A stretch of DNA of 64,000 nt from Tellurirhabdus bombi (GTDB taxonomy: Bacteria > Bacteroidota > Bacteroidia > Cytophagales > Spirosomataceae). Below the pieces are notes generated by a model that saw nothing but the letters and a program-made list of their open reading frames with translations, had not been told where the DNA came from and made no database searches. The stretch lies in NCBI RefSeq assembly GCF_021484805.1, contig NZ_CP090557.1:4848001-4912000 (forward strand), given 5' to 3'. Both the position numbers and the translations under genes were made by a program. Below are positions 1 through 64,000 of the stretch, piece after piece. Every line of letters begins with the position of its first letter. Positions within the stretch are counted from its first letter, which is position 1.

Positions 1-598
1 GGGCAATAAAAATGGCTCTGAAAGGTCGGGTAGATCCCTGTTGGTTATCTGATTCCTTTCGCCGGAAAGAGGAAAAGGGTTTTCCGGCAGCCAACCCGAC
101 TTCCAGCGCTCTAATCACTCGTTGCGTGTTTTGCAGATCGGCGGTTTGCGCATACGTCGGGTCTAGCTCGCGCAATTGCTGCTGGAGTGGCTCTAGTCCC
201 TCCTTTTCGAGACGTTGCATCAACTCTTGCCGAATTGCCGGGTCAACCTGCGGCATATCGTCCAGGCCAAAGCAAACCGCATTGATATACAATCCTGTCC
301 CGCCAGAGAGGATAACAATCTCTTTTTCCTGGAACAATTGATCCAATACGGCCAACGCTTCCCGTTCGTAATGCCCCGCCCCCACCAAATCCGTGATACT
401 GTGTGAATTGATAAAATAATGCGGTACGCCCTGCATTTCTTCTGGACTTGGCTTGGCCGTGCCAATCGTTAGTTCCCGGTAAAGCTGCCGCGAATCCGCC
501 GAAACAACAGCAGTCTGTAAATCTTTCGCCAGTTGAACACAGAGCGCCGTTTTTCCGACCGCCGTGGGGCCGGCAACAACAAGTAAGGTCTTAGTCAT
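1..598 (-). CDS. miaA: tRNA dimethylallyltransferase MiaA (3' end cut by window)
   Basis: MiaA transfers a dimethylallyl group to N6 of A37 in tRNAs reading UNN codons. The frame starts at an ATG at 598 and runs open to base 1, so only about the first 199 residues are visible. The P-loop GPTAVGKT lies at residues 10-17. It is followed by the family signatures SADSRQLY and GTAKP and by the QNTQRVIRALEV segment. All are standard for MiaA, and no disruption is seen. The gene is separated from the convergently oriented upstream esterase unit by a strong hairpin at 618-646. Identity is firm; the C-terminal third cannot be checked here. Confidence 0.96.
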   Translation of the reverse strand, partial: MTKTLLVVAGPTAVGKTALCVQLAKDLQTAVVSADSRQLYRELTIGTAKPSPEEMQGVPHYFINSHSITDLVGAGHYEREALAVLDQLFQEKEIVILSGGTGLYINAVCFGLDDMPQVDPAIRQELMQRLEKEGLEPLQQQLRELDPTYAQTADLQNTQRVIRALEVGLAAGKPFSSFRRKESDNQQGSTRPFRAIFIA

Positions 599-617
599 AC
601 GTGAGGACAAAAATACA

Positions 618-646
618 AAACCCCGCCTTTTGAAAAGGCGGGGTTT
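618..646 (-). terminator. Rho-independent terminator-like hairpin
   Basis: A 14-base inverted repeat (AAACCCCGCCTTTT and AAAAGGCGGGGTTT) sits just past the stop of the minus-strand esterase gene. On the minus strand it ends in a short T run, so it most likely terminates that transcript before miaA. Confidence 0.8.
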
Positions 647-668
647 GCAGGCAATATTCAACCGAAGC

Positions 669-3626
669 TTAGCGCACAATGATTACACGGCGCGTTCCTG
701 AATCTGTTTCGGTTTGTACCTGTACGAGCACCACACCCGTAACGGACTCACCCAACTGGATTTCCTGCTTGTGGTACGTTCCGTCGCCCGTTAGCTCTTG
801 CTTCCAGAGCAGGTGACTCATTAGATCAACCACCCGAACCGTCATTTTCTGATTGCGTGGCGCAAAGAACTGCACCGTAAATCGACCATTGGACGGATTT
901 GGCGACACACTTAATTCGTCGGCAGCGAATGGCATCTCAACGCTTGCACCCGCTGCGGCACGGCGCGCCCGCGGATCGCTGGCAGCAAAACAGGCATATT
1001 GCGCAAAACCAACCGCTTGCAACCAATGAGGCGGCTTGAAACTCTGGCCACCCTGTAGAGCCGCAAACAGAATTCCGTTGTGAACATGAGCATAAATTGC
1101 TTCACCCCAACTCGTCGTCAACAGGTATTGACCATGCGTAAAGTTACAGCTCGGCGTGGTTGGCGGCTGCGGCGTTGGCGGTTCTGGAGTCGGTGGCTGC
1201 GGCGTTGGTGGTTGCGGAGTCGGCGGCTGTGGCGTTGGTGGTGTGCTTGTACCCGGACAGGCTGCCGTTGTCATTGGATTAGAGCCGCCCAGTTGAGCCG
1301 ACGTATTTCCTGCCGGACGTACGACAATGGTAATCGGCTGGCCCGTTTTGTATTGTGCTGGAATTTGCCAGAGGAATCCGCAATCGATTGGAATTCCGGC
1401 ATCGTTACCAAAGGCCGCCCGCACGTCTGCCCGACTAACCTGATTGGATTTGATCGTAGCGGCTTTCTGATTATTGATATAAATATCAAGGTCTACATAG
1501 CCTCCGCCGTTCTTAAATGCCCAGCCACTCACGGCATCACAGTTCGCCCCGTCCACATGACCCGTCGTTGGAACCGGAGTTGTTGTCGGTGGCTGCGGTG
1601 TTGGTGGTTCTGGCGTTGGCGGCGGTGGTGTGCTTGTACCCGGACAAGCTGCCGTTGTCGTTGGGTTGGAGCCGCCTAGTTGAGCTGTCGTGCTGCCCGT
1701 TGGCCGAACCAGAATAGTCAATGGCTGACCCGTTTTGTATTGCGCTGGAATCTGCCAGAGGAACCCGCAATTGATGGGAATACCCGCATCATTACCAAAC
1801 GCAGCCCGCACATCCGCCCGATTGGTCTGATTAGCGGTAATGGTCGCCACCTTCTGATTATTGATGTAGATATCCAGGTTGGAGTAGCCTCCTCCAGAAG
1901 TAAATGACCAGCCACTGACGGCATCACAGTTAGCCCCGTCCACGTGGCCCATCGTACTTACAGGCGTACAACCGCCCGTATCATTCATAATAACATAAGG
2001 GTAATTTATTGACTGCGTCAGGACATAGTTCCCTTCTCTATTTCGCAAGAGGGCGCGGTATTTACCCTTTAAAAAGCCGGTTTGCTGCGGATCACTAGCC
2101 TGACTGGTAAACGTGGCGCTGGCCCGAACGGGAGCATCCCCATCAAATACATCGAAATCCCTTCCCCACGTATAAGAGGAGAAACCTGCTGGCGCTTCCA
2201 CTGTTTTTCCGTTATCAGCAATGCGCAGGCTTCTGGGCTCAGTCCCTAAATCTTGCACCGTAACCAGACCGCTGCCTGGATTGGTACACAAACTGATGAT
2301 CGGCCTGGCCCAGCGTGCTGCTACTGAATCCAGTCCAAGCTCGTTGAAGTGCGTCGGTTCACCACCACCAGTACGGCGATAGGCAGGACCAAATACGTCC
2401 GTTTCGGGACCGGCGTAAATCTGGCTAAGACCCGATGAGGTTAAAACCGCATTTTGGCCACCAATTACACTTGCTGAGGCATTGCCTTCAATATAAGATG
2501 TCCGGGCTACTACCCAAGGGACGGGATGATTAGGTAATAATTGGCGGGTTTTCTCAATTACCCATTTGAATTTCTGCTGGTATTCGCTAGCGTTGCGAAT
2601 GTAACGTTTCTCTGCATTGCCATTTCCTGAACCCAGGGGCAACGGTGCCAGCGGCGTTGTCAACGCTTCGTCGTAAAGGATGCGATCTGCCCAGCTAGGT
2701 TCTTTTTCCTGAGCGGCCTTTGTGTCTGTTTCGCCCTGCATCCAGAGCACTGCCCGTAGCCCATACGTCGAGGCATAAACCTGGAACAAACTTGAAAAAA
2801 AGTGGAAAGGCGCACCAGGCCGGTAACGCTGAAACCCTCTGGACTCAACCGTATTGTCTGCCGATTGACCAAAACCGGACGTACGGGCTTTGGGGTCTGT
2901 TGAAGTAGCCCAATTCGTGATGGTTGTTCCGTAGTAAGCAGAATTAAGGAAAGCAACCGGTACCTGACAAGCCTGGGCAACCTTAGCGCCCACAGCCGCC
3001 CAATACCAAAGTGAGTTGCCCAAAGGTCCTATTTTTCCCGCCTCTTTCACCGAAACCATCCGGCTAATGCGTCGGTAGGATTCTCGCAGGCGCGTCGGAT
3101 CTTCTTTTTCAAAATCTGGAATCTGGTCGGGCGATACCCGAACCGCATCCAGCAGCTGCGTACTGGGAGCCATCATGCCGTTAAGTCCCTGCGCATTGGA
3201 CTGGCCCGCAATGATAAACACTTCCCCAACGCCCACTTTCCGTTTGTTCTCGTAGATGGGTTTGTTACAAGGGTTGCCCGAGCCTGGTTCTGCCCGAACT
3301 GTAAGCTCATACCAGCCTTTCGCTACGGTTCGCTCGCCGGTAAAGATTGTTCCCTGCTGGGTTAAAGTAATGGTAATGGGTGCATCGCCGGTTGGCGCTC
3401 CGTTATCAAGACTCAATTTCCGAAGCGAGGCAGTAGCTGTATAAGAACCCTGCGAGAAAGAAAGTGAATTTAAGTCTCCCTGCACAATGATTTTGCCTTG
3501 ATCCTGCGCATTACGCTGATAAACAGCGCCTTCAATAGGGGAGCTAACGGTAAGGGTCTGGGCCTGAAGTGGCCTTATCAGACAGATAAACGATACGAAA
3601 AATAAGGTTCGTAAAATGTGCTTCAT
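669..3626 (-). CDS. Secreted SGNH/sialate O-acetylesterase-like protein with duplicated domain and T9SS tail
   Basis: A 985-residue exported protein. Residues 1-23 form a signal peptide. The esterase part has the SGNH/SASA hallmarks: the nucleophile block AGQSNAQG (Ser143), LWMQGE (295-299) and the catalytic His in EPTHFNE (His426). This points to a carbohydrate ester hydrolase; the true substrate is unknown. Two almost identical units of about 107 residues follow (560-667 and 689-795), each starting GHVDGANCDAVSGW and joined by Pro-Thr linkers. They resemble the C-x-x-I-x-GWAWD-type surface domains common in Cytophagales. Residues about 903-985 (SVSPNPSNGRF onward) are a Por/type IX sorting domain, so the protein should cross the outer membrane. 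Confidence 0.85.
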   Translation of the reverse strand: MKHILRTLFFVSFICLIRPLQAQTLTVSSPIEGAVYQRNAQDQGKIIVQGDLNSLSFSQGSYTATASLRKLSLDNGAPTGDAPITITLTQQGTIFTGERTVAKGWYELTVRAEPGSGNPCNKPIYENKRKVGVGEVFIIAGQSNAQGLNGMMAPSTQLLDAVRVSPDQIPDFEKEDPTRLRESYRRISRMVSVKEAGKIGPLGNSLWYWAAVGAKVAQACQVPVAFLNSAYYGTTITNWATSTDPKARTSGFGQSADNTVESRGFQRYRPGAPFHFFSSLFQVYASTYGLRAVLWMQGETDTKAAQEKEPSWADRILYDEALTTPLAPLPLGSGNGNAEKRYIRNASEYQQKFKWVIEKTRQLLPNHPVPWVVARTSYIEGNASASVIGGQNAVLTSSGLSQIYAGPETDVFGPAYRRTGGGEPTHFNELGLDSVAARWARPIISLCTNPGSGLVTVQDLGTEPRSLRIADNGKTVEAPAGFSSYTWGRDFDVFDGDAPVRASATFTSQASDPQQTGFLKGKYRALLRNREGNYVLTQSINYPYVIMNDTGGCTPVSTMGHVDGANCDAVSGWSFTSGGGYSNLDIYINNQKVATITANQTNRADVRAAFGNDAGIPINCGFLWQIPAQYKTGQPLTILVRPTGSTTAQLGGSNPTTTAACPGTSTPPPPTPEPPTPQPPTTTPVPTTGHVDGANCDAVSGWAFKNGGGYVDLDIYINNQKAATIKSNQVSRADVRAAFGNDAGIPIDCGFLWQIPAQYKTGQPITIVVRPAGNTSAQLGGSNPMTTAACPGTSTPPTPQPPTPQPPTPQPPTPEPPTPQPPTTPSCNFTHGQYLLTTSWGEAIYAHVHNGILFAALQGGQSFKPPHWLQAVGFAQYACFAASDPRARRAAAGASVEMPFAADELSVSPNPSNGRFTVQFFAPRNQKMTVRVVDLMSHLLWKQELTGDGTYHKQEIQLGESVTGVVLVQVQTETDSGTRRVIIVR
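1242..1562 (-). repeat. Second copy of duplicated domain
   Basis: Encodes residues 689-795. It differs from the first copy at scattered positions only (for example WAFKNGGGYVD against WSFTSGGGYSN). A PPTPQ/PPTPE repeat linker built from 15-base units follows, at about 1148-1240. Confidence 0.85.
1626..1949 (-). repeat. First copy of duplicated about 107-residue domain
   Basis: Encodes residues 560-667 of the esterase-like protein (GHVDGANC through CPGTST). It matches the copy at 1242-1562 almost residue for residue (RADVRAAFGNDAGIPI and GFLWQIPAQYKTGQP are shared), pointing to a recent internal duplication. Confidence 0.85.
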
Positions 3627-3701
3627 AGTACTAAGTTAAATTGCAAAGATTGTTGAAATGACCGGACTCTGGCGATTAGGTCATTTAAAACTTATTAAAC
3701 G

Positions 3702-4616
3702 CTACGGACACTCGTATTCAAAACCCCTCACGTTGACCCCACCCCTTACTTCTTCGATCAGATACTGCGGATTGCGCACCAGACCAGTGGTAATCTGTCG
3801 GCGAACTAACCCTTTTTGATCAAACAGGTAGTGGTAATGCGTTTCGAAAAGAAGGCCATCTCCAAAGCCATTGCCTTTGCTACTTAGCAAAACGCTCATG
3901 GGCAGATTCTGGCTACTATTTCCATTGGTTGTATTGATTGAGGGCAGGTTAGGCCGGCTCGTGTTGTAGATATACGACCGAATCAGCGAATCGCCAGTGG
4001 CATACGTTGACAGCCAAATCTGTTGCGTTTGGTTACCCGCTTCGTATAAATTGTGTTCGTATAAGCGCCCCGTTGGCAGACTGACACTCCCATAATACGT
4101 TTTGGTCCGTTGGCCCCGTGCGTTGTATTCATAAAAAACATCCTGCGCTTCGCCCGCTCTTTTGGGCATGGCGGTCACGTGACTTTTGCTGTTAATTGGC
4201 GCAACTGTAGTTTCGTCGGTCAAAACAGTTCCATCGGTGCGCTTGGAAACCAGGTGTTGCGAAACTGTCGTAGCAGTATAACCAAAACTCAGGACTTCGT
4301 TAACGCCACTGCTTTCCGTCCGAATCTCACTGATTCTGCCCTGGCTGTCGTAGCGGTACGTGAATGTATGAACCCGGCCAACCTTTATTTTCTGACCTCC
4401 ATCCAGGGTAATTGTTTCGGCATCAGGCCAATTGTCACCATCTTTCATGGCCATTTTGAACGTTTCCTTCACAATCCGGCAGGTTGCAGATGGGTGCGGT
4501 AAATTGGTTGGATCGCTAACCAGACGGTCTTCGGGTGGTGTCCGATCCCGATCACGCTTGCAAGCCAATGAAATAAGCACCGCCAGTAATAGAGACGTAT
4601 AGATTGATAAGCGCAT
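3702..4616 (-). CDS. Hypothetical lipoprotein with YD-repeat-like segments
   Basis: The ATG at 4616 gives 304 residues; a TTG two codons upstream is less likely. The N-terminus has a signal sequence ending in a lipobox-like LISLAC, followed by charged KRDRDRTPP, so a membrane-anchored lipoprotein is likely. The body contains FTYRYDSQGRISEI, VFYEYNARGQRTKTY and similar phrases, like the beta-strand YD/RHS-type repeats seen in many Bacteroidota surface lipoproteins. No catalytic motif was recognised. It is transcribed in the same direction as the esterase-like gene downstream (75-base gap). The function is unknown. Confidence 0.7.
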   Translation of the reverse strand: MRLSIYTSLLLAVLISLACKRDRDRTPPEDRLVSDPTNLPHPSATCRIVKETFKMAMKDGDNWPDAETITLDGGQKIKVGRVHTFTYRYDSQGRISEIRTESSGVNEVLSFGYTATTVSQHLVSKRTDGTVLTDETTVAPINSKSHVTAMPKRAGEAQDVFYEYNARGQRTKTYYGSVSLPTGRLYEHNLYEAGNQTQQIWLSTYATGDSLIRSYIYNTSRPNLPSINTTNGNSSQNLPMSVLLSSKGNGFGDGLLFETHYHYLFDQKGLVRRQITTGLVRNPQYLIEEVRGGVNVRGFEYECP

Positions 4617-4647
4617 AGGCAAACGTTTATAAAACCCTACTTCTGTA

Positions 4648-4678
4648 TTGGGTAGAACTGCAAATCTCAGTACCTTTC
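4648..4678 (+). promoter_or_regulatory. Bacteroidota-type promoter, TTG-N20-TACCTTTC
   Basis: TTG at 4648-4650, a 20-base spacer and TACCTTTC at 4671-4678 match the Bacteroidota consensus at all but one position. It lies 24 bases before the ATG at 4702. It also explains why the TTG at 4648 should not be used as a start codon. Confidence 0.55.
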
Positions 4679-4701
4679 GTCAACTATCCTACCATCTTTC
4701 A

Positions 4702-5403
4702 ATGGAATCATCGAATTTTCTAGTTATACTACTCGCGCTAGCTTTAGGAAGCGTTGGTGGTATAGCGGTCAATAATTGGCTTCAGCAAAAGAAATCGACT
4801 CTGAAAAGTGGCTTACAGACCCGTGAAACCCGTATTGAAGCCACCCTTTTGCTGGAACGTATCGAAAAAGTTTTTAAGGTAGTAATGGCTGAAGGCTACT
4901 TTTCGGAGATCTTGAGTTACCAGGATGTCAAGAAAATTCTTGGTATTCTGAACGATGAAAAAAAAGCGCTGATCATTGCCAAAGCCAAGGTATTGGTTGG
5001 GTATGATTTCGGGAAAATGCGCTTTCGGCAAGTAGACCCTAATTCCGATTCAAAAAAACTCATTATTGAGTATTTTCCCGAGCCCGAAATTCTGTCCATT
5101 GATACCGACTATAAATTTTACGACATCGATCCGGGTTACCTGAATTATTTCAAGAGCGAAGACTACACCCGCCTCCTCGACGAAGCCAAAAAAACCATGT
5201 ACGAACGGGCCATGCAAAGCGATCTGCCCCGCATTGCAAACAATCAGATTCAATATATGATTTACCAGTTGGCTGATTCAATGGGCTGGCAGATTGAACT
5301 TCCTCCTGCTGAACAACAAAAGCTTGACAGCCTCACCGAGCATTACGATGAACTCAAGGCTCACCCAAAGGCGCTGCCCGACAATACATTGACACCTGAA
5401 TAA
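4702..5403 (+). CDS. Hypothetical membrane-anchored protein
   Basis: A 233-residue protein from the ATG at 4702. An upstream TTG in the same frame falls inside the predicted promoter and was rejected. One N-terminal hydrophobic helix (FLVILLALALGSVGGIAV) acts as a membrane anchor with no cleavage site. The rest is soluble and rich in charged helices, with no recognised domain. It is the first gene of a probable unit with the M1 peptidase (11-base gap) and the VOC protein. The sequence gives no hint of activity. Confidence 0.7.
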   Translation: MESSNFLVILLALALGSVGGIAVNNWLQQKKSTLKSGLQTRETRIEATLLLERIEKVFKVVMAEGYFSEILSYQDVKKILGILNDEKKALIIAKAKVLVGYDFGKMRFRQVDPNSDSKKLIIEYFPEPEILSIDTDYKFYDIDPGYLNYFKSEDYTRLLDEAKKTMYERAMQSDLPRIANNQIQYMIYQLADSMGWQIELPPAEQQKLDSLTEHYDELKAHPKALPDNTLTPE

Positions 5404-5414
5404 CGGATCAGATT

Positions 5415-7415
5415 ATGCGTACTTATCTTTACTTATTTCTTTTTCTTGTTATTCCTTTCGTCACCAGCGCCCAAACGCCCAGTGATGCCATAGAGGCCTG
5501 TCGCGAAGCTAAAGTACGTAGCTTTGGAAGTTTGCAAAAAGGGGCACAGGGCGCCCGAATGCAGTATCCCGGCGATGCAAGCATTGATGTTAATTACTAT
5601 AAACTAGATCTTAACATTACGTATACTCCCCAATACCTGCGGGGCGTAGCCACCGTCAAGATCAAGTCTCTTAACGCCAACCTCACCTATTTTTACCTGG
5701 ATTTCAATAATGTACTGCGCGTTGATTCCGTAAAATCCGGGACTGCAAAATTGACTTACCAAGTAGACAAAGGCCAGCTTCTTATCACGCCGACACGTCC
5801 TCTGGCTAAAGACGAGTTTGTAACCGTGGTTGTTTATTATCAGGGGAAACCCGACAACAGCCAGGGCAGTTTTTCATTCGGAACGCACGGCCCCAACAAC
5901 GACCCGGTAATCTGGAGCCTGAGTGAGCCTTACGGTGCCCGCGACTGGTTTCCCTGCAAAGATACCCCCGCCGACAAAGCGGACTCCTCCGATATCTGGA
6001 TTACGGCTCCGCGCTTCTTTACGTCGGTCTCCAACGGCACGCTGGAAGGCATCATCAACAACGCCGACAGTAGCCGAACTTACCGCTGGCGCAACCGCTA
6101 CCCCATCGCGCCCTACCTGATTTCGGTTGCCATGAGTAATTACACCCGCATCGACCAAACGTTTCGTCCTACGCCTACAGACTCGATGCCGGTGACGCAT
6201 TATGTTTACCCGGAAGCAGCGACTGCCCTGCTGCGGACCAGCGTGGAAGAAACAACGCGTATGCTGAGTTTTTTCTCCGATTATTTTGGCCCTTACCCCT
6301 TTCTGAAAGAAAAGTATGGCCATGCGCAATGCGGTTTTGGCGGTGGAATGGAACACCAGACGATCAGCTCCATGGGCGGATTTACGCAAAACTTGATCGC
6401 GCATGAACTTGCTCACCAGTGGTTTGGCGACAAAATCACCTGCCAGACCTGGGAACACATCTGGCTCAACGAAGGCTTTGCTTCCTACGCCGAAGCGTTG
6501 TACCAGGAGTCGGTGCGCGGACAGGCTGGCTACCAGGCCACCATTAATAGTTTTATGAACCAGGCTTACAACGCGCGGGGAACGCTGTATGTGCAGAATA
6601 TCAATAGCGTGAACGAAATCTTTAACTCCAACCGCACGTATGCCAAAGGGGCCGTGGTGCTCCACATGCTTCGGGGTATGGTTGGTGACATCAAGTTCAA
6701 AGAGATCCTAAAGAGCTATTCCAGATCGTCACGTGCCTATAGTACGGCTACTACAGAAGACTTTGCTGGTATTGTCTTTCAGGTATATGGGCGGTCACTT
6801 GACTATTTTTTCAAGCAATGGATTTACGGCGAAAGCTACCCAACCTACCGCGTCACCTGGAGTGGCACCCCCACCGGAGACCCCAACCAATGGGCTTTGC
6901 AGTTGCGGTTGGAACAAACAACCAATACTACCAACCCAACCGCCTTTATGATGCCCATTCAGGTCCGGGTTGCAACCACCGCAGGCGACACAACCATGAC
7001 GGTTTTCAACGCCAGCGCCGACCAGACTTTCAACTTTACCGTAAAAGCCCAGCCTAGGGCCATCGTTCTGGATCCCAACAACTGGATTTTGAAGCGTGTC
7101 GCATCCGTTACAGACGCCTCACCCCCATTGGTTACCAATACGAATGAGCCTGTTTTGGCTACTGCGATAACAGTTTTGCCCAATCCGGTTACTGGTCTAC
7201 TTCGTGTTGAGGTAGCGGCTACCCAAACGTTCAAATCCCGGCTGGCTCTGGTTGATATATTGGGTCGTGAAGTGGCAGCCTTACCAGAACAAACATTTCC
7301 CACGGGCCGCAAATTGGTCGACTGGGACGTAATGCATTTACCCACGGGACGGTATACGCTCCTGATTAACAATGGCGAAAAACGCCTGACCCAAACTGTA
7401 TTAGTTGTTAAATAA
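5415..7415 (+). CDS. Secreted M1-family metallopeptidase with T9SS domain
   Basis: A 666-residue zinc aminopeptidase-like protein with a signal peptide (1-19). The zinc site is complete: HELAHQWFGD at 330-339 (His330, Glu331, His334) and NEGFASY with Glu353. The substrate-anchoring loop reads GGMEH (310-314) instead of the textbook GAMEN, so exopeptidase specificity may differ. Residues about 585-666 (VLPNPVTGLLRVEV to the end) form a Por-type sorting domain, so the enzyme is probably released or surface-attached by the type IX system. It may take part in peptide scavenging. It follows the 4702-5403 gene closely and precedes the exported VOC gene by 17 bases. Confidence 0.92.
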   Translation: MRTYLYLFLFLVIPFVTSAQTPSDAIEACREAKVRSFGSLQKGAQGARMQYPGDASIDVNYYKLDLNITYTPQYLRGVATVKIKSLNANLTYFYLDFNNVLRVDSVKSGTAKLTYQVDKGQLLITPTRPLAKDEFVTVVVYYQGKPDNSQGSFSFGTHGPNNDPVIWSLSEPYGARDWFPCKDTPADKADSSDIWITAPRFFTSVSNGTLEGIINNADSSRTYRWRNRYPIAPYLISVAMSNYTRIDQTFRPTPTDSMPVTHYVYPEAATALLRTSVEETTRMLSFFSDYFGPYPFLKEKYGHAQCGFGGGMEHQTISSMGGFTQNLIAHELAHQWFGDKITCQTWEHIWLNEGFASYAEALYQESVRGQAGYQATINSFMNQAYNARGTLYVQNINSVNEIFNSNRTYAKGAVVLHMLRGMVGDIKFKEILKSYSRSSRAYSTATTEDFAGIVFQVYGRSLDYFFKQWIYGESYPTYRVTWSGTPTGDPNQWALQLRLEQTTNTTNPTAFMMPIQVRVATTAGDTTMTVFNASADQTFNFTVKAQPRAIVLDPNNWILKRVASVTDASPPLVTNTNEPVLATAITVLPNPVTGLLRVEVAATQTFKSRLALVDILGREVAALPEQTFPTGRKLVDWDVMHLPTGRYTLLINNGEKRLTQTVLVVK

Positions 7416-7432
7416 CCCTATTTTCCTTTTCG

Positions 7433-7879
7433 ATGAAAAAAGTTTTTTGCCTCTTTCTTTTGAGTACACTTACAGCGACGGTGTCTTTTTCGCAAACGGC
7501 ACCCGCCAAGTTAGGCATCACTGGCCACAACCACCTGGCTTTGCAAGTAAAAGACATTCAGGCGAGTACTGCATTTTACCGCGATATTGTCGGGCTGGCA
7601 CCCATTCCGGTTCCGGACAATCTGAAAGCCATCCGCTCCTGGTTTAGCATTGGCAACGGTCAGCAAGTTCACCTCCTGGCCGGACGGACTCAGCCTATTT
7701 TTCACGACCGTAACGGGAGCCACATCGCGCTCTTTGTGGAATCAATCGACAAATCCGAGCAGTTTTTGAAAGCGCAAAATGTAACCTTCCACAAACAGGT
7801 TCGTTTCGACGGCGTTGTTCAAATTTACTTTCCTGATCCCGACGGTTACCTTATTGAGCTGAATCAGGGAGGGAAGTAA
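7433..7879 (+). CDS. Exported VOC (glyoxalase/bleomycin-resistance) superfamily protein
   Basis: 148 residues starting at the ATG at 7433. A clear signal peptide (MKKVFCLFLLSTLTATVSFSQ) precedes a single VOC unit: GHNHLALQVKDIQASTAFYR, then SHIALFVES and FPDPDGYLIELNQ. The His and Glu at the usual VOC metal positions are present (His in NHLAL, His in SHIAL, Glu in LIELN). Reaction and substrate cannot be told from sequence. Most VOC proteins are cytosolic, so the periplasmic location is worth noting. It probably shares a transcript with the peptidase upstream. Confidence 0.85.
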   Translation: MKKVFCLFLLSTLTATVSFSQTAPAKLGITGHNHLALQVKDIQASTAFYRDIVGLAPIPVPDNLKAIRSWFSIGNGQQVHLLAGRTQPIFHDRNGSHIALFVESIDKSEQFLKAQNVTFHKQVRFDGVVQIYFPDPDGYLIELNQGGK

Positions 7880-7891
7880 CAAGCACTGTGT

Positions 7892-9493
7892 TTATTCGCC
7901 TTTAGGCTCAACCAGAACAACCTCTTCTTTATCAACCACAACCTGGCCTTCAGCCAGTCCTTTTGGTTTTCGAACAAACTTTTTGGGCGTCACAATAACC
8001 GGACAAAGCGTATCAGTCCGCCGTTTTGAGTACCAGGCCGCGAGTTGTGCCGCCCGTTCGATAACCGTTTTCGGAAACTTTTTACCCGCCTGGTACTTGA
8101 TCAGCACGTGCGAACCCGACACGTCGCGGGCGTGCAGCCAAAGGTCTTCTTTAAAACTGTATTGCTGGGTTAGTAAATCGTTGTTCTTGGCATTGCGCCC
8201 GATCAGAATGACAAAGTTTTCGACTTCCACTAGTTTGAAAAGTTGATTGGGAGCCGTAGCCGCTTTCTCATTCAGAATCTTGGTATTCTTCAGGTATTTA
8301 CGCAACTCCCGCAGGTTCTCAATGGCCTGAAGCGCCGCAATCTGTTCTTGAATTTCGGCCAATTCCTGTTCCCGACGCTCGATACCCTCCTGGATTTTTT
8401 CCAGTTCTATTTTTTCGTTTTTAGCCTTCCGGTAGTAAGACTCGGCATTTTTCTGCGGGTTTAAATCAGGTTTCAGCTTGATAACGATGGGTTGATCGCG
8501 GTAAAAATCATACAGTTCCACTTTATCAGCCCGCTCAGGAATCTGGTGCAGATTGGCCATCAAAATATTCGCAATTTGCTCGTTCTTCCCTGCTTCGTCC
8601 AAGCCAACAAGCCTGTCCATGTTGGTGTCAATATAGGCTTGCGTGCGTTTGAGCCGCTTTTCCAATAACCGCAAGGCTTCTCCTTTTTCGCGATCCAGGG
8701 TATTGCGCCCCATGAAGGTCGAATAAAAGCGATTTGTTGCCTCCAGTGGATTGTCAAATTCCTGACTGATTGCCGCCGGGTCATCCGGGAGAAGTAAAGA
8801 CAGGGTAGGCTTATGTTCGAAGCGAACGAGGTAATAGCGCGGTTGTTCAAGCTGCTGCACCGTCCGCTGAATCAGGCCCCAACGCTCCGCTTCGTCTTTT
8901 CCCAGATGGGCCTGCACGTGTGCGTTAACCACTTTACCAAACGTCGGGAACAACTTGCGGTGATCATATCCGGCCTGCACATATGCCTCCCACGACTGAT
9001 CGATTGGCCGATCCAGGTGGGATAAAACCAGGTTGTTATCTTCCACCAATTTGCTGTTAAACAAATCGATCACCTTGTCGCCCTGAAAAATGGCCAGATT
9101 GGGCCGGTTACCGAAAAATTTAAACAGAATAGAAAACCCGTCTTCCAGTTCAATGGCCAGACAGCGCTCATTTAAAAAGGATCGCACTCCCGTTACAACC
9201 TTCCCATCAACTTCTTCGCCCCGTTCCGCCATGCCGGTTAGCTCATCGAATAAATCGACACTGTTGGTACGCGCTCGCTGAACCTGCTCCGGAAAAAATA
9301 GCCCCGAAAAATCAGGCCGTAAGGTTGCTTTGAGGTAGAAAGGTCGGTAATAATTCAGTTTTCCTCTCGCCTGAGCAAATACCATCACCAGTTCGTCGCG
9401 ATCCTGGCTGAAACATTCCATCAATTTTAAACCAACCAGTTGCGTTTGCAGCGCTGGAGCCAACTGACGAAGAAAATAATAATTGGTGTGCAC
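7892..9493 (-). CDS. rqcH: RqcH/NFACT-family ribosome quality control protein
   Basis: A 533-residue NFACT protein. Known members (RqcH, Rqc2/NEMF) bind 50S subunits blocked by peptidyl-tRNA and recruit tRNA-Ala to build C-terminal alanine tails. Visible parts are the N-terminal NFACT-N region (HTNYYFLRQLAPAL), a long central coiled coil (about 330-410) and the C-terminal NFACT-R domain with LWLHARDVSGSHVLIKY and AAQLAAWYSKRR. Older annotation would call it fibronectin-binding protein. The start is a GTG at 9493: the next upstream in-frame codon of note is a stop and there is no ATG, while the MHTNYYFL beginning is typical. A -7 box CAAAGGTA (9517-9524, minus strand) supports that start. Confidence 0.88.
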   Translation of the reverse strand: MHTNYYFLRQLAPALQTQLVGLKLMECFSQDRDELVMVFAQARGKLNYYRPFYLKATLRPDFSGLFFPEQVQRARTNSVDLFDELTGMAERGEEVDGKVVTGVRSFLNERCLAIELEDGFSILFKFFGNRPNLAIFQGDKVIDLFNSKLVEDNNLVLSHLDRPIDQSWEAYVQAGYDHRKLFPTFGKVVNAHVQAHLGKDEAERWGLIQRTVQQLEQPRYYLVRFEHKPTLSLLLPDDPAAISQEFDNPLEATNRFYSTFMGRNTLDREKGEALRLLEKRLKRTQAYIDTNMDRLVGLDEAGKNEQIANILMANLHQIPERADKVELYDFYRDQPIVIKLKPDLNPQKNAESYYRKAKNEKIELEKIQEGIERREQELAEIQEQIAALQAIENLRELRKYLKNTKILNEKAATAPNQLFKLVEVENFVILIGRNAKNNDLLTQQYSFKEDLWLHARDVSGSHVLIKYQAGKKFPKTVIERAAQLAAWYSKRRTDTLCPVIVTPKKFVRKPKGLAEGQVVVDKEEVVLVEPKGE

Positions 9494-9516
9494 AGAGGTA
9501 AGCGTTTTACTGGCAG

Positions 9517-9524
9517 CAAAGGTA
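9517..9524 (-). promoter_or_regulatory. -7 element TACCTTTG for rqcH
   Basis: On the minus strand this reads TACCTTTG, an exact TAnnTTTG match, 24 bases from the GTG start of rqcH. No good -33 TTG is found at the ideal distance. Confidence 0.4.
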
Positions 9525-9587
9525 CACTATCCCGAACAATTCAGTCCGCTAACCGTTTATTTCCCATAACCATTTTCGCACAACGTT

Positions 9588-9860
9588 ATGGCAAACAACA
9601 AAACCACGAACCAACCTGGTTCGGACAACAAGCAACCAAATTCGGACCGCAATCGCAACGTTGACGCACGAGATACATCCGGCCAAAAGCCGAACATGGA
9701 GCAAGAGCGTTCCAACCGAGATAAAACCGTGCAGGGTGATAATGAGCCAGATAGTGCAGAGGGCAAAACGAAGACTGAGCTAGAACACGAACGTGGCGGG
9801 CATGGCCGAAGCGGACACAGCAGCTCACGCAGTGGCAGTGATAGCGGTGGCGGTAAGTAA
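9588..9860 (+). CDS. Small disordered hydrophilic protein
   Basis: 90 residues with almost no hydrophobic amino acids. It is rich in Asn, Gln, Ser, Asp, Lys and Arg and ends in HGRSGHSSSRSGSDSGGGK. It has no signal peptide, helix pattern or known domain and should be intrinsically disordered. It is read divergently from rqcH (94-base gap) and precedes the epimerase. The composition recalls small stress-type or desiccation-type hydrophilins, but that is only an analogy. The longer open frame on the opposite strand has poor composition and is judged a shadow. Confidence 0.55.
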   Translation: MANNKTTNQPGSDNKQPNSDRNRNVDARDTSGQKPNMEQERSNRDKTVQGDNEPDSAEGKTKTELEHERGGHGRSGHSSSRSGSDSGGGK

Positions 9861-9903
9861 TCAATTCCAGCGTCAGGGTTTAACGTTTGAACCAGGCAAT
9901 TCA

Positions 9904-9911
9904 TACATTTG
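9904..9911 (+). promoter_or_regulatory. -7 element TACATTTG before the epimerase gene
   Basis: An exact TAnnTTTG match 27 bases before the ATG at 9939, with a T-rich stretch (about 9879-9881) at roughly the -33 position. Confidence 0.45.
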
Positions 9912-9938
9912 CTTTCAAACGCTAAACCTTAATCCTTC

Positions 9939-11126
9939 ATGCTTCCCGATTTACGCCTTATCCGCCAGGAGCTCAACCAGGAGCTAAAGGATATTCTGGC
10001 TTACTGGCAGACCTACGGCCCTGACCCAAATGGTGGTTACTACGGCCAGGTCGATTATCAGAATGCCCCCAAAATTGACGCGCCCAAAGGCATAGTTTTG
10101 AATAGCCGAATCGTCTGGACGTTTGCGGCTGCCGCCCGGCATACGCAGCACCACGATCAATACCTCCCCCACGCCGAACGCGCTTTCAAATACTTGACAA
10201 CGTATTTTAGAGATCCGCAATTTGGCGGCGTCTACTGGCTGGTTGATGCCAAAGGCAGCCCTTTCGTACCTGTAAAACAGCTTTATGGTCAGGCATTTGC
10301 GGTTTATGGACTGAGCGAATATTACCGCGTTGCCAAGCACCAGCCAGCGCTTGATTTTGCCAAAGAAATTTACGGACTCATGGTAAAACACGGGTTTGAC
10401 GCCAAAAAAGGCGGCTTTCACGAGGCTTTTGCCCGCGACTGGTCGGAAGCAGACGACTATATTTTAAGTAATAAGGCCGAGCGGGAGACGAAAACCATGA
10501 ACACGCACCTGCACATTCTGGAAGCGTTTACAAACTTGTACCGCGTTTGGCCTGACGAGGGGCTGCGAAAACAGGTGCGTGGCCTGATCGATTCGTTTTT
10601 GACGCATATCATCGATCCAAAAACCTACCGCATGAATTTATTTATGGACGATGACTGGCGCGTGCGCCGCACGGCGGTTTCCTACGGGCATGACATTGAG
10701 GCCTCCTGGCTCCTGCTTGAGTCGGCGGAGGTTTTACACGATGAAAAGCTCATCAAGCAAATAAAAGACCTTTCGATCAAGATGGCACGGGCGGCAGCAA
10801 CTGGCCTCGAAGCCGACGGTGGTTTAAATTATGAATACGATCCGAAAACGGGTCATGTCAACCGGGAACGGTCGTGGTGGGTGATGGCCGAAGCGATGGT
10901 CGGGTTTTACAACGCGTACCAATTAACCAACGAAAAGCAATTTCTTGATAAGGCGCTGCAAAGCTGGGAGTTCACCAAGAAATATTTACTGGACACAAAA
11001 AAAGGCGAATGGTTCAGCGGAGTGGATGCCAATCACGCCGTGCTGGGTGATGCGAAAATCAGCATGTGGAAGTGTCCGTACCATAACTCAAGAGCCTGCA
11101 TGGAGTTGCTCGACCGGATGAGTTAG
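9939..11126 (+). CDS. Cellobiose 2-epimerase-like (AGE-family) protein
   Basis: 395 residues with the (alpha/alpha)6-barrel pattern of the N-acylglucosamine 2-epimerase family. Matching stretches are GGYYGQVDY, NSRIVWTFAAAAR, GVYWLVDAKG, KTMNTHLHILEAFTNLYR, YGHDIEASWLLLE, RSWWVMAEAMVGFYNAY and WKCPYHNSRACMELL. The His residues in NTHLH, YGHDIE and CPYHNSR correspond to the catalytic and sugar-binding histidines of cellobiose 2-epimerases, which epimerise the reducing-end glucose of beta-1,4-disaccharides to mannose. No signal peptide is seen, so it acts in the cytoplasm. Its stop overlaps the convergent hydrolase gene by 4 bases. A mannobiose or AGE role is an alternative. Confidence 0.85.
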   Translation: MLPDLRLIRQELNQELKDILAYWQTYGPDPNGGYYGQVDYQNAPKIDAPKGIVLNSRIVWTFAAAARHTQHHDQYLPHAERAFKYLTTYFRDPQFGGVYWLVDAKGSPFVPVKQLYGQAFAVYGLSEYYRVAKHQPALDFAKEIYGLMVKHGFDAKKGGFHEAFARDWSEADDYILSNKAERETKTMNTHLHILEAFTNLYRVWPDEGLRKQVRGLIDSFLTHIIDPKTYRMNLFMDDDWRVRRTAVSYGHDIEASWLLLESAEVLHDEKLIKQIKDLSIKMARAAATGLEADGGLNYEYDPKTGHVNRERSWWVMAEAMVGFYNAYQLTNEKQFLDKALQSWEFTKKYLLDTKKGEWFSGVDANHAVLGDAKISMWKCPYHNSRACMELLDRMS

Positions 11127-11884
11127 AGTTTGATTCTCAGCCCATCGAAGCCCAAACGAATGTAAGGTGGTAGTTCCTGTTCTACTTCGCGGTGCAACCC
11201 TAGTTTATGGCTAATGTGCGTGAAATAAGTCATTTCTGGCCGAATCCGTTCTACGAGGGCAACCGCCTGGTCCAGCGTAAAATGGGATAAATGCGGCTGA
11301 CGTTGCAGCGCATCCAGCACCAGAACCCGCGTTCCATACACTTTTTCTAACTCTTGATCAGAAATATAATTGAGGTCGGTCAGGTACGTAAAATCATGGA
11401 TGCGAAAGCCCAGTACGGGCAACCGATGATGCAGCACATCGATAGGCGTAAAACGGACACCCGCCACCTCAAAAGGCTCGGTATCAATCTCGTTCAGCCG
11501 AACACTGGGAATGCCGGGGTATCTTTTTTCGGCGAATACATAGGCAAACTCGGTTTGAATTTGATCAAGCACCCGCTTACGCGCGTAGATCGGAATGTCG
11601 TATCCCTGCCGAAAATTATAAGCCCGTATATCATCCAGGCCAGCGGTGTGGTCTTTATGCTCGTGCGTAAAAATCACCGCGTCCAAGTGCCGAATGCCTT
11701 CGCGCAGGACTTGCTGACGAAAGTCGGGACCCGTATCAATGATAAAACTTTTGCCATCCACCGAAACATGGATAGATGTCCGCAGGCGTTTATCCCGAAA
11801 ATCAACGGACCGGCAAACGACGCAGTCGCAGCCAATCTGTGGCACCCCGGATGAAGTACCGGTTCCAAGCAGCGTGACGAGCAT
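11123..11884 (-). CDS. MBL-fold metallohydrolase, PhnP-like
   Basis: 253 residues from the ATG at 11884; an upstream TTG would add MPLI and is less likely. It starts MLVTLLGTGTSSGVPQ, the usual opening of PhnP/RNase Z-type beta-lactamase-fold phosphodiesterases. Metal-binding motifs are HEHKDHTAGLDD (HxHxDH), the Asp in LTDLNYIS and the late His in THISHKLG. An early Cys pair, IGCDCVVC, fits the zinc-binding CxCxxC seen in PhnP-type enzymes. It probably hydrolyses a cyclic phosphodiester or similar small substrate; no phosphonate genes are nearby, so the name is by fold only. Confidence 0.88.
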   Translation of the reverse strand: MLVTLLGTGTSSGVPQIGCDCVVCRSVDFRDKRLRTSIHVSVDGKSFIIDTGPDFRQQVLREGIRHLDAVIFTHEHKDHTAGLDDIRAYNFRQGYDIPIYARKRVLDQIQTEFAYVFAEKRYPGIPSVRLNEIDTEPFEVAGVRFTPIDVLHHRLPVLGFRIHDFTYLTDLNYISDQELEKVYGTRVLVLDALQRQPHLSHFTLDQAVALVERIRPEMTYFTHISHKLGLHREVEQELPPYIRLGFDGLRIKL

Positions 11885-11919
11885 AATGAGTGGCAAAAGG
11901 ATAAAGTAGCAACCTGACT

Positions 11920-11966
11920 CACCGGAGCAACGGACAACGACCTGTTCGTGTACCCTTACTCCGGTG
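11920..11966 (-). terminator. Inverted repeat after the receiver gene
   Basis: CACCGGAG (11920-11927) and CTCCGGTG (11959-11966) can pair across a 31-base loop, downstream of the minus-strand receiver gene. There is no T tract, so this is only a possible terminator. Confidence 0.3.
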
Positions 11967-11985
11967 TTTCAGTTCTTTTCTTTAG

Positions 11986-12363
11986 CTACTTATCTGTCAA
12001 CTGATTGACTACTTCAACCAAACGATCGAAGTTTAATGGTTTTACCAGCACATCGTTGAAGCCAGCAGATTTAAATTCTTCTTCTGTGTAATTCTTAGCA
12101 TTGCCCGTGATGGCCACGATGGGCACATTGGCTTTTTTGCTATCTGGTAAGGCCCGTACACGACGAACGCACTCCATACCGTCCATAATGGGCATGTTAA
12201 TGTCCAGAAGCAAAATGCTGAAATCTTCTTTGTCCAGAATCTGCAAAACCTGCTCACCGTTCTTTACAGAGGTGATGTCGTAGTTTTGGAATTCCAGAAT
12301 TTTGCGGGCTAGGTTCTGAATAACAGAGCTATCTTCGGCAATTAGTACGCGTTTGGCTGACAT
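11986..12363 (-). CDS. Stand-alone CheY-like response regulator receiver
   Basis: 125 residues, all receiver domain. The acidic pair is Glu10-Asp11, the phosphorylation site is Asp54 (LLLDINMPIMDG), and the conserved Thr (AITGNA) and Lys (VLVKPL) are present. No output domain is attached, so it must act through a partner or as a phosphorelay shuttle. The 1247-residue hybrid kinase at 13234-16977, also on the minus strand, ends in an HPt domain. It is therefore a plausible phosphodonor, but the two genes are separated by a gene on the other strand. Confidence 0.92.
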   Translation of the reverse strand: MSAKRVLIAEDSSVIQNLARKILEFQNYDITSVKNGEQVLQILDKEDFSILLLDINMPIMDGMECVRRVRALPDSKKANVPIVAITGNAKNYTEEEFKSAGFNDVLVKPLNFDRLVEVVNQLTDK

Positions 12364-12744
12364 GTCGGCTATCAGTAATGTTATGTAGGTCCGTCCCCAT
12401 TTCCTTGGCTCGCTGGGAGCAACTCAATGGGTTTAGATTGTTTGAGCAGGTGAAATTAGTCACTATTCCAGAAAGACAAAAAAAACTTTGCTACTTACGC
12501 AGGAAGCTATTTAAAGGTACTCCTTATCAAAAAGACAATATCACAATTTATTCTTAAAAATTTAATATTAAATATTAACAATTTAGGGAAAGGATGTGTA
12601 TATTTATTTTTTGGCACTGAATCGCAGGAAGTAATTCGCCCCTAGAAACCCAAGCCTCGTAACAACGACTCCGCCCGGTTTTCAGAAGAGAGAATTCATC
12701 AGCGCGAAGTCTAAAAAATCCTCTTGAACCTTCTTCTACGCGTT
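12364..12744. other. 381-base intergenic region
   Basis: Non-coding spacer between two divergent genes, visibly A+T-rich at about 12530-12615. A minus-strand TACCTTTA at about 12513-12520 could be a -7 box for the receiver gene. No tRNA, repeat or terminator was recognised. Confidence 0.5.
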
Positions 12745-13179
12745 ATGAAACTAACTGGACCAAACACTTACTTTGAGCTGGATATACTGGATTACGAGTA
12801 TAACGACGCCAAGCATTTTCTGGATCGTAACTGGCTACACGTCAGCCTGAAAACCCGCTTCCAAAACCAGGAAAGCACAACAACGGCACCCCTCCTATCC
12901 ACCTGGGAAGTTGAGATGCTCATCAAGTGGATGCGCTCCATTGCGAACCAGTGCAAATCCCTGACTAAATTGACCTTTACCGAACCTTGTCTGGGTTTTA
13001 GCGCCGTCACCACTGAACAGCCAACCCGTATTCTAAACATCAAACTGGACTGTGAAGCGACGCCGGACTGGTCAGACGGAGGCCCTTTTGTCCTTCCCGT
13101 CTCCCCTTGTCCCGAAGAATTAGAAATGGCCATTCACGATCTGGAAAATCAGCTCCAGCAATTTCCGGTTCGGGAGTAA
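12745..13179 (+). CDS. Hypothetical protein, possibly WapI/immunity-like fold
   Basis: 144 residues from the ATG at 12745 (a TTG seven codons upstream is less likely). It has no signal peptide or transmembrane helix. A first strand-rich part (YFELDILDYEYNDA, WLHVSLKTRF) is followed by LSTWEVEMLIKWMRSIA and LTFTEPCLGFS. That order, a helix like WEVEMLIKWM and then an F-x-EP-x-L-x-F strand, resembles small WapI-type immunity proteins, but the resemblance is weak and from memory. It stands alone on the plus strand between two minus-strand signalling genes. No toxin gene is adjacent. Confidence 0.6.
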   Translation: MKLTGPNTYFELDILDYEYNDAKHFLDRNWLHVSLKTRFQNQESTTTAPLLSTWEVEMLIKWMRSIANQCKSLTKLTFTEPCLGFSAVTTEQPTRILNIKLDCEATPDWSDGGPFVLPVSPCPEELEMAIHDLENQLQQFPVRE

Positions 13180-13233
13180 TTTTTTAAACGGACCCACCGG
13201 CACCGGTTGGCCGATGAGCCCGTTTCTTTCCGG

Positions 13234-16200
13234 CTACGACTTTTCGGTGGCCAGTAATTCGTTCAGGACGGGGCTATAATCCCTTAAAAACTCTTTGTAC
13301 GTTTTTTCCAACTGGATCAGGTCTTCGGCCAGTGTATTCGTATCGTTGGTTTTCAGTTTTGCTTCCGCAATCCGCGCTACATCGGCAACACGGGTGACGC
13401 CAATCGTTCCTGCGCTTCCTTTGAGCGTATGTAGGTTACTTTTAACCGTTGCGATATCACCAATGGCAAAGGCATCCAGCGAACCTTGCACCAGCATCGT
13501 TGCTTCTTCCTGAAAATCTTCGTAAATCGACAGGACCAGGTCTGGGCCGCCCAACTGAGCTAACTGAGCAATTGTGTCCGCATCAATCATAGGAACCACC
13601 AGTTCCTGCACAAATTGCTGCTGGGCGGATCGAAGCTCGGCCGCTTCCCGGAATGTTTTTCCTGCCTCCGCAATTTCTTTGACTTTGGCAATCAGGCTTT
13701 GGGCCCGAATTGGCTTGGCAATGTAATCATCCAGCCCCTGGCTTAAAAAGCGGTCGCGGTCTTCGCGCATGGAGTAGGCCGTCATGGCTACAATGGGCGG
13801 CAATTCCTTCCCAAACTGCTCGCGCAATCGCTTCGTGGTTTCAACGCCATCCATATCCGGCATCTGAATATCCATAAAGACGACATCGTAGGCCATTCCC
13901 TGGACCGCCAGCGAAGCCGCCACCCGCTCGATGGCTTCCATACCACTGGAGGCGGTATCGACGCGACAGCCCGATTTTTTGAGAATTTCGCTGGCTACCT
14001 TCCGGTTCACGGCATTATCATCAACAAGCAGAATAGCTGGCTTATACGTCGAGAAAACGTTTTGCAGGGGCACATCCACTTCGTTCGCCATGTTGGCCGA
14101 CGGGCTGATAGCCGTTTCTTTCACCTCAATGGTAAACCAGAACACACTGCCCTGGCCCGCCGCCGAGTCCACCCCAATGGAGCCTTTCATGAGCGCCGCC
14201 AGTTCTTTCGAAATGGCCAGGCCAAGCCCCGTTCCACCAAAAGATTTCCGCGAAGACGTATCTACCTGACTAAAAGAATTAAAGAGCAACCCTAAGTCTT
14301 CTTTCGCAATTCCAATCCCCGTATCCTGCACACTAAACTTGATGCGGTTGAACTTGCCCCGTTTTTCCTGCAACGATACATGGATGGTAACAGCACCGTT
14401 TTCGGTAAACTTGATCGCGTTTGAAGTTAAATTTGAGAGAATTTGCAAAAGCCGCGTCTGGTCGGCAATGACATACTGGGGCAGGTCAGGTCCGAGCTTG
14501 TAGATCAGTTTATTGCCTTTGGCATTTGCCTGCTGCCCAAATAAAGCGACCAGCTTATCCAGAATTTCCTGCAAAGGCAACGGTGCTTCGTGCAACTGCA
14601 TTTTTCCGGCTTCGATTTTCGATAAGTCCAGAATATCGTTCAGAATATTAAGCAGTGTTTCCGACGAGCGTTTGATGGTCTGGACGTAATCTTTCTGCTC
14701 TTGATCCAGAGGTGTGTCATTTAGCAAATCAATCATACCGATAACGCCGTTCATGGGCGTGCGGATTTCGTGGCTCATGTTGGCCAGGAACCGCTCTTTT
14801 ACCTTCAATGAACGCTCGGCATCTTCTTTGGCCAGCATCAACTCTTGTGCATTCCGCTTCAACTCGGTGATATCACGCGCCAGCGTTGCCACTTCCGTAA
14901 CCCGCCCTCCGTTGTCTGAAAGGGTGAGCATGTTGAACATGAATTGCCGCTCCGTGCCGTCTTTCCGGCGAATGGTTGCTTCAAAATTCCGTAAACTTTT
15001 GTGCCGAATAACCCGTAGCAAAGCCCGCTTAACGTCGTGCTTGTCAACGTAGTTAATAATCGGCTGGCCCATTACTTCCTCGGGTCTATATCCGGTCCGT
15101 TTCAGAACCGACTGACTAATCATTGTGATCCGGCCATGACGGTCAACACGGCAGTAAATATCCTGCAGGTTAACAAAGATGCCTCGGAATTTTTCTTCAC
15201 TTTCCCGCAGCTCCAGTTCTGTCCGCTTCCGCACCGTTATGTCCCGGGCAATTCCCGATACTTCCTCAATGATTCCACCCGACAGCAGGATCGGATTCAG
15301 GTTTACTTCCAGCCATATTTCCCCATCATTTCCATTGTGTCGACCGTTCTTTGAGCTGTCGAAATGAAGCTCCACGCTCTGCGGTAATCCCCTGAACGCC
15401 ATGCGGTACCGCTCTTCTAGCAGTTTCCGGTTAGCGGTACCGATGAGTCGCCAGCCCAGCTTTTCCGTCGTGATATTGAGTTGCGGAACTTCACCCAAAC
15501 GCGTTTCAATGAGCCGGGAATAATTTCGGTTAAAAGAGGTGAGCTGGTAGCTTTTGTTTACCGACCAGATCAAGTGCGAACTGCTATCGAAAATGGCATT
15601 CAGACGGGCCGTTTGCTTACCCAGTGCCGCTTCGTCCTGCTTCCGGGCGATGGCCAGTGCCACCTGTCCCGAGATAAATTCCAGCAGTTCAAGATCGCGG
15701 GTGTTGTAAGCCGTTACGTTGTCGTAGGACTTAACGCCAATAATTCCCGTAATCCGGTCGCCAATCCGCAGCGGTGCGCAGAGCATTACTTTTGGAATCT
15801 GCCCGTATAAATAGATGTTGTGCGTATCGGCCAGCTTCTGAATATCCTGCTCATACAGAAACAGAGGTCTGTTTTCACGGATGGTATATTCCGTTAATCC
15901 ATTGCCAAGCCGACGCTTCGTAAAGCGCACATTTCCCCGGAAATATTCGTCAACGTAGTAGGGAAAATAAAGGTAACTTTTGCCCTGGTCATACAACGCG
16001 ATGAAAAAATTCTGAGCGTCGATGATATTAGCCAGTTCGTCGTGAATTTTCTGGTAAAGGTCGTCGAGATCAGGGGTGTTGAGGGTCCAGTTGGCGATGC
16101 TATAATACAGTTTCTGCGCTTTTTCGGCCCGAATCCGACTCGTAATATTGTGTAAAATACACCGAAAGACGGTCGGTTTTCCTTGGTCATAGCGACAGTT

Positions 16201-16977
16201 GACTGAGCCCGACAGAAAAATAACTTTACCGCTTTTGCTTCGAAAAACCGTCTCGAAATAAGGAAATTTTTCGCCCGCCTGCACGCGCTTGAGCCGCTGC
16301 AAGGTGCTTTCGGCAAAATCCGGGTGCAGGACGTCGGTTAACGTCAACGAAGCAATTTCCTCCGAACTGTATCCTAAAACTTCACGCCAGGCGCGGTTAA
16401 CAAACACAAATTTGCCATCCAACGTCACCAGTTGAATCAGGTCACTGGTATTATCCACCAAATCCTGAAGTTGGGCGTTGGAGTAAGACAGCGCCGAGGC
16501 TACACGCTTTTTGTTGGTCACGTCCTCCGCAATGAGCGTAAATGACGCAATAACACCGGCCACATTATTGATAATGAAGGAGTTCAAGTGGACATGCCGC
16601 AGCGCACCACTTTTAGCCAGCAGGTTCATTTCCTTTTGTTCCAGCAAGCCCCCCCGTTCAATGGCTTCATCAAAGTCCTGCTCGATTTGAAGCCGTTCAC
16701 TGTCTGGAATAAACGTTTCAAAGAAGTTTGTCCCAACGATGTCTTCCTTCGACCAGCCCGTAATGCGCAGGGTATATTGATTGGCAAACGTAACGGTACC
16801 GTCCCGCTCGATGGTTAACCCAATCAAATTCAGTTGGTCAACTGTTTTTCGGACATCAAACAAAGGCAAGTTCTGCGCCCGGGCTGACTCATCCAGCGTA
16901 TTCAAAATATCAAGTTCTTTACTTAGTCGCCGAATTTCGGTGACTAGTTCTTCCTTTGTTTTAGCAGACCAGCGCAC
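13234..16977 (-). CDS. Hybrid sensor histidine kinase (PAS/GAF-HisKA-HATPase-REC-HPt)
   Basis: A 1247-residue cytosolic multi-step phosphorelay kinase with no transmembrane helix. Order: N-terminal coiled coil, PAS (about 45-155), PAS (165-285), GAF (295-450), PAS (455-585), PAS (590-705), HisKA with MSHEIRTPMNG (His736), HATPase with NLTSNAIKF, DTGIGI and GTGLGLAI (about 835-955), receiver with Asp986/Asp987, Asp1036, Thr and Lys1088, and a C-terminal HPt with NLHTLKGSAG (His1183). All phosphotransfer residues are intact. Translation must begin at a GTG (16977), because an in-frame stop lies five codons upstream and no ATG is near. The input is probably an intracellular small molecule or redox signal. 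Confidence 0.95.
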   Translation of the reverse strand: MRWSAKTKEELVTEIRRLSKELDILNTLDESARAQNLPLFDVRKTVDQLNLIGLTIERDGTVTFANQYTLRITGWSKEDIVGTNFFETFIPDSERLQIEQDFDEAIERGGLLEQKEMNLLAKSGALRHVHLNSFIINNVAGVIASFTLIAEDVTNKKRVASALSYSNAQLQDLVDNTSDLIQLVTLDGKFVFVNRAWREVLGYSSEEIASLTLTDVLHPDFAESTLQRLKRVQAGEKFPYFETVFRSKSGKVIFLSGSVNCRYDQGKPTVFRCILHNITSRIRAEKAQKLYYSIANWTLNTPDLDDLYQKIHDELANIIDAQNFFIALYDQGKSYLYFPYYVDEYFRGNVRFTKRRLGNGLTEYTIRENRPLFLYEQDIQKLADTHNIYLYGQIPKVMLCAPLRIGDRITGIIGVKSYDNVTAYNTRDLELLEFISGQVALAIARKQDEAALGKQTARLNAIFDSSSHLIWSVNKSYQLTSFNRNYSRLIETRLGEVPQLNITTEKLGWRLIGTANRKLLEERYRMAFRGLPQSVELHFDSSKNGRHNGNDGEIWLEVNLNPILLSGGIIEEVSGIARDITVRKRTELELRESEEKFRGIFVNLQDIYCRVDRHGRITMISQSVLKRTGYRPEEVMGQPIINYVDKHDVKRALLRVIRHKSLRNFEATIRRKDGTERQFMFNMLTLSDNGGRVTEVATLARDITELKRNAQELMLAKEDAERSLKVKERFLANMSHEIRTPMNGVIGMIDLLNDTPLDQEQKDYVQTIKRSSETLLNILNDILDLSKIEAGKMQLHEAPLPLQEILDKLVALFGQQANAKGNKLIYKLGPDLPQYVIADQTRLLQILSNLTSNAIKFTENGAVTIHVSLQEKRGKFNRIKFSVQDTGIGIAKEDLGLLFNSFSQVDTSSRKSFGGTGLGLAISKELAALMKGSIGVDSAAGQGSVFWFTIEVKETAISPSANMANEVDVPLQNVFSTYKPAILLVDDNAVNRKVASEILKKSGCRVDTASSGMEAIERVAASLAVQGMAYDVVFMDIQMPDMDGVETTKRLREQFGKELPPIVAMTAYSMREDRDRFLSQGLDDYIAKPIRAQSLIAKVKEIAEAGKTFREAAELRSAQQQFVQELVVPMIDADTIAQLAQLGGPDLVLSIYEDFQEEATMLVQGSLDAFAIGDIATVKSNLHTLKGSAGTIGVTRVADVARIAEAKLKTNDTNTLAEDLIQLEKTYKEFLRDYSPVLNELLATEKS

Positions 16978-17223
16978 GTTTTCTAATTTTCAATTTAATA
17001 TGAGTTCAACGAGTAAGTAAAAAACCCAGCTTTGCAACCCAGCCTTTCCAACGATTCACTTACTCATTGATGCATCTAGTGAAGATACAAAAAATAGCCT
17101 GAATCGAATAAAAATTTGCTTTTTCAGGGTTAAGTAACCGTTTTCAGCGATTCCTTTTATTGGAAGCTGCGTTTAAAATCCAGGAATAGTTTCGTAATTT
17201 AGTCTTGCGTAAAACCCTCCGTG

Positions 17224-17556
17224 ATGCTTAAAATTGTACCTATTTTCTCTATTCTTTTATTGATTTGTACCTCCTGCGAGCCTTTTAATCTGGAGAAAAA
17301 AGAGTTTGCAACCTGTACAAAACCGACGGCCAAAATCGGCCAAAATGCGTTTCGTCTGCAAGTTGAATTTTTCGTGGAAGATCCGCAGGGCGACATTGGC
17401 GCCGTTGGCTGGGACCTAGGCGATGGGCAACGCAAAATTGGCAATCGCTTCACCTACATCTATACTAAACCTGGCACATACACCGTCAATCTTACGCTGG
17501 CCAATCAGTGCAACGATACCTTCACAACCACCCGTACCATAACCGTAACCAATTAA
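17224..17556 (+). CDS. Small PKD-domain lipoprotein
   Basis: 110 residues from the ATG at 17224 (a GTG one codon upstream is also possible). The signal sequence ends in LICTSCEPFN, a clear lipobox with Cys near residue 18. The body is a single PKD-like beta-sandwich: VGWDLGDGQRKIGNRFTYIY, then KPGTYTVNLTL. PKD domains usually serve as spacers or in protein and glycan contacts on the cell surface. The next exported protein starts 8 bases after its stop, so the three genes up to 19039 look like one unit. Confidence 0.8.
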   Translation: MLKIVPIFSILLLICTSCEPFNLEKKEFATCTKPTAKIGQNAFRLQVEFFVEDPQGDIGAVGWDLGDGQRKIGNRFTYIYTKPGTYTVNLTLANQCNDTFTTTRTITVTN

Positions 17557-17564
17557 TTGCTAGG

Positions 17565-18314
17565 ATGAAACACTTTTTCTGGCCACTCTTTTTATCGTTG
17601 CTTTTACTTCAATCTTCCAGTTGGGCGCAGGTACAGGTAAGCAATGTTCGCGTTCAACCAATTGACGATACCTCGCTGGAAATTCTATACGATATCACCG
17701 GAGCTTCCCCAACGGACTCGGTTTATTTTGCTGTAAAACAGCGCAATGGCAGCATACTTTATCCCCGCCGAAAAGCGGTTTCCGGTGACTATGGCAAGGG
17801 CATAACGGACGGAACCAATCGGCGTATACGCTGGAATATTTTTGCGGAAGGCTTTGAACTGACCGATGAGATTCAGGTGACCGTTCATGCCTGGACCAGC
17901 CGCCTGAAACGCCCCGGCGGACCGGGTTATGCTCTTTTATCGGCACTTGCTCCCGGCATTGGAAATATTTTTGTCCAAAACCCAAGCCCCAAAATAGGCG
18001 TGCGGCCTTTACTGACTGTTGCGACTTATGGCCTCATAATTTACGGCATCAACCAGCACCGGGATTCCCGGAAAGAATACGATTTGTACCTCGATCAAAA
18101 AAATACTACGGATGCGCAACCGTATTACGAACGAGCGAATAAGGCGCATCAGCGGTATTACATCGCCACTCGGCTCGCAGCCGTCATTTGGGCCTCCGAT
18201 GTAGTAGCCACTTTTCTGAAAGGGGCGCGTAACCAACGGCAAAACCGAGCGCTGGCCGTGCGAATGGATTATCAGATTGGTCAGCCCGTAGCCGTTGTTC
18301 GGTATACGTTTTAA
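17565..18314 (+). CDS. Exported protein with Ig-like N-terminus and membrane segment
   Basis: 249 residues from the ATG at 17565. A signal peptide (MKHFFWPLFLSLLLLQSSSWAQ) is followed by a strand-rich region (VQVSNVRVQPIDDTSLEILYDI ... RIRWNIFAEGFEL) like an Ig/FN3 fold. A Gly-rich hydrophobic stretch comes next (GPGYALLSALAPGIGN and RPLLTVATYGLIIYGIN), then a Tyr-rich helical tail. The hydrophobic segment type is often seen in Bacteroidota proteins linked to tetratricopeptide or caspase-like secretion partners, but no family was recognised. It sits between the PKD lipoprotein and another exported protein. Confidence 0.7.
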   Translation: MKHFFWPLFLSLLLLQSSSWAQVQVSNVRVQPIDDTSLEILYDITGASPTDSVYFAVKQRNGSILYPRRKAVSGDYGKGITDGTNRRIRWNIFAEGFELTDEIQVTVHAWTSRLKRPGGPGYALLSALAPGIGNIFVQNPSPKIGVRPLLTVATYGLIIYGINQHRDSRKEYDLYLDQKNTTDAQPYYERANKAHQRYYIATRLAAVIWASDVVATFLKGARNQRQNRALAVRMDYQIGQPVAVVRYTF

Positions 18315-18319
18315 GTATA

Positions 18320-19039
18320 ATGATTATGCGTTTTATAGTGCTTATTTTCCTTCTAGCAGGATATCAATCAGGTTTTGCACAACGCAAAGGCGCTGCCTCC
18401 TCCGCCAGTAGCGCCTGGACACGCATTCGAACGGCCAAGCCACCTGCTGCGCCAATCAGTCCAAAAGCTGATTTTAGCTTTACAGATACCTTTAGAGATA
18501 ATCAGAATCAGTGGAAATCCGGCGATGTTGGCGCCTACGCGTATGAGGTTGGGGGCAATAGTTACCAATTCCGTAGACGCACGAACACCATGCAACCCGC
18601 TCTGAGCTACATTCCACTGCCCACGGCCATTAGTCTGAATCTGGCTAAAACGTTCGTTATTCAAGTAGATGTTTTCACTGACCCCGGCGTTGTTCCGGAT
18701 GCTGGCTTACTGCTTGGTGTCAAAGATTCGCTTAACTATACGCAGTTCATGCTGACCAGTCGCCGGGAAGTTATTATTAAAGCGCTCATTAACAACACAA
18801 CTTACGCCAACTACATGCCTGGTCAGAGCATCGACATGGGTGGTTTTATTCAGTCGGGTCACAACAGGCTTCGGCTCGAGAAGCGGGAAGAGCGCCTGCA
18901 TTTTTACATCAACGGCAAAGAAGTAGAGAGTAGTCCGTATCCTTTCCGCCCTTTTTCAGGAGATGGAATTGGCTTTATTTCCTCGGGTGTCTGGACTGCC
19001 TTTCGGAACTTGTCGGTTATTGTAACTCCGAATCGGTAA
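18320..19039 (+). CDS. Exported protein with concanavalin/LamG-like domain
   Basis: 239 residues with a signal peptide (MRFIVLIFLLAGYQSGFAQ) and a low-complexity Ala-Ser-Pro stretch to about residue 48. A jelly-roll-like domain follows: FTDTFRDNQNQWKSGD, VIQVDVFTDPG, GLLLGVKDSLNYTQFML, LRLEKREERLHFYINGKEV and DGIGFISSG. This pattern is typical of LamG/DUF1080 concanavalin folds that bind or stabilise glycans. The start could be the ATG at 18320 or the one two codons later. It ends 3 bases from the convergent 19043-20263 gene. Confidence 0.72.
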   Translation: MIMRFIVLIFLLAGYQSGFAQRKGAASSASSAWTRIRTAKPPAAPISPKADFSFTDTFRDNQNQWKSGDVGAYAYEVGGNSYQFRRRTNTMQPALSYIPLPTAISLNLAKTFVIQVDVFTDPGVVPDAGLLLGVKDSLNYTQFMLTSRREVIIKALINNTTYANYMPGQSIDMGGFIQSGHNRLRLEKREERLHFYINGKEVESSPYPFRPFSGDGIGFISSGVWTAFRNLSVIVTPNR

Positions 19040-19042
19040 CAG

Positions 19043-20263
19043 TTAAACTTCCTCCGAAGCGGGTATGTCCTCTTCCCGGAATGCTTCGTCTTCGGTCTCC
19101 TCCTTTTTTGGCTTTGATTTTTTAGTCGGACGCTTCTTCTTGGTCGCTTTTTTTTCGGTAGGGGTTTGCTTCTGGACTTCCTCGGTCTTCTGGGACTTTT
19201 TGACAGGTTGCTCCGACTCCGGTTCGTAATAAATTACCCAGATCGTCAGGGCCAGCATTAGAATAGCGAGTAAAATCCCCCAAAAGCCCGACCAATCTCT
19301 CAGGCGGGAGTGAGAAACCTCTACCGCAGCCACACCAAGCCGATTCCCGTTGGCGTCGTTCAGCGTATACGTATTGCTTTTGTTCGGCACCACCATTCGG
19401 CTGCCTTCCGGCGGCAGGTTTTGCCCAACACCCACTATCGTTACGGCGGTTGCGTTGGCTACTTTCCAATGTAATCGGACGGTTTCGCCCTGCCGAATCT
19501 CCGACGGAACCGCCTTAAAATCCTGCAAGACAGGCCCTAACGGCAAGGACGGTTTTGGCGCGGCTTCGCTTTCGTTTGTTTCTTTTTCCCACCAGCTTAA
19601 GTGCCGCCAATCGGTTGACAGTAACTTTTCTTTCAAGCTAGCTCCTTTTGGAGGTTTTACGGAAGCATAAAAATGCTCGGATAAGTAAGCCAGAATTTCC
19701 CGGGCCAACCCCTGCTCGTCGTAATCAATGGCTTTGAACAGGAAGCGTAGATTCTGCGCCGGAATATGCCGATCATAATCATCCAGAATCTCTTTAATTT
19801 TCCGACGAACTTTCTCAGTCGACTCGCTCGTGCTGACTGGCGTAACCGGCGTAGCTACGGGTGTGGCTACCGTTGCCGGAGCGGGCGGCGTAATGGCGGG
19901 AACCGGGGCCGACTGGGGTAAATCAGCCAGAATATCTGGAATCCACTTTTCCGTCATGAAGGCCCGGGACATCTGTATTCGTTCTCCTTCTTCAGTCAGG
20001 CGGCGAATGTCCTGCGGCGATAGCTGGTTTTGCTGGCTGGTAGCTAACTCGATGACGCGCTCTTTTAGATCAAGAATACGGCCAAAATCTGGCTGCACGC
20101 TGTAGCTTACCTGATGAACCAGTCGCGCAAAGGCGTCAGCTGACAAGCCCAACTGAGTCGCTTCGGTCGTTAAGCCTTTTTTCTGCCACTCCCAATCAGC
20201 TACATCGCCCTCATGTAGAATTATTTCTTCCTTAACCCGTTCCCGTAATTCTTCCAGCGTCAT
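19043..20263 (-). CDS. Tail-anchored protein with Ig-like domain (operon gene 7)
   Basis: 406 residues, unknown family. There is no signal peptide. Residues 1-115 are helical and charged. A Pro-Thr-Val-Ala linker (116-145) precedes a second helical block (150-200). Residues about 243-318 look like an Ig-type sandwich (FKAVPSEIRQGETVRLHWKV, then NTYTLNDANGN). One transmembrane helix (327-346) is followed by a strongly charged Lys/Glu tail of about 60 residues. Most of the protein should lie in the cytoplasm, anchored at its C-terminus. It is the last gene of the tubulin/actin-like operon and probably serves as adaptor or membrane anchor; that role is inferred from position only. Confidence 0.75.
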   Translation of the reverse strand: MTLEELRERVKEEIILHEGDVADWEWQKKGLTTEATQLGLSADAFARLVHQVSYSVQPDFGRILDLKERVIELATSQQNQLSPQDIRRLTEEGERIQMSRAFMTEKWIPDILADLPQSAPVPAITPPAPATVATPVATPVTPVSTSESTEKVRRKIKEILDDYDRHIPAQNLRFLFKAIDYDEQGLAREILAYLSEHFYASVKPPKGASLKEKLLSTDWRHLSWWEKETNESEAAPKPSLPLGPVLQDFKAVPSEIRQGETVRLHWKVANATAVTIVGVGQNLPPEGSRMVVPNKSNTYTLNDANGNRLGVAAVEVSHSRLRDWSGFWGILLAILMLALTIWVIYYEPESEQPVKKSQKTEEVQKQTPTEKKATKKKRPTKKSKPKKEETEDEAFREEDIPASEEV

Positions 20264-20353
20264 AATTGCAAATATAACAGGCTGGCTTGTCGATCTACTG
20301 ATGTATCGACATAGGAATCATAAAATTTCTTAGCGCGTAGACTTTAAAACTTA

Positions 20354-21769
20354 TTACTGAAAATTAATCTGCGCTTTTTCGGTAATTACCCACTTTTCTC
20401 CCTGCAAAACCAACCGCCCTGGCTGTGTGGTTACGATGCGGCTACCGGGCCGAGGCTGCGTCAGATAAGTACAGGTATCGTTCAGATACGAATAAGGGTC
20501 TGACAAGGCCAGCCGCTGTAGTTCGGGATTATCGCTCACCCGAAACACGGCTAACACGTCGCTATGGCGGGCGATTTCAAACACAGTATCCCGATCAGGT
20601 GATGGCGAGAGACCCCGCGTGCTAAATCCATCGCCTAAGTCAGCCGTCCGACCATACAACGTTGCCAACTGCCGGGGCTGGGCTGGTGCTTGTGTTGGGG
20701 CCGATACGGGCGCAGGCACAGGTTCCTGACGAGGTTGTGGTGGCGTTGGTGGTGCCGCCTGCGGTTGAGGGTTTTCAGCCGTGTCCAGCGGAACCGCGTG
20801 GGTTGGGTAAGCGGATGGCGGTGGATTCACCGACACAGTTGGTGGAGCTGGCGCGGGCTTAGGAACGCTGTGGGGCATCTGCTCCAAAACATTTGGCTGC
20901 GGATTCCAGGTTGACGCCGAAGCTGCCTGTTCAACACCCTGCAAGCGTTTCACTTCTGTTTGCAATGCCCGAACTTGCCGCTCCAAATCCCTGATCGACG
21001 ACGTATGATCCACGGATGGTGCGTTAAAGCTTGGCGCTGGAACGCCCTGCCGCCGACCGCGTAGGTACAGATAGATACCAAACAACAGGCTGATTACCGC
21101 CAGAATAAGCGCCACTATATCGTACGGAAAAGTTGATTCGTTTGTCATGGTTTCTTGGGGGGGAACAGCATCTCTCGATTGTAAACTATCAGCATTATAA
21201 GCAGATGAATCCGCGCCGACTTCATCCGCCGGAAGCGGGCCTATACCGGCCTCCTGGTAACTTCCAGCAGGTTCTGAGGCCGCCGCAGCCTGCGCTACTG
21301 GGGCCGCTTCAATCTGATTCAACTGCTGCGTGAAGGTAGCGTAGGCAGGCAACTGAGCGCGGTAAGCCCGATTTCGGTTTTGAATTATCTCCTTCTGAAT
21401 GTATTTCTGTAAATCATTCAGAATTAACTTCGTAGCCTGCCGATTCAGTGCTTTTTTCTTCCGGTAAGAGGCCAGTAAATCTACTTTGCTTTTCTGAACG
21501 CGTCCTACCAAGCCGTCAGCACCTTCCAGCCTGTTGGCCGAAATGAAAGCCCGTAATTGCGCCTCTGTCTGACAATCGGCGCATTTGGTCTGCCGGGCGT
21601 TGGGAAATGTTTGCCGGTCCGTTGCCAAAAACTCAACGGTGGCCTTCAACATTTGCAACGTCCCTCCATTGACCGCGCTAACAACCTCTTCACTGGACTG
21701 AGCCGATGCTGGCTGCGCCAGCATCAATCCATAAACCAGAACAACTATACCCCAATTGCGATATCTCAT
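20354..21769 (-). CDS. Single-pass membrane protein with coiled coil and Pro-rich linker (operon gene 6)
   Basis: 471 residues, unknown family. A signal peptide (1-24) and a helical region with a CADC motif (63-66) should face the periplasm. A transmembrane helix (216-237, YDIVALILAVISLLFGIYLY) is followed by RGRR, so the rest faces the cytoplasm. That part has a coiled coil (258-280), a long Pro/Ala/Gln linker (290-368) and a conserved-looking C-terminal domain of about 100 residues. The topology links a periplasmic sensor or assembly domain to cytoplasmic partners. It lies 21 bases after the actin-like ATPase gene, so the two are likely co-translated and may contact each other. Confidence 0.78.
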   Translation of the reverse strand: MRYRNWGIVVLVYGLMLAQPASAQSSEEVVSAVNGGTLQMLKATVEFLATDRQTFPNARQTKCADCQTEAQLRAFISANRLEGADGLVGRVQKSKVDLLASYRKKKALNRQATKLILNDLQKYIQKEIIQNRNRAYRAQLPAYATFTQQLNQIEAAPVAQAAAASEPAGSYQEAGIGPLPADEVGADSSAYNADSLQSRDAVPPQETMTNESTFPYDIVALILAVISLLFGIYLYLRGRRQGVPAPSFNAPSVDHTSSIRDLERQVRALQTEVKRLQGVEQAASASTWNPQPNVLEQMPHSVPKPAPAPPTVSVNPPPSAYPTHAVPLDTAENPQPQAAPPTPPQPRQEPVPAPVSAPTQAPAQPRQLATLYGRTADLGDGFSTRGLSPSPDRDTVFEIARHSDVLAVFRVSDNPELQRLALSDPYSYLNDTCTYLTQPRPGSRIVTTQPGRLVLQGEKWVITEKAQINFQ

Positions 21770-21790
21770 AAGCTACCCAATAAATAATCG

Positions 21791-24700
21791 CTATGATTCG
21801 GCAATATGCTTTGAAAGTTCGTACAATGCATTTTTTAGCGGTAGGAAAAAGAACGTTTCCGACAGTCGCTCGTTGGCATTCTGTTCCAACCCGACCCGAG
21901 CCAGCATGTAACTATCGAATAGGCGACCGCCCCGCGTTACGTCAGAACCCAGGAGAAATTCGAGGTATTTTTCCGGCGTTGTGATGTTGTACTCACTCAG
22001 GAAATAGGCAATGTCCCGGTCTTGCAGTGTCTTTTTCAGGAAAGTCTCGACATTGTGCAGCACCGACTCATGGAACTCATTCTGGGTCCGGGTTTCGCCA
22101 ATCTCTGTTCGTTTAAATTCCAGCGTGGTTGGTTTATCGGGTTCATTTCCCCAATAAGCCGTGGTTTCCCGCCGCTCATACGGGGTTCGGTCCGTGCTTT
22201 CCTGCGCAAATAAAACGGCGCCGTTAGCTGTCGTTTCTTTTGGATTCGGGGTCAGTAACACCCGGAAATCACTTGGCACAGGCAGGTTTGAATACGCTTT
22301 GAACAAAAGCCGGGTAAACTCATTAAGCCTTGATTCTGAGCACATCAACCGCAGGTACTGGCTACCACGACCCGTAAAAGTCAGGAAGCGCGGCAACGTC
22401 AGACCGTGGTGTTCAATGAGCTGCACCAGGTGGTAAACAATCGCGCTGTAATGCAGGTAGAGCACCAACCGAAGCGTCGGGCGACCATCCTGAATCGACT
22501 GAACAAACTTGAAATGATCGTTGTATTTGAACAGCAAACTAACGATGTCTTCCGCCGTTAATTCCTGCTTGGCCCGGAAGGTTTCCAGAATGTTGTCCTC
22601 CCGCGTCGGCACCTGGTTGAGCGAGCGACGATACTGCCAGTAATTTTTCAGGAAGCCGTTGTCTTTGCTGTGCGACGGATGCCCGTACTGGTCCAGCCCA
22701 CCGCCCCAGATGTCGTAGCCAGCAAACCGGAAAGACGTATTTAAGTACCGATTCTGCTGCTTCATGAACATCATGATGTCCGTTGTGCCACCGCCAATAT
22801 CCACGTTCACCGTGTCAGCAAAGGCCATCACGCCGTTTCGAACCAGATAAAAATAAGGCGCCAGCGATTCTGGTATGGGGTTTGGCTCAAAGTTCCGCGT
22901 CGTTTGAAACACTGACTGGACAGCCTTTCTAAACTCATCTTCCAGCTTTTCCAGGTTGACAGCCCGCATGCTTGATGGAGCCAGCCAGACAATTTTAGCC
23001 TTCTGAATATCGCCCTGATTCAGCAGAATTTTATTCCGAATCATCAGCATCAGGGTTTCAAAGAAAGCCCTTACGCGGGGGCGGTTCAGCGAATCTCCCG
23101 GCTGGTTTTCGAACAGCCACTTCAGGTTGGTGATGTAGTGGTTAACACCCGTATCGCCTTCTTCCAGGTCAATATTGAACCCTAAATTGACTTTGGTGAA
23201 CAGGTTGTCGCCACTGTCGGAGAAGCCACTTTTCTCGTAAACGGTGGTCCGCAGCGGAAACGAGAAGGGAGAGCCAAACTCTTTACCAATGATAGGCGGC
23301 ATAAATTCCCGACGGATGTGCGATTCCATCTGGATCAGTTGCCCGAAGCTCACCCGCTTTTCGTACTTGTCGTACATGGATTTCACTTCGTAACCCGTGT
23401 AGGGCTTGTTCAGCGACACCATCTGCAACTCGTCCTGGTTCAGCACAATTTTCTGATCGCTGATGGTCAGTGCCTGCGGTTCGATGCTCCCCGGACCGGC
23501 TTCCATGTAGGCAATGTGCGTGTTGGATGTACCAAAGTCAATCCCAAATGTAAACGCTTTGTAACCGGGCTGGCTTATCACCGTAAACTTAGGCACCACC
23601 AAACCCCGGTACGGAATTCCATTTCGTTCGAGCCGCAGTTCGATCAGGTCAAATGCCTGGGGCACTTTGTAATAATACGTACCTACAAAAGGCGATGCTT
23701 TTGGCGAGCGGCCCTCCGGCGTTGGTACAATAATGGGTTTGTTATGAATGATGTTGGCGTATTCAAAAAAGCTCACCGAGTCAGGGCGGAAATTGCACTG
23801 CGGATCACTTTCGTCGGCCAGCATCACCGTATATTGGTTCAGACTCTGCCAGTAAGGATCGGGCACCGTGGTGCGGTAGAACGGGAAAAAGGCCATTCCC
23901 GACCGGAAATCCAACACCGTTTCGGGCTTCGACAAATCGTATTCTTTCCGAAATTCCACAAACCGATTGTTCCGAATCGGAACCCGCAATGTCGCCGTGA
24001 TAACCCGTCCCATCCCGCGAACATCTTCCCGCATGGTGAGGTACTGCTGCAAATCTTCCGGACGGAAAAAATTAAAATACTCTTTCCGAATGGGCAGCAT
24101 AAACTCACTGTCACCACTCATGCCGGTCATGAATCGGTCGTTATTGACCACAAACGGCAGACGGATCAGAAAATCTTCCAGAAAATCGTCGGTAGTTACG
24201 AACGGATAACGCACGTTGTCGACGCCCGGCAAAAACCGCTCGACCAGCAAAGGAGTCAGCGAGGTTTTAAATACCACCGTTTGCGGATTCCAGTTGGTGC
24301 TTTTGACGTAACGACCGGGTATATCCATACGGGAAGCCAACACCAGCGGACGCCGCATGTTGGTAGAGGCCCCAGCGCGTGCTTCCTGCTGGTAATAGAA
24401 AACCGTTGGCTGAATGACGAAATCGCTGTTCGTTTCAATGTCTTCCAGCACGTCGGCTTCGCGTACTTTGTAGAGCATCAACCCGGGCATAACCTGTAGG
24501 GTCGAATTGCCTTCGCCGCCGGTCTGGATGGGCTCGAAGCTTTCCAGCGTTGTCCCTCCCGCAATGGGCAGATTGGTTTGGCTATCGAAGAAAACGCGGT
24601 ATAAATATTCTTTGAAGCCCCCCGACAGTAGAGAACTACCATATTGGTCGTAGAGCCGTCGCAGGTAGGTCACAAAAGCCTCGTCGCGCTCCGAAAGCGG

Positions 24701-25327
24701 AACGTATTCGTTCTGGAACAGAATTCGGCCCGTCGTACTTTTTGGCGGATCAATGTATTTGCTCTGCCGTTCCTGTTCCCAGTTTGGCGACGTAAATACG
24801 AGTGTCAGCGGCGACGTACTACCCAGAAGCGCCCCTTTGTAATAAATCAGGGTAAATTGCTGAATCCCCGTCAATTCGTTCCGCATATCCAGTTCCAGCG
24901 CTTTGGCCAGAATCTGGTGCGGATGCCGACCCGCCGTCGTGCCCCCGTTATTGCGCTGGTTCAACGCCCCCAAACGTTCCGCCCGATTCCATACCCGGTA
25001 CGTCAGATCGTTGCTGTTACCCGCCTGAAAAAGCAGTTCCAGCATATCCAGACAGTGCGATACCAGCACATGATAGAGGGAAAGCTCGCGGGGAATCAGG
25101 TTATTTTTCACCATCCGAAACGCCGTATCGAACAAATACAGGCGGGCAAACGGCGACGGAATAGAGGTTCCGGCCTTGGCTGCCACCGCCGCACTCATGG
25201 TTCCCGAAAGCGTATCCGGAATGTGTTCAATGCGGTTACCAACCAGACCACTGTGAGAACCCGTCCAACCCTGGTGGTTCTGCTGGCTAACGTTGGGGTC
25301 GTTATCAATACGAAGGATATGCGCCAT
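21791..25327 (-). CDS. Large protein with Hsp70/actin-type (ASKHA) ATPase domain (operon gene 5)
   Basis: 1178 residues, no signal peptide or membrane helix. The C-terminal half carries the ATPase signatures of the actin/Hsp70/sugar kinase fold: phosphate-1 GIDFGTSNT (595-603), phosphate-2 VDIGGGTTD (842-850), an adenosine-type motif LTFTGRGSQYL (982-992) and ANGAVLF (1034-1040), resembling the connect-2 region. The first 590 residues match nothing recognised and contain several strand-rich segments. ASKHA proteins either polymerise (MreB, ParM, FtsA) or work as ATP-driven clamps (DnaK). The length is well beyond either. It lies between the tubulin-like gene (70 bases) and the membrane protein gene. 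Confidence 0.88.
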   Translation of the reverse strand: MAHILRIDNDPNVSQQNHQGWTGSHSGLVGNRIEHIPDTLSGTMSAAVAAKAGTSIPSPFARLYLFDTAFRMVKNNLIPRELSLYHVLVSHCLDMLELLFQAGNSNDLTYRVWNRAERLGALNQRNNGGTTAGRHPHQILAKALELDMRNELTGIQQFTLIYYKGALLGSTSPLTLVFTSPNWEQERQSKYIDPPKSTTGRILFQNEYVPLSERDEAFVTYLRRLYDQYGSSLLSGGFKEYLYRVFFDSQTNLPIAGGTTLESFEPIQTGGEGNSTLQVMPGLMLYKVREADVLEDIETNSDFVIQPTVFYYQQEARAGASTNMRRPLVLASRMDIPGRYVKSTNWNPQTVVFKTSLTPLLVERFLPGVDNVRYPFVTTDDFLEDFLIRLPFVVNNDRFMTGMSGDSEFMLPIRKEYFNFFRPEDLQQYLTMREDVRGMGRVITATLRVPIRNNRFVEFRKEYDLSKPETVLDFRSGMAFFPFYRTTVPDPYWQSLNQYTVMLADESDPQCNFRPDSVSFFEYANIIHNKPIIVPTPEGRSPKASPFVGTYYYKVPQAFDLIELRLERNGIPYRGLVVPKFTVISQPGYKAFTFGIDFGTSNTHIAYMEAGPGSIEPQALTISDQKIVLNQDELQMVSLNKPYTGYEVKSMYDKYEKRVSFGQLIQMESHIRREFMPPIIGKEFGSPFSFPLRTTVYEKSGFSDSGDNLFTKVNLGFNIDLEEGDTGVNHYITNLKWLFENQPGDSLNRPRVRAFFETLMLMIRNKILLNQGDIQKAKIVWLAPSSMRAVNLEKLEDEFRKAVQSVFQTTRNFEPNPIPESLAPYFYLVRNGVMAFADTVNVDIGGGTTDIMMFMKQQNRYLNTSFRFAGYDIWGGGLDQYGHPSHSKDNGFLKNYWQYRRSLNQVPTREDNILETFRAKQELTAEDIVSLLFKYNDHFKFVQSIQDGRPTLRLVLYLHYSAIVYHLVQLIEHHGLTLPRFLTFTGRGSQYLRLMCSESRLNEFTRLLFKAYSNLPVPSDFRVLLTPNPKETTANGAVLFAQESTDRTPYERRETTAYWGNEPDKPTTLEFKRTEIGETRTQNEFHESVLHNVETFLKKTLQDRDIAYFLSEYNITTPEKYLEFLLGSDVTRGGRLFDSYMLARVGLEQNANERLSETFFFLPLKNALYELSKHIAES

Positions 25328-25397
25328 ATGTATGTATCTGCGAACTTAATTCGCTTAACGTCAATGAATAAATAGAATTTTCACGAACAAGCGGAGG

Positions 25398-26888
25398 CTA
25401 AACATCCGTTAATTCGCGGTTCAATGCACCGAGTTTATCGCGGCATTTCTCCGCCATGTCAATCAGCAGTTGCATGAAGCGCTGCTCTGTTTGCGGAAAG
25501 GAGCCTTGCAGGTTATGTTCAATCCGACCCGCCTGTTCGCGGAGGAAACGGTCGCTTATGCCCTTATCGAAAAAGCTGGTTTCGATGCGTTTGGCCCGCA
25601 CTACTGAATTGAATTCAGCGCCCAGGTCAAAGGGGTGGAAACTGCGGTCATTCTCCGCCATTTCGCGCAACCACTCTTTATAATGGTGGCCCAGGAAGTT
25701 CCGTAATGCCTGGTAGAATGTGCTGGTATTCAGGTTTTGCGGCAACGCCAGATTTTTCGCAAACGCTTCTCCCAAGTTCGCCGGGACAAAATCGGTAAAT
25801 AACTTCGTTGCGTAGGTAAACCGAATCAAGGGCTCCAGCACGCCGTGGTAGGTTGAATCGTGAAAATGAGGCAAATCCAGACGCCGGTCGTTGCGTTTAA
25901 GGCCGTATTCGTAGAAGCGCTTGTTTTCCGTAAAATCGTCGTTGTGTTTGCTGGCAAAATGCAGAATCGATTCCGCCGCCAGCAGTTCCACCACGTGGGC
26001 GTTGTTCAACTGCTGCGAGCCGCCTTCTACGTTCGGGTAAAGCTTGCTGCCCGGTTTATCACCAATATAATATAAGGCGTCGAGGTCAATCTGGTTCTGG
26101 TAGTAAGACAGCGCCGCTTTGGTTTTCGACAGGAAGCGGTTCTGATCAATCGAACTCTGGGTATTTTCTTCCAGCGCGAAATAAGGCATCACCGTCACGG
26201 CCCCTTTACGGGCATTGCGGATGTGCATTTTCTGGCTGGGATGCTGCAACAGCTTCACCAGTTGCGGAAAGCCCGATGAACCCGTTCCGCCAAAAATAGA
26301 ACTGATGATAAAGACCCGATCCGTTTCATTGTTGAACGCCCCCGTGAAGTATTTGTAAACCGCCGAATCCTCTAGCGAGTTAAACACCACACTTCCGATA
26401 TTGGGATTTCCTTTGAAGCCAACCGACAGATTCAGCTTTAGCTCCGTACTGGTTGGCTTGGCCGAGTTGTCGTAAAATAGTTTCAGAAACTCGCGGTCAA
26501 TTTCTTCCATGCTACTGACCTGCAAAAACTCCTCGAAAGTTCCCTGGTGCTCGGTCAGTTTAGGCAATACCGAATCGCCGATTCGTTCCTGCGCATTTTC
26601 GGCCTGTAGGGTGCCGAGCGGTTGCAGCGGCGTGGCAAAAAACGTCCGTCGTTCCGTCTGCGTACCCTGGCTGGCTGCCGTATCTTTGTAGGCAATGCGT
26701 CGGATGGTTCGGTATTGTTCCACCAATCGCAATGCCCGTTCGGTATCGCCGTTCTGCATGTCCATGTCCAGCAGAATCGGAATAATGGTTAAATCGGCGG
26801 GGGCTTTCGCGCCAGCCGCCAGCAACATTGTCAGCGAACGCAGCACCCGAGCACCCGTTCCCCCTATACCGAAAAGAAATAATTTCAT
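25398..26888 (-). CDS. Tubulin/FtsZ-like GTPase (operon gene 4)
   Basis: 496 residues. The N-terminus FGIGGTGARVL (6-16) matches the first nucleotide loop of tubulin/FtsZ proteins, and FGGTGSSG (199-206) matches the tubulin signature GGGTGSG that binds GTP phosphates. The layout fits the Pfam tubulin-like group known from diverse bacteria rather than true FtsZ: it is longer, lacks the FtsZ C-terminal peptide and is not in a division cluster. Known relatives were proposed to work in membrane remodelling with VWA proteins. The gene lies 120 bases downstream of a small membrane protein and directly before the Hsp70/actin-like gene. GTP binding is well supported; polymerisation is an inference. 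Confidence 0.9.
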   Translation of the reverse strand: MKLFLFGIGGTGARVLRSLTMLLAAGAKAPADLTIIPILLDMDMQNGDTERALRLVEQYRTIRRIAYKDTAASQGTQTERRTFFATPLQPLGTLQAENAQERIGDSVLPKLTEHQGTFEEFLQVSSMEEIDREFLKLFYDNSAKPTSTELKLNLSVGFKGNPNIGSVVFNSLEDSAVYKYFTGAFNNETDRVFIISSIFGGTGSSGFPQLVKLLQHPSQKMHIRNARKGAVTVMPYFALEENTQSSIDQNRFLSKTKAALSYYQNQIDLDALYYIGDKPGSKLYPNVEGGSQQLNNAHVVELLAAESILHFASKHNDDFTENKRFYEYGLKRNDRRLDLPHFHDSTYHGVLEPLIRFTYATKLFTDFVPANLGEAFAKNLALPQNLNTSTFYQALRNFLGHHYKEWLREMAENDRSFHPFDLGAEFNSVVRAKRIETSFFDKGISDRFLREQAGRIEHNLQGSFPQTEQRFMQLLIDMAEKCRDKLGALNRELTDV

Positions 26889-27008
26889 AAGCTTTGATTC
26901 CCTCAGCCCGGCTCCTGCATATGAAGCCGAGGCGTCTTGAGATTCTTTTTTAGTTCTTTAATAACAGCACCTTTCGCCCCTATCCCAACATTTATCTAGC
27001 GCCTAAAA

Positions 27009-27383
27009 TCAAAACGGAGTCCGTTTGGCAAAGATGGAAAACCGCTTCAGAATGACGGAAAATGCGAAAAAGAAAATAAGGGCGTACAACGCATTTACGG
27101 CGCCAAATCCCTGCATGTACCCATCTGTTTCGTCGGCTCCCGTCCGGTCCAGCGCAAACCAGAGTGCATAGCCAAACCCAAAAATACCCACGGCAATCAG
27201 CGTAATGACCCAATGCACAATGTTATCGAAAACCGGCTTCCAGCGCCCCAGCAAGACATAAAACACCGCCGCCACGACGAGCGCCAGCATCAACGTCATG
27301 AATCCAACGGGACCAAAAATTTCTTCACTATAAATGGGGTCGTTATTCTGGCCTAAAATCAATTCATACAGGGAAGTAAACAT
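27009..27383 (-). CDS. Small three-helix membrane protein (operon gene 3)
   Basis: 124 residues with hydrophobic helices at about 27-46, 56-77 and 94-113 and a basic C-terminus (KRFSIFAKRTPF). No enzymatic motif or family was recognised. A conserved-looking acidic stretch, DRTGADETDGYM, lies between helices 2 and 3. The gene follows the VWA lipoprotein by 15 bases and precedes the tubulin-like gene. The most likely role is inner-membrane anchor or channel part of the same assembly, inferred only from the tight gene order. Confidence 0.8.
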   Translation of the reverse strand: MFTSLYELILGQNNDPIYSEEIFGPVGFMTLMLALVVAAVFYVLLGRWKPVFDNIVHWVITLIAVGIFGFGYALWFALDRTGADETDGYMQGFGAVNALYALIFFFAFSVILKRFSIFAKRTPF

Positions 27384-27398
27384 GCGGAGTGCGGTGGT

Positions 27399-28676
27399 TT
27401 ATTTTTTCAGTTTAATGGTCAGATTCAGAAAATCGTTGGTCGATGACTGGTAGGCTTCCTTGACCCCGCTCATCAGGTATTGCAGGGCAAATGTTTTGCC
27501 CCGCCGCCCGGCAGCAGTCCGGTCATCCAGGGTAGTCCAGTCTTTCTCGTACCAGTTGTCGAACCGCACGGGCAATTTGATCGCTACGGTTGCTTCATTA
27601 CCATACAAGTTATCGACCCGAAATGTTAGAACATGCGTGACTCCATTGAGGATTTTCTCCTCGCGCTCACTCAGCTTTGCCGTGTTCGAGAGGTCGTCTT
27701 TGCGCTGAACGGTCGCCAGTTTAACGGCGGCTTCCTTCGCATTGACTGTCAGATTTTTCCGCAAATAGTCTTCCGACTGGGCGTAAGCGGGCAGATTTCC
27801 CAAATCCAGCCCAATGGCAAATTCTTCGGGATTTCCGCTGCGCGCCCGCATGTCGGCCAGGCTGCCCCGCTCGGCCCGCCACTTGCCTTTTTTGTTCAGC
27901 GAGAAAAATAACTCATAATCGGTTAGTGCCGTACCCGTACCGAAATTCAAAACCTTGGCGGGTTGCACCGACAGCATGCCCTGAAGCTTCTGATTAAAAT
28001 CATTGAGCAATTCCTGCTTCCCGATTAGCCAGATGTAAAACGGGCGCGGTTCGCCGGAAAGCTTCTGCTTGGCATTCCGATAGTCGTAATACGTTCCGTT
28101 ATACTGCGAGGTAAAGGCGTAAACGGTGGCCCCAACGCCTTTCTGGGAGAGCTTGGAAAACTGATCGTAAATCTGGTTTTTCAGCACGCTGGACGCATTT
28201 TCCCGGTTGATTTCAGGATTTGCTTTGATCTCGTTATCGGGAAACGACAAAATCGCGTCGGTTACCAGCATGGCGATGTTGGACGTACCAGCCTTTTGCC
28301 CTACCTGCTCGAAAATGGTGTGCAGTTTGGAGCTTTTCCCGGTAGCCAGCGGCGTGGTGGCGAGGCCTTCCACAAACTGGCGGGCATCGCCGGTATAGGC
28401 TTGCGGTTTTTCGGTAATGGTCCAGACTTTGAGGGGCTTGATGGTATTGGCTTTCGTCACCACGTCGGAAACCACGTCTTTAAACTCCGTACCGCCCCGC
28501 AGATACCCCCCCATACTGGCAGAAGTTTCCATAAAGAAATGAACTTCCTTCAGGGAAGCCGCCGCCGGGGCAGCCGTTTTCTTTTCTTCTTTTTTTTCGC
28601 GTGAGCCGCCGCAACCAGCCAGCAAAAGCGTCAACACCAAGAGCCCATAAACAGCTCGAAATAATCGTATAGTCAT
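27399..28676 (-). CDS. VWA-like lipoprotein with altered MIDAS motif (operon gene 2)
   Basis: 425 residues. A signal peptide ends in the lipobox LLLAGC (Cys22), so the protein is lipid-anchored in the envelope. After a Lys/Glu/Ala linker, VHFFMETSASMGGYL (45-59) aligns with the first strand and metal-ion site of von Willebrand A domains, where DxSxS is replaced by ETSAS. The strand IAMLVTDAILS (134-144) supplies the later Asp, and VYAFTSQYNG resembles another core strand. VWA domains bind protein ligands through a metal. The C-terminal third (TLDDRTAAGRRGKTFALQYL and similar) is unassigned. It is encoded 13 bases after gene 1 of the operon. Confidence 0.8.
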   Translation of the reverse strand: MTIRLFRAVYGLLVLTLLLAGCGGSREKKEEKKTAAPAAASLKEVHFFMETSASMGGYLRGGTEFKDVVSDVVTKANTIKPLKVWTITEKPQAYTGDARQFVEGLATTPLATGKSSKLHTIFEQVGQKAGTSNIAMLVTDAILSFPDNEIKANPEINRENASSVLKNQIYDQFSKLSQKGVGATVYAFTSQYNGTYYDYRNAKQKLSGEPRPFYIWLIGKQELLNDFNQKLQGMLSVQPAKVLNFGTGTALTDYELFFSLNKKGKWRAERGSLADMRARSGNPEEFAIGLDLGNLPAYAQSEDYLRKNLTVNAKEAAVKLATVQRKDDLSNTAKLSEREEKILNGVTHVLTFRVDNLYGNEATVAIKLPVRFDNWYEKDWTTLDDRTAAGRRGKTFALQYLMSGVKEAYQSSTNDFLNLTIKLKK

Positions 28677-28689
28677 TCTTTGTAATCTA

Positions 28690-29301
28690 TCAGTTATCTT
28701 CTTTTCGCTGGTAAGGTAACAAGTAAGCCGCTACGAGCAATGCGCCAAGCAGGTAGGCGTACGTGCGGGTAGCGTCGTCAGCCTGAAAACCATCGCAGCT
28801 TTGTAGTCCGTAGGCGATTAACGAAAAAAGAACGATTTGCCACACAACCGCCCGCACTCGCCAGCGTTTCGCTCCTGTACGAAAAAAATTGGCTTCAATA
28901 ACCAGCAATATAGCCGCCAGAATTGCCCAGATGGATTCGATCAGCTTCGGTGTCTGACCGCCCCGAACCCGGTTTTCCTCGCCACCCGCCAGCAACAGCG
29001 CAATCAGGGATAGCCCGGAAATCAGCACACCCGGCCAGTTTAGCCAGCCACTCTGTTTTACGGGTGCACCAACCGTTTGTCTGGGCACATAAGCGACGGT
29101 TCTCGCTACGGGGGCCGCTTCGGCATAAGGTAAAATCTGCACCGGGCTTTCTTCTCTAACGTTTATATCGACCGTTTGATTATCTGTTATGATCATTCCA
29201 GCCGTCAATTCTTCGTGCCGAAAGTAATGCGTCTGGCCGGTTTCATCCCGTAAAAGGCCGCACTGGCTTAGTTCGTCATAATGAATAATGGTTCCCCGCA
29301 T
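28690..29301 (-). CDS. Four-helix membrane protein with cold-shock-like N-terminus (operon gene 1)
   Basis: 203 residues from the ATG at 29301 (a TTG 15 codons upstream is not favoured). Residues 1-35 (MRGTIIHYDELSQCGLLRDE, then HYFRHEEL) follow the start of an OB-fold cold-shock domain, in which a strand pair precedes the F/Y-F-x-H segment. A linker of about 50 residues leads to four transmembrane helices (about 88-106, 120-140, 150-167 and 180-196). Fusions of a cold-shock domain to small membrane domains are known (for example with DUF1294), but the membrane part here is not recognised as that family. It is the first gene of the seven-gene operon and diverges from rsmA. Confidence 0.72.
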   Translation of the reverse strand: MRGTIIHYDELSQCGLLRDETGQTHYFRHEELTAGMIITDNQTVDINVREESPVQILPYAEAAPVARTVAYVPRQTVGAPVKQSGWLNWPGVLISGLSLIALLLAGGEENRVRGGQTPKLIESIWAILAAILLVIEANFFRTGAKRWRVRAVVWQIVLFSLIAYGLQSCDGFQADDATRTYAYLLGALLVAAYLLPYQRKEDN

Positions 29302-29405
29302 GGAATGGATAGCCGTGAAAGCGGGTAAAAGTAGCAAATGACCCAAATATTTGCTAAAGATTTAGGATGGTTTGACGATAAGTCTTATTAATGGACGCAG
29401 GGTTG

Positions 29406-29413
29406 TACCTTTG
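29406..29413 (+). promoter_or_regulatory. -7 element TACCTTTG before rsmA
   Basis: An exact TAnnTTTG match 22 bases before the rsmA ATG. A -33 TTG at the ideal distance is not evident. The 134-base divergent spacer must also hold the promoter of the minus-strand operon, for which no exact match was found. Confidence 0.45.
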
Positions 29414-29435
29414 GGCTTTTGCAATTCTTTAGCCT

Positions 29436-30221
29436 ATGTCTAACCATTCTGTACGGCCCAAAAAACACCTGGGTCAGCATTTTCTGAAAGATCTGTCCAT
29501 TGCCCAGCAAATCGCGGGCTTGTTATCAGGTCATAATGCTTATAAAAAGGTACTGGAAATTGGACCGGGGATGGGCGTTTTGACCCAGTATCTCCTCCCC
29601 AATGAGCAGTTCGAAACGCATGTTATCGAAATTGACCGCGAATCGATTTCCTATTTGCAGCAGCATTTTCCCAGTTTGAGGGGGCGCATTATCGACGGCG
29701 ACTTTCTCCAGATGGATTTGCGCAAACTGTTTCAGGAGCCCGTGGCGATCATTGGCAATTTTCCTTACAATATTTCCTCCCAGATCTTTTTTAGGGTATT
29801 GGAGTACCGCGCGCAGATTCCAGAAGTGGTTTGCATGCTTCAGAAAGAGGTAGCCCAGCGCATTGCTTCCCCTCCGGGCAATAGAGATTACGGAATTCTA
29901 AGCGTGCTTTTACAGGCTTACTACGATATTACTTACGAATTTACGGTCGATGCCAGCGTTTTTCAACCACCTCCAGCGGTTCAGTCGGGCGTGATCCGAT
30001 TAAAGCGAAACAGCGTCGAGGCGCTTCCCTGTGATGAAAAGAAGTTTGTTCAGGTGGTCAAACAGGGGTTTAATAACCGCCGGAAAATGCTGCGCAATGC
30101 ACTCAAGCCGCTCAATCCCCCCGAAACAATGCTTTCCAACCCGCTGTTAGATAAACGAGCCGAGCAATTAAGTGTAGCCGATTTTGTGAAGCTAACGCAG
30201 TTGATGACCCCCGAACAATAA
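29436..30221 (+). CDS. rsmA: 16S rRNA (adenine1518/1519-N6)-dimethyltransferase RsmA
   Basis: 261 residues, full length. RsmA (KsgA) dimethylates the two adjacent adenines in the loop of helix 45 during late 30S assembly. The SAM-binding motif I is VLEIGPGMGVLT; motif IV is NFPYNIS, the family variant of NLPYN. The opening KKHLGQHFL is also diagnostic. The C-terminal helical domain contains QGFNNRRKMLRNALK. It probably begins a transcript that continues into mgtE (70-base gap) and dtd. Confidence 0.97.
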   Translation: MSNHSVRPKKHLGQHFLKDLSIAQQIAGLLSGHNAYKKVLEIGPGMGVLTQYLLPNEQFETHVIEIDRESISYLQQHFPSLRGRIIDGDFLQMDLRKLFQEPVAIIGNFPYNISSQIFFRVLEYRAQIPEVVCMLQKEVAQRIASPPGNRDYGILSVLLQAYYDITYEFTVDASVFQPPPAVQSGVIRLKRNSVEALPCDEKKFVQVVKQGFNNRRKMLRNALKPLNPPETMLSNPLLDKRAEQLSVADFVKLTQLMTPEQ

Positions 30222-30291
30222 GGAATGAACCGCGCGGCAACCGCCAGGAAGCGGGCACGAACAGCATTCTTATTGGTTGCTTCTTACGATC

Positions 30292-31644
30292 ATGACTTTC
30301 GAACTAACTAAAGAATATTTAGAAAGCCTTCAACTTGCCATCGAAGCCCGTGACGATTCGACCCTGCTGGCCGAGATGGATGAGCTATACCCCGCCGATA
30401 TTTCTAGCATTTTGTATGAATTGGATAACGAGTCGGCGCGGTATCTGCTCAATGTGCTAGATAAAAAAGTGGGGGCCGAGATTCTGGCCAATCTCGACCC
30501 GTCCGAACGCGTTGATTTTCTGAAGAGTTTCCAATCTACCGAACTGGCCCCGTTCATCGAAAACATGGACTCGGATGATGCGGTTGATATCTTGAACGAG
30601 CAATCCATTCAACTGCGTGAAGAAGTAATTGCCCTGCTGGAAGACCGCGAACAGGCCCGTTTCATTCTCGACCTGCTTCACTACGACGAAGACGTGGCTG
30701 GCGGTTTGATGCAGAAAGAATTAATCAAGATCAACGTCAACCTCACCGTAAATCAGTGTATTGAGGAAATCCGGCAGCAGGCCGAGGATGTCGAAAACGT
30801 CAACGTGGTGTATGTGGTGGACGATAGCAGCAAACTGCTGGGCTTTGTCTCGCTGAAAAAAATAGTTCTTTCGCAGAAAAACGCCAAAATCGCCGACATC
30901 TACGAAGAAGACATTCACTTTGTGGAAACCTACCGCCCAGCGCAGGAAGTAGCCGAAGTGATGCAGCGTTATGACCTGGAAACCATCCCCGTCGTGAACG
31001 TACAGGGGCGACTGCTGGGCCGAATCACCATTGATGACATTGTAGACGTTATTACCGAACAGGCCGAAGAAGACATTCAGGCCATTTCGGGTTTGTCGGG
31101 TGAGGTGGAAGAAACCGACAGCGTCTGGGAACGGGCCAAAGTGCAGTTGCCGTGGCTCATTGCCGGGGCAGTCGGTAGCCTATTGGCCGCGACGGTGATC
31201 AATGGTTTTCAGAGTGAGTTGGGTAAAGTAGCCGCCCTGGCTGCTTTCATTCCGATCATCGGTTCGACGGGTGGCAATGTCGGCATTCAAACGTCTTCGC
31301 TGATTCTGCAAAGTCTGACTGATACCTCCGGCCTGTCTACGACAATCGGCCAGCGGCTGCTGCGTACGCTTCTGGTGTCGCTGCTTAATGGGCTGGTGGT
31401 TGGCCTGATTGCGGGACTTTATACCTTTCTGATTGGTGAACAAAGGCTCTTTTTTGTGGTGGCAGCCTCACTCTTGGCCGTTGTTTTACTGGCTTCGTTC
31501 ATGGGAACAGTAACCCCATTGCTCTTAAACCGAATCGGGATCAATCCCGCCGTTGCCTCCGGTCCCTTCATTACCACCGCCAACGACTTAATTGGCATTG
31601 GTGTCTATTTTCTGATTGCAGATCTTTTACTTTCTGAATTATGA
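30292..31644 (+). CDS. mgtE: Magnesium transporter MgtE
   Basis: 450 residues from the ATG at 30292; a TTG five codons upstream was not favoured. It has the full MgtE plan: an N-terminal superhelical domain with LLAEMDELYPADIS and ILANLDPSERVDFL, a CBS pair (about 140-255) and a C-terminal membrane part of five helices starting AQVQLPWLIAGAVG-like. This is followed by the pore signature GSTGGNVGIQTSSL and PFITTANDLIGIGVYF. MgtE is a Mg2+ channel gated by cytosolic Mg2+ on the N and CBS domains. Its stop overlaps the dtd start by 4 bases (ATGA), so the two are translationally coupled. Confidence 0.96.
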   Translation: MTFELTKEYLESLQLAIEARDDSTLLAEMDELYPADISSILYELDNESARYLLNVLDKKVGAEILANLDPSERVDFLKSFQSTELAPFIENMDSDDAVDILNEQSIQLREEVIALLEDREQARFILDLLHYDEDVAGGLMQKELIKINVNLTVNQCIEEIRQQAEDVENVNVVYVVDDSSKLLGFVSLKKIVLSQKNAKIADIYEEDIHFVETYRPAQEVAEVMQRYDLETIPVVNVQGRLLGRITIDDIVDVITEQAEEDIQAISGLSGEVEETDSVWERAKVQLPWLIAGAVGSLLAATVINGFQSELGKVAALAAFIPIIGSTGGNVGIQTSSLILQSLTDTSGLSTTIGQRLLRTLLVSLLNGLVVGLIAGLYTFLIGEQRLFFVVAASLLAVVLLASFMGTVTPLLLNRIGINPAVASGPFITTANDLIGIGVYFLIADLLLSEL

Positions 31645-32093
31645 TTGCCGTTATCCAGCGCGTAACGCAAGCCTCGGTTACCATTGAAGGACAAATCAAA
31701 GGCCAGATCGGTCTTGGTTTTTTAATTTTACTGGGAATTACGCATACCGATACCCGCGAAGACATTGAGTGGTTGAGCAAGAAAATTGTGGGTATGCGCA
31801 TTTTTAGTGATGCAGAAGACAAAATGAACCTCGACCTGAAAACGGTCAATGGCCATATTCTTCTCATCAGTCAGTTTACGCTTCACGCCAGCACGAAGAA
31901 AGGAAATCGCCCCAGCTTTATTGAAGCCGCCCGCCCCGAAGTAGCTATTCCGTTGTACGAACAGATGATTCAGCAACTCACGCTGGACCTGGGTCAACCC
32001 ATTCAGACCGGCGAATTTGGTGCTGATATGAAAGTTTCCTTGCTCAACGACGGACCCGTTACCATTCTCATTGACTCCAAAAACCGGCAGTAG
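31641..32093 (+). CDS. dtd: D-aminoacyl-tRNA deacylase Dtd
   Basis: 150 residues, full length. Dtd removes D-amino acids (and glycine) from tRNA. Diagnostic motifs are MIAVIQRVTQASVTIEG at the N-terminus, the SQFTLHAST block (catalytic Thr, the SQxTL motif) and the NxGPVT-like motif as NDGPVTILIDS near the end. The Gly-cisPro equivalent GxP is seen as DGP. It is coupled to mgtE by an ATGA overlap. A long hairpin follows at 32139-32186. Confidence 0.96.
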   Translation: MIAVIQRVTQASVTIEGQIKGQIGLGFLILLGITHTDTREDIEWLSKKIVGMRIFSDAEDKMNLDLKTVNGHILLISQFTLHASTKKGNRPSFIEAARPEVAIPLYEQMIQQLTLDLGQPIQTGEFGADMKVSLLNDGPVTILIDSKNRQ

Positions 32094-32138
32094 GAATTGA
32101 CTCGTTGCCAGATATTATTGAACTAAAGCGCATCAACA

Positions 32139-32186
32139 GCTCTTTTTAGAGTATGATTTTAACGCAGACTCCGTTCTAAAAAGAGC
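32139..32186 (+). repeat. Long inverted repeat between dtd and sucA
   Basis: GCTCTTTTTAGA (32139-32150) pairs perfectly with TCTAAAAAGAGC (32175-32186) over a 24-base loop. It may terminate the rsmA-mgtE-dtd transcript, though no T run follows directly. Confidence 0.65.
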
Positions 32187-32261
32187 CGATTTAAAGAGTT
32201 TTTGGCAGGAAGTTCCCGCATGCTTTTTTTTTGCTCAATTAATAGAGAATCTGCTAGTAAA

Positions 32262-32295
32262 TTGTACTAAACTTTTATGGACTTACTTACCTTTG
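32262..32295 (+). promoter_or_regulatory. sucA promoter, TTG-N23-TACCTTTG
   Basis: TTG at 32262-32264 and an exact TACCTTTG at 32288-32295. The expected start of transcription, about 7-8 bases later, lies some 20 bases before the sucA ATG. Confidence 0.6.
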
Positions 32296-32321
32296 TCCTT
32301 TAAACAAGGCATGCTTCCATC

Positions 32322-35102
32322 ATGGACAAATATTCGTATATAGCTAATTCAGAAGCAGCTTACATTGACGACTTATACAAGTCTTATAAACAAGACCCTA
32401 ATTCTGTTGATGAAAGCTGGCAAAAATTTTTTGAAGGTTTCGATTTTTCACAAACATACAGCGAAGAATCCGGCGGTGAGGCTACTCCCTCAGCCAACGG
32501 TAATGGCGCAAACGGCAACGCTGCAACGGGTAAATCTACTGTTGATGCCAGCTACGCAGAAAAAGAGGTTTCAGTAGCCAGTTTAATCAAAGCTTACCGT
32601 TCCAGAGGCCACTTATTGGCCAAAACGAACCCTGTTCGCCCCCGTAAAAACCGAAATCCCCGCTTAACACTGTCCGATTACGGTTTGTCCGATGCGGATC
32701 TCGACACGGTATTCCACGCCGGCGAACTGCTGGGTATTGGCGCTTCCTCGTTGCGGAAAATCCTGGAGTCGCTGGAGAAGATCTACGCCGGAGCCATCGG
32801 TTTCGAGTACATGTATATCCGCGAAATCGACGTTAAAAACTGGTTGCGGAATAAAATTGAGAAAGAAGCACTGACGTTCAAAACTACCGCTGCGGAGCAA
32901 AAACGCATCCTGGAGAAGTTGAATGAAGCCGTTGTTTTTGAAAACTTCCTGCACACTAAATTTTTAGGACAGAAACGTTTTTCACTGGAAGGTGGCGAAA
33001 CGACAATTCCTGCTCTGGATGCCATCATTAACCGCTCGGCTGAACTGGGTGTTCAAGAAGTTATGATTGGAATGGCCCACCGGGGTCGTCTGAACGTACT
33101 CGCCAATATTCTCGGCAAAGCCTACGAAAGCATTTTTGACGGCTTCGAAGGCAACGTTCCAAACCAGGGCTATGGCGACGGTGATGTAAAATACCACCTT
33201 GGTTATTCCAGCCTCATCGAAACGCCTTCGCAAAAACAAATCAGCGTTAAGCTCTCCCCTAACCCTTCGCACCTAGAAGCCGTAAACCCCGTCATTGAGG
33301 GATTTGTGCGGGCACAGGCCGACGAAGAATATCAGGGTAATTTTGATAAAATTGTTCCGATTCTCATCCACGGTGATGCCGCCGTGGCTGGTCAGGGCAT
33401 TGTCTATGAAGTAACCCAAATGGCGAAACTGGCCGGTTATCACACGGGCGGTACGCTTCATTTCATCATTAATAACCAGGTTGGTTTCACCACCGACTTT
33501 GAAGATGCACGCTCGTCGATTTACTGCTCAGATGTAGCCAAAATCATCGATGCGCCTATCTTCCACGTTAATGGCGACGATCCGGAAGCGGTTTTCTTCG
33601 TGGCCAAACTGGCCGTTGAATTCCGTCAGAAGTTCAATCGCGACGTGTTTATCGACATGGTTTGCTACCGTCGGCACGGCCACAACGAATCGGATGAGCC
33701 GAAATTCACGCAGCCAACGTTATACGCGCTGATTGATAAGCACCCCAACCCACGCGAAGTGTATAACAAGCAGTTGATCGAGCGGGGTGATGTTGATGCC
33801 AAGCTGGCCGCTAATCTGGATACTGAGTTCAAAAAGCAGCTTCAGGATCGCCTTGATATGGTGAAACAAAAGGCTGAGATTCCATACAAACCCTTGCGTT
33901 TGGACCGGGAATGGGCCGAACTACGGTATGCCACGCCGGAAGATTTCGACCAGTCGCCGGAAACGGGGGTTCCTCTGGAGGTTCTGGAAAAAGTCGGTAA
34001 AGCGTTAGTGACTATTCCAGAAGGATTCAAACCCCTGAAGCAAATTGACAAGCTGCTGAAAGACCGCCAGCAGATGATTTTCGAATCGAAGCAGGTCAAC
34101 TGGGGAACCGCCGAATTGCTGGCCTATGGCTCTCTTCTGGCGTCGAACGAAGTGGTTCGTTTAAGTGGTCAGGATGTGCAACGCGGTACATTCTCACACC
34201 GCCACGCCGTTCTGCACGATGCCCAGACCAACGATTCGTATACCTCCCTGAACCACATTCAGGAAGAACAGCAGAAGTTGCAGATCTATAATTCACTGCT
34301 CTCTGAATACGGTGTTTTAGGCTTTGAATACGGGTACGCGCTGGCCAATCCGAAGGCACTCGTCATCTGGGAAGCCCAATTTGGCGACTTCTCCAACGGC
34401 GCGCAGGTCGTTATGGACCAGTTTGTTTCCGCGGGCGAATCCAAATGGGGACTGATGAACGGGGTGGTTCTTTTATTACCACATGGTTATGAAGGCCAGG
34501 GACCCGAACACTCGAATGCCCGTCCAGAACGCTACCTGCAACTTTGCGCGGAATACAACATGATTGTAGCCAACGTAACGACTCCGGCCAACTTCTTCCA
34601 CCTGATGCGTCGGCAATTGGCATGGCCATTCCGGAAGCCGCTGGTTGTGATGTCACCGAAATCGCTGCTTCGTCACCCACAAGTTGTTTCCCCGCTGGAA
34701 GACCTGACCAAAGGTTCGTTCCAGGAAGTGCTGGGCGATGCGTACGCTAAAACCAAGAAAGTAAAACGCGTTCTGCTTTGCACCGGTAAGATTTACTACG
34801 AACTGCTCGAAAAACAGCAAACTGACAAGCGTGAAGACGTAGCCATTGTTCGCGTAGAGCAGCTTCATCCGTTCCCGCTCAAGCAGCTCAATGCGCTTCT
34901 GGCCGAATACAGCAAAGACGTAGAGTTGTTCTGGGTACAGGAAGAACCAGCTAACATGGGCGCCTGGACGTTCTTGTTGCGGTCGCTGCCAGAAGTTAAA
35001 TTGCACGGTGTTACCCGGAAATCGAGTGCATCGCCGGCAACTGGTTTTGCCAAAATTCATACGCAGGAACAAGCCGACATTATTCGTCGCGCATTTGAAT
35101 AA
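32322..35102 (+). CDS. sucA: 2-oxoglutarate dehydrogenase E1 component
   Basis: 926 residues, the usual size. E1 decarboxylates 2-oxoglutarate with thiamine diphosphate and reductively acylates the lipoyl arm of E2. Visible signatures: the N-terminal E2-docking helix (YIDDLYKSYKQDPNSVDESW), MIGMAHRGRLNVLANI, NPSHLEAVNPVIEGF, HGDAAVAGQGIVYE, NNQVGFTT, YRRHGHNESDEP and, near the end, LLPHGYEGQGPEHSNARPER and WVQEEPANMGAW. A Gly/Asn/Ala-rich linker (about 50-75) follows the docking helix. It is the first of the sucA-sucB-lpdA cluster, with no sdh or suc ligase genes nearby. Confidence 0.98.
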   Translation: MDKYSYIANSEAAYIDDLYKSYKQDPNSVDESWQKFFEGFDFSQTYSEESGGEATPSANGNGANGNAATGKSTVDASYAEKEVSVASLIKAYRSRGHLLAKTNPVRPRKNRNPRLTLSDYGLSDADLDTVFHAGELLGIGASSLRKILESLEKIYAGAIGFEYMYIREIDVKNWLRNKIEKEALTFKTTAAEQKRILEKLNEAVVFENFLHTKFLGQKRFSLEGGETTIPALDAIINRSAELGVQEVMIGMAHRGRLNVLANILGKAYESIFDGFEGNVPNQGYGDGDVKYHLGYSSLIETPSQKQISVKLSPNPSHLEAVNPVIEGFVRAQADEEYQGNFDKIVPILIHGDAAVAGQGIVYEVTQMAKLAGYHTGGTLHFIINNQVGFTTDFEDARSSIYCSDVAKIIDAPIFHVNGDDPEAVFFVAKLAVEFRQKFNRDVFIDMVCYRRHGHNESDEPKFTQPTLYALIDKHPNPREVYNKQLIERGDVDAKLAANLDTEFKKQLQDRLDMVKQKAEIPYKPLRLDREWAELRYATPEDFDQSPETGVPLEVLEKVGKALVTIPEGFKPLKQIDKLLKDRQQMIFESKQVNWGTAELLAYGSLLASNEVVRLSGQDVQRGTFSHRHAVLHDAQTNDSYTSLNHIQEEQQKLQIYNSLLSEYGVLGFEYGYALANPKALVIWEAQFGDFSNGAQVVMDQFVSAGESKWGLMNGVVLLLPHGYEGQGPEHSNARPERYLQLCAEYNMIVANVTTPANFFHLMRRQLAWPFRKPLVVMSPKSLLRHPQVVSPLEDLTKGSFQEVLGDAYAKTKKVKRVLLCTGKIYYELLEKQQTDKREDVAIVRVEQLHPFPLKQLNALLAEYSKDVELFWVQEEPANMGAWTFLLRSLPEVKLHGVTRKSSASPATGFAKIHTQEQADIIRRAFE

Positions 35103-35130
35103 TAAAGAGTTTTCTTTGTTTTGGATTTAT

Positions 35131-35183
35131 GGGTTTCGGGTTGTTATCCTGAGTAACAACCCGTTGCCTGCAACACGAAACCC
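35131..35183 (+). repeat. Nested inverted repeats between sucA and sucB
   Basis: The inner arms CGGGTTGTTA (35137-35146) and TAACAACCCG (35154-35163) enclose a 7-base loop. The outer arms GGGTTTCG (35131-35138) and CGAAACCC (35176-35183) extend it. No T run follows, so an RNA-stability or partial-termination element is more likely than a simple terminator. Confidence 0.65.
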
Positions 35184-35212
35184 GTCAACTCGGAACTTGA
35201 AACATACTAGAT

Positions 35213-36817
35213 ATGGCAAATGAAATGAAAGTGCCCCCCGTTGGGGAATCGATTACCGAAGTAACGGTAGGAACTTGGTATAAAAAAGAAGGAGATACAG
35301 TAAAGATGGACGAGGTTATTTGTGGCCTTGATTCCGACAAAGCGACCTTTGAATTAACTGCCGAAGCCAACGGCGTACTTCATATTATGGCCCAGGAAGG
35401 CGATGTTCTTCCGATTGGTGCCGTGATCTGCTCAATTGATGGTGAAGGCTCATCTGATGGTGCAGCCCCTGCTCCGGCCGCCGAACCAGCCAAGGCTCCA
35501 GCTCCTGAAGCAAAAGAAGAAGCGCCAGCGCCAGCCGCCGAACCAACTCCCGCTGCTGAAGCTGCCCCAGCCGCTGCGGAAAGCAAAGTTATTGAAATGA
35601 AAGTGCCAACCGTTGGTGAATCTGTTACGGAAGTAACCATCGCGGCATGGAGCAAAAAAGATGGAGATCACGTAGAGTTAGACGAAGTTCTTTGCGAACT
35701 GGAATCTGATAAAGCAACGTTTGAATTGCCTGCCGAAGCAGCGGGCACTTTGCGCATTGTGGCCGAAGCTGGCACGACGTTAGCCATTGGCGCGACCATC
35801 TGTAAAATAGAAGTAGGCCAATCGGCTGCGGGCGCCTCTGCTCCGGCTCAAGCAGCTCCGGCCGCGCAACCTGCTCAAACGGCAGCTCCAGCGCAAGGAA
35901 CTACCTACGCAGCCAACCACCCATCTCCGGCAGCGGGCAAAATCTTGGCGGAAAAAGGCGTTGATCCTAAAGAAGTGAACGGCAGCGGTGTTGGTGGACG
36001 GATCACCAAAGAGGACGCTCAGAAGGCTGAAAAATCTGCTCCTGCACCAGCTCCTGCCCCCGCAGCTGCTAAAGCGGCTCCGCAGGCTCCGGCTCCAAGC
36101 GCGCCTGCTCAGGGAGAACGGGGACAACGCCGGGAACGTATGACTTCCCTGCGCAAAACCATCGCCCGGCGTCTGGTAGCCGTGAAAAATGAGACGGCCA
36201 TGCTAACAACCTTTAATGAGGTTGATATGAAGCCGATCATGGATTTGCGGGCCAAATACAAGGATAAATTTAAAGACAAGCACGCCGTAGGTCTTGGATT
36301 CATGTCTTTCTTTGCCAAAGCCATTTGCATTGCCCTTCAGGAATTCCCGGCAGTTAATGCCATGATTGACGGCGATTCGCTGGTTTACAATGACTACTGC
36401 GATATTTCGATTGCCGTATCTACGGAGCGTGGTCTGGTCGTTCCGGTCGTTCGGAATGCGGAGCAAATGAACTTTGCCCAGATCGAGAAGGAAATTATCC
36501 GACTGGCTGGTTTAGCGCGGGATAACAAACTGACAATCGACCAAATGCAGGGCGGTACGTTTACCATCACAAACGGTGGTATTTTCGGTTCGATGCTTTC
36601 AACGCCAATCATCAATGCGCCGCAGTCGGCCATCCTTGGTATGCACAATATCATTGAGCGTCCGGTTGTGGTAAATGGTCAAATTGTTGCCCGGCCTATG
36701 ATGTACATTGCCCTATCGTACGACCACCGCATTATTGACGGTAAAGAATCGGTTAGTTTCCTCGTACGCGTTAAGCAGTTGCTGGAAGATCCAACCCGAA
36801 TTTTATTGGATGTATAA
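35213..36817 (+). CDS. sucB: Dihydrolipoyllysine succinyltransferase (E2) with two lipoyl domains
   Basis: 534 residues, longer than the one-lipoyl E. coli enzyme because the lipoyl domain is duplicated: lysines at DSDKATFEL (Lys43) and ESDKATFEL (Lys167). The domains are joined by Ala-Pro-Glu linkers. The E1/E3-binding domain (about 232-272, [20 protein letters not shown]) and another Ala-Pro linker lead to the catalytic acyltransferase domain with the active-site motif [12 protein letters not shown] near the C-terminus. E2 forms the core of the complex and passes succinyl to CoA. The E1 gene is upstream and the E3 gene downstream, each spacer holding a long inverted repeat. Confidence 0.97.
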
Positions 36818-36870
36818 GTGTTAACTGATTGGCTATTGGTCAAGCTCACTTGATAAAATAACTTCATTTG

Positions 36871-36914
36871 TATAAAGCGATAGTGCTGCCAGTCGGTAGC
36901 ACTATCGCTTTATA
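36871..36914 (+). repeat. 17-base perfect inverted repeat between sucB and lpdA
   Basis: TATAAAGCGATAGTGCT (36871-36887) and its exact complement (36898-36914) enclose a 10-base loop. There is no T tract. It could be an intercistronic RNA hairpin setting the E2:E3 ratio, or a terminator of unusual form. Confidence 0.7.
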
Positions 36915-36953
36915 GAAGCCTAACTTGCTTTTGTATTAAAACTTCCTGCCTTT

Positions 36954-38354
36954 ATGCAATACGATGTCATTGTAATCGGTTCAGGTCCCGGTGGTTACGT
37001 AGCGGCTATCCGCTGTGCCCAACTTGGTCTTAAAACCGCAATCGTTGAAAAATATAAGACGCTGGGCGGTACTTGCCTAAACGTCGGCTGTATTCCTTCT
37101 AAAGCTTTACTTGATTCGTCCGAACACTTTTACAACGCTGCCCATACCTTCGCTGAACACGGCATCAAATTAGCCGATCTGCAAGTGGATCTCCCCCAGA
37201 TGATCAAGCGGAAAGAGGGCGTAGTCGAAGCGAATGTTACCGGTATTCAATTCCTGATGAAAAAGAACAAAATTACAGTTCATCAGGGGTTCGGTTCATT
37301 TGTGGATGCGAATACCCTGAACGTCAAAAAGGACGATGGCAGCGATGAGCAGATTACGGGCAAGAACTTTATCATTGCAACGGGGTCAAAACCGTCTTCG
37401 TTTCCGTCGATGCCCATCGACAAAAAACGGGTTATTACCTCAACCGAAGCACTGACGCTGACAGAAGTACCGAAGCACCTGATCGTGATTGGTGCGGGCG
37501 TTATCGGCGCTGAGCTGGGTTCGGTTTACGCCCGAATTGGATCAAAAGTATCGTTCGTTGAATTTGCTGATTCGATGATTCCGACGATGGACAAAACCAT
37601 GGGTAAGGAGTTGCAGAAAGCGGTGAAAAAACTCGGTACTGACTTCTATTTTAGCCACAAAGTAACCAGCGTTGAAAATACCGGCGAAGGCGTTATCGTC
37701 AAGGCGGACACCCCCAAAGGTGAGCAAATCACGCTGGAAGGCGACTACTGTCTGGTTTCCGTTGGTCGCCGTCCATACACCGACAATCTGAATCTCGAAG
37801 CAGCCGGTCTGGCAGCCGATAGCCGTGGTCGGATTGAAGTAGATGATCACCTTCAGACTAAAGTTTCCCATATTTACGCCATCGGCGATGTAATTCGAGG
37901 AGCGATGCTAGCCCACAAAGCGGAAGAAGAAGGCGTTTTTGCTGCTGAAACCATTGCGGGTCAGAAACCACACATCAACTACCGTCTGATCCCGGGCGTC
38001 GTCTACACCTGGCCAGAAGTGGCTAGTGTAGGTTTCACTGAAGAAGAATTGAAACAAGAAGGCAAAGCTTACAAATCAGGATCATTTCCATACAAAGCGC
38101 TGGGCCGCGCCCGGGCGTCGATGGATACCGATGGTCTGGTGAAGGTCTTAGCCGACAAACAAACCGACGAAATTCTGGGCGTTCACATCATTGGTGCCCG
38201 CGCTGCCGACATGATTGCGGAAGCCGTGGTGGCGATGGAATTCCGGGCTTCGGCGGAAGACATTGGCCGGATCTCACACGCTCACCCGACCTATACAGAA
38301 GCCATCAAGGAAGCTTGTCTGGCTGCTACTGAAAACCGGGCGCTTCATATGTAA
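36954..38354 (+). CDS. lpdA: Dihydrolipoyl dehydrogenase (E3)
   Basis: 466 residues. E3 re-oxidises the lipoyl dihydro form using FAD and NAD+. Signatures: the FAD motif VIGSGPGGYVAAI, the redox disulfide GGTCLNVGCIPSK, the NAD motif VIGAGVIGAELGSVYARIGS, the FAD contact IYAIGDV and the C-terminal catalytic HAHPTYTEA (His-Glu pair). It may also serve the pyruvate or branched-chain complexes. It ends 63 bases before the convergent desaturase, with a strong hairpin between. Confidence 0.98.
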   Translation: MQYDVIVIGSGPGGYVAAIRCAQLGLKTAIVEKYKTLGGTCLNVGCIPSKALLDSSEHFYNAAHTFAEHGIKLADLQVDLPQMIKRKEGVVEANVTGIQFLMKKNKITVHQGFGSFVDANTLNVKKDDGSDEQITGKNFIIATGSKPSSFPSMPIDKKRVITSTEALTLTEVPKHLIVIGAGVIGAELGSVYARIGSKVSFVEFADSMIPTMDKTMGKELQKAVKKLGTDFYFSHKVTSVENTGEGVIVKADTPKGEQITLEGDYCLVSVGRRPYTDNLNLEAAGLAADSRGRIEVDDHLQTKVSHIYAIGDVIRGAMLAHKAEEEGVFAAETIAGQKPHINYRLIPGVVYTWPEVASVGFTEEELKQEGKAYKSGSFPYKALGRARASMDTDGLVKVLADKQTDEILGVHIIGARAADMIAEAVVAMEFRASAEDIGRISHAHPTYTEAIKEACLAATENRALHM

Positions 38355-38379
38355 GCGCTGGCTTGTACTCAGCTTAAAG

Positions 38380-38416
38380 AAAAAGCCCGGAGAAAATTTA
38401 TTTCTCCGGGCTTTTT
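38380..38416 (+). terminator. Bidirectional terminator between lpdA and the desaturase
   Basis: AAAAAGCCCGGAGAAA and TTTCTCCGGGCTTTTT form a 16-base stem with a 5-base loop. The A and T flanks suit termination in both directions. Confidence 0.9.
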
Positions 38417-39517
38417 TTAGGCATTTACCGTAGCGGGCCTTAGATTTTTCTCTGAGCGACTGTGGGCTTGAAGAATTGGCGTCCCAATGCGCTGGGTCCG
38501 TTCTTTTAGAAAAGCAATGGCTTCCTCATCGCTTTTAAACGTGCTGTCAATATTGACGAGATGCTTCACCAGAACATCATACCGTTTTTGCATCAGACAT
38601 AAAAATATTCGTCCGTAATCCAATCCATCAAAGACGACCGCTTTGTTAGCGGCATACTTAGCCAGCGTCTTTTGGAAATGAACAGGGTGTTCGGTCCAGT
38701 GCATGGCCGGGCGCTCATGGTGGCTAATGTGGTAGCCGTCGTTCCAGCACTTATGGTTATACTTTACATTGATGCAGGTAATGCTGTTTTTGTAGGGATT
38801 CCCTGGATCTTTGGCATCGATAAAAGAGTGTTGCGTCCAGTTACCCAGCATCATAATGATTCGGGCAATTACGAAAGGCAGAATAAAAACAATCAGGGTA
38901 GCCGCAAAATTGACAAAGCTCAGCCCAATACAAACCGCAAAAAAAGTCATCTCGCCAATGAAAGCCCGACTCGCCAGTTTTCGCCGGTTCTTCCAGTTCA
39001 GGTAGCTAACGAGTCCAGCTAAGCCTGTAAACAGAAAGTCAAAATAATAACGCAGGAAATCTTTCAGGCTGTCGCGCTGGTAAGCCATTGTGCTGCTGTC
39101 ATCGTCAGTAAGGTTATTTTCGGCATGGTGCATGCCAATATGATGACTATAATACGTTTCCGGTGTCTGTCCGAAAAAGGGCCCTACAACCCACGGCTGG
39201 TATTTATTCCAAATCTTATACTCATTTTTAAACAACGGTCGGTGGCTTGTGCAGTGCATCATCAAGCCAAAAGGGCCCTTGAAGCGAGCGTTATTCAGTG
39301 CTGTATAAATAAAGGCAATAACCCACCAAAGCCAGCCCGTTACAAAAGGCATATAAAGCAGAACACCGCACAAAATCATTGTGAAGGTAATCTGAATGGT
39401 TAGATAGACAAACGGCAAATCTCGTTCATCTTTGATGTACTTCAGAAAAAAACGGTCGGTCGCGTTTTGGGGTTTGGCAACAAAAACAGGGTCATGAATA
39501 GCTCCAAGTATTTTCAT
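38417..39517 (-). CDS. Membrane fatty acid desaturase-family protein
   Basis: 366 residues with several hydrophobic helices and three histidine clusters that bind the di-iron site: HCTSH, HHIGMHH and HISHHE. These define the membrane FA-desaturase/hydroxylase superfamily. The likely reaction is oxygen-dependent desaturation or hydroxylation of an acyl chain or a lipid head group. A sphingolipid or carotenoid role is equally possible. The stop codon lies at the edge of the shared terminator. The gene stands alone. Confidence 0.85.
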   Translation of the reverse strand: MKILGAIHDPVFVAKPQNATDRFFLKYIKDERDLPFVYLTIQITFTMILCGVLLYMPFVTGWLWWVIAFIYTALNNARFKGPFGLMMHCTSHRPLFKNEYKIWNKYQPWVVGPFFGQTPETYYSHHIGMHHAENNLTDDDSSTMAYQRDSLKDFLRYYFDFLFTGLAGLVSYLNWKNRRKLASRAFIGEMTFFAVCIGLSFVNFAATLIVFILPFVIARIIMMLGNWTQHSFIDAKDPGNPYKNSITCINVKYNHKCWNDGYHISHHERPAMHWTEHPVHFQKTLAKYAANKAVVFDGLDYGRIFLCLMQKRYDVLVKHLVNIDSTFKSDEEAIAFLKERTQRIGTPILQAHSRSEKNLRPATVNA

Positions 39518-39784
39518 ACGTATAGGTTAAGTAAAAAAAGCGCCGCGAATCTTTTCAGCAACTCCGTCCTTCGTAGCTAGCAAAAATCCGCTTTATTACT
39601 CTAATTTTACGGTTTCAGAAAATAAAAAGGGATTAAAACTAGTGAAATTGCCTCGCCCTATTCTGAATTCTTTTCATAAGTATAACGCATTCGCGTGGAA
39701 AAAAGGGCCTTCCTTTTCAAAACTTTTCTGTTAAGAATTAAATCAACACCGCGTTCTTAAGACCACAAATTAACCTACCACTCT

Positions 39785-41152
39785 ATGAAATACATTCTTT
39801 ACGCTCTATTACTCCTCTTTTCTGCGCCTGTCTTTGCCCAGAATGCCGACTCTCTTTTTATCCGGCAAATTTATGACGAAACCCTGGCCCGTGGAAAAGC
39901 GTATGAGTGGCTTCGTCATTTAACCCAGCAGATTGGGCCGCGTCTGAGTGGCTCCGCCGGTGCGCAGAAAGCCGTTGACTGGACGAAGCAACTCATGGAA
40001 AAAGAAGGCTTCGACCGCGTTTTCTTACAGGAAGTGATGGTTCCGCACTGGGTACGGGGAGCGAAAGAAGAATCCTATATTAAATCTGGCAAACAAAAAA
40101 CCAACGTTCCGATTGCGGCCCTGGGTGGTTCCGTGGCAACCCCTACCAAAGGCGTTGAAGCTGGCGTTGTGGAAGTAAAAACCTTTAAAGAGCTGGAAGA
40201 ATTGGGAGCCGCAAAAGTGAAAGGCAAAATTGTCTTTTTCAACCGCCCGATGGACCCCACCAAAATAAACACCTTTGAAGCCTACGCAGGTGCCGTCGAG
40301 CAACGGGCTAATGGAGCTACCTTTGCCGCCAAGTTCGGGGCCGTTGGTGCCATTGTTCGGTCGATGGCGGTTGGATTAGACGATATTCCGCACACGGGTT
40401 CCATGCGTTACGCGTCGGGCGTTCCCTTGATTCCGACCGCCGCCATCAGCACAAAGGGCGCGGAGAAATTGAGCCAGTTACTTAAAGAAAACCCCGCTCT
40501 AACATTCTTTTTTAAGCAGTCCTGCGAAACCCTGCCCGATGCAAAATCGTATAATGTGGTGGGAGAAATTCGGGGAAGTGAGAAACCTGACGAAATAATT
40601 GTGGTCGGTGGCCACCTGGATTCCTGGGATTTAGGCCAGGGTGCCCATGACGATGGTTCGGGTTGCATGCAGTCCGTCGAGGTATTGCGGGTTTTGAAGG
40701 CTTTAGGCTACAAACCTAAGCGAACCATTCGGGCGGTGATGTTTATGAACGAGGAAAACGGTCTGAAAGGAGGCATTGGCTACGCCGACTACGCTAAAAA
40801 AGGCGGGGAAAAGCACATTGCGGCCATTGAGTCGGATAACGGTGGCTTTACGCCCCGGGGATTCGGCATCGTTGGAACCGCCAGTGAAAAAGCCAAGGCC
40901 ATGAGTTGGAAAAGCCTGCTCGCTCCCTATGGACTTCACGAGATTGGACCCGGCAGTGGCGGCGCTGATATTGGCCCCTTGGCGCAGTCGGGGACGGCCC
41001 TTTTTGGTTTCAAACCCGATTCCCAGCGCTATTTTGATTTTCACCATACCGACGCCGACCGCTTCGAAGCGATCAACAAGCGAGAATTGGAACTAGGGGC
41101 CGCTTCCATGACAGCCCTCCTGTATTTAATTGATCAGCATGGATTGAATTAA
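39785..41152 (+). CDS. Secreted M28-family zinc peptidase
   Basis: 455 residues with a signal peptide (1-19). A PA-type inserted domain spans roughly 110-250. The catalytic domain has GGHLDSWD (His277, Asp282), GAHDDGSG (Asp near 289-290), NEENGLKGG (Glu323/Glu324), the Asp in ESDNGG and the final metal His in HHTDADR. The PA insertion and the motif spacing fit the carboxypeptidase Q/M28 dipeptidase-like subgroup. It is probably periplasmic and used in peptide degradation. No T9SS tail is present. The gene is single. Confidence 0.92.
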   Translation: MKYILYALLLLFSAPVFAQNADSLFIRQIYDETLARGKAYEWLRHLTQQIGPRLSGSAGAQKAVDWTKQLMEKEGFDRVFLQEVMVPHWVRGAKEESYIKSGKQKTNVPIAALGGSVATPTKGVEAGVVEVKTFKELEELGAAKVKGKIVFFNRPMDPTKINTFEAYAGAVEQRANGATFAAKFGAVGAIVRSMAVGLDDIPHTGSMRYASGVPLIPTAAISTKGAEKLSQLLKENPALTFFFKQSCETLPDAKSYNVVGEIRGSEKPDEIIVVGGHLDSWDLGQGAHDDGSGCMQSVEVLRVLKALGYKPKRTIRAVMFMNEENGLKGGIGYADYAKKGGEKHIAAIESDNGGFTPRGFGIVGTASEKAKAMSWKSLLAPYGLHEIGPGSGGADIGPLAQSGTALFGFKPDSQRYFDFHHTDADRFEAINKRELELGAASMTALLYLIDQHGLN

Positions 41153-41191
41153 GTCCGAGCTTTGCAGGAAAGTGATTTTTGCCAACTGGTT

Positions 41192-41224
41192 TTCGTCTCC
41201 TGCGACTTTGTCGCAGGAGACGAA
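41192..41224. terminator. Bidirectional hairpin between M28 and MazG-like genes
   Basis: A perfect 15-base stem, TTCGTCTCCTGCGAC and GTCGCAGGAGACGAA, with a 3-base loop between two convergent genes. It has no T tract, but the position strongly suggests a terminator. Confidence 0.65.
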
Positions 41225-41228
41225 TTGG

Positions 41229-41555
41229 TTACAACAACTTCTCGTTTTCCTGGTGGCGGGTTGCATCCCGGATGGTTTTCTTCTCTAAATTTTTCTGAAA
41301 TGCTTCCGTCAAGTCAACGCCTGTCTGGTTGGCCAGGCAGATCAATACCCATAAGACATCAGCCATCTCGTCGCCCAGGTCTTTGGCCTTATCTGACTCT
41401 TTCTCCGATTGCTCTCCGTAGCGCCGAGCGATGATTCGCGCCACTTCCCCAACTTCTTCTGTCAGCATCGCCATGTTGGTTAGCTCATTGAAGTAACGGA
41501 CGCCAATGGTTTTTATCCAACGGTCAACCGTAGTTTGTGCTTCATTAATGGTCAT
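41229..41555 (-). CDS. MazG-like nucleotide pyrophosphohydrolase
   Basis: 108 residues from the ATG at 41555; a longer reading from 41597 is not favoured. The all-alpha NTP-PPase core is present: MAMLTEEVGEVARIIARRYGE holds the EExxE metal motif, and DLGDEMADVLWVLICLANQ holds the ExxD motif. Such enzymes hydrolyse (d)NTPs to NMPs and clear non-canonical nucleotides. The single short domain resembles the MazG-like RS21-C6/YvdC group rather than full two-domain MazG. Confidence 0.88.
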   Translation of the reverse strand: MTINEAQTTVDRWIKTIGVRYFNELTNMAMLTEEVGEVARIIARRYGEQSEKESDKAKDLGDEMADVLWVLICLANQTGVDLTEAFQKNLEKKTIRDATRHQENEKLL

Positions 41556-41769
41556 ACAAAAAATTTTATATAGGTTCAGTGCAACATTTACAAACAACGT
41601 CCATCCTTAATTTGCCAATCAACTCGGAATATTTACCGCTCAACTAAAATTTTAATTATCTAACTATACTACTAGTTTGCTTTTGCTAAAAAATGTTAAT
41701 TTTAAAGCAGCTAATTTGATTTATCCCATATTGCATACCTATCAGTAATCTCTTTCCTCTTAATTCATC

Positions 41770-44649
41770 ATGCGTAAACTTCTCCTTCTCCTATTACTGG
41801 CAGTCAGTATAGGTACGGCCATGGCCCAGCAGGCCGGACGAGTCTCGACGGCTCCGCGAGTAAACATCAAAGGAACCGTAGTAGACACCGTCAACGCGGC
41901 TTTGCCAGCTGCGACGGTCATGTTGCTAACCCCCAAAGACTCTACTCTCGTAAATTTTGGCCGCACAAACGACAAAGGTACTTTTGAGTTCCGAAACGTG
42001 AAAGCAGGCTCTTACCTGTTAAAAATCACGTTTGTCGGTTATTTACCCTACCAACAGGAAATCCACCCGGGCTCTGATCAAATCATGGATATGGGTAACA
42101 TCAAATTAAAGCCCATCACCAGAGAGTTATTTGAGGTTGTCATCAAGGCTGCCAAAGCACCTTTGATGATTCGGGGCGATACAATTGAATATAACGTGAG
42201 TTCGTTCAAAGTTCCGCCGGGAGCAACCGTGGAGGATCTGCTTCGGAAGCTACCGGGTGTGAGCGTTGACCAGGATGGTAACATTCAGGCGCAGGGCCAG
42301 AGTGTTAATAAAGTGACTGTTGATGGAAAACTTTTCTTCGGCAGCGACCCCAAACAAGCCACAAAAAACCTGCCCGCCGAAGCTCTTTCCCGCGTACAAG
42401 TCTTCAATGATAAAACGGAACAGTCAAAGCTGACGGGCATTAATGACGGTAAAATCGAAAAGACGCTCAACCTGGAACTGAAAGAAAGCCATAAAAAAGG
42501 TGGCTTCGGCAAGTTTACGGCGGGTGCCGGTCCGCAATCAAAAGTCGCGGGAGCGCAAAGCGTTGCCCGGACCGAAGTTCGCGGAAACTACAACCGATTT
42601 AACACGAAAGAACAATTCTCCGTGATCGGCATGGGGAACAACGTCAACCAAACGGGCTTGTCCGGCGGTGATTATCAAGATTTTAGAGGTAGCCAATCTT
42701 ATAACTGGGGCGATAATGCTGATTTTGGTTTCAGCAATGGCGGACGGGTTGTCTATTTCTCCGACGATGGGGACGGTGGTTTTTCAATTCCTCAATCGTA
42801 CAACCGGGGCCGGGGCTTCTCCAACAACTTTGCCGGTGGTGCCAACTACAATTACGACACCAAGAAGTTCAAAGCAAGTTCGAGTTACTTCTATAACCAG
42901 ATGCGCCAGACGCTCAATGCCGAAAATAACCGCGAGAATTTCCTGCCTGATAAAAGTTCCTTTGGCACCAACGATAACAATAGCCGGATCAACTTTAGCG
43001 CGAACCACCGTTTTTCCCTACGGGTCGAGCAAAACATTGATTCGCTCAACACGCTGATTCTGATCGCTAATGGCCGGATGAATAATGGGAATGATACCTA
43101 CCGCAGCCAACAGGTTTTCTCCCGTCGGGCAAACCCGGATAGCCTGGCTAGACAAACCAGTGAGACGGAGATAAACAATAACAACCAGTATAATTCACTC
43201 GCTTTTATTACCTCGCTCATCTACCGGCATAAATTCAAGAAAAAAGGTCGCCAGTTTGCTGCCAGCGGCTCGTTCAGCTATAACAATACCGAAGGTTCAG
43301 GCAATCAAATTTCGAGAAGCCGTTATATTGGGTCAACAACGAGTACCGAAACGTTGCCAAATATCAATCAATCCAATGCGACAGACAGCCGCCAGAACGA
43401 GTTCAAATCAAGCCTTTTGTTCATTGAGCCGCTTTCCAAACGGTTTACCTGGGAGTCATTCTACAATTTTAGTCTCCGGTATGACGAAGTAGACCGCGAT
43501 GTGTTCAACCAAGGTGGTGAGCGCCCCGTTCGCAACGATACGTTAAGCCGTTATTACACAAACGATTACCTCTACAACCGCTTAGGTACAGGTCTTCGCT
43601 ACAGCTACAAAGGGCTAAACGTTTCGGTTGGATTGGCCGGACAGCAGTTCCGCCTCAATGGCCAGTTTGCGGCAGACCAAACTTCTACCGATTTTAAGAA
43701 AGTTGACCGTACGTTCAATACCTTCGTACCTAGTTTTGGATTTAGCTACGATTTGAAAAACAACCGGTATACTTATGTAGATTACTCGGCAGATGTTCAG
43801 ATGCCTAATTCCCGCGATTTGCAACCAGTTATTGACAACAGCAATCCGCGCTACATCCGTGAAGGAAACCCGAACCTGCTTCCCCAAATGACGCACCGGG
43901 TTTACGGAGGTTTTCACATGTTCAACCCTGCTACGTTTATGAACATAAGTGCCAGCCTAAACTATAGCTACAATCAAAATCAGATTGTTTACAATCAGCT
44001 AGTCGACACCGAAACACTGGTCACTACCGTCATACCCGGTAATATTTCGTCGGGTGGTCAGAACTACGGAACGTACCTGAATTTTGGATTCCCGCTGAAA
44101 AAAACCAAAGCTACGATGAACTTCAACTCGTCGTTAAACTTTGGGCAGAATCCAGTTTTTGTGAACAACGTGCGTAACGAAACCAATTCCAATAACTATG
44201 GCTTTGGTACACGACTGGATTTAACGCCAACGGACAATTTCACCTTTTACGCAAACGCCAACTGGAACATTACGAACACGCGCTACTCGATCAATACGAC
44301 ACAGAACCAGCGTCTCTATAACTACCGATACAGTGCCGATGCGAACTTAAAGCTACCTTCTAATTTCTACCTGAACGGGAATTTCAACTATCAGGTGTCC
44401 ATTAACCGGCGCTTTGCTTTCGATCAGCGTTTGCCCATCCTGAACTTATCGGTTTATAAAATATTCCTGAAAGATAATCGCGGAGAGCTACGCTTCACAG
44501 CCTACGATGTTTTCAAACGTAACTTAGGGGTTAATCAAAATGCTTCGTTAAATTTCGTTTCAACGGAGCGCGTACAAACGCTTTCCCGGTACTTCATGCT
44601 GAGCTTCTCGTATAACATTCGCGGGATGAGAACCCAGATTCGCCGGTAA
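41770..44649 (+). CDS. TonB-linked outer membrane barrel protein with carboxypeptidase-like domain
   Basis: 959 residues with a signal peptide (1-19, ending AMAQ). Residues about 30-115 form a carboxypeptidase-regulatory-like sandwich (NIKGTVVDTVNAALPAATV). A plug-like part follows (DTIEYNVSSFKVPPGATVEDLLRKLPGV, then DGKLFFGSDPKQA). The C-terminal 700 residues show alternating aromatic beta-strands of an outer-membrane barrel. The protein belongs to the OMP_b-brl group that lacks SusC length. Its transport substrate is not evident: no SusD partner is encoded. The next gene encodes a GLPGLI-family protein, a frequent neighbour of this barrel type. Confidence 0.88.
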   Translation: MRKLLLLLLLAVSIGTAMAQQAGRVSTAPRVNIKGTVVDTVNAALPAATVMLLTPKDSTLVNFGRTNDKGTFEFRNVKAGSYLLKITFVGYLPYQQEIHPGSDQIMDMGNIKLKPITRELFEVVIKAAKAPLMIRGDTIEYNVSSFKVPPGATVEDLLRKLPGVSVDQDGNIQAQGQSVNKVTVDGKLFFGSDPKQATKNLPAEALSRVQVFNDKTEQSKLTGINDGKIEKTLNLELKESHKKGGFGKFTAGAGPQSKVAGAQSVARTEVRGNYNRFNTKEQFSVIGMGNNVNQTGLSGGDYQDFRGSQSYNWGDNADFGFSNGGRVVYFSDDGDGGFSIPQSYNRGRGFSNNFAGGANYNYDTKKFKASSSYFYNQMRQTLNAENNRENFLPDKSSFGTNDNNSRINFSANHRFSLRVEQNIDSLNTLILIANGRMNNGNDTYRSQQVFSRRANPDSLARQTSETEINNNNQYNSLAFITSLIYRHKFKKKGRQFAASGSFSYNNTEGSGNQISRSRYIGSTTSTETLPNINQSNATDSRQNEFKSSLLFIEPLSKRFTWESFYNFSLRYDEVDRDVFNQGGERPVRNDTLSRYYTNDYLYNRLGTGLRYSYKGLNVSVGLAGQQFRLNGQFAADQTSTDFKKVDRTFNTFVPSFGFSYDLKNNRYTYVDYSADVQMPNSRDLQPVIDNSNPRYIREGNPNLLPQMTHRVYGGFHMFNPATFMNISASLNYSYNQNQIVYNQLVDTETLVTTVIPGNISSGGQNYGTYLNFGFPLKKTKATMNFNSSLNFGQNPVFVNNVRNETNSNNYGFGTRLDLTPTDNFTFYANANWNITNTRYSINTTQNQRLYNYRYSADANLKLPSNFYLNGNFNYQVSINRRFAFDQRLPILNLSVYKIFLKDNRGELRFTAYDVFKRNLGVNQNASLNFVSTERVQTLSRYFMLSFSYNIRGMRTQIRR

Positions 44650-44678
44650 GATTGGTCATCATTAACAGAGTCATCAAA

Positions 44679-45428
44679 ATGAAAAAACTATTGCTCATAG
44701 CCTGCTGTCTACTTAGTCTGACCGCGCTGGCTCAAGACAAATCCGAGGGTGTAGTCACCTACGAACACGCTACCGACTGGGTTAAAATGAACTCCCAGCT
44801 CACTTTCCTGAGCAAGGAAGAAAAAGAGCGGATGGCGCAAACCTGGAAGAACGACGAGGTATATAAAACAAAGATGAAACTGGCTTTCAGCCCGACGCAA
44901 AGTTTGTATACGTATTTAAGTGACCAGGGCCAAAGCGAAGATGGCACCTATTCCTGGCGGCAGGATGACTACATCATCCAACGCGATTTCGAAAAAGAGA
45001 AGAAAACGGAAATCATTGAAATGCTGGGTAGAACCTACATTCTTGAAGACTCGTTACAAACGCCTAAATGGAAGGTACTGAACCAGTTGAAAGACATTGC
45101 GGGCTATGTTTGCATGAAAGCTGAAGCAAAAGATCCCCTCAAAGGGCATAAGCTGACCGCCTGGTTTTCCAGCGACATTCTGGTTCCTGCCGGTCCCGAG
45201 CAATCGTATGGCTTACCGGGTTTAATTATGGAACTGGACCTGAATGACGGTGCAGTGGTTATTACGGCCACAAAAGTGGAGTTCAAAGATGCCAAAAAAG
45301 ACCTGGCATTACCGGCCAAGCTAAAAGGGAAGAAAATCAAGAACAGTGATTACAACAAGCTCATTTCGGAGCATATCCGGGATAGCATGAAGGCCCACCG
45401 AAATCCGTTCTGGGCAATTCGATACTAA
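44679..45428 (+). CDS. GLPGLI family exported protein
   Basis: 249 residues from the ATG at 44679 (a TTG upstream is less likely). The signal peptide ends at LTALAQ. The family name motif reads YGLPGLIMELDL at about residues 178-189. The rest is the usual Tyr/Trp-rich beta-fold. Function is unknown for the whole family; members are often encoded beside TonB-linked barrels in Bacteroidota, as here (29-base gap). A periplasmic helper or cargo role for the barrel upstream is the natural inference. Confidence 0.9.
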   Translation: MKKLLLIACCLLSLTALAQDKSEGVVTYEHATDWVKMNSQLTFLSKEEKERMAQTWKNDEVYKTKMKLAFSPTQSLYTYLSDQGQSEDGTYSWRQDDYIIQRDFEKEKKTEIIEMLGRTYILEDSLQTPKWKVLNQLKDIAGYVCMKAEAKDPLKGHKLTAWFSSDILVPAGPEQSYGLPGLIMELDLNDGAVVITATKVEFKDAKKDLALPAKLKGKKIKNSDYNKLISEHIRDSMKAHRNPFWAIRY

Positions 45429-45430
45429 GC

Positions 45431-45457
45431 AAAAAGGGCCGCTGAGCGGCCCTTTTT
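45431..45457. terminator. Bidirectional terminator
   Basis: AAAAAGGGCCGCT and AGCGGCCCTTTTT form a tight stem between the convergent GLPGLI and response-regulator genes, with A and T runs on both sides. Confidence 0.9.
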
Positions 45458-45477
45458 TATTTTGTTTCAGTGTTCTA

Positions 45478-46134
45478 TTATACCAGATTATTCTTAAACG
45501 CATACGCCACCATACCGGCGGTATTCTTCGTAGCGGTCTTTTCCAGAATGCGCAACCGGTGGCCCTCCACCGTGCGGGGGCTCAGAAAGACCTTCTCGCT
45601 AATTTCCGCCGTGGAGAGGCCTTCGCAGATCAGTTTTAGAATTTCTTTTTCCCGCTCCGACAGCACCACTTTACTGTTGTAGAGCGATGGTTGCTTCACT
45701 ACCGTTGCTTTGCTTGTCATCTTACGGTGCATCACCTTCGAGACAAAATCGTTCAGGTAAACGCCATCCTGCATAACGCGGTGTACGGCCTTCTCGACCT
45801 CATCCAAATCTGCATCTTTCAGTACATAGCCGCTCACGCCTTTCTCCAGCAAGTGCAGCACAAAGCGATCTTCATCGTGCATAGTTAGCATGATGATTTT
45901 AATATCGGGATGATGCTCCCGAATGTATTCGGTGGCGGCTACGCCATCCATAACAGGCATTTCGAGATCCAGTAAAACTACGTCCGGAATCCGACGCGTT
46001 AACTTGTCAATCAATTCCTGCCCGTTACTGGCTTCCAGGACTAATTCAAAATCAGGAATTTGACTTAGTACAGAAGCCATTCCTTTACGGAACAGATTAT
46101 GGTCATCGGCTAGGGCAATGCGTATCTTTTTCAT
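45478..46134 (-). CDS. NarL/FixJ-type response regulator
   Basis: 218 residues. The receiver domain has Asp11/Asp12 (ALADDHNL), phospho-acceptor Asp56 (VLLDLEMPVMDG), Thr and Lys. The LuxR-type helix-turn-helix spans about 152-212: LSEREKEILKLICEGLSTAEIS, then LSPRTVEGHRLRILEKT. It follows the HisKA_3 kinase gene by 54 bases, so the two are a cognate pair. It ends a co-directional set of seven genes (50170 to 45478) with three membrane proteins upstream. Target genes are unknown; the upstream set itself is an obvious candidate. Confidence 0.95.
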   Translation of the reverse strand: MKKIRIALADDHNLFRKGMASVLSQIPDFELVLEASNGQELIDKLTRRIPDVVLLDLEMPVMDGVAATEYIREHHPDIKIIMLTMHDEDRFVLHLLEKGVSGYVLKDADLDEVEKAVHRVMQDGVYLNDFVSKVMHRKMTSKATVVKQPSLYNSKVVLSEREKEILKLICEGLSTAEISEKVFLSPRTVEGHRLRILEKTATKNTAGMVAYAFKNNLV

Positions 46135-46188
46135 AGTCTGAGCTTGGCCTAAGCGACAAAGCTTACCTTATCCATTGTGTAATTTCTA

Positions 46189-47055
46189 TCAGGCCTGTAT
46201 AGGCTCCAACACCTCTTCAGGTACAAACTGGGGTGTCCGCACCTGCACATATACCCGGGATCCGCGACCTTTGGCAACATCAAACGTCACGCTGCCATCC
46301 ACCACCGATAGGCGACTTTCAATGTTCCGCAGGCCCAGTCCGCGCCGCTTGTCACTCAGTACTTCATCCAGGTCAAAGCCATGACCATCGTCAATAACCG
46401 ACAAGTTTAATTGTCCTGGCTCGCAACTCAACTGAATCTGAATGGTTTCGGCCTTTGCGTGTTTAATGGCATTATTGGTCAGTTCCTGCGCAATTCGGAA
46501 CAGCATCAGATTTAAACTTGATGGCAACGAAGTGACTGTATCGGGGCAAATTATCTCAATGTGAATATCCCCCTGACTGATTACTTTTTCGGCTAGTTCT
46601 TCCAGCGCCGCTACTAAGCCAAAGCGTTCGAGGGTTGTTGGAACGAGGTCACGGCTAATCCGGCGTACATTGGAGATGGTTTCGTCGAGCAGCGATCGAG
46701 TTTTCTGTACCAGTATAATCGAAGCGGGATCGGTCTTTTCAATGCTACGCCCCAACTGATTCAGGCTTAACTTCGTAACAGAAAGCATTGTACCAATCTC
46801 ATCGTGCAAATCCTGCGCAATGCGCCGCCGTTCCTGCTCCTGGCCTTGCAGCGTGGCCGTCATCAGCTCTTTGCGGTAGGTCTCCTGCATGTCTTTCATG
46901 ACCAATTGCTGGCGGATCTGCTTTTGCTGATAATAGGCCACAAAGACAATAATAAATATCGCCATAACCAGCAATACGGCTGTTCCTACCGCAATGTATA
47001 ATTTCATGTAAGCGTCCACTATATCCTGATGCTTAGGCGATCCAGAACAGCCCAT
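46189..47055 (-). CDS. HisKA_3-type sensor histidine kinase
   Basis: 288 residues. One transmembrane helix (about 21-41), a coiled coil, a DHp domain with RRRIAQDLHDEIGTML (His84) and a HATPase with TNNAIKHAKAE, DDGHGFDLDE and GLGLRNIESRL. The ATG at 47055 gives MGCSGSPKHQ; the ATG at residue 17 is also possible and would start right at the membrane helix. No periplasmic sensor domain is present, so the signal probably comes from another protein. The paralogous seven-helix membrane proteins encoded just upstream are candidates. The NarL-type regulator is the partner. Confidence 0.93.
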   Translation of the reverse strand: MGCSGSPKHQDIVDAYMKLYIAVGTAVLLVMAIFIIVFVAYYQQKQIRQQLVMKDMQETYRKELMTATLQGQEQERRRIAQDLHDEIGTMLSVTKLSLNQLGRSIEKTDPASIILVQKTRSLLDETISNVRRISRDLVPTTLERFGLVAALEELAEKVISQGDIHIEIICPDTVTSLPSSLNLMLFRIAQELTNNAIKHAKAETIQIQLSCEPGQLNLSVIDDGHGFDLDEVLSDKRRGLGLRNIESRLSVVDGSVTFDVAKGRGSRVYVQVRTPQFVPEEVLEPIQA

Positions 47056-47127
47056 CCAACCCGGAAGCCCCTCTGTATCGGAAAGTTAGTAAGAGATCTG
47101 TATTTCTGCAATTTATTTGAATACCGT

Positions 47128-47817
47128 TTACGAAAACGATTTTACGACCGACTGGGATACTTCCTGACGCCGTACCCAAAAGCCCGTTGCCAGAGTCATG
47201 TACAAAAAAGAGGACGCATATTGTGTCAATTCCCAATAAAAGGCATATTCTTTCCTATAAAGAGCCTCGTTAAAAAAAGGAAAGCGAATAAAAAGTAAAA
47301 TAAACAAGGTTGCCGAAGCATACAGCGCAACACCAACACTGTTCCAAAACATGGCATGTTGCAACAGGTTTTCAACCAGCAAACTAGACAGCAAGCGGTG
47401 AAAATACATAGCCACAAACCCAATTAGTAGCAAACGCTCGATAGCCAGTATGTATTCAATTACCCTGGTCCACTGAAAGGCGTATAGAAAAATCGCTGCA
47501 TAGACAGCCGTAAGTGCATAAATGGACCGGCTATAAGAAGCCTTCTTTATTTCCAAAGCATAACTCTGCCCTAGACCAATGACGGTAACCAGCGATGTGA
47601 TGTTAACTAAAAAATGGTTATTACGCCCAAAGGCCGCGTAGTGGATCAAAACAAGCTCAATCCCAAACGTAATGGCAATCAGGCCAAAGACCGTTCGGTT
47701 TGCGGCATCGAGTTTCCGGTAGTTTACTATCCCTGATAATAAGCCGACCAGCAAGCATAAATCCTGCAGGAAGCTGAATGGGTATTTCAGAATTAAGTTC
47801 AGATACGGATCAAGCAT
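47128..47817 (-). CDS. Seven-helix membrane protein, paralogue 1
   Basis: 229 residues from the ATG at 47817 (a TTG six codons upstream was rejected). Seven hydrophobic helices are predicted by eye. It is clearly related to the proteins at 47855-48550 and 49076-49744. Shared spots include the start ML(D/E)PY, LVLIHYAAFGRNNHFLVNITS and MFWNSVGVALYASATLFILLF, ending near FWVRRQE. No enzyme motif is visible. It lies 72 bases before the kinase gene and 37 bases after paralogue 2, but unlike the others it has no small soluble partner gene. A membrane sensor feeding the kinase is the favoured idea. Confidence 0.8.
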   Translation of the reverse strand: MLDPYLNLILKYPFSFLQDLCLLVGLLSGIVNYRKLDAANRTVFGLIAITFGIELVLIHYAAFGRNNHFLVNITSLVTVIGLGQSYALEIKKASYSRSIYALTAVYAAIFLYAFQWTRVIEYILAIERLLLIGFVAMYFHRLLSSLLVENLLQHAMFWNSVGVALYASATLFILLFIRFPFFNEALYRKEYAFYWELTQYASSFLYMTLATGFWVRRQEVSQSVVKSFS

Positions 47818-47854
47818 CGGTAGCAAGTTGCACAATAATCCCTTTTCTCCTTCA

Positions 47855-48550
47855 TCAACGCCCTAACTTATATCCCTGTTTTGCTTGCTCAAGCTGTATT
47901 TCACGGCGCTGGAGCCAGAAACCGACGGCCAGCGTTATGTAGAAAAATGAATTGAATGCCTGAGCAAAGTGCATATACCAGCTGAAATCGCCGTCGTTTG
48001 GATTGCCAAATGTAATTTTAACGAATAGAAAAATAAATAGTGTTCCCGAAGCATATAACAAGGCCCCCGCACTGATCCAGAAAAACGAATGCCCCATTAA
48101 ATAATCAACTTTGAGTTCAGAAAGCAAATACTGAAAATAAAGAATCACATAGACAATCATCATTAGCCGCTGCACACCCAGCATGTAATCAGCAATACGC
48201 AACCATTCAAAGGAATAAATAGATATTGATAAGTAAATCAAAAAAGAGACCACAATAAATATCCTACTCCATTTTCTCATAATAATAGAGTAGTACATTC
48301 CCGCTAAACAGGCAGTTTCAATAATCGAACTTACATTTAATAAGAAGTGATTATTTTTACTCAAGGCGGCGTAATGAATTAGCAGTAATTCTACGAAAAA
48401 GCTAAGTACCAGCAACCAGAATAACCAACGGGCACCACCGTATACGTATCTATAACAAATTAGACCTGTCCCTAATGCAATCAAAAGGAACAGATCTGAA
48501 ATGAACCAATCCGCGTAATTAATAAATAATCGGATGTACGGCTCAAGCAT
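47855..48550 (-). CDS. Seven-helix membrane protein, paralogue 2
   Basis: 231 residues from the ATG at 48550; the longer TTG reading overlaps the upstream gene. It shares with paralogue 1 the blocks LLLIHYAALSKNNHFLLNVSS, HSFFWISAGALLYASGTLFIFLF and a terminal FWLQRREI. The N-terminus is outside and short; the C-terminus is basic. It starts 26 bases after the stop of the small CPxxC protein (48577-48954), its presumed partner. The family was not recognised. Topology alone resembles the seven-helix sensor parts of some kinases. Confidence 0.8.
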   Translation of the reverse strand: MLEPYIRLFINYADWFISDLFLLIALGTGLICYRYVYGGARWLFWLLVLSFFVELLLIHYAALSKNNHFLLNVSSIIETACLAGMYYSIIMRKWSRIFIVVSFLIYLSISIYSFEWLRIADYMLGVQRLMMIVYVILYFQYLLSELKVDYLMGHSFFWISAGALLYASGTLFIFLFVKITFGNPNDGDFSWYMHFAQAFNSFFYITLAVGFWLQRREIQLEQAKQGYKLGR

Positions 48551-48576
48551 AGTAGAAAGGCTCAATTTAGTAAAAA

Positions 48577-48954
48577 TTATGGAGTGCACGCAGGCGGACA
48601 AACTGGACCATCAGCCAATTCATCCCTGTTGCTTTCTCCTGGCATATCTTTTAATCCTATCTGTCTCTTTTCGTCCTGGGTGCGAATATCTTTTCCATTT
48701 GCGTCTACACCTATTAATACTAAACGGGGTATAAGGTGCGTTTTGCCATTTATTTCTTCCTCCCGCTTCGCATGGTAAATACGAATACCCACACAGTTAG
48801 GTTGATCCAGCAGCTTTTTTATGTTATTAGCTCCGAAAAATTCTGCTGTAACACATTCATAATCTGATAAATTTGTTTTCTTTTCGCGGTAAGTTTGTCT
48901 CAATTTTTTTGCTTCACCTGCTTGTACAAAGCGGCCTTCATTACCGTTAAACAT
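48577..48954 (-). CDS. Small soluble protein with C-terminal CPxxC, copy 2
   Basis: 125 residues, no signal peptide. It is homologous to the 49745-50170 protein: NEGRFVQAGEAKKLR, AEFFGANNIKKLLDQPNCVGIRIYHA, RLVLIGVDANGKDI and DELADGPVCPPACTP match the other copy over nearly the whole length. The final CPPAC (Cys-x3-Cys) is conserved as CPQNC in the copy, suggesting a metal or disulfide role. No known domain was recognised. It is encoded directly before membrane paralogue 2. Confidence 0.75.
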   Translation of the reverse strand: MFNGNEGRFVQAGEAKKLRQTYREKKTNLSDYECVTAEFFGANNIKKLLDQPNCVGIRIYHAKREEEINGKTHLIPRLVLIGVDANGKDIRTQDEKRQIGLKDMPGESNRDELADGPVCPPACTP

Positions 48955-49075
48955 GTTAAGTATAGATTATGGTAGATAAAAAAATAGTCATCGCAAAGAT
49001 GTGGAAATTTTAACAATTTATAGCTAAGGCTTTGATTTACCGGTCATTGCCACATACGATCTAGTAGCTGATAAC

Positions 49076-49744
49076 TTATTTAATTACGTATTCATATTTA
49101 CTAACCCAGAATGAAGTTGTAGCAAAAAAACAAAATAGTATATACATTATTAGATTCACATTCCAGTAGTAATTAAAATCAGCGTGATTGATTACTTTGG
49201 ATAAGACTACACTAGAAAATAAGGAAACAAAAAAAGTACCGGATGCCTGCAACATTAAACCGCTACTGAGCCAGAAATAAGAGTGAACCAATATATTACT
49301 TGCTTTTAAATCACTAATTAATTCAATGAAATACAACAAGGTTACTATTATTTCCACAACCCGGGTTAGCGTTAAAATGATGGGAGAGAAATCATCAGGC
49401 ATCCAGAAAAAAATATCCGTGATTAAAACAATTAATAAAATGATTGCTATTCCTTTTCTGAATTGAGTTTTATTGATTGAAAGATAAAATATATAGCTAA
49501 AAAAAATAGCTTCTAAAATGGCTGATAAATTGTATAAGTAAAGGTTATTTAATCGATAGACGCCGTAAATTAAAGTAGTTATATCTCTGGCTAAAACAAA
49601 ACTGAAAAAATAAGGCAAGTATTTTATTCCCAGTGGAAGGCATTTATAGTAAATGATACCCATTACTAATGGCATAAACGTAGCTAGGTTTGCCATTAAC
49701 TCCAACGGGTACCTTATGTAAATCTCAATGATTCTATCGATCAT
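49076..49744 (-). CDS. Seven-helix membrane protein, paralogue 3 (A+T-rich)
   Basis: 222 residues. It is the most diverged of the three membrane paralogues but keeps HSYFWLSSGLMLQASGTFFVSLF and a terminal FWVSKYE. Its start codon directly abuts the stop codon of the small CPxxC protein (stop at 49745-49747, ATG at 49742-49744), so the pair is translationally coupled. The gene and its 3' flank are visibly richer in A+T than neighbours, which may mean transfer or weak expression. No enzymatic motif is present. Confidence 0.78.
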   Translation of the reverse strand: MIDRIIEIYIRYPLELMANLATFMPLVMGIIYYKCLPLGIKYLPYFFSFVLARDITTLIYGVYRLNNLYLYNLSAILEAIFFSYIFYLSINKTQFRKGIAIILLIVLITDIFFWMPDDFSPIILTLTRVVEIIVTLLYFIELISDLKASNILVHSYFWLSSGLMLQASGTFFVSLFSSVVLSKVINHADFNYYWNVNLIMYILFCFFATTSFWVSKYEYVIK

Positions 49745-50170
49745 CTAAACCTTATGATTAGAAGCGCAATTCTGTGGACAGGGTAGCCCATCGCCAAGCG
49801 CGTCGCCGTCACCACCGCCCTTAAGTCCTTCCCCATCTTCGAAAATATCTGATCCGTCTGAGCGAACACCCACAAGAACCAAGCGATTTTTTAACTCTCC
49901 TTTGCCATCCGATGTAGGATCTCCATTTTCATCTTCCCACCGATTCCCGTAGTAAATTCGTATGCCTACGCATTCTGTACGGCCCAGCAGCTTGTTGATA
50001 CGATTGATGCCAAAAAATTCCGCCCGAATCACCTCCCCTGTTTGGATACCTTCCTTTTCAAGACAAAGCTGGGTCGTTCTAGCCGTTCTACGGAATAGTT
50101 TGGTACGCGCTTTGGCATCAGCTGCGGTTAAAAACCGCCCAACATTTCCATCGTATTTAGTGCGTTTCAT
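49745..50170 (-). CDS. Small soluble protein with C-terminal CPxxC, copy 1
   Basis: 141 residues from the ATG at 50170 (a longer reading from 50221 is not favoured). Homologous to the 48577-48954 protein: DGNVGRFLTAADAKARTK, IRAEFFGINRINKLLGRTECVGIRIYY, RLVLVGVRSDGSDIF and ALGDGLPCPQNC. Charged and Gly-rich loops near the end (GLKGGGDGDALGDG) separate the core from the Cys motif. It is the first gene of the seven-gene set that ends with the response regulator. The family was not recognised; pairing with the membrane protein behind it is conserved in both copies. Confidence 0.75.
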   Translation of the reverse strand: MKRTKYDGNVGRFLTAADAKARTKLFRRTARTTQLCLEKEGIQTGEVIRAEFFGINRINKLLGRTECVGIRIYYGNRWEDENGDPTSDGKGELKNRLVLVGVRSDGSDIFEDGEGLKGGGDGDALGDGLPCPQNCASNHKV

Positions 50171-50387
50171 GGCTAGAGCAATAAGCGGTAAACCTTCTTT
50201 GTCCTTACAATTTACCCACAAACATCAAGCCCCCAAACAGGCGACACCAAGAATTTATTATATAACTACCTAAAAATCAACACTTTTACCGATCAATAAT
50301 TCTCAAAAACACGTAAAACTACGTAGGTTCACAAGTAGATACCCTTGTATTTTATCACTTGAATTTAGTGCATAATCAGGTGTTTAT

Positions 50388-50409
50388 GCGCTACCGATAG
50401 TGCTTTTTT
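50388..50409 (+). terminator. Short plus-strand terminator-like hairpin
   Basis: GCGCTA and TAGTGC (with one G-T pair) around CCGA, followed by six T. No plus-strand gene ends nearby. Confidence 0.4.
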
Positions 50410-50495
50410 GATGGCTATTTTGCAATAGGATTGGTTGTAATCGTCGCCGCAAGGCGTACTCCATTATTTCTTATCTCATAGGTTAGGTCAAGGGA

Positions 50496-50527
50496 AAAAG
50501 CTCAGACAGATTGTCGGAGCTTTTTTT
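50496..50527 (+). terminator. Terminator-like hairpin with T7 tail
   Basis: AAAAGCTC ... GAGCTTTT with an inner GACA-GAT-TGTC stem and a run of seven T on the plus strand. It could also act on the minus strand after rfbA. Confidence 0.6.
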
Positions 50528-50544
50528 GATTTTTAATCCATAAG

Positions 50545-50575
50545 AAAAGGCGCCTAAGTTTCCCCGGCGCCTTTT
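50545..50575 (-). terminator. Terminator of the rfbA gene
   Basis: AAAAGGCGCC (50545-50554) and GGCGCCTTTT (50566-50575) form a perfect 10-base stem just after the rfbA stop on the minus strand. Confidence 0.75.
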
Positions 50576-50593
50576 ATATAATCTAGTAAACTA

Positions 50594-51454
50594 TTACTTC
50601 AATAAGTTGAGCAGATACTGCCCATAACCACTCTTGACCAGCGGCTGGGCAATGGCTTGCAGTTGCTCATCATTGATGTAGTCCATCCGATAGGCCACTT
50701 CTTCAATTGAGCCAATTTTCAAGCCCTGACGCTCTTCAATCACCTCTACAAACTGACCTGCCTGCATCAACGAAGCAAACGTGCCCGTGTCCAACCACGC
50801 CGTGCCCCGGTCCAGAATGCCGACCTTCAGCCGACCTTGCTCCAGGTACACTTTATTCACATCCGTGATCTCGTACTCCCCGCGCGGGCTAGGCTTGAGT
50901 TGCTTGGCAATTTCGACCACCTCGTTGTCGTAAAAATACAAACCCGGCACGGCATAATTCGATTTAGGTTGAGCCGGCTTCTCTTCGATCGACAACGCTT
51001 TCTTGTGGTCGTCAAATTCCACCACTCCGTAACGCTCCGGATCGTGCACCTTGTAGGCGAATACCACTCCGCCATCGGGGTCGTTGTTGGCTTGCAACAG
51101 CTTCGACAAGCCCGAACCGTAGAAGATGTTGTCCCCCAGAATCAGAGCCACCTTGTCATTGCCAATAAAATCAGCCCCAATCACAAAAGCCTGCGCCAGA
51201 CCGTTAGGCTCAGGCTGCTCGGCGTAGCTGAACGAACAGCCCACCTTTGAGCCATCGCCCAGCAGTTTCTTGAAGTGCGGCAGATCATGCGGTGTCGAGA
51301 TAACGAGAATCTCCCGAATCCCGGCCAACATCAGAATTGACAGCGGGTAATAAATCATGGGTTTGTCATACACCGGCATCAACTGCTTCGAAACAGCCAG
51401 AGTCAACGGGTGCAGACGTGTGCCGGAGCCCCCGGCCAGAATAATACCTTTCAT
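50594..51454 (-). CDS. rfbA: Glucose-1-phosphate thymidylyltransferase
   Basis: 286 residues, full length. It joins glucose-1-phosphate and dTTP to make dTDP-glucose, the first step to dTDP-rhamnose and related sugars. The nucleotide-binding signature is [11 protein letters not shown], followed by [24 protein letters not shown] and [21 protein letters not shown]. The next step, rfbB, lies 95 bases upstream in the same direction, and a hairpin lies in the spacer. rmlC and rmlD are not within the window. Confidence 0.97.
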
Positions 51455-51477
51455 AGTTTGAATGAGCGAGAGAGCGA

Positions 51478-51528
51478 AGGAGTGAAAGAGCGAATGCCAG
51501 GTTGCGCCAGCAATTCACTCTTTCGCTC
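51478..51528 (-). repeat. Imperfect hairpin between rfbB and rfbA
   Basis: GGAGTGAAAGAGCGAAT (51479-51495) faces ATTCACTCTTTCGCTCT (51513-51529) across a 17-base loop. The three mismatches are all transitions that allow G-U pairs in one RNA strand. It could be an RNA element or a small dispersed repeat. Confidence 0.5.
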
Positions 51529-51549
51529 TTTACCGCTTTCTCTCTTTAG

Positions 51550-52608
51550 TTACCGGTTGGCGTACATGTCCTGATAATACTGCTGATAATGACCCGAAGT
51601 CACGTTGTCCATCCACTCCTGGTTGGCTAAGAACCAGTCAACGGTTTTCTCCAACCCTTCGGCAAATTGCAACGAAGGCTCCCAGCCCAGCTCCCGCATA
51701 ATCTTGTGCGCGTCAATGGCATACCGCAGATCGTGGCCCGCGCGGTCGGTGACATAAGTAATTAATTGCACTGACGTCCCTTCGGGCCGACCTAGCTTGC
51801 GGTCCATAATCTGGCACAGCAGGTGCACCAGGTCAATGTTTTTCCACTCGTTAAAGCCACCGATGTTATACGTTTCTCCGTTCTTACCATCGTGGAAAAT
51901 AGTGTCAATCGCTCGGGCGTGATCAATCACATACAGCCAGTCGCGCACATTCTCGCCTTTGCCGTAGACCGGCAGTGGCTTGTTGTTCTGGATGTTATGA
52001 ATCATCAACGGAATCAGCTTCTCGGGAAAGTGATTAGGCCCGTAGTTATTGGAACAGTTAGACAGCACAATGGGCAGTCCGTAGGTGTTGCCATAGGCCC
52101 GCACAAAGTGGTCGGAGGCTGCTTTGGAAGCCGAGTAAGGCGACTGTGGATCGTAAGGCGTCTCTTCGGTGAAGAAATCCTCGGGATTATGCAACGAGCC
52201 GTAAACTTCGTCGGTGGAGACGTGGTAGAAGCGTTTGCCTTCAAAGGCCCCTTTCCAGCTGTTTTTGGCGGCGTTAAGCAGGTTAACTGTACCCACCACA
52301 TTGGTCAGCACGAAAGCCATGGGATCAGTGATGGAACGATCGACGTGGGACTCGGCGGCCAGGTGAATCACACCATCAAAGGCGGTTTGGGCGAAGAGTT
52401 GCTCCAGGAACGTGGCATCGGTGATGTCGCCTTTGACGAAGGTATAGTTGGAAGCCTGCTCGATATCGGTCAGGTTGGCCAGGTTACCGGCGTAGGTCAG
52501 CGCGTCGAGGTTGTAAATTTGGTAATCCGGGTATTTTTGGACGAACAAGCGGACCACGTGGGAACCGATGAAGCCTGCTCCACCGGTAATCAGAATATTT
52601 TTGCTCAT
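51550..52608 (-). CDS. rfbB: dTDP-glucose 4,6-dehydratase
   Basis: 352 residues of the short-chain dehydrogenase fold. NAD-binding GGAGFIGSHVV, then HLAAESHVDRSI, the catalytic block STDEVYGSL with Thr-Asp-Glu and YSASKAASDHFVRAY with Tyr and Lys. It converts dTDP-glucose to dTDP-4-keto-6-deoxyglucose, the branch point for rhamnose and other deoxysugars of surface glycans. It lies between galE (64-base gap) and rfbA. Confidence 0.97.
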   Translation of the reverse strand: MSKNILITGGAGFIGSHVVRLFVQKYPDYQIYNLDALTYAGNLANLTDIEQASNYTFVKGDITDATFLEQLFAQTAFDGVIHLAAESHVDRSITDPMAFVLTNVVGTVNLLNAAKNSWKGAFEGKRFYHVSTDEVYGSLHNPEDFFTEETPYDPQSPYSASKAASDHFVRAYGNTYGLPIVLSNCSNNYGPNHFPEKLIPLMIHNIQNNKPLPVYGKGENVRDWLYVIDHARAIDTIFHDGKNGETYNIGGFNEWKNIDLVHLLCQIMDRKLGRPEGTSVQLITYVTDRAGHDLRYAIDAHKIMRELGWEPSLQFAEGLEKTVDWFLANQEWMDNVTSGHYQQYYQDMYANR

Positions 52609-52672
52609 AAAGTATGGATTTGAAGTTGACCGGTGCGGAGGCAGCTTTTACCAACCTGCCGAACGGCCTTCC

Positions 52673-53689
52673 TTATTTTGAGGTTAATTTTTGTTGCCAG
52701 CGCCAGGCATCGCGCAGGCTATCGGCCAGCGTTTTTTCCGCTTTCCAGCCCATGATGTTATTTACTTTATCAACCTCTGCGTAGATTTTCTCAACGTCAC
52801 CCGGACGGCGGGGTCCAAGGGAATAATTCAGTTTCAGGTCGTTGACTTCCTCAAATGTTTGGACCAGTTCCAGCACGGTGTTGCCCTGTCCTGTACCCAC
52901 ATTAAATACATCGTAATAGTTGCCTTCTGTCTGCTTATCTAGCAAACGCAGCGCCTGAACATGGGCTTTAGCCAAGTCAACCACGTGGATATAATCCCGG
53001 ATGCAAGTGCCGTCGGGCGTATTATAATCATCGCCAAAAATGGTAATTTTTTCGCGCAGCCCCGCCGCTGTTTGCGTTACGAAAGGCACCAGGTTACTTG
53101 GTACACCCAAAGGTAGCTCACCAATCAGAGCGGATGGGTGTGCCCCGATCGGATTAAAATAACGCAGGGAAATAGCCTTGATCGGCGCATTTGCCCGAAC
53201 TACATCCCGGATGATATCTTCGCAAATCGCTTTCGTGTTTCCGTAGGGCGACTGTGCTGGCAGGCGGGGCGTCTCTTCCGTCACCGGCAGTTTTTCCGGC
53301 TGTCCATACACGGTGCAGGACGACGAAAAAACAAAGTTTTTTACCCCGTACTGTTCCATTTTTTCCAGCAGCAACATCGTTGAATCGAGGTTGTTCCGGT
53401 AGTATTTCATCGGTGAAGCCACCGATTCGCCTACTGCCTTGTAGGCCGCAAAATGAATAATTCCGGTGATTTGCTCTTTCTGAAAGATGGTGTCCAGCGC
53501 ATCCGGGTCATTGCAGTCGTTCTCGTAGCAAATGACATCCCGACCCAGAATTTGTTGAAGTCCTTCGAGCGCTGAATGCTCAGAGTTAGAGAAGTTGTCG
53601 ATGATGACAGGCTCATAACCAGCGTTAACGAGCTCTACCACCGTGTGCGAGCCAATGAAGCCTGCGCCGCCAGTAACTAGTATTTTCAT
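52673..53689 (-). CDS. galE: UDP-glucose 4-epimerase
   Basis: 338 residues. NAD-binding GGAGFIGSHTVVEL, HFAAYKAVGESV, SSSCTVYG and the catalytic YGNTK. The C-terminal part has RPGDVEKIYA, typical of GalE. It interconverts UDP-glucose and UDP-galactose for glycan synthesis. It is the first gene of the three nucleotide-sugar genes. No galactose catabolic genes are adjacent, so a biosynthetic role is likely. Some GalE proteins also use UDP-GlcNAc; this cannot be decided here. Confidence 0.95.
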   Translation of the reverse strand: MKILVTGGAGFIGSHTVVELVNAGYEPVIIDNFSNSEHSALEGLQQILGRDVICYENDCNDPDALDTIFQKEQITGIIHFAAYKAVGESVASPMKYYRNNLDSTMLLLEKMEQYGVKNFVFSSSCTVYGQPEKLPVTEETPRLPAQSPYGNTKAICEDIIRDVVRANAPIKAISLRYFNPIGAHPSALIGELPLGVPSNLVPFVTQTAAGLREKITIFGDDYNTPDGTCIRDYIHVVDLAKAHVQALRLLDKQTEGNYYDVFNVGTGQGNTVLELVQTFEEVNDLKLNYSLGPRRPGDVEKIYAEVDKVNNIMGWKAEKTLADSLRDAWRWQQKLTSK

Positions 53690-53811
53690 TTGTTAGAGGT
53701 TTCTGAAAAAATTCTATCGTTGAGTTGGGCCTGTTCATGACCGCCGAATCAATCAACTCCCAGACCGAAAATGTACTGACTAGCGAAAATCTTTTTTGTA
53801 AAATTTTGTTA

Positions 53812-53846
53812 CAAAACTAGGATGACTCTTGCTATTTGATGGCAAA
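53812..53846 (-). promoter_or_regulatory. Possible galE promoter, TTTG-N23-TAGTTTTG
   Basis: On the minus strand, TTTG (53843-53846) and an exact TAGTTTTG -7 box (53812-53819) lie about 123 bases before the galE ATG. This leaves an untranslated leader of about 115 bases. Confidence 0.4.
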
Positions 53847-53955
53847 AGTATAAAATTCAGGAGGCTTCTGAAAATTGTTTTTATCTTAGGGCTGGGTCGT
53901 CCCTGCATACGATCCTTGTGAAGTTGTAACGCCGAACCGATTCCCGTGAACGCGC

Positions 53956-54831
53956 ATGATAAATAATAGTGAAATTAAGGCGTTGATTTCGTTATTGGAC
54001 GACGAAGATCAGGAGATAACCGAACACGTTGAACAGCGTATTCGCCAGCTGGGTGGCCAGATGATTCCTTACCTCGAAAGTGAGTGGGAAGGGAGTTTTA
54101 ATCCGGTTGTTCAGAAAAAAATAGAAGAGCTAATTCATGATTTGCAATACCAATCCGTTCTTGAACGAATCCGCGTCTGGAAAGAAGGCGGCAGCATCGA
54201 TTTGCTGGAAGGACTCTGGATTATTGCTACCTATCAGTACCCGGATTTGTCCCTTGACAAACTCCGCCGCGATATTGAACAGCTTTACTACGAGGTCTGG
54301 CTGGAAGCCCGTTCAGACATGCATCCGGTTGATCAGATTAAAACGCTCAACCATGTTTTTTTCAATAAACTGAAGTTTGCAGCGAATACAAAGCACTTCC
54401 ACTCTCCCTCTAATTCAATGATTAACATTGTGTTAGATACGCGGCGAGGAAATCCGATTTCGCTTTGTACCATCTACATGCTGATTGCCCAGAAACTGGG
54501 GATGCCGGTTTATGGAGTAAATCTGCCCAGCTTGTTTGTGTTGACCTATAAACAAGGGACGACGCAGTTTTACATCAATGTTTTTAACCGGGGTTTGGTT
54601 TTTTCCAAGTCTGACATTGATCATTACATTGGCCAGTTAAACCTCAAACCAACCGATACGTTCTACCAGCCCTGCCCGAATGTGGACATCATCCGGCGGG
54701 TGCTCCGAAACCTGATGCTCGCTTTTGAAAAAACGGGCGATACGGATCGGATGAAGGAAGTAGAAAAGATCATGGAGTCAATTCAGGATGAAGATGCGCA
54801 GCCACCTTTGTCCGATTATACCAACAAGTAA
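53956..54831 (+). CDS. SirB1-like transglutaminase-fold protein
   Basis: 291 residues. The central part (about 115-225) is the Transglut_core2 domain of SirB1/YchA-type proteins: LNHVFFNKLKFAAN, SMINIVLDTRRGNPISLCTIYMLIAQKLGMPVYGVNLPSLFVL. The Cys in ISLCTIY stands at the position of the papain-like nucleophile in this fold, though SirB1 proteins are thought to be non-enzymatic. Residues 1-90 are helical, like HEAT/TPR units. No transport signal is present. The role in bacteria is poorly known. It stands alone, followed by a terminator. Confidence 0.85.
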   Translation: MINNSEIKALISLLDDEDQEITEHVEQRIRQLGGQMIPYLESEWEGSFNPVVQKKIEELIHDLQYQSVLERIRVWKEGGSIDLLEGLWIIATYQYPDLSLDKLRRDIEQLYYEVWLEARSDMHPVDQIKTLNHVFFNKLKFAANTKHFHSPSNSMINIVLDTRRGNPISLCTIYMLIAQKLGMPVYGVNLPSLFVLTYKQGTTQFYINVFNRGLVFSKSDIDHYIGQLNLKPTDTFYQPCPNVDIIRRVLRNLMLAFEKTGDTDRMKEVEKIMESIQDEDAQPPLSDYTNK

Positions 54832-54839
54832 ACTTTTTT

Positions 54840-54881
54840 CCTGAGTTCTGTCTGTTGAGGATAGGGCTCAGGCTTTTTTTT
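54840..54881 (+). terminator. Terminator after the SirB1-like gene
   Basis: CCTGAG (54840-54845) and CTCAGG (54867-54872) enclose a 21-base loop and are followed by a run of eight or more T. Confidence 0.65.
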
Positions 54882-54886
54882 TATTC

Positions 54887-55519
54887 TCACAAAGCCACGG
54901 CAACCAAACCGGGTCCGGCTAAATAACACCGAATGGTTAATTTGGCGACATAGTCCGGCAAACGCACATGGCCAACCAACCACTCGGCTCCGTCTTCAAA
55001 TGGCTCAACGTGGAGGTGCTCCCGGAAAGTAAGTTGCCGCTTACCATACAGTTTATACAGCGCTTCTTTTGCGCACCAATAGACGGCCAGGCGGGACAGA
55101 TTTCCACCGGCATCCGCAATTTCATCATCTGACAGCACTCTTGGCACAACGCGGCCAAACTGGCTTCGGAAAGGCTCAATATCAATCCCTACCGCTCGCT
55201 CCGGGTGCCATACTGCCGCCGCCCAGCCCAACGTATGCGAAATCGAAACGTGCGCCTCTTGCCCGATCAGAAATGGTTTTCCGTGTTCATCTTTAGCCAT
55301 TCCAGCATAGATCATTCCCTGGCTTTCCACGAGTTCACAAACAGCAGCCCGACAGGCCAGCCATTCGGTACGCTGGGCCGGATGCCGGATTGAATCCAGT
55401 TCGGCAAGCTCAACGGCAGTCAAGGGCAATGAGGCCCGCAACGTAGCCTCCTCTTCCTCAATTTTCCACAAAACAGCTACACAATCATCGTGCAGTAATA
55501 GCGTTTGTTGCAGGGGCAT
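54887..55519 (-). CDS. 4'-phosphopantetheinyl transferase, Sfp type
   Basis: 210 residues. It transfers 4'-phosphopantetheine from CoA to a Ser of acyl or peptidyl carrier proteins. Signatures: HVSISHTLGWAAAVW, the Mg-binding VGIDIEPFR and the WCAKEALYKLYG helix with the conserved Glu and Lys. The length, about 210 residues, fits the Sfp/Gsp type rather than short AcpS. No polyketide or peptide synthetase is nearby, so it may serve fatty acid or flexirubin-type carrier proteins elsewhere. Confidence 0.93.
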   Translation of the reverse strand: MPLQQTLLLHDDCVAVLWKIEEEEATLRASLPLTAVELAELDSIRHPAQRTEWLACRAAVCELVESQGMIYAGMAKDEHGKPFLIGQEAHVSISHTLGWAAAVWHPERAVGIDIEPFRSQFGRVVPRVLSDDEIADAGGNLSRLAVYWCAKEALYKLYGKRQLTFREHLHVEPFEDGAEWLVGHVRLPDYVAKLTIRCYLAGPGLVAVAL

Positions 55520-55532
55520 TCCTGAATCTGAT

Positions 55533-55540
55533 TAATTTTG
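55533..55540 (+). promoter_or_regulatory. -7 element TAATTTTG for the WD40 gene
   Basis: An exact TAnnTTTG match 47 bases before the ATG at 55587, with TTG at 55508-55510 giving a 22-base spacer. The -33 part overlaps the start of the divergent transferase gene. Confidence 0.45.
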
Positions 55541-55586
55541 TTGTAAAAATAGCAGTCAGTACCGGTCTGCCGCCAACATCTCGCCC

Positions 55587-56504
55587 ATGCTCATAAAAAA
55601 AGTTGACACCTTTGCCGGCCACCGCGATTGTGTTTATGCCCTGGCACCTGGTTCTGAGCCGGCCCAATTTTTTTCGGCTGGAGCCGATGGACAGGTGGTG
55701 CGCTGGCGCCTGGACAAGCCCGATCTGGGAAGGCTGGTTGCCCGCATTCCTTCCTCGGTGTACGCCATTACTTACGACGAAACGCACGAGCTGTTGTGGG
55801 TAGGCCAAAACTACGAAGGCCTTCACCTCATTCAGCCTGACCAGCAACGTGAAACCCACTCGGTTAAACTCACGACAGCCGCCATTTTTGACATTCAGCT
55901 AATTGATGATCTGGCGCTGCTTGCCCTGTCAGATGGGGTCGTGATTGTATTGGATACGTCTCCCCTGCCCGAGGCGCCCCCCGTGGTCAGGAAGCACCTG
56001 AAAGCCTCAAACAAAAGTGCCCGTTCCATCTCCATCCGACCCGATAAAAACGAATTTGCCGTTGGTTACAGCGACAATGATATCCGCATTTTTGATTTAC
56101 AGAGTCTAGAACTGAAGCACCTCATTGCGGCGCACACAAACTCAGTTTTTACGGTTTGTTACTCTCCGGATAGTCGTTATTTGTTGTCGGCTGGTCGGGA
56201 CGCGCATCTGAAAATCTGGGATGTAGCGCAGCATTATAAGCCGCTAGAATCCATTCCGGCGCATCTTTTTGCCATAAATCACATCGCTTATCATCCAGAC
56301 GGCACTCTATTTGCTACGTGCAGCATGGATAAGTCGGTCAAGGTGTGGGATGCGCAGACGTTCAGGCTCCTTAAGGTGATCGACCGGGCGCGCCACGCTG
56401 GACACGGCACCTCGGTCAATAAACTTTGGTGGTCATCGTTTCATCAACAGCTTGTCTCTTGCGGCGACGATAAATTAATTTCGGTCTGGGAGGTTTCCCG
56501 GTAA
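55587..56504 (+). CDS. WD40-repeat protein
   Basis: 305 residues composed of about six to seven WD40 blades: FAGHRDCVYALAP...VVRWRL, SVYAITYDETHELLWVG, ARSISIRPDKNEFAVGYSDNDIRIFDL, IAAHTNSVFTVCYSPDSRYLLSAGRDAHLKIWDV, IPAHLFAINHIAYHPDGTLFATCSMDKSVKVWDA and a last blade ending LISVWEV. Such propellers serve as protein-binding platforms. There is no signal peptide, so it is cytosolic. The next gene is the DivIVA protein (127 bases downstream), but no partner can be named. Confidence 0.93.
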   Translation: MLIKKVDTFAGHRDCVYALAPGSEPAQFFSAGADGQVVRWRLDKPDLGRLVARIPSSVYAITYDETHELLWVGQNYEGLHLIQPDQQRETHSVKLTTAAIFDIQLIDDLALLALSDGVVIVLDTSPLPEAPPVVRKHLKASNKSARSISIRPDKNEFAVGYSDNDIRIFDLQSLELKHLIAAHTNSVFTVCYSPDSRYLLSAGRDAHLKIWDVAQHYKPLESIPAHLFAINHIAYHPDGTLFATCSMDKSVKVWDAQTFRLLKVIDRARHAGHGTSVNKLWWSSFHQQLVSCGDDKLISVWEVSR

Positions 56505-56557
56505 GTAAACTATTTATCTTTTTTTCGCATATTCCAACTGTTATTCTGATTAAAATA

Positions 56558-56589
56558 TTGATATTTTTGACCATCCACTCTTATTTTTC
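56558..56589 (+). promoter_or_regulatory. Possible promoter of the DivIVA gene, TTG-N21-TATTTTTC
   Basis: TTG (56558-56560) and TATTTTTC (56582-56589; seven of eight bases fit TAnnTTTG) lie 43 bases before the ATG at 56632. Confidence 0.4.
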
Positions 56590-56631
56590 AATAAAACCAC
56601 TAGTTATGTGGTCATTTCAACCCGAGCTGTT

Positions 56632-57561
56632 ATGAAAATTACGCCCATCGAGATACGCCAGCACTCCTTTGAAAAAGCCATGCGTGGCTACCGAACTGAT
56701 GAAGTGGAGGCTTTTCTGGCTTCGTTATCACAGGAATGGGAGCGCGTTCTGAGCGAACAGAAAATGCTCAAAATGCAGTTGGAATTAGCCGAAAAAGAAC
56801 GCAATGAGCTTAAGGAGATTCAGCAGACGCTGTTCAAAATGCTCAAAACGGCGGAAGATACTAGTTCACAAATCACCGAACAGGCGCAACGGGCAGCAGA
56901 ACAATACCTGAACGAAGCCAAGCAAAAAGCCGATGAGCAACTGGCCGACGCCCGCAAACGCTCTACGCTGATGGTTCAGGATGCTGAAAATCAGGCTCGC
57001 TACATCAAAGACAACGTGTTAACCGACCTGAAAACCATGGAGTATGACTTCAAGGCAATGGAACGGTATAAAGAAAGTCTGATTTCCCAAATCCGCACCT
57101 TGGCAGCCAATGCCGTTGAAAGCGTGGATCGGTTTGAAAAGAAATTTAACCAGCAATCCTTACAGTCCAAAATTGAGGAATTAAGCGTATCAGGGGAAAC
57201 ACCGGAGATTTCAGACGAGTTGCTTGTTGACCCAACCGCGCCCCGGCTCGATGAGGCAGATCATGAAGCGAAGGACCCATCAGAACTAGTTGTTGACCCA
57301 ACAGCACCCGACCTAGAAAACGAATCGTTATCGGCAGAGGAAAATAAACTTTCGACGGACATTGGTGATCCGGTGACGGCCCAGGCTGACGAAGCGGGCG
57401 AAGCAGGCTTTCCTTTTGTAGAGTCTACGAACGATAACGATACGTTGCCGCAGGATTCGACCGATGATGACGTTCCTGCCGACGAAAAAGAGCCACAGCC
57501 AGCTCACGAAGCAACCGCCGAAAAACCGAAAAGTGGCGGATCTTTCTTCGATCAAATTTAA
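56632..57561 (+). CDS. DivIVA-domain coiled-coil protein
   Basis: 309 residues from the ATG at 56632 (a GTG eight codons upstream is possible). The N-terminus KITPIEIRQHSFEKAMRGYRTDEVEAFLASLSQEWE is the DivIVA membrane-binding region, followed by a long coiled coil to about residue 190. The C-terminal 120 residues are acidic and disordered, with the phrase VDPTAP repeated (DPTAPRLDEADHE, VVDPTAPDLENE). In Gram-positives DivIVA marks curved membrane at poles and septa. The function in Bacteroidota is largely unknown. A terminator follows before folB. Confidence 0.9.
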   Translation: MKITPIEIRQHSFEKAMRGYRTDEVEAFLASLSQEWERVLSEQKMLKMQLELAEKERNELKEIQQTLFKMLKTAEDTSSQITEQAQRAAEQYLNEAKQKADEQLADARKRSTLMVQDAENQARYIKDNVLTDLKTMEYDFKAMERYKESLISQIRTLAANAVESVDRFEKKFNQQSLQSKIEELSVSGETPEISDELLVDPTAPRLDEADHEAKDPSELVVDPTAPDLENESLSAEENKLSTDIGDPVTAQADEAGEAGFPFVESTNDNDTLPQDSTDDDVPADEKEPQPAHEATAEKPKSGGSFFDQI

Positions 57562-57566
57562 AGCAG

Positions 57567-57590
57567 AGGCGGGCCAACCCCGCCTTTTTC
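57567..57590 (+). terminator. Terminator after the DivIVA gene
   Basis: AGGCGGG and CCCGCCT with a 5-base loop, then a T run (57585-57589). Confidence 0.85.
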
Positions 57591-57647
57591 TTTTCTTTGT
57601 CAAAAATTGCGACACAAAGAAAGGTGGGCTAAAGACTCACCCCACTC

Positions 57648-57998
57648 ATGGGAACCATTGCACTGGAAGGACTTGAATTTTTCGCCTATCACGGCTTTTC
57701 CGACGAAGAACAGAAGATCGGTAATAAATATTCGGTAGATATTACTGTAGCCACCGACTTTACCGAGGCCGCCCGCCAGGATCGCCTGAGCATGACGGTC
57801 AATTACGAAGAATTATACCGCATCACTTTAGCGGTCATGCAGCGCCCTGCGCGCCTACTGGAGCACATTGCTCACTCGATTTGCGAGGAGATTCGAAATC
57901 GGTATCCAGCCATCGAATCGGTTGAAGTGAGCGTTTCTAAATTTAATCCGCCCATCGGGGGTGTTTGCCACCGCTCAAAAATTACGCTTCGGGGCTAA
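57648..57998 (+). CDS. folB: Dihydroneopterin aldolase FolB
   Basis: 116 residues, full length. FolB cleaves 7,8-dihydroneopterin to 6-hydroxymethyl-dihydropterin in folate synthesis. Visible matches: ALEGLEFFAYHGFSDEEQKIGNKYSVDI, TVNYEELYRI, LLEHIAHSICEEI (the Glu-His region) and the C-terminal SVSKFNPPIGG with the catalytic-site Lys. No other folate genes are next to it. It is followed by a hairpin shared with the convergent ytxJ gene. Confidence 0.95.
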   Translation: MGTIALEGLEFFAYHGFSDEEQKIGNKYSVDITVATDFTEAARQDRLSMTVNYEELYRITLAVMQRPARLLEHIAHSICEEIRNRYPAIESVEVSVSKFNPPIGGVCHRSKITLRG

Positions 57999-58006
57999 CA
58001 TAAACC

Positions 58007-58039
58007 GGCGGTATTTCTTAATTTTCGGGAAATACCGCC
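58007..58039. terminator. Bidirectional hairpin between folB and ytxJ
   Basis: GGCGGTATTTC and GAAATACCGCC form a perfect 11-base stem with an 11-base loop between two convergent genes. Confidence 0.7.
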
Positions 58040-58054
58040 ACTTGGTCAGGCTGT

Positions 58055-58393
58055 TTAAACCGACGCTACCTGGTCTTTCAAGGTATCGAAGGAAATGCCC
58101 ATATGCGATTCATCATAAACACAGGTACCATTTTGAATCAAAAGTACCTGCGGCGATTGATGATCCACGTCAAACGTATCCGCAATTTTATTGGAAACCG
58201 AGCGATAAGTAATCAAATCCAGGTAATACGGTTTGATCCCTGCTGCGTCGTTCCAGCTGCGTTCCAGCCGACTCAGGGCCATTGAACTAATGGAACAGCG
58301 CGTGCTGTGTTTAAAAATCAAAACCGGCTGTTGCGCCGATTCCTGCTTGATGGTTTCTAATTGGTCTTCGCTTTGCAGTTTATTCCAGTTCAT
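58055..58393 (-). CDS. ytxJ: YtxJ-type bacillithiol-system redox protein
   Basis: 112 residues with a thioredoxin-like fold. VLIFKHSTRCSISSMALSRLE carries the single active-site Cys (Cys33) in TRCSIS, as in YtxJ, a monothiol bacilliredoxin-like protein linked to bacillithiol. The cis-Pro segment reads HQSPQVLLIQNG. The other bacillithiol genes (bshA, bshB, bshC) are not in the window, but the presence of YtxJ suggests the cell makes bacillithiol, which is established for many Bacteroidota. Confidence 0.9.
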   Translation of the reverse strand: MNWNKLQSEDQLETIKQESAQQPVLIFKHSTRCSISSMALSRLERSWNDAAGIKPYYLDLITYRSVSNKIADTFDVDHQSPQVLLIQNGTCVYDESHMGISFDTLKDQVASV

Positions 58394-58478
58394 AGCTCAA
58401 ATACACACATAACTACAGACTGATAAGCTTTTTCGGCTCTGAAAAGTTTCGACTATCGCGGCGTAAGGTGGTAATTTG

Positions 58479-58486
58479 TAGCTTTG
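58479..58486 (+). promoter_or_regulatory. -7 element TAGCTTTG before waaA
   Basis: An exact TAnnTTTG match 27 bases before the TTG start at 58513. Transcription from it would leave a leader of only about 20 bases, which supports the TTG as the start. Confidence 0.5.
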
Positions 58487-58512
58487 TGTTCTGATCAGCA
58501 CTTTCCAACACG

Positions 58513-59778
58513 TTGTTTTCACTGCTCTATAATACGTCCATCTGGTTATACGGAGCGGCTATCCGCCTGGCGGCCCCTTTTCATACCAAAGCACGACAAT
58601 CCGCTGAAGGTCAGCGTCATTTACTTGCTTCCATCCAAACGCGCTTAGCGGGCAATACGGCACCGGTTGCCTGGTTTCATGCGGCTTCTCTGGGCGAGTT
58701 CGAACAGGGGCGACCGGTCATCGAAGCCTTCCGAGAGCGTTATCCAGGCTATAAAATTCTGCTTACGTTTTTCTCTCCTTCGGGCTATGAAGTTAGAAAA
58801 AACTACGCCGGGGCAGACTATATCTTTTACCTGCCACTGGATATGCCTCAGAACGCAAAGCAGTTTGTGGGTCTGGTCAAACCGCGTATTGCTTTTTTCG
58901 TTAAATACGAATTTTGGCTCAATTACCTTCAGGAGCTGCACCAGCGCCGTGTGCCGACCATTTCCTTTTCGGCTATTTTTCGGCCTGGTCAGGTATTTTT
59001 TAAACTGTATGGGGGCGGTTACCGGAAATTGCTGACCTATTTCGACCACATTCTGGTTCAGAATCAACAGTCGCTGGATTTACTGAAGGGCATTGGCCTT
59101 ACGAACCTTACCCTGGCGGGCGATACGCGCTTCGACCGGGTAGCGCAAATTGTCGCCAATAAGAAAGAAATACCGGTTGCTCAGCTTTTTAAAGGGAATC
59201 AGCCTTTGGTAGTAATTGGTAGCGCCTGGCAGGCCGATCTGGACGTACTGATTCCTTTTTTAAACCGATTTGACCAGCCGCTGAAAGTAATTATTGCGCC
59301 GCACGAAATTCATACCGACGAGATAGAACGCTGGCGCGGACAGTTGCGAGGGACTAGCATCCGGTATTCGGAAACCCAGACCTCCGGCTTCGAATCAGCC
59401 TCTTTAGCCTCAAGCACCGTACTGATTATTGATAACATTGGCATGCTTTCTTCTTTGTATCAATATGGTGACTATGCGTACGTTGGCGGCGCTTTCGGGA
59501 AGGGATTGCACAACATTCTGGAAGCGGCGACTTTCGGAATGCCCCTGTTTTTTGGTCCATCTTACCAGAAATTTCAGGAAGCCATTGATTTAGTGCAGGA
59601 AGGCGGTGCCTTTCCGGTAGCAGACACGGCTGAGTTGGAAGCTACTTTTCGGCGGCTTTATCAGGATCAGGCAGCCCATCAGAAGGCAACTGAAATCAGT
59701 CGTCAGTATGTGCTGCGGAACATTGGCGCAACCGGAAAGGTTATGGAAGTTATACAGGATTACTCACTCATTGACTGA
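58513..59778 (+). CDS. waaA: Kdo transferase WaaA (KdtA)
   Basis: 421 residues, GT30 glycosyltransferase that adds Kdo to lipid A. Matches: LAGNTAPVAWFHAASLGEFEQGRP, LTFFSPSGYEVRK, DYIFYLPLDMPQNA, FVKYEFWLNYLQELHQRRVP, GDTRFDRVAQI and, for the donor site, YAYVGGAFGKGLHNILEAATFGMPLFFGP. A single N-terminal membrane helix (YNTSIWLYGAAIRLAA) anchors it in the inner membrane. The start is a TTG: an in-frame stop lies seven codons upstream and no ATG exists between. The 3' end overlaps the rsgA frame. Confidence 0.95.
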   Translation: MFSLLYNTSIWLYGAAIRLAAPFHTKARQSAEGQRHLLASIQTRLAGNTAPVAWFHAASLGEFEQGRPVIEAFRERYPGYKILLTFFSPSGYEVRKNYAGADYIFYLPLDMPQNAKQFVGLVKPRIAFFVKYEFWLNYLQELHQRRVPTISFSAIFRPGQVFFKLYGGGYRKLLTYFDHILVQNQQSLDLLKGIGLTNLTLAGDTRFDRVAQIVANKKEIPVAQLFKGNQPLVVIGSAWQADLDVLIPFLNRFDQPLKVIIAPHEIHTDEIERWRGQLRGTSIRYSETQTSGFESASLASSTVLIIDNIGMLSSLYQYGDYAYVGGAFGKGLHNILEAATFGMPLFFGPSYQKFQEAIDLVQEGGAFPVADTAELEATFRRLYQDQAAHQKATEISRQYVLRNIGATGKVMEVIQDYSLID

Positions 59779-60712
59779 TTTACCCTTGGCTATCGGCTTA
59801 GTTATACGATCTACCGGTTCGTGGTATGATGTTCGCAGCGAGAACGGACATACGTACCGCGCCCGCTTAAAAGGAAAATTTAAAATTAAAGGGCTGAAGG
59901 TAACCAATCCGATAGCCGTTGGCGACCGGGTGCGGTACGAGCTTGAGGATGAAGCGGAAAACACAGCCATCATCACTGATATTGAGCCACGCGACAATTA
60001 CATCATTCGGCAATCTGTCCATAAAACGGCGCATGGCCATATTTTGGCGGCTAATCTTGATCAGGCCGTTTTAATTGTAACGTTGACATTTCCCCGTACA
60101 TCGCTGGGTTTTATCGACCGCTTTCTGGTAACCGCTGAATCGTTCCGCATTCCGACGACGCTAGTTTTCAACAAAACGGATATTTTGAGCGAAGAAGGTG
60201 TAGAATACCAACAGGAGATCCAGCAACTCTACGAGCAAATTGGTTACCCGACGCTGGCTACCTCCGCCACCGAAAAAAGAGGAGTTGATGAGTTTCGGGC
60301 GTTGCTAGACCAGAAAATCACGCTTCTTTCCGGGCATTCTGGCGTCGGAAAATCGTCACTTGTCAACGCTGTTTCGCCGGACTTACATCTGAAAACCAAC
60401 GAAGTATCTACTTTTGCCAACAAAGGCGTTCATACCACCACGTTCGCCGAAATGTTTGAACTGGCTCCGAACACCTTTATCATCGATACGCCCGGTATCA
60501 AAGAACTGGGACTGGCCGACATAGAAAAAGAAGAAATCAGCCATTATTTTCCAGAAATGCGCGAGCGCCTCAACCAATGTCGCTACCATAACTGCCTGCA
60601 TATCAACGAACCCGGTTGCGCCATCAAAGATGCGGTCGGTGAAGGAGAAATTGCCGAGAGCCGCTACTGGAGCTACCTGAGCATGGTGGAAGGGGAAGAT
60701 AACCGGCGATAA
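59771..60712 (+). CDS. rsgA: Ribosome small subunit-dependent GTPase RsgA
   Basis: 313 residues if translation starts at the TTG at 59771; an ATG at 59708 would add 21 residues and overlap waaA by 71 bases. RsgA is a late-acting 30S maturation GTPase. The G motifs are in the permuted order of the family: VFNKTDIL (G4), GHSGVGKSSLVN (G1) and IDTPGIKELG (G3). The N-terminal OB domain starts GLVIRSTGSWYDVR, and the C-terminal zinc knuckle is CRYHNCLHINEPGC. The start remains uncertain; the product is not. Confidence 0.95.
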   Translation: MTDLPLAIGLVIRSTGSWYDVRSENGHTYRARLKGKFKIKGLKVTNPIAVGDRVRYELEDEAENTAIITDIEPRDNYIIRQSVHKTAHGHILAANLDQAVLIVTLTFPRTSLGFIDRFLVTAESFRIPTTLVFNKTDILSEEGVEYQQEIQQLYEQIGYPTLATSATEKRGVDEFRALLDQKITLLSGHSGVGKSSLVNAVSPDLHLKTNEVSTFANKGVHTTTFAEMFELAPNTFIIDTPGIKELGLADIEKEEISHYFPEMRERLNQCRYHNCLHINEPGCAIKDAVGEGEIAESRYWSYLSMVEGEDNRR

Positions 60713-60721
60713 CTTGCTCTT

Positions 60722-61825
60722 TTACGTCAGCTTATCTTTCAGGCGATTGATTGGATTTTCCAGTAAATACCAGGATAAGCTGGCCAGAACAACGGTTATA
60801 CTCAGGCAGTAGGCGAGTTTCAACAAAATCCAGTTATCCAGGGCAGGTATAGCCGCTACCCATTCATTCCAAGGGCTCATTAACACAAAATCATAGTTCA
60901 TATAAAAGGCGTTGTAAACAAAAGCATGGATGAGGTACAAACCGTAGCTAATCCTTCCTATATATTGGCTAAATGGGTTTTCCAGTAGCCATTTTCCCAC
61001 TCCTTTATACCCAATAACAGCTCCCCCTATGATAAAAGCCCCCATGACGGAAGCACAAAAACGATCCCACAAAGCCGGATACACTTTGTGAAATGACTCA
61101 TTGTTCATAGATAAGGCCAACAGACAACTATATAAAGCTACACTGCTGATAATTAACCAGGTATTGCTAAATATTTTCTGAAAAAGCGTGGGCTTATATA
61201 AATACCAGTAAGCGAGCAGCGCGCCCAACCCGAAAGAATCCAGACAGGCCGGCGTGGCGACGTAGGATACCATCAACGGGAGTGGCCACCGATAAACCAT
61301 ATACCGAACAGCAAAACTAACCAACATGGTCCCTATTACCAGCCAGGGTACCAGGCGTTTAGGTAAGAAGAAAAGTACGAATGGTACGACCAGATACACT
61401 TGCTCCTCCACCGCCAGCGACCAGAAATGATCAATGCTCCCAAGCCAGGTTCTATGAATAATCATGTAAATATTGGTCGCATACAAGGCGCTCCAGACCA
61501 AAGTTTCACGAACGGGTGGCACATTCAGGACGGCAAGAAGAATCAGAATCGCGTAGTAGAGCGGAAAAATGCGTAGCGTCCGACGAATATAAAACGTTTT
61601 AATGTATCGCTTAAACCCACCCTGCTGACCAGCAAGCTTTTCTTTGCTGGTCAGCAAGATTCGGGTAATAAGAAAGCCACTCAGGACAAAAAATAGTGTT
61701 ACGCCTAAAGGGCCCAACGGCAATATGTTACGAGCGCCAAGCCAATGTTCTAGCAAAACGAATAAAACGGCCAGACAACGCAGGCCGTCTAACTGGGGAA
61801 GGTAATTCGTTTGGTTCACAGCCAT
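60722..61825 (-). CDS. Acyltransferase 3-family membrane protein
   Basis: 367 residues from the ATG at 61825; a TTG 30 codons upstream was not favoured. About ten transmembrane helices. The family opening is LPQLDGLRCLAVLFVLLEHW (catalytic His in EHW), followed by GPLGVTLFFVLSGFLITRILL and RRTLRIFPLYYAI. Such OafA/NodX-type proteins acetylate or otherwise acylate surface sugars or lipids at the inner membrane. The acceptor is unknown; no glycosyltransferase is adjacent. The gene is convergent with rsgA (9-base gap). Confidence 0.92.
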   Translation of the reverse strand: MAVNQTNYLPQLDGLRCLAVLFVLLEHWLGARNILPLGPLGVTLFFVLSGFLITRILLTSKEKLAGQQGGFKRYIKTFYIRRTLRIFPLYYAILILLAVLNVPPVRETLVWSALYATNIYMIIHRTWLGSIDHFWSLAVEEQVYLVVPFVLFFLPKRLVPWLVIGTMLVSFAVRYMVYRWPLPLMVSYVATPACLDSFGLGALLAYWYLYKPTLFQKIFSNTWLIISSVALYSCLLALSMNNESFHKVYPALWDRFCASVMGAFIIGGAVIGYKGVGKWLLENPFSQYIGRISYGLYLIHAFVYNAFYMNYDFVLMSPWNEWVAAIPALDNWILLKLAYCLSITVVLASLSWYLLENPINRLKDKLT

Positions 61826-61995
61826 CGCCGGCCTAATAGGCTCACTATCTCTTCTGGCTAACGCTATTCCCTTCGGTTTGGAGTATATATTCAACTTTAG
61901 GAGGCTATAAATCAATAATTAACAGACAATTTACTGCTAATTTATGCATGCGACCCAAGATTAAGAAATATATATTAATAAACTTAAATATTTAT

Positions 61996-63372
61996 CTATG
62001 TTGTCATCGCGGCCAGCAAATCCGCCTGCGTGATGATGTGCACCTGCTCAAGCTCGTCCCGGACCAGCAACGCCTTGTTCTCGCGGTCAATCAGCGAAGA
62101 AAGCACATCAACCGTGTTGTCCAGACCCACGAACTTAAACGGCTTATCCATCACCTCACCAACGGGTACGTCTTTGATAGTGGGATCTTCAATGAGCTTA
62201 TTCAGGATGGTGGCATCGGTCAGACTGCCGACAATGTGTCCATTTTCGTCCGTAACCGGAATCTGCGAAATGCTCTGTTTGTTTAGCGTCCGGATGGCTT
62301 CACTGACAGTCGCTGCGGCGGGAACGGTGGTTAGTTGGGAGCGGCCATTTTTTCCCCGGACTATATCACGCGCAGTAGCGAACTCCCGGGATTCGAGGAA
62401 TCCATGGTCTTTCATCCAGGTATCGTTGTAAATTTTGGCCAGATAACGGGTGCCATGATCGGGCAGCAAAATCACCATCACATCTTCTTCTTTGAGGTTT
62501 TCTTTGGCCCATTCCAGTGCGCCGTGCACCGCCGAACCGCACGACCAACCCACAAAAAGCCCTTCCTCCCGCGACAGCCGACGGGCCATAATCGCCGCAT
62601 CTTTGTCCGTCACTTTTACAAAATGGTCGATTAGACTAAAGTTAACGTTCTGAGGCAGAATATCTTCGCCGATGCCTTCGGTTAAATACGGATACACCTC
62701 TCCTTCGTCGAAAATTCCGGTCTCTTTGTATTTTTTGAAGACTGATCCGTACGTATCAATCCCAACGGTCACTACCGAAGACTGTTGCTCTTTCAGGTAT
62801 TTAGCCGTCCCACAAATGGTTCCTCCCGTGCCAACACCCGCCGCAAAGTGCGTAATTTCGCCTTCGGTATCCCGCCAGATCTCAGGGCCAGTCGTGTCGT
62901 AATGCGCCGCCGTATTGGAAAGGTTATCGTACTGATTGGGGTATAGGGAGTTTGGAATTTCCTGATTTAACCGCTTCGCCACAGAGTAGTAAGAACGTGG
63001 ATCATCGGGCGTTACATTCGTAGGACACACTATTACTTCGGCCCCAACCGCCCGGAGAATGTCCATTTTCTCCTTCGATTGTTTATCGGCCATCGTAAAA
63101 ATACATTTGTACCCTTTGCCGATAGCCGCCAGCGCCAGACCCATTCCCGTGTTGCCGCTGGTTCCCTCGATGATGGTACCGCCCGGTTTCAGAATGCCCG
63201 CTTTTTCGGCGTCTTCAATCATCCGAATCGCGATGCGATCTTTGACCGAATTACCGGGGTTAAAATATTCAACTTTGGCCAGCACCGTTCCTTTAATGCC
63301 TTTTGTGACCTTATTCAGTTTCACCAGCGGCGTGTTGCCAATCGTGTCTATAATGGAATTGTAGTACTTCAT
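61996..63372 (-). CDS. Cystathionine beta-synthase with C-terminal CBS pair
   Basis: 458 residues. The fold-type II PLP part (1-320) has NPGNSVKDRIA with the PLP lysine, EGTSGNTGMGLAL, AGVGTGGTICG for the phosphate and WSCGSAVHGA. Residues about 335-455 form two CBS modules (VSEAIRTLNKQSISQIPVTDENGHIVGSL and EVMDKPFKFVGLDNTVDVLSSL). The full domain set is that of cystathionine beta-synthase (serine + homocysteine) rather than cysteine synthase, which lacks the CBS pair. It lies 7 bases after the methylmalonyl-CoA epimerase gene. Confidence 0.94.
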   Translation of the reverse strand: MKYYNSIIDTIGNTPLVKLNKVTKGIKGTVLAKVEYFNPGNSVKDRIAIRMIEDAEKAGILKPGGTIIEGTSGNTGMGLALAAIGKGYKCIFTMADKQSKEKMDILRAVGAEVIVCPTNVTPDDPRSYYSVAKRLNQEIPNSLYPNQYDNLSNTAAHYDTTGPEIWRDTEGEITHFAAGVGTGGTICGTAKYLKEQQSSVVTVGIDTYGSVFKKYKETGIFDEGEVYPYLTEGIGEDILPQNVNFSLIDHFVKVTDKDAAIMARRLSREEGLFVGWSCGSAVHGALEWAKENLKEEDVMVILLPDHGTRYLAKIYNDTWMKDHGFLESREFATARDIVRGKNGRSQLTTVPAAATVSEAIRTLNKQSISQIPVTDENGHIVGSLTDATILNKLIEDPTIKDVPVGEVMDKPFKFVGLDNTVDVLSSLIDRENKALLVRDELEQVHIITQADLLAAMTT

Positions 63373-63379
63373 AATCCTG

Positions 63380-63784
63380 TTACTTTATCTCTTGACATAA
63401 CTCAACTAATACGCCATTTGTGCTTTTCGGATGCAGAAAAACGACCATTTTGTTGTCCGCTCCTTTTTTCGGTGTCTCGCTCAGAAACGTAAAGCCCAGT
63501 AAGCTCAGCCGTTCAATTTCAACGCGCAGATCATCCACTTCAAACGCAATGTGATGAACACCTTCCCCGCGTTTTTCGATGAATTTGGCAATCGGGCTAT
63601 CCTCCCGAGTCGCTTCGAGCAGTTCGATTTTTGTGTCCTTCACCCTGAAAAACGACGTAGCCACCCCTTCCGATTCGACGGCTTCCGACTTGTAAGGCTC
63701 CGCGCCCAAAAGCCTGGCAAATAATTCGTTAGAAGACGCTATGTTTTTAACGGCTATGCCAATATGTTCTACGTTGGTCAGCAT
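63380..63784 (-). CDS. mce: Methylmalonyl-CoA epimerase
   Basis: 134 residues from the ATG at 63784 (a TTG two codons upstream was not used). VOC-fold enzyme that interconverts the (R) and (S) forms of methylmalonyl-CoA for propionate and odd-chain metabolism. Family motifs: VEHIGIAVKNI (first metal His), IELLEATREDSPIAKFIEKRGEGVHHIAFEVDD (second His) and VLVELCQE (metal Glu). The methylmalonyl-CoA mutase is not in this window. It is likely co-transcribed with the downstream cystathionine beta-synthase. Confidence 0.95.
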   Translation of the reverse strand: MLTNVEHIGIAVKNIASSNELFARLLGAEPYKSEAVESEGVATSFFRVKDTKIELLEATREDSPIAKFIEKRGEGVHHIAFEVDDLRVEIERLSLLGFTFLSETPKKGADNKMVVFLHPKSTNGVLVELCQEIK

Positions 63785-63930
63785 AATCAACCTGTTTTTT
63801 TTCGTTGGCGTTTTTAAGGCTTCTTTATGCAGAGTTAACCAAAGTTGACCAGACTTTTAGCAGGAACAGCGCGAAACTTTTCTTTTCGGCGCAGGGTTTT
63901 TATTTTAGCACACAATTGACACGTACTGCT

Positions 63931-64000
63931 ATGGTTTCTGTTACTGACAAAGCGAAAGATAAAATTATTGAACTCCGCCAGAAAGATGGCCTGACGGAAA
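63931..64000 (+). CDS. IscA/HesB-family iron-sulfur assembly protein (5' part only)
   Basis: Only the first 23 codons are visible: MVSVTDKAKDKIIELRQKDG and LTE. This is the typical start of A-type carrier proteins (IscA, ErpA, SufA), which hold and pass Fe-S clusters. The Cys ligands lie past the window edge, so the exact type cannot be told. Confidence 0.7.
   Translation, partial: MVSVTDKAKDKIIELRQKDGLTE

Follow-up and report, generated by a model that had tools for sequence, protein, structure and literature searches.

Organization of the locus

Seven open reading frames (A to G, Table 1) lie on the minus strand of the window (the whole 64,000-nucleotide stretch of Tellurirhabdus bombi DNA that was analyzed), where, according to the ORF list, they form one operon-like run spanning positions 19043–29301. 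The ORF coordinates agree with the initial annotation, in which the seven genes were described as co-directional and separated by gaps of 13 to 120 bases, the individual intervals being 13 (A–B), 15 (B–C), 120 (C–D), 70 (D–E), 21 (E–F) and 90 (F–G) bases. A Bacteroidota-type promoter pattern gave two matches in the window against 2.4 expected, neither of them at the operon.

A Kyte–Doolittle scan (threshold 1.6) predicts three transmembrane (TM) segments in both A and C, one in both F and G and none in D or E, and finds in B an N-terminal hydrophobic segment that is accompanied by a lipobox; the membrane or lipid anchoring attributed earlier to B, C, F, G and A is thus reproduced as a prediction for all five proteins.

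Table 1. Genes and sequence features of the locus in window coordinates ("core" marks members of the conserved unit described in the text)
Feature	Position	Strand	Description or basis
Gene A	28690–29301	-	203 aa from ATG; start in the ORF list is TTG at 29346
Gene B	27399–28676	-	425 aa; predicted lipoprotein with VWA-like region; core
Gene C	27009–27383	-	124 aa; 3 predicted TM; core
Gene D	25398–26888	-	496 aa; predicted tubulin/FtsZ-fold GTPase of the Tubulin_2/FtsZl1 kind; core
Gene E	21791–25327	-	1178 aa; predicted ASKHA ATPase; core
Gene F	20354–21769	-	471 aa; near-core
Gene G	19043–20263	-	406 aa; predicted TM at residues 326–344; lineage-specific accessory
Lipobox LAGC (Cys22) of B	28611–28622	-	motif
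MIDAS-like E50-T-S-A-S54 of B	28515–28529	-	motif; canonical first residue is D
Asp140 of B	28257–28259	-	falls opposite the third MIDAS element (LSDG) when B is aligned to true VWA proteins; does not vary in alignment A10
T1-type loop IGGTGAR of D	26847–26867	-	motif pattern
T4 signature FGGTGSSG of D	26271–26294	-	motif pattern
Phosphate-1 motif GIDFGTSNT of E, residues 595–603	23519–23545	-	motif
Phosphate-2 motif VDIGGGTTD of E, residues 842–850	22778–22804	-	motif
Central TM of F, residues 218–236	21062–21118	-	Kyte–Doolittle scan

The two predicted NTPases

The motifs quoted in the initial annotation, namely GGTGSSG in D and GIDFGTSNT and VDIGGGTTD in E, are all present, and the tubulin-like fold proposed there for D is predicted alike by profile, structure model and structure search. 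As a whole protein D scores 31.2 bits with Pfam PF13809 (Tubulin_2), over the curated cut-off of 27, the score being 24.3, below that cut-off, in a six-frame genome search and 22.1 bits for a cyanobacterial member of the family. The structure model (pLDDT 73.5, pTM 0.83) yields, among the 50 Foldseek matches listed, 48 that are titled FtsZ, CetZ, tubulin, BtubA, microtubules or gamma-tubulin complexes, the titles of the remaining two (12dl and 7sqc) being uninformative as to the fold, and its best VIA match is CetZ (Z 15.1, rmsd 3.3, 208 residues). The part of the model that matches FtsZ/tubulin comprises residues 1–355 and the remainder is mostly helical. Among 20 diverse D members the T4 pattern is found in all and the T1 pattern in 19. 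On the other hand, the exact form of the T7 motif, N-x-D-x-x-[DE], occurs in only three of 20 D sequences, in two of these after the presumed H7, so that FtsZ-like filaments may not form. The T7 loop may nevertheless not be simply lost, since an acidic residue is kept at its place (318) in 13 of the 20 sequences.

As to E, profile comparison assigns it the proposed ASKHA fold, the matches being to MreB (6.3e-6), which is the best one, and to Hsc70 (2.5e-4). The ASKHA half is preceded by about 590 N-terminal residues. The AlphaFold2 model of E, made from a 21-sequence alignment, is poor (pLDDT 43, pTM 0.37) and lends weak support to the ASKHA half, the structure search with it being headed by the ASKHA proteins MreB, exopolyphosphatase, BiP and ParM. 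When the E profile is run at 1e-3, matches are obtained in 392 of 395 genomes of the phylum, 12 of them strong and the rest weak and local (1.3e-9 or weaker); the weak matches were not counted as E, for among the matches listed they fall mostly in frames of about 330–500 aa, read as FtsA or MreB by their length and position.

These properties bear on an improbable alternative in which the locus would encode a chaperone or secretion machine, E acting as an Hsp70-like unfoldase or holdase whose client-binding region is oversized, D as a non-polymerizing GTPase regulator and the membrane parts in the export or assembly of surface proteins. The alignment of E with Hsp70 nucleotide-binding domains, the 17 of 20 D sequences without the exact T7 motif and the presence of lipoprotein and TM partners would all suit such a machine, but the best profile match of E is MreB and not Hsp70, and neither DnaJ nor GrpE is matched by any of the seven proteins in Pfam or NCBIfam. 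Furthermore, the ASKHA motifs of Hsp70 lie in its N-terminal half, the reverse of the arrangement in E, where they occupy the C-terminal half.

SrfB (PF07520), of the SrfABC system, was also considered as a possible relative of E, the likeness, judged from profile matches only, consisting in the length of the protein and in an ASKHA stretch that resembles phosphate-2. Two of 16 E members match this family (best E 0.056), but nothing exceeds the cut-off in any of 99 genomes, the window's own genome is without any match, and the weak matches span just ~23 positions in frames of 415–470 aa that were taken for FtsA. Membership of E in SrfB was therefore rejected on these profile data.

The lipoprotein and the membrane proteins

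The earlier description of B as a "VWA-like lipoprotein" stands as far as the predicted lipidation is concerned, whereas its VWA part is weakly supported by motifs and by a weak profile match. Indeed, hhalign aligns all three MIDAS elements of B with VWA at a probability of 11.6 (P 0.0026), the control comparisons of VWA with the D and E families giving 0.6 and 0.3, respectively, and Pfam returns no VWA match for B. The first MIDAS residue, which is Glu in the window copy, is D in both cyanobacterial copies of B; a motif of the E/D-x-S type, placed by eye, sits on the strand where it is expected in 21 of the 23 first genes, beginning with D in five of those, and the first genes of loci L109 and L110 have no MIDAS-type motif in place.

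In the C position, a 3–4 TM protein is predicted in 14 of the 15 distant loci scanned (threshold 1.5). The TM segment of F is accompanied by a Pro-rich linker and a conserved C-terminal domain, and a signal-peptide-like start and a CxxC pair were recognized by eye; the proteins in the F position are diverse, with the C-terminal domain detected by profile in six of 17 distant loci and the N-terminal one in one of 17. The N-terminus of A weakly resembles a cold-shock-type domain (PADLOC CSD_V, E 0.031). As to G, Pfam WG repeats occur in nine of 12 aligned members and are absent from that of the window, whose comparison with NCBIfam SrfA gives an E of 0.38.

The conserved unit and the coupling of D with E

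Twenty loci were located in genome contigs with D alone and their neighbors were called by tblastn (E ≤ 1e-4). B, C, D and E are present in 20/20 of them, F in 19/20, A in 17/20 and G in 16/20, always in the order seen in the window, one locus (L010) ending at a contig edge; this recurrence implies that the seven-gene arrangement is not due to chance. The conserved core is smaller, B-C-D-E, usually with an F-like gene after it; it recurs among divergent Bacteroidota, in IMG/VR contigs and on two plasmids of cyanobacteria, on one of which B is inverted. The "seven-gene operon" of the initial annotation accordingly holds in the lineage of the window, whereas outside that lineage B-C-D-E makes up the unit and what follows it varies, and the expectation that all seven genes would recur in order in other Bacteroidota is borne out for this core but not for its edges, A and G being lineage-specific accessories outside the conserved unit.

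Among 200 genomes from the family to which the window belongs, 80 have D and 120 give no match, and in the phylum D is present in 14 of 395 genomes, with no match in 381; in 50,697 phage records the D of the window has no tblastn match (E ≤ 1e-3). The 80 family genomes that carry E are the same 80 that carry D, and E lies downstream of D on the same strand for 82/82 D copies (median gap 122 bases). In the phylum a strong E match is found in 12 of the 395 genomes, all D-positive, nine of these being genomes whose E supplied rows to the search profile; as to the other two of the 14 D-positive genomes, one has a broken cassette and one an apparent D–E fusion. In this fusion (L075) the E half matches weakly (per-domain E 0.0052 and 0.022), Pfam finding in it only Tubulin at 0.027 and no ASKHA family. 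Since the genomes are related, the counts of D and E carriers do not represent independent events. The correlation of tree distances is r = 0.976 for D–E, 0.90 for B–D and 0.907 for B–E (0/5000 permutations). D and E form one evolutionary unit, and the nearly constant placement, in the genomes covered, of a tubulin relative beside a giant actin/Hsp70 relative suggests an undescribed two-motor machine of the envelope.

Genomic context

For the family of cassettes as a whole, the initial remark on the absence of nearby defence, phage or division genes is misleading, for the distant copies have a variety of neighbors. The cyanobacterial ones are on plasmids, a relaxase lies near the cassette of L110, a phage tail gene near that of L106, and three TerD genes directly follow one cassette; furthermore, L044, which belongs to the window's own family, clusters in the tree with L072 of Prevotella and other distant loci. 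The plasmids and these neighbors favor a mobile accessory system over a fixed cytoskeleton and, the cassette being patchy as well as mobile, a role in stress or conflict is likelier than housekeeping. The copy in the window, on the other hand, does not look mobile, its upstream neighbors being common to eight Larkinella records and Spirosoma terrae (9/20 loci).

Two alternatives are affected by this context. A housekeeping cytoskeleton, close to the envelope-associated cytoskeletal machine suggested initially and serving the window's family in cell shape, gliding or the growth of the envelope, would be in keeping with the chromosomal neighbors shared by the Larkinella-type loci and with two unrelated cytoskeletal folds lying side by side; the absence of a match from most genomes of both the family and the phylum and the occurrence on cyanobacterial plasmids make it quite unlikely. 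Still further down in probability, and scarcely credible, is a DNA partition system of the TubZ/ParM kind that would have stabilized plasmids or prophages and been captured later by chromosomes: plasmid partition makes use of both tubulin-like and actin-like folds, and some copies do reside on plasmids and viral-collection contigs, but no recognized DNA-binding domain is found in the seven proteins with Pfam or NCBIfam, and lipoprotein and TM partners would be unexpected.

Relationship to predicted systems

The cassette is a variant of two kinds of predicted systems, FtsZl1/vWA and GTPase-tubulin-HSP70. The link to the former, proposed by Makarova and Koonin in 2010 (PMC2875224) and predicted to run a membrane-remodeling machine, had been drawn in the initial annotation and gains support from the Tubulin_2 score of D. 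In that paper these systems are outlined as operons that join a divergent Tubulin_2 GTPase to a vWA-type gene, to which B would correspond in the cassette, and to several proteins of the membrane; like the cassette they are scattered across bacteria and keep the T1 and T4 loops with an unclear T6–T7 region, the FtsZl1 proteins having an FtsZ-like N-terminal domain, an extended coiled coil and a helical C-terminal domain. The difference lies in the obligate giant ASKHA partner of the cassette; "Hsp70" and "DnaK" have no occurrence in the main text of PMC2875224, although its uncharacterized families A1–A2 and B1–B9 may include a giant ASKHA protein. Kinase, P-loop GTPase and OmpA, which are frequent but not universal neighbors of FtsZl1, are not matched by any of the seven proteins in Pfam or NCBIfam. 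A survey of 2023 (PMC9871819) notes how sparsely the FtsZl1 family is distributed and regards a common history with FtsZ and tubulin as unlikely. Among the papers listed from the open-license PMC literature, none was recognized as an experimental study of the FtsZl1 (Tubulin_2) family or as the description of an operon of tubulin with a giant ASKHA. The ASKHA partner present in 80/80 D-positive family genomes, with its apparently fused version, offers a concrete handle on FtsZl1.

The second kind was described by Kaur et al. 2020 (PMC7159879) as GTPase-centric conflict systems, in which TRAFAC GTPases occur together with homologues of tubulin and an HSP70 protein, tubulin and vWA are found near membranes and the neighborhoods are mobile. 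In the GAP1-N2 neighborhoods of that paper the tubulin-plus-vWA theme accounts for 52% and the HSP70 theme, accompanied by GrpE, for 14%, the tubulin and HSP70 themes being called non-overlapping in the GAP1-N2 section. Unlike the cassette, these systems, as presented there, are centered on TRAFAC DO-GTPases and GAP1 and are described with no giant ASKHA of the kind of E; no match so named to DO-GTPase, GAP1, FNIII or GASH exists among the seven proteins in Pfam, NCBIfam or PADLOC.

A proposed envelope-associated assembly

If the cassette is not a fixed cytoskeleton, what could its two NTPases be doing next to so many membrane-anchored proteins? The reading that we favor, with a probability of about 0.5, is that the two NTPases form one envelope-associated assembly, an obligate tubulin–ASKHA pair that would function as FtsZ–FtsA does, anchored at the inner membrane and connected with the VWA-like lipoprotein. 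D and E would bind each other in the cytosol as adaptor and filament, or adaptor and oligomer, in the manner of FtsA with FtsZ, the large N-terminal region of E possibly serving as contact arm; C and F would tether the pair to the inner membrane, F spanning from periplasm to cytosol, while B, through a MIDAS-type pocket, may sense or grip an envelope-side ligand and signal inward. Assembly and release would be governed by GTP on D and ATP on E. Because the copies are patchy, horizontally acquired and carried on plasmids and other mobile elements, such an assembly is more probably called upon facultatively, when the envelope is stressed or an invader arrives, than kept as a constant cytoskeleton.

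An appreciable, though lesser, probability belongs to an NTP-dependent anti-phage or anti-plasmid conflict system, in which the VWA-like lipoprotein or the membrane proteins would sense the invader and D/E act as a threshold switch whose assembly either kills the cell or prevents entry; such a system would add a cytoskeleton-type mechanism to bacterial immunity. The precedent of the GTPase, tubulin and HSP70 combinations reported by Kaur et al. speaks for it, as do the marks of conflict systems listed there (PMC7159879), lateral transfer and a presence or absence that differs among close relatives, both displayed by the cassette in the 80/200 distribution of D and in the clustering of L044 with L072; the plasmid, relaxase and phage-gene neighbors and the three TerD genes point the same way. 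Yet the seven proteins yield no PADLOC match below E 0.01 and no effector domain recognizable with Pfam or NCBIfam, the compared neighbors in the window are those of Larkinella and not a defence island, and TerD occurs in just two of the 14 D-positive genomes, adjoining the cassette in one.

A bolder version of the envelope assembly, rather doubtful at present, would have D and E co-assemble under the membrane as a mixed polymer or lattice, sometimes in fused form, relaying the signal of the VWA-like lipoprotein as a non-division counterpart of FtsZ–FtsA that is exchanged as weapon or shield; if D and E do co-assemble, two great cytoskeletal folds would have been coupled by bacteria more than once.

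The division pair FtsZ–FtsA is likewise made of a tubulin-fold protein and an actin-fold (ASKHA) partner. FtsA also heads the weak Pfam matches of E, but its cut-off is not reached (best 22.5 bits against 31.8), and D does not keep the exact T7 motif. Unlike FtsZ–FtsA, the cassette, being absent from most relatives, is not essential. E is some 2.5 times as long as FtsA.

Conservation of the cassette

The ORF listing of the window bears out the seven-gene set recognized in the initial annotation: genes A to G (A, C and G encoding predicted membrane proteins, B a VWA-like lipoprotein, D a tubulin/FtsZ-fold GTPase, E a giant ASKHA ATPase and F a protein with one transmembrane (TM) segment) all lie on the minus strand, separated in A to G order by gaps of 13, 15, 120, 70, 21 and 90 bases. 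Among the seven proteins, only D exceeds a Pfam cut-off, that of Tubulin_2 (31.2 bits vs 27, the best stretch being residues 190–250); none is over the NCBIfam cut-offs and PADLOC gives a single weak match, for A (0.031). The two genes next to the cassette were named by reading their sequence and are presumably rsmA and mgtE, and the two plus-strand frames opposite E are probably a by-product of codon usage. The C–D and D–E gaps, long for an operon, could possibly hold a leader or regulatory RNA. Both remain long in relatives, the C–D gap measuring at least 86 bases in 20 of 20 loci.

Coordinates of the features in the window and at other cassette loci (L, locus; G, genome)
Feature	Position	Strand
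Cassette, genes A–G	window, 19043-29301	minus
Gap ahead of E	window, 25328-25397	
Gap ahead of D	window, 26889-27008	
Frame opposite E (393 aa)	window, 23318-24499	plus
Frame opposite E (243 aa)	window, 24644-25375	plus
rsmA (presumed)	window, 29436-30221	
mgtE (presumed)	window, 30277-31644	
Decayed cassette	L045:6925-12414 (G390:C38)	
Single frame, probable D–E fusion	L075:548-5395 (G215:C35)	
Two separate D–E copies	G524, C1:330486 and 7519191	
Three TerD genes	L047:1175-3063 (G184:C4)	same as cassette
MobA/VirD2-type relaxase	L110:2935-3888	
Methyltransferase and phage tail genes	L106:8210-10040	

A search of genome contigs with D alone yielded 20 loci, whose record titles name Larkinella, Arsenicibacter, Rudanella, Fibrella, Fibrivirga, Fibrisoma, Spirosoma, one Flavobacterium and one Cytophagales. 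In tblastn comparisons, all 20 loci have B, C, D and E, while F is present at 19, A at 17 and G at 16, in the same order as in the window. The record titled Flavobacterium sp. SUN052 (L009) has an operon much like that of the Rudanella records and of similar identity to the window, and represents either a mislabelled genome or a transfer.

Within the phylum Bacteroidota, D profiles detected 13 positives among 395 genomes, and 14 once distant members were added, the window's genome being included. The neighbourhoods were read around the other 13 genomes (loci L037 and L015 probably belong to one genome) and the eight fully read distant loci (L038–L041, L043, L044, L047 and L048) all encode, in turn, a lipoprotein, a small TM protein, a tubulin-like protein and a giant protein of 1126–1301 residues; at L047 and L048, B and C were identified from their position, a lipobox and predicted TM segments, the B profile giving no match and 0.0026, respectively. 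In L039, additional small frames separate C from D and E from F. At L042 and L046 the cassette is cut by the contig end, and the E of L046, missed by the close-relative profile, was identified from its position and from the ASKHA motifs that it shows when aligned. L045, whose genome is flagged for 13% contamination, carries a decayed cassette with a broken D frame and E missing.

Profiles that lacked the sequences concerned also revealed the cassette in Prevotella sp. oral taxon 299 (L072), where the place of C contains no ORF of at least 80 aa, and on plasmids of Gloeothece verrucosa PCC 7822 (L073), with the B gene in the opposite orientation, and of Synechococcus sp. NIES-970 (L074). Furthermore, D followed downstream by E was found in five IMG/VR contigs, two of which (L107 and L108) are near-identical; beyond Bacteroidota, the sampling consists of plasmid records and IMG/VR contigs. 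Because the order recurs in distant, plasmid and IMG/VR loci, the core of the cassette is B–C–D–E, usually with an F-like gene next. Thus, the expectation that all seven genes recur in order in Bacteroidota holds for this core but not for A and G, which belong to the window's relatives, G being additionally present in L044.

D and E as one unit

In the window's family, D and E occur in an identical set of 80 of the 200 genomes (or 75 of 167 when restricted to the more complete genomes). Because these and the phylum genomes counted below are related to one another, a Fisher value computed on such counts is not to be taken as a probability. E lies downstream of D and on the same strand for 82 of 82 D copies, the distance between the matched stretches having a median of 122 bases (range 17–1451). 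Two separate D–E copies of differing scores are present in G524. In the phylum sample, all 12 strong matches to E (E≤2.1e-65) fall in D-positive genomes, E scoring high by construction in nine of them (the window's own included) because they gave rows to the profile; the remaining two D-positive genomes are the one with the broken cassette (G390) and G215. With the close-relative profile, E is strong (5.1e-85 or better) at L038, L039, L041, L043 and L044, and weak at L047 (1e-6) and L048 (3e-8); in the three genomes that gave no rows, it is strong at L037 and L040 and reaches 2.9e-20 at L042, where the contig end cuts the cassette. The tree distances of the 20 loci are correlated with r values of 0.976 for D–E, 0.90 for B–D and 0.907 for B–E (0 of 5000 permutations in each case), in part because of shared descent.

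In G215, a single frame of 1615 residues matches the D profile at residues 117–203, with a T4-type GGTGAS loop (per-domain E 4.1e-10), and the E profile at residues 1015–1054 and 1165–1307, with DFGTS and DLGGGT (per-domain E 0.0052 and 0.022, respectively), Pfam recognizing Tubulin alone (0.027). The order of these motifs indicates that the frame is probably a D–E fusion. Taken together, adjacency, the match of the trees and this apparent fusion suggest that D and E are physically coupled, the firmest of the inferences made here. The gene that follows the fused frame has a degenerate VWA-like motif.

Folds of the components

The tubulin-like fold initially ascribed to D is upheld by the Tubulin_2 match and by a predicted model (pLDDT 73.5, pTM 0.83, from 21 sequences) resembling FtsZ and CetZ. 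Foldseek gave one match at E≤0.001, FtsZ 6unx (9.2e-4), and 48 of the 50 rows listed are titled FtsZ, CetZ, tubulin, BtubA, microtubules or gamma-tubulin complexes, their TM-scores by query length being low (0.19–0.28); a second structural aligner matched CetZ 3zid with Z 15.1 and rmsd 3.3 over 208 residues, within model range 1–346. The last ~140 residues of the model are mostly helical and hardly covered by the fold comparison. The exact T7 motif is found in only three of 20 D sequences, yet 13 of 20 have an acidic residue at the place after the presumed H7; judging from these residues, hydrolysis of the FtsZ type between D subunits would be possible but not assured.

The ASKHA fold proposed for E is likewise borne out. 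Indeed, the second half of the nucleotide domain in the family profile matches MreB (6.3e-6) and Hsc70 (2.5e-4), and the phosphate-1 motif matches mitochondrial Hsp70; the structure search, made with a poor model, was headed by MreB, exopolyphosphatase, BiP and ParM. The first ~590 residues of E gave no match over the cut-off.

B is probably VWA-like, as judged from its motifs and a profile comparison. Of 23 first genes, 21 show a D/E-x-S motif at the expected strand (Asp in five of these 21) and 15 a strict lipobox; the first genes of L109 and L110 have no MIDAS-type motif in place. Aligned with a profile built from 20 bona fide VWA proteins of 12 genomes, B places ETSASM on the start of the MIDAS (the VWA metal site), Ser116 on Thr and VTD on LSDG, with P 0.0026 and a probability of only 11.6; Pfam VWA matched none of 17 B members.

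At 14 of the 15 distant loci, the protein in the C position has three to four predicted TM segments; at L075 it has two. F has one TM segment according to a scan, a linker rich in Pro and a C-terminal domain that is conserved; inspection by eye suggests that it begins like a signal peptide and contains a C-x-x-C pair. Of 17 distant loci, profiles find the C-terminal domain in six and the N-terminal part in one. WG repeats occur in nine of 12 aligned G members and are absent from the window copy.

Relation to known systems and possible mechanism

Makarova and Koonin (PMC2875224) described FtsZl1 alongside genes for vWA, kinase, GTPase and OmpA proteins and proposed a role in membrane remodelling; the main text of that paper has no occurrence of Hsp70 or DnaK. 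The GTPase-centred conflict systems of Kaur et al. (PMC7159879) join GTPases, tubulin homologues and an HSP70 protein; in the GAP1-N2 section of the same paper tubulin-with-vWA and HSP70 are presented as non-overlapping themes. This precedent makes the pairing as such less novel. A 2023 survey (PMC9871819) describes Tubulin_2 proteins as sparsely distributed. In the portions of the literature available, no description was found of a giant ASKHA protein as the core partner of a tubulin-like protein; E may already be among the families of the 2010 (PMC2875224) or 2020 (PMC7159879) papers.

As a working model, E would be an ATP-driven adaptor and D a GTP-driven assembler, with C and F tethering the pair to the inner membrane and the lipoprotein B passing information to it. 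The D–E pair would resemble FtsZ–FtsA, in which a tubulin-fold protein is likewise paired with an ASKHA protein. More speculatively, the two might form a mixed assembly in which E makes up for what is missing from D.

Mobility and genomic setting

The distribution of the cassette is patchy (14 of 395 genomes in the phylum; 80 of 200 genomes and 16 of 36 genera in the family). In the tree, one locus of the window's family, L044, clusters with the Prevotella locus L072 and other distant loci, not with the window. The window copy occupies a settled place, since its rsmA/mgtE side is common to nine of 20 loci and the gene on its other side to 16 of 20. In the flanks of 19 loci (110 proteins), no single common neighbour family was found among the 25 listed, the commonest of these being AAA (4), TerD, TPM and YkuD (3 each); the PADLOC list for the flanks is headed by ZorB/MotB-type models, with up to four of 110. 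TerD is found in two of the 14 D-positive genomes, in one of which, at L047, three TerD genes come directly after the cassette.

One cassette copy is on a plasmid whose typing gave a MOBP relaxase and another on a second plasmid, while in the IMG/VR contig L110 a relaxase gene lies upstream of the cassette. In L106, also an IMG/VR contig, methyltransferase and phage tail genes occur soon past the cassette, which may here be the cargo of a phage or prophage.
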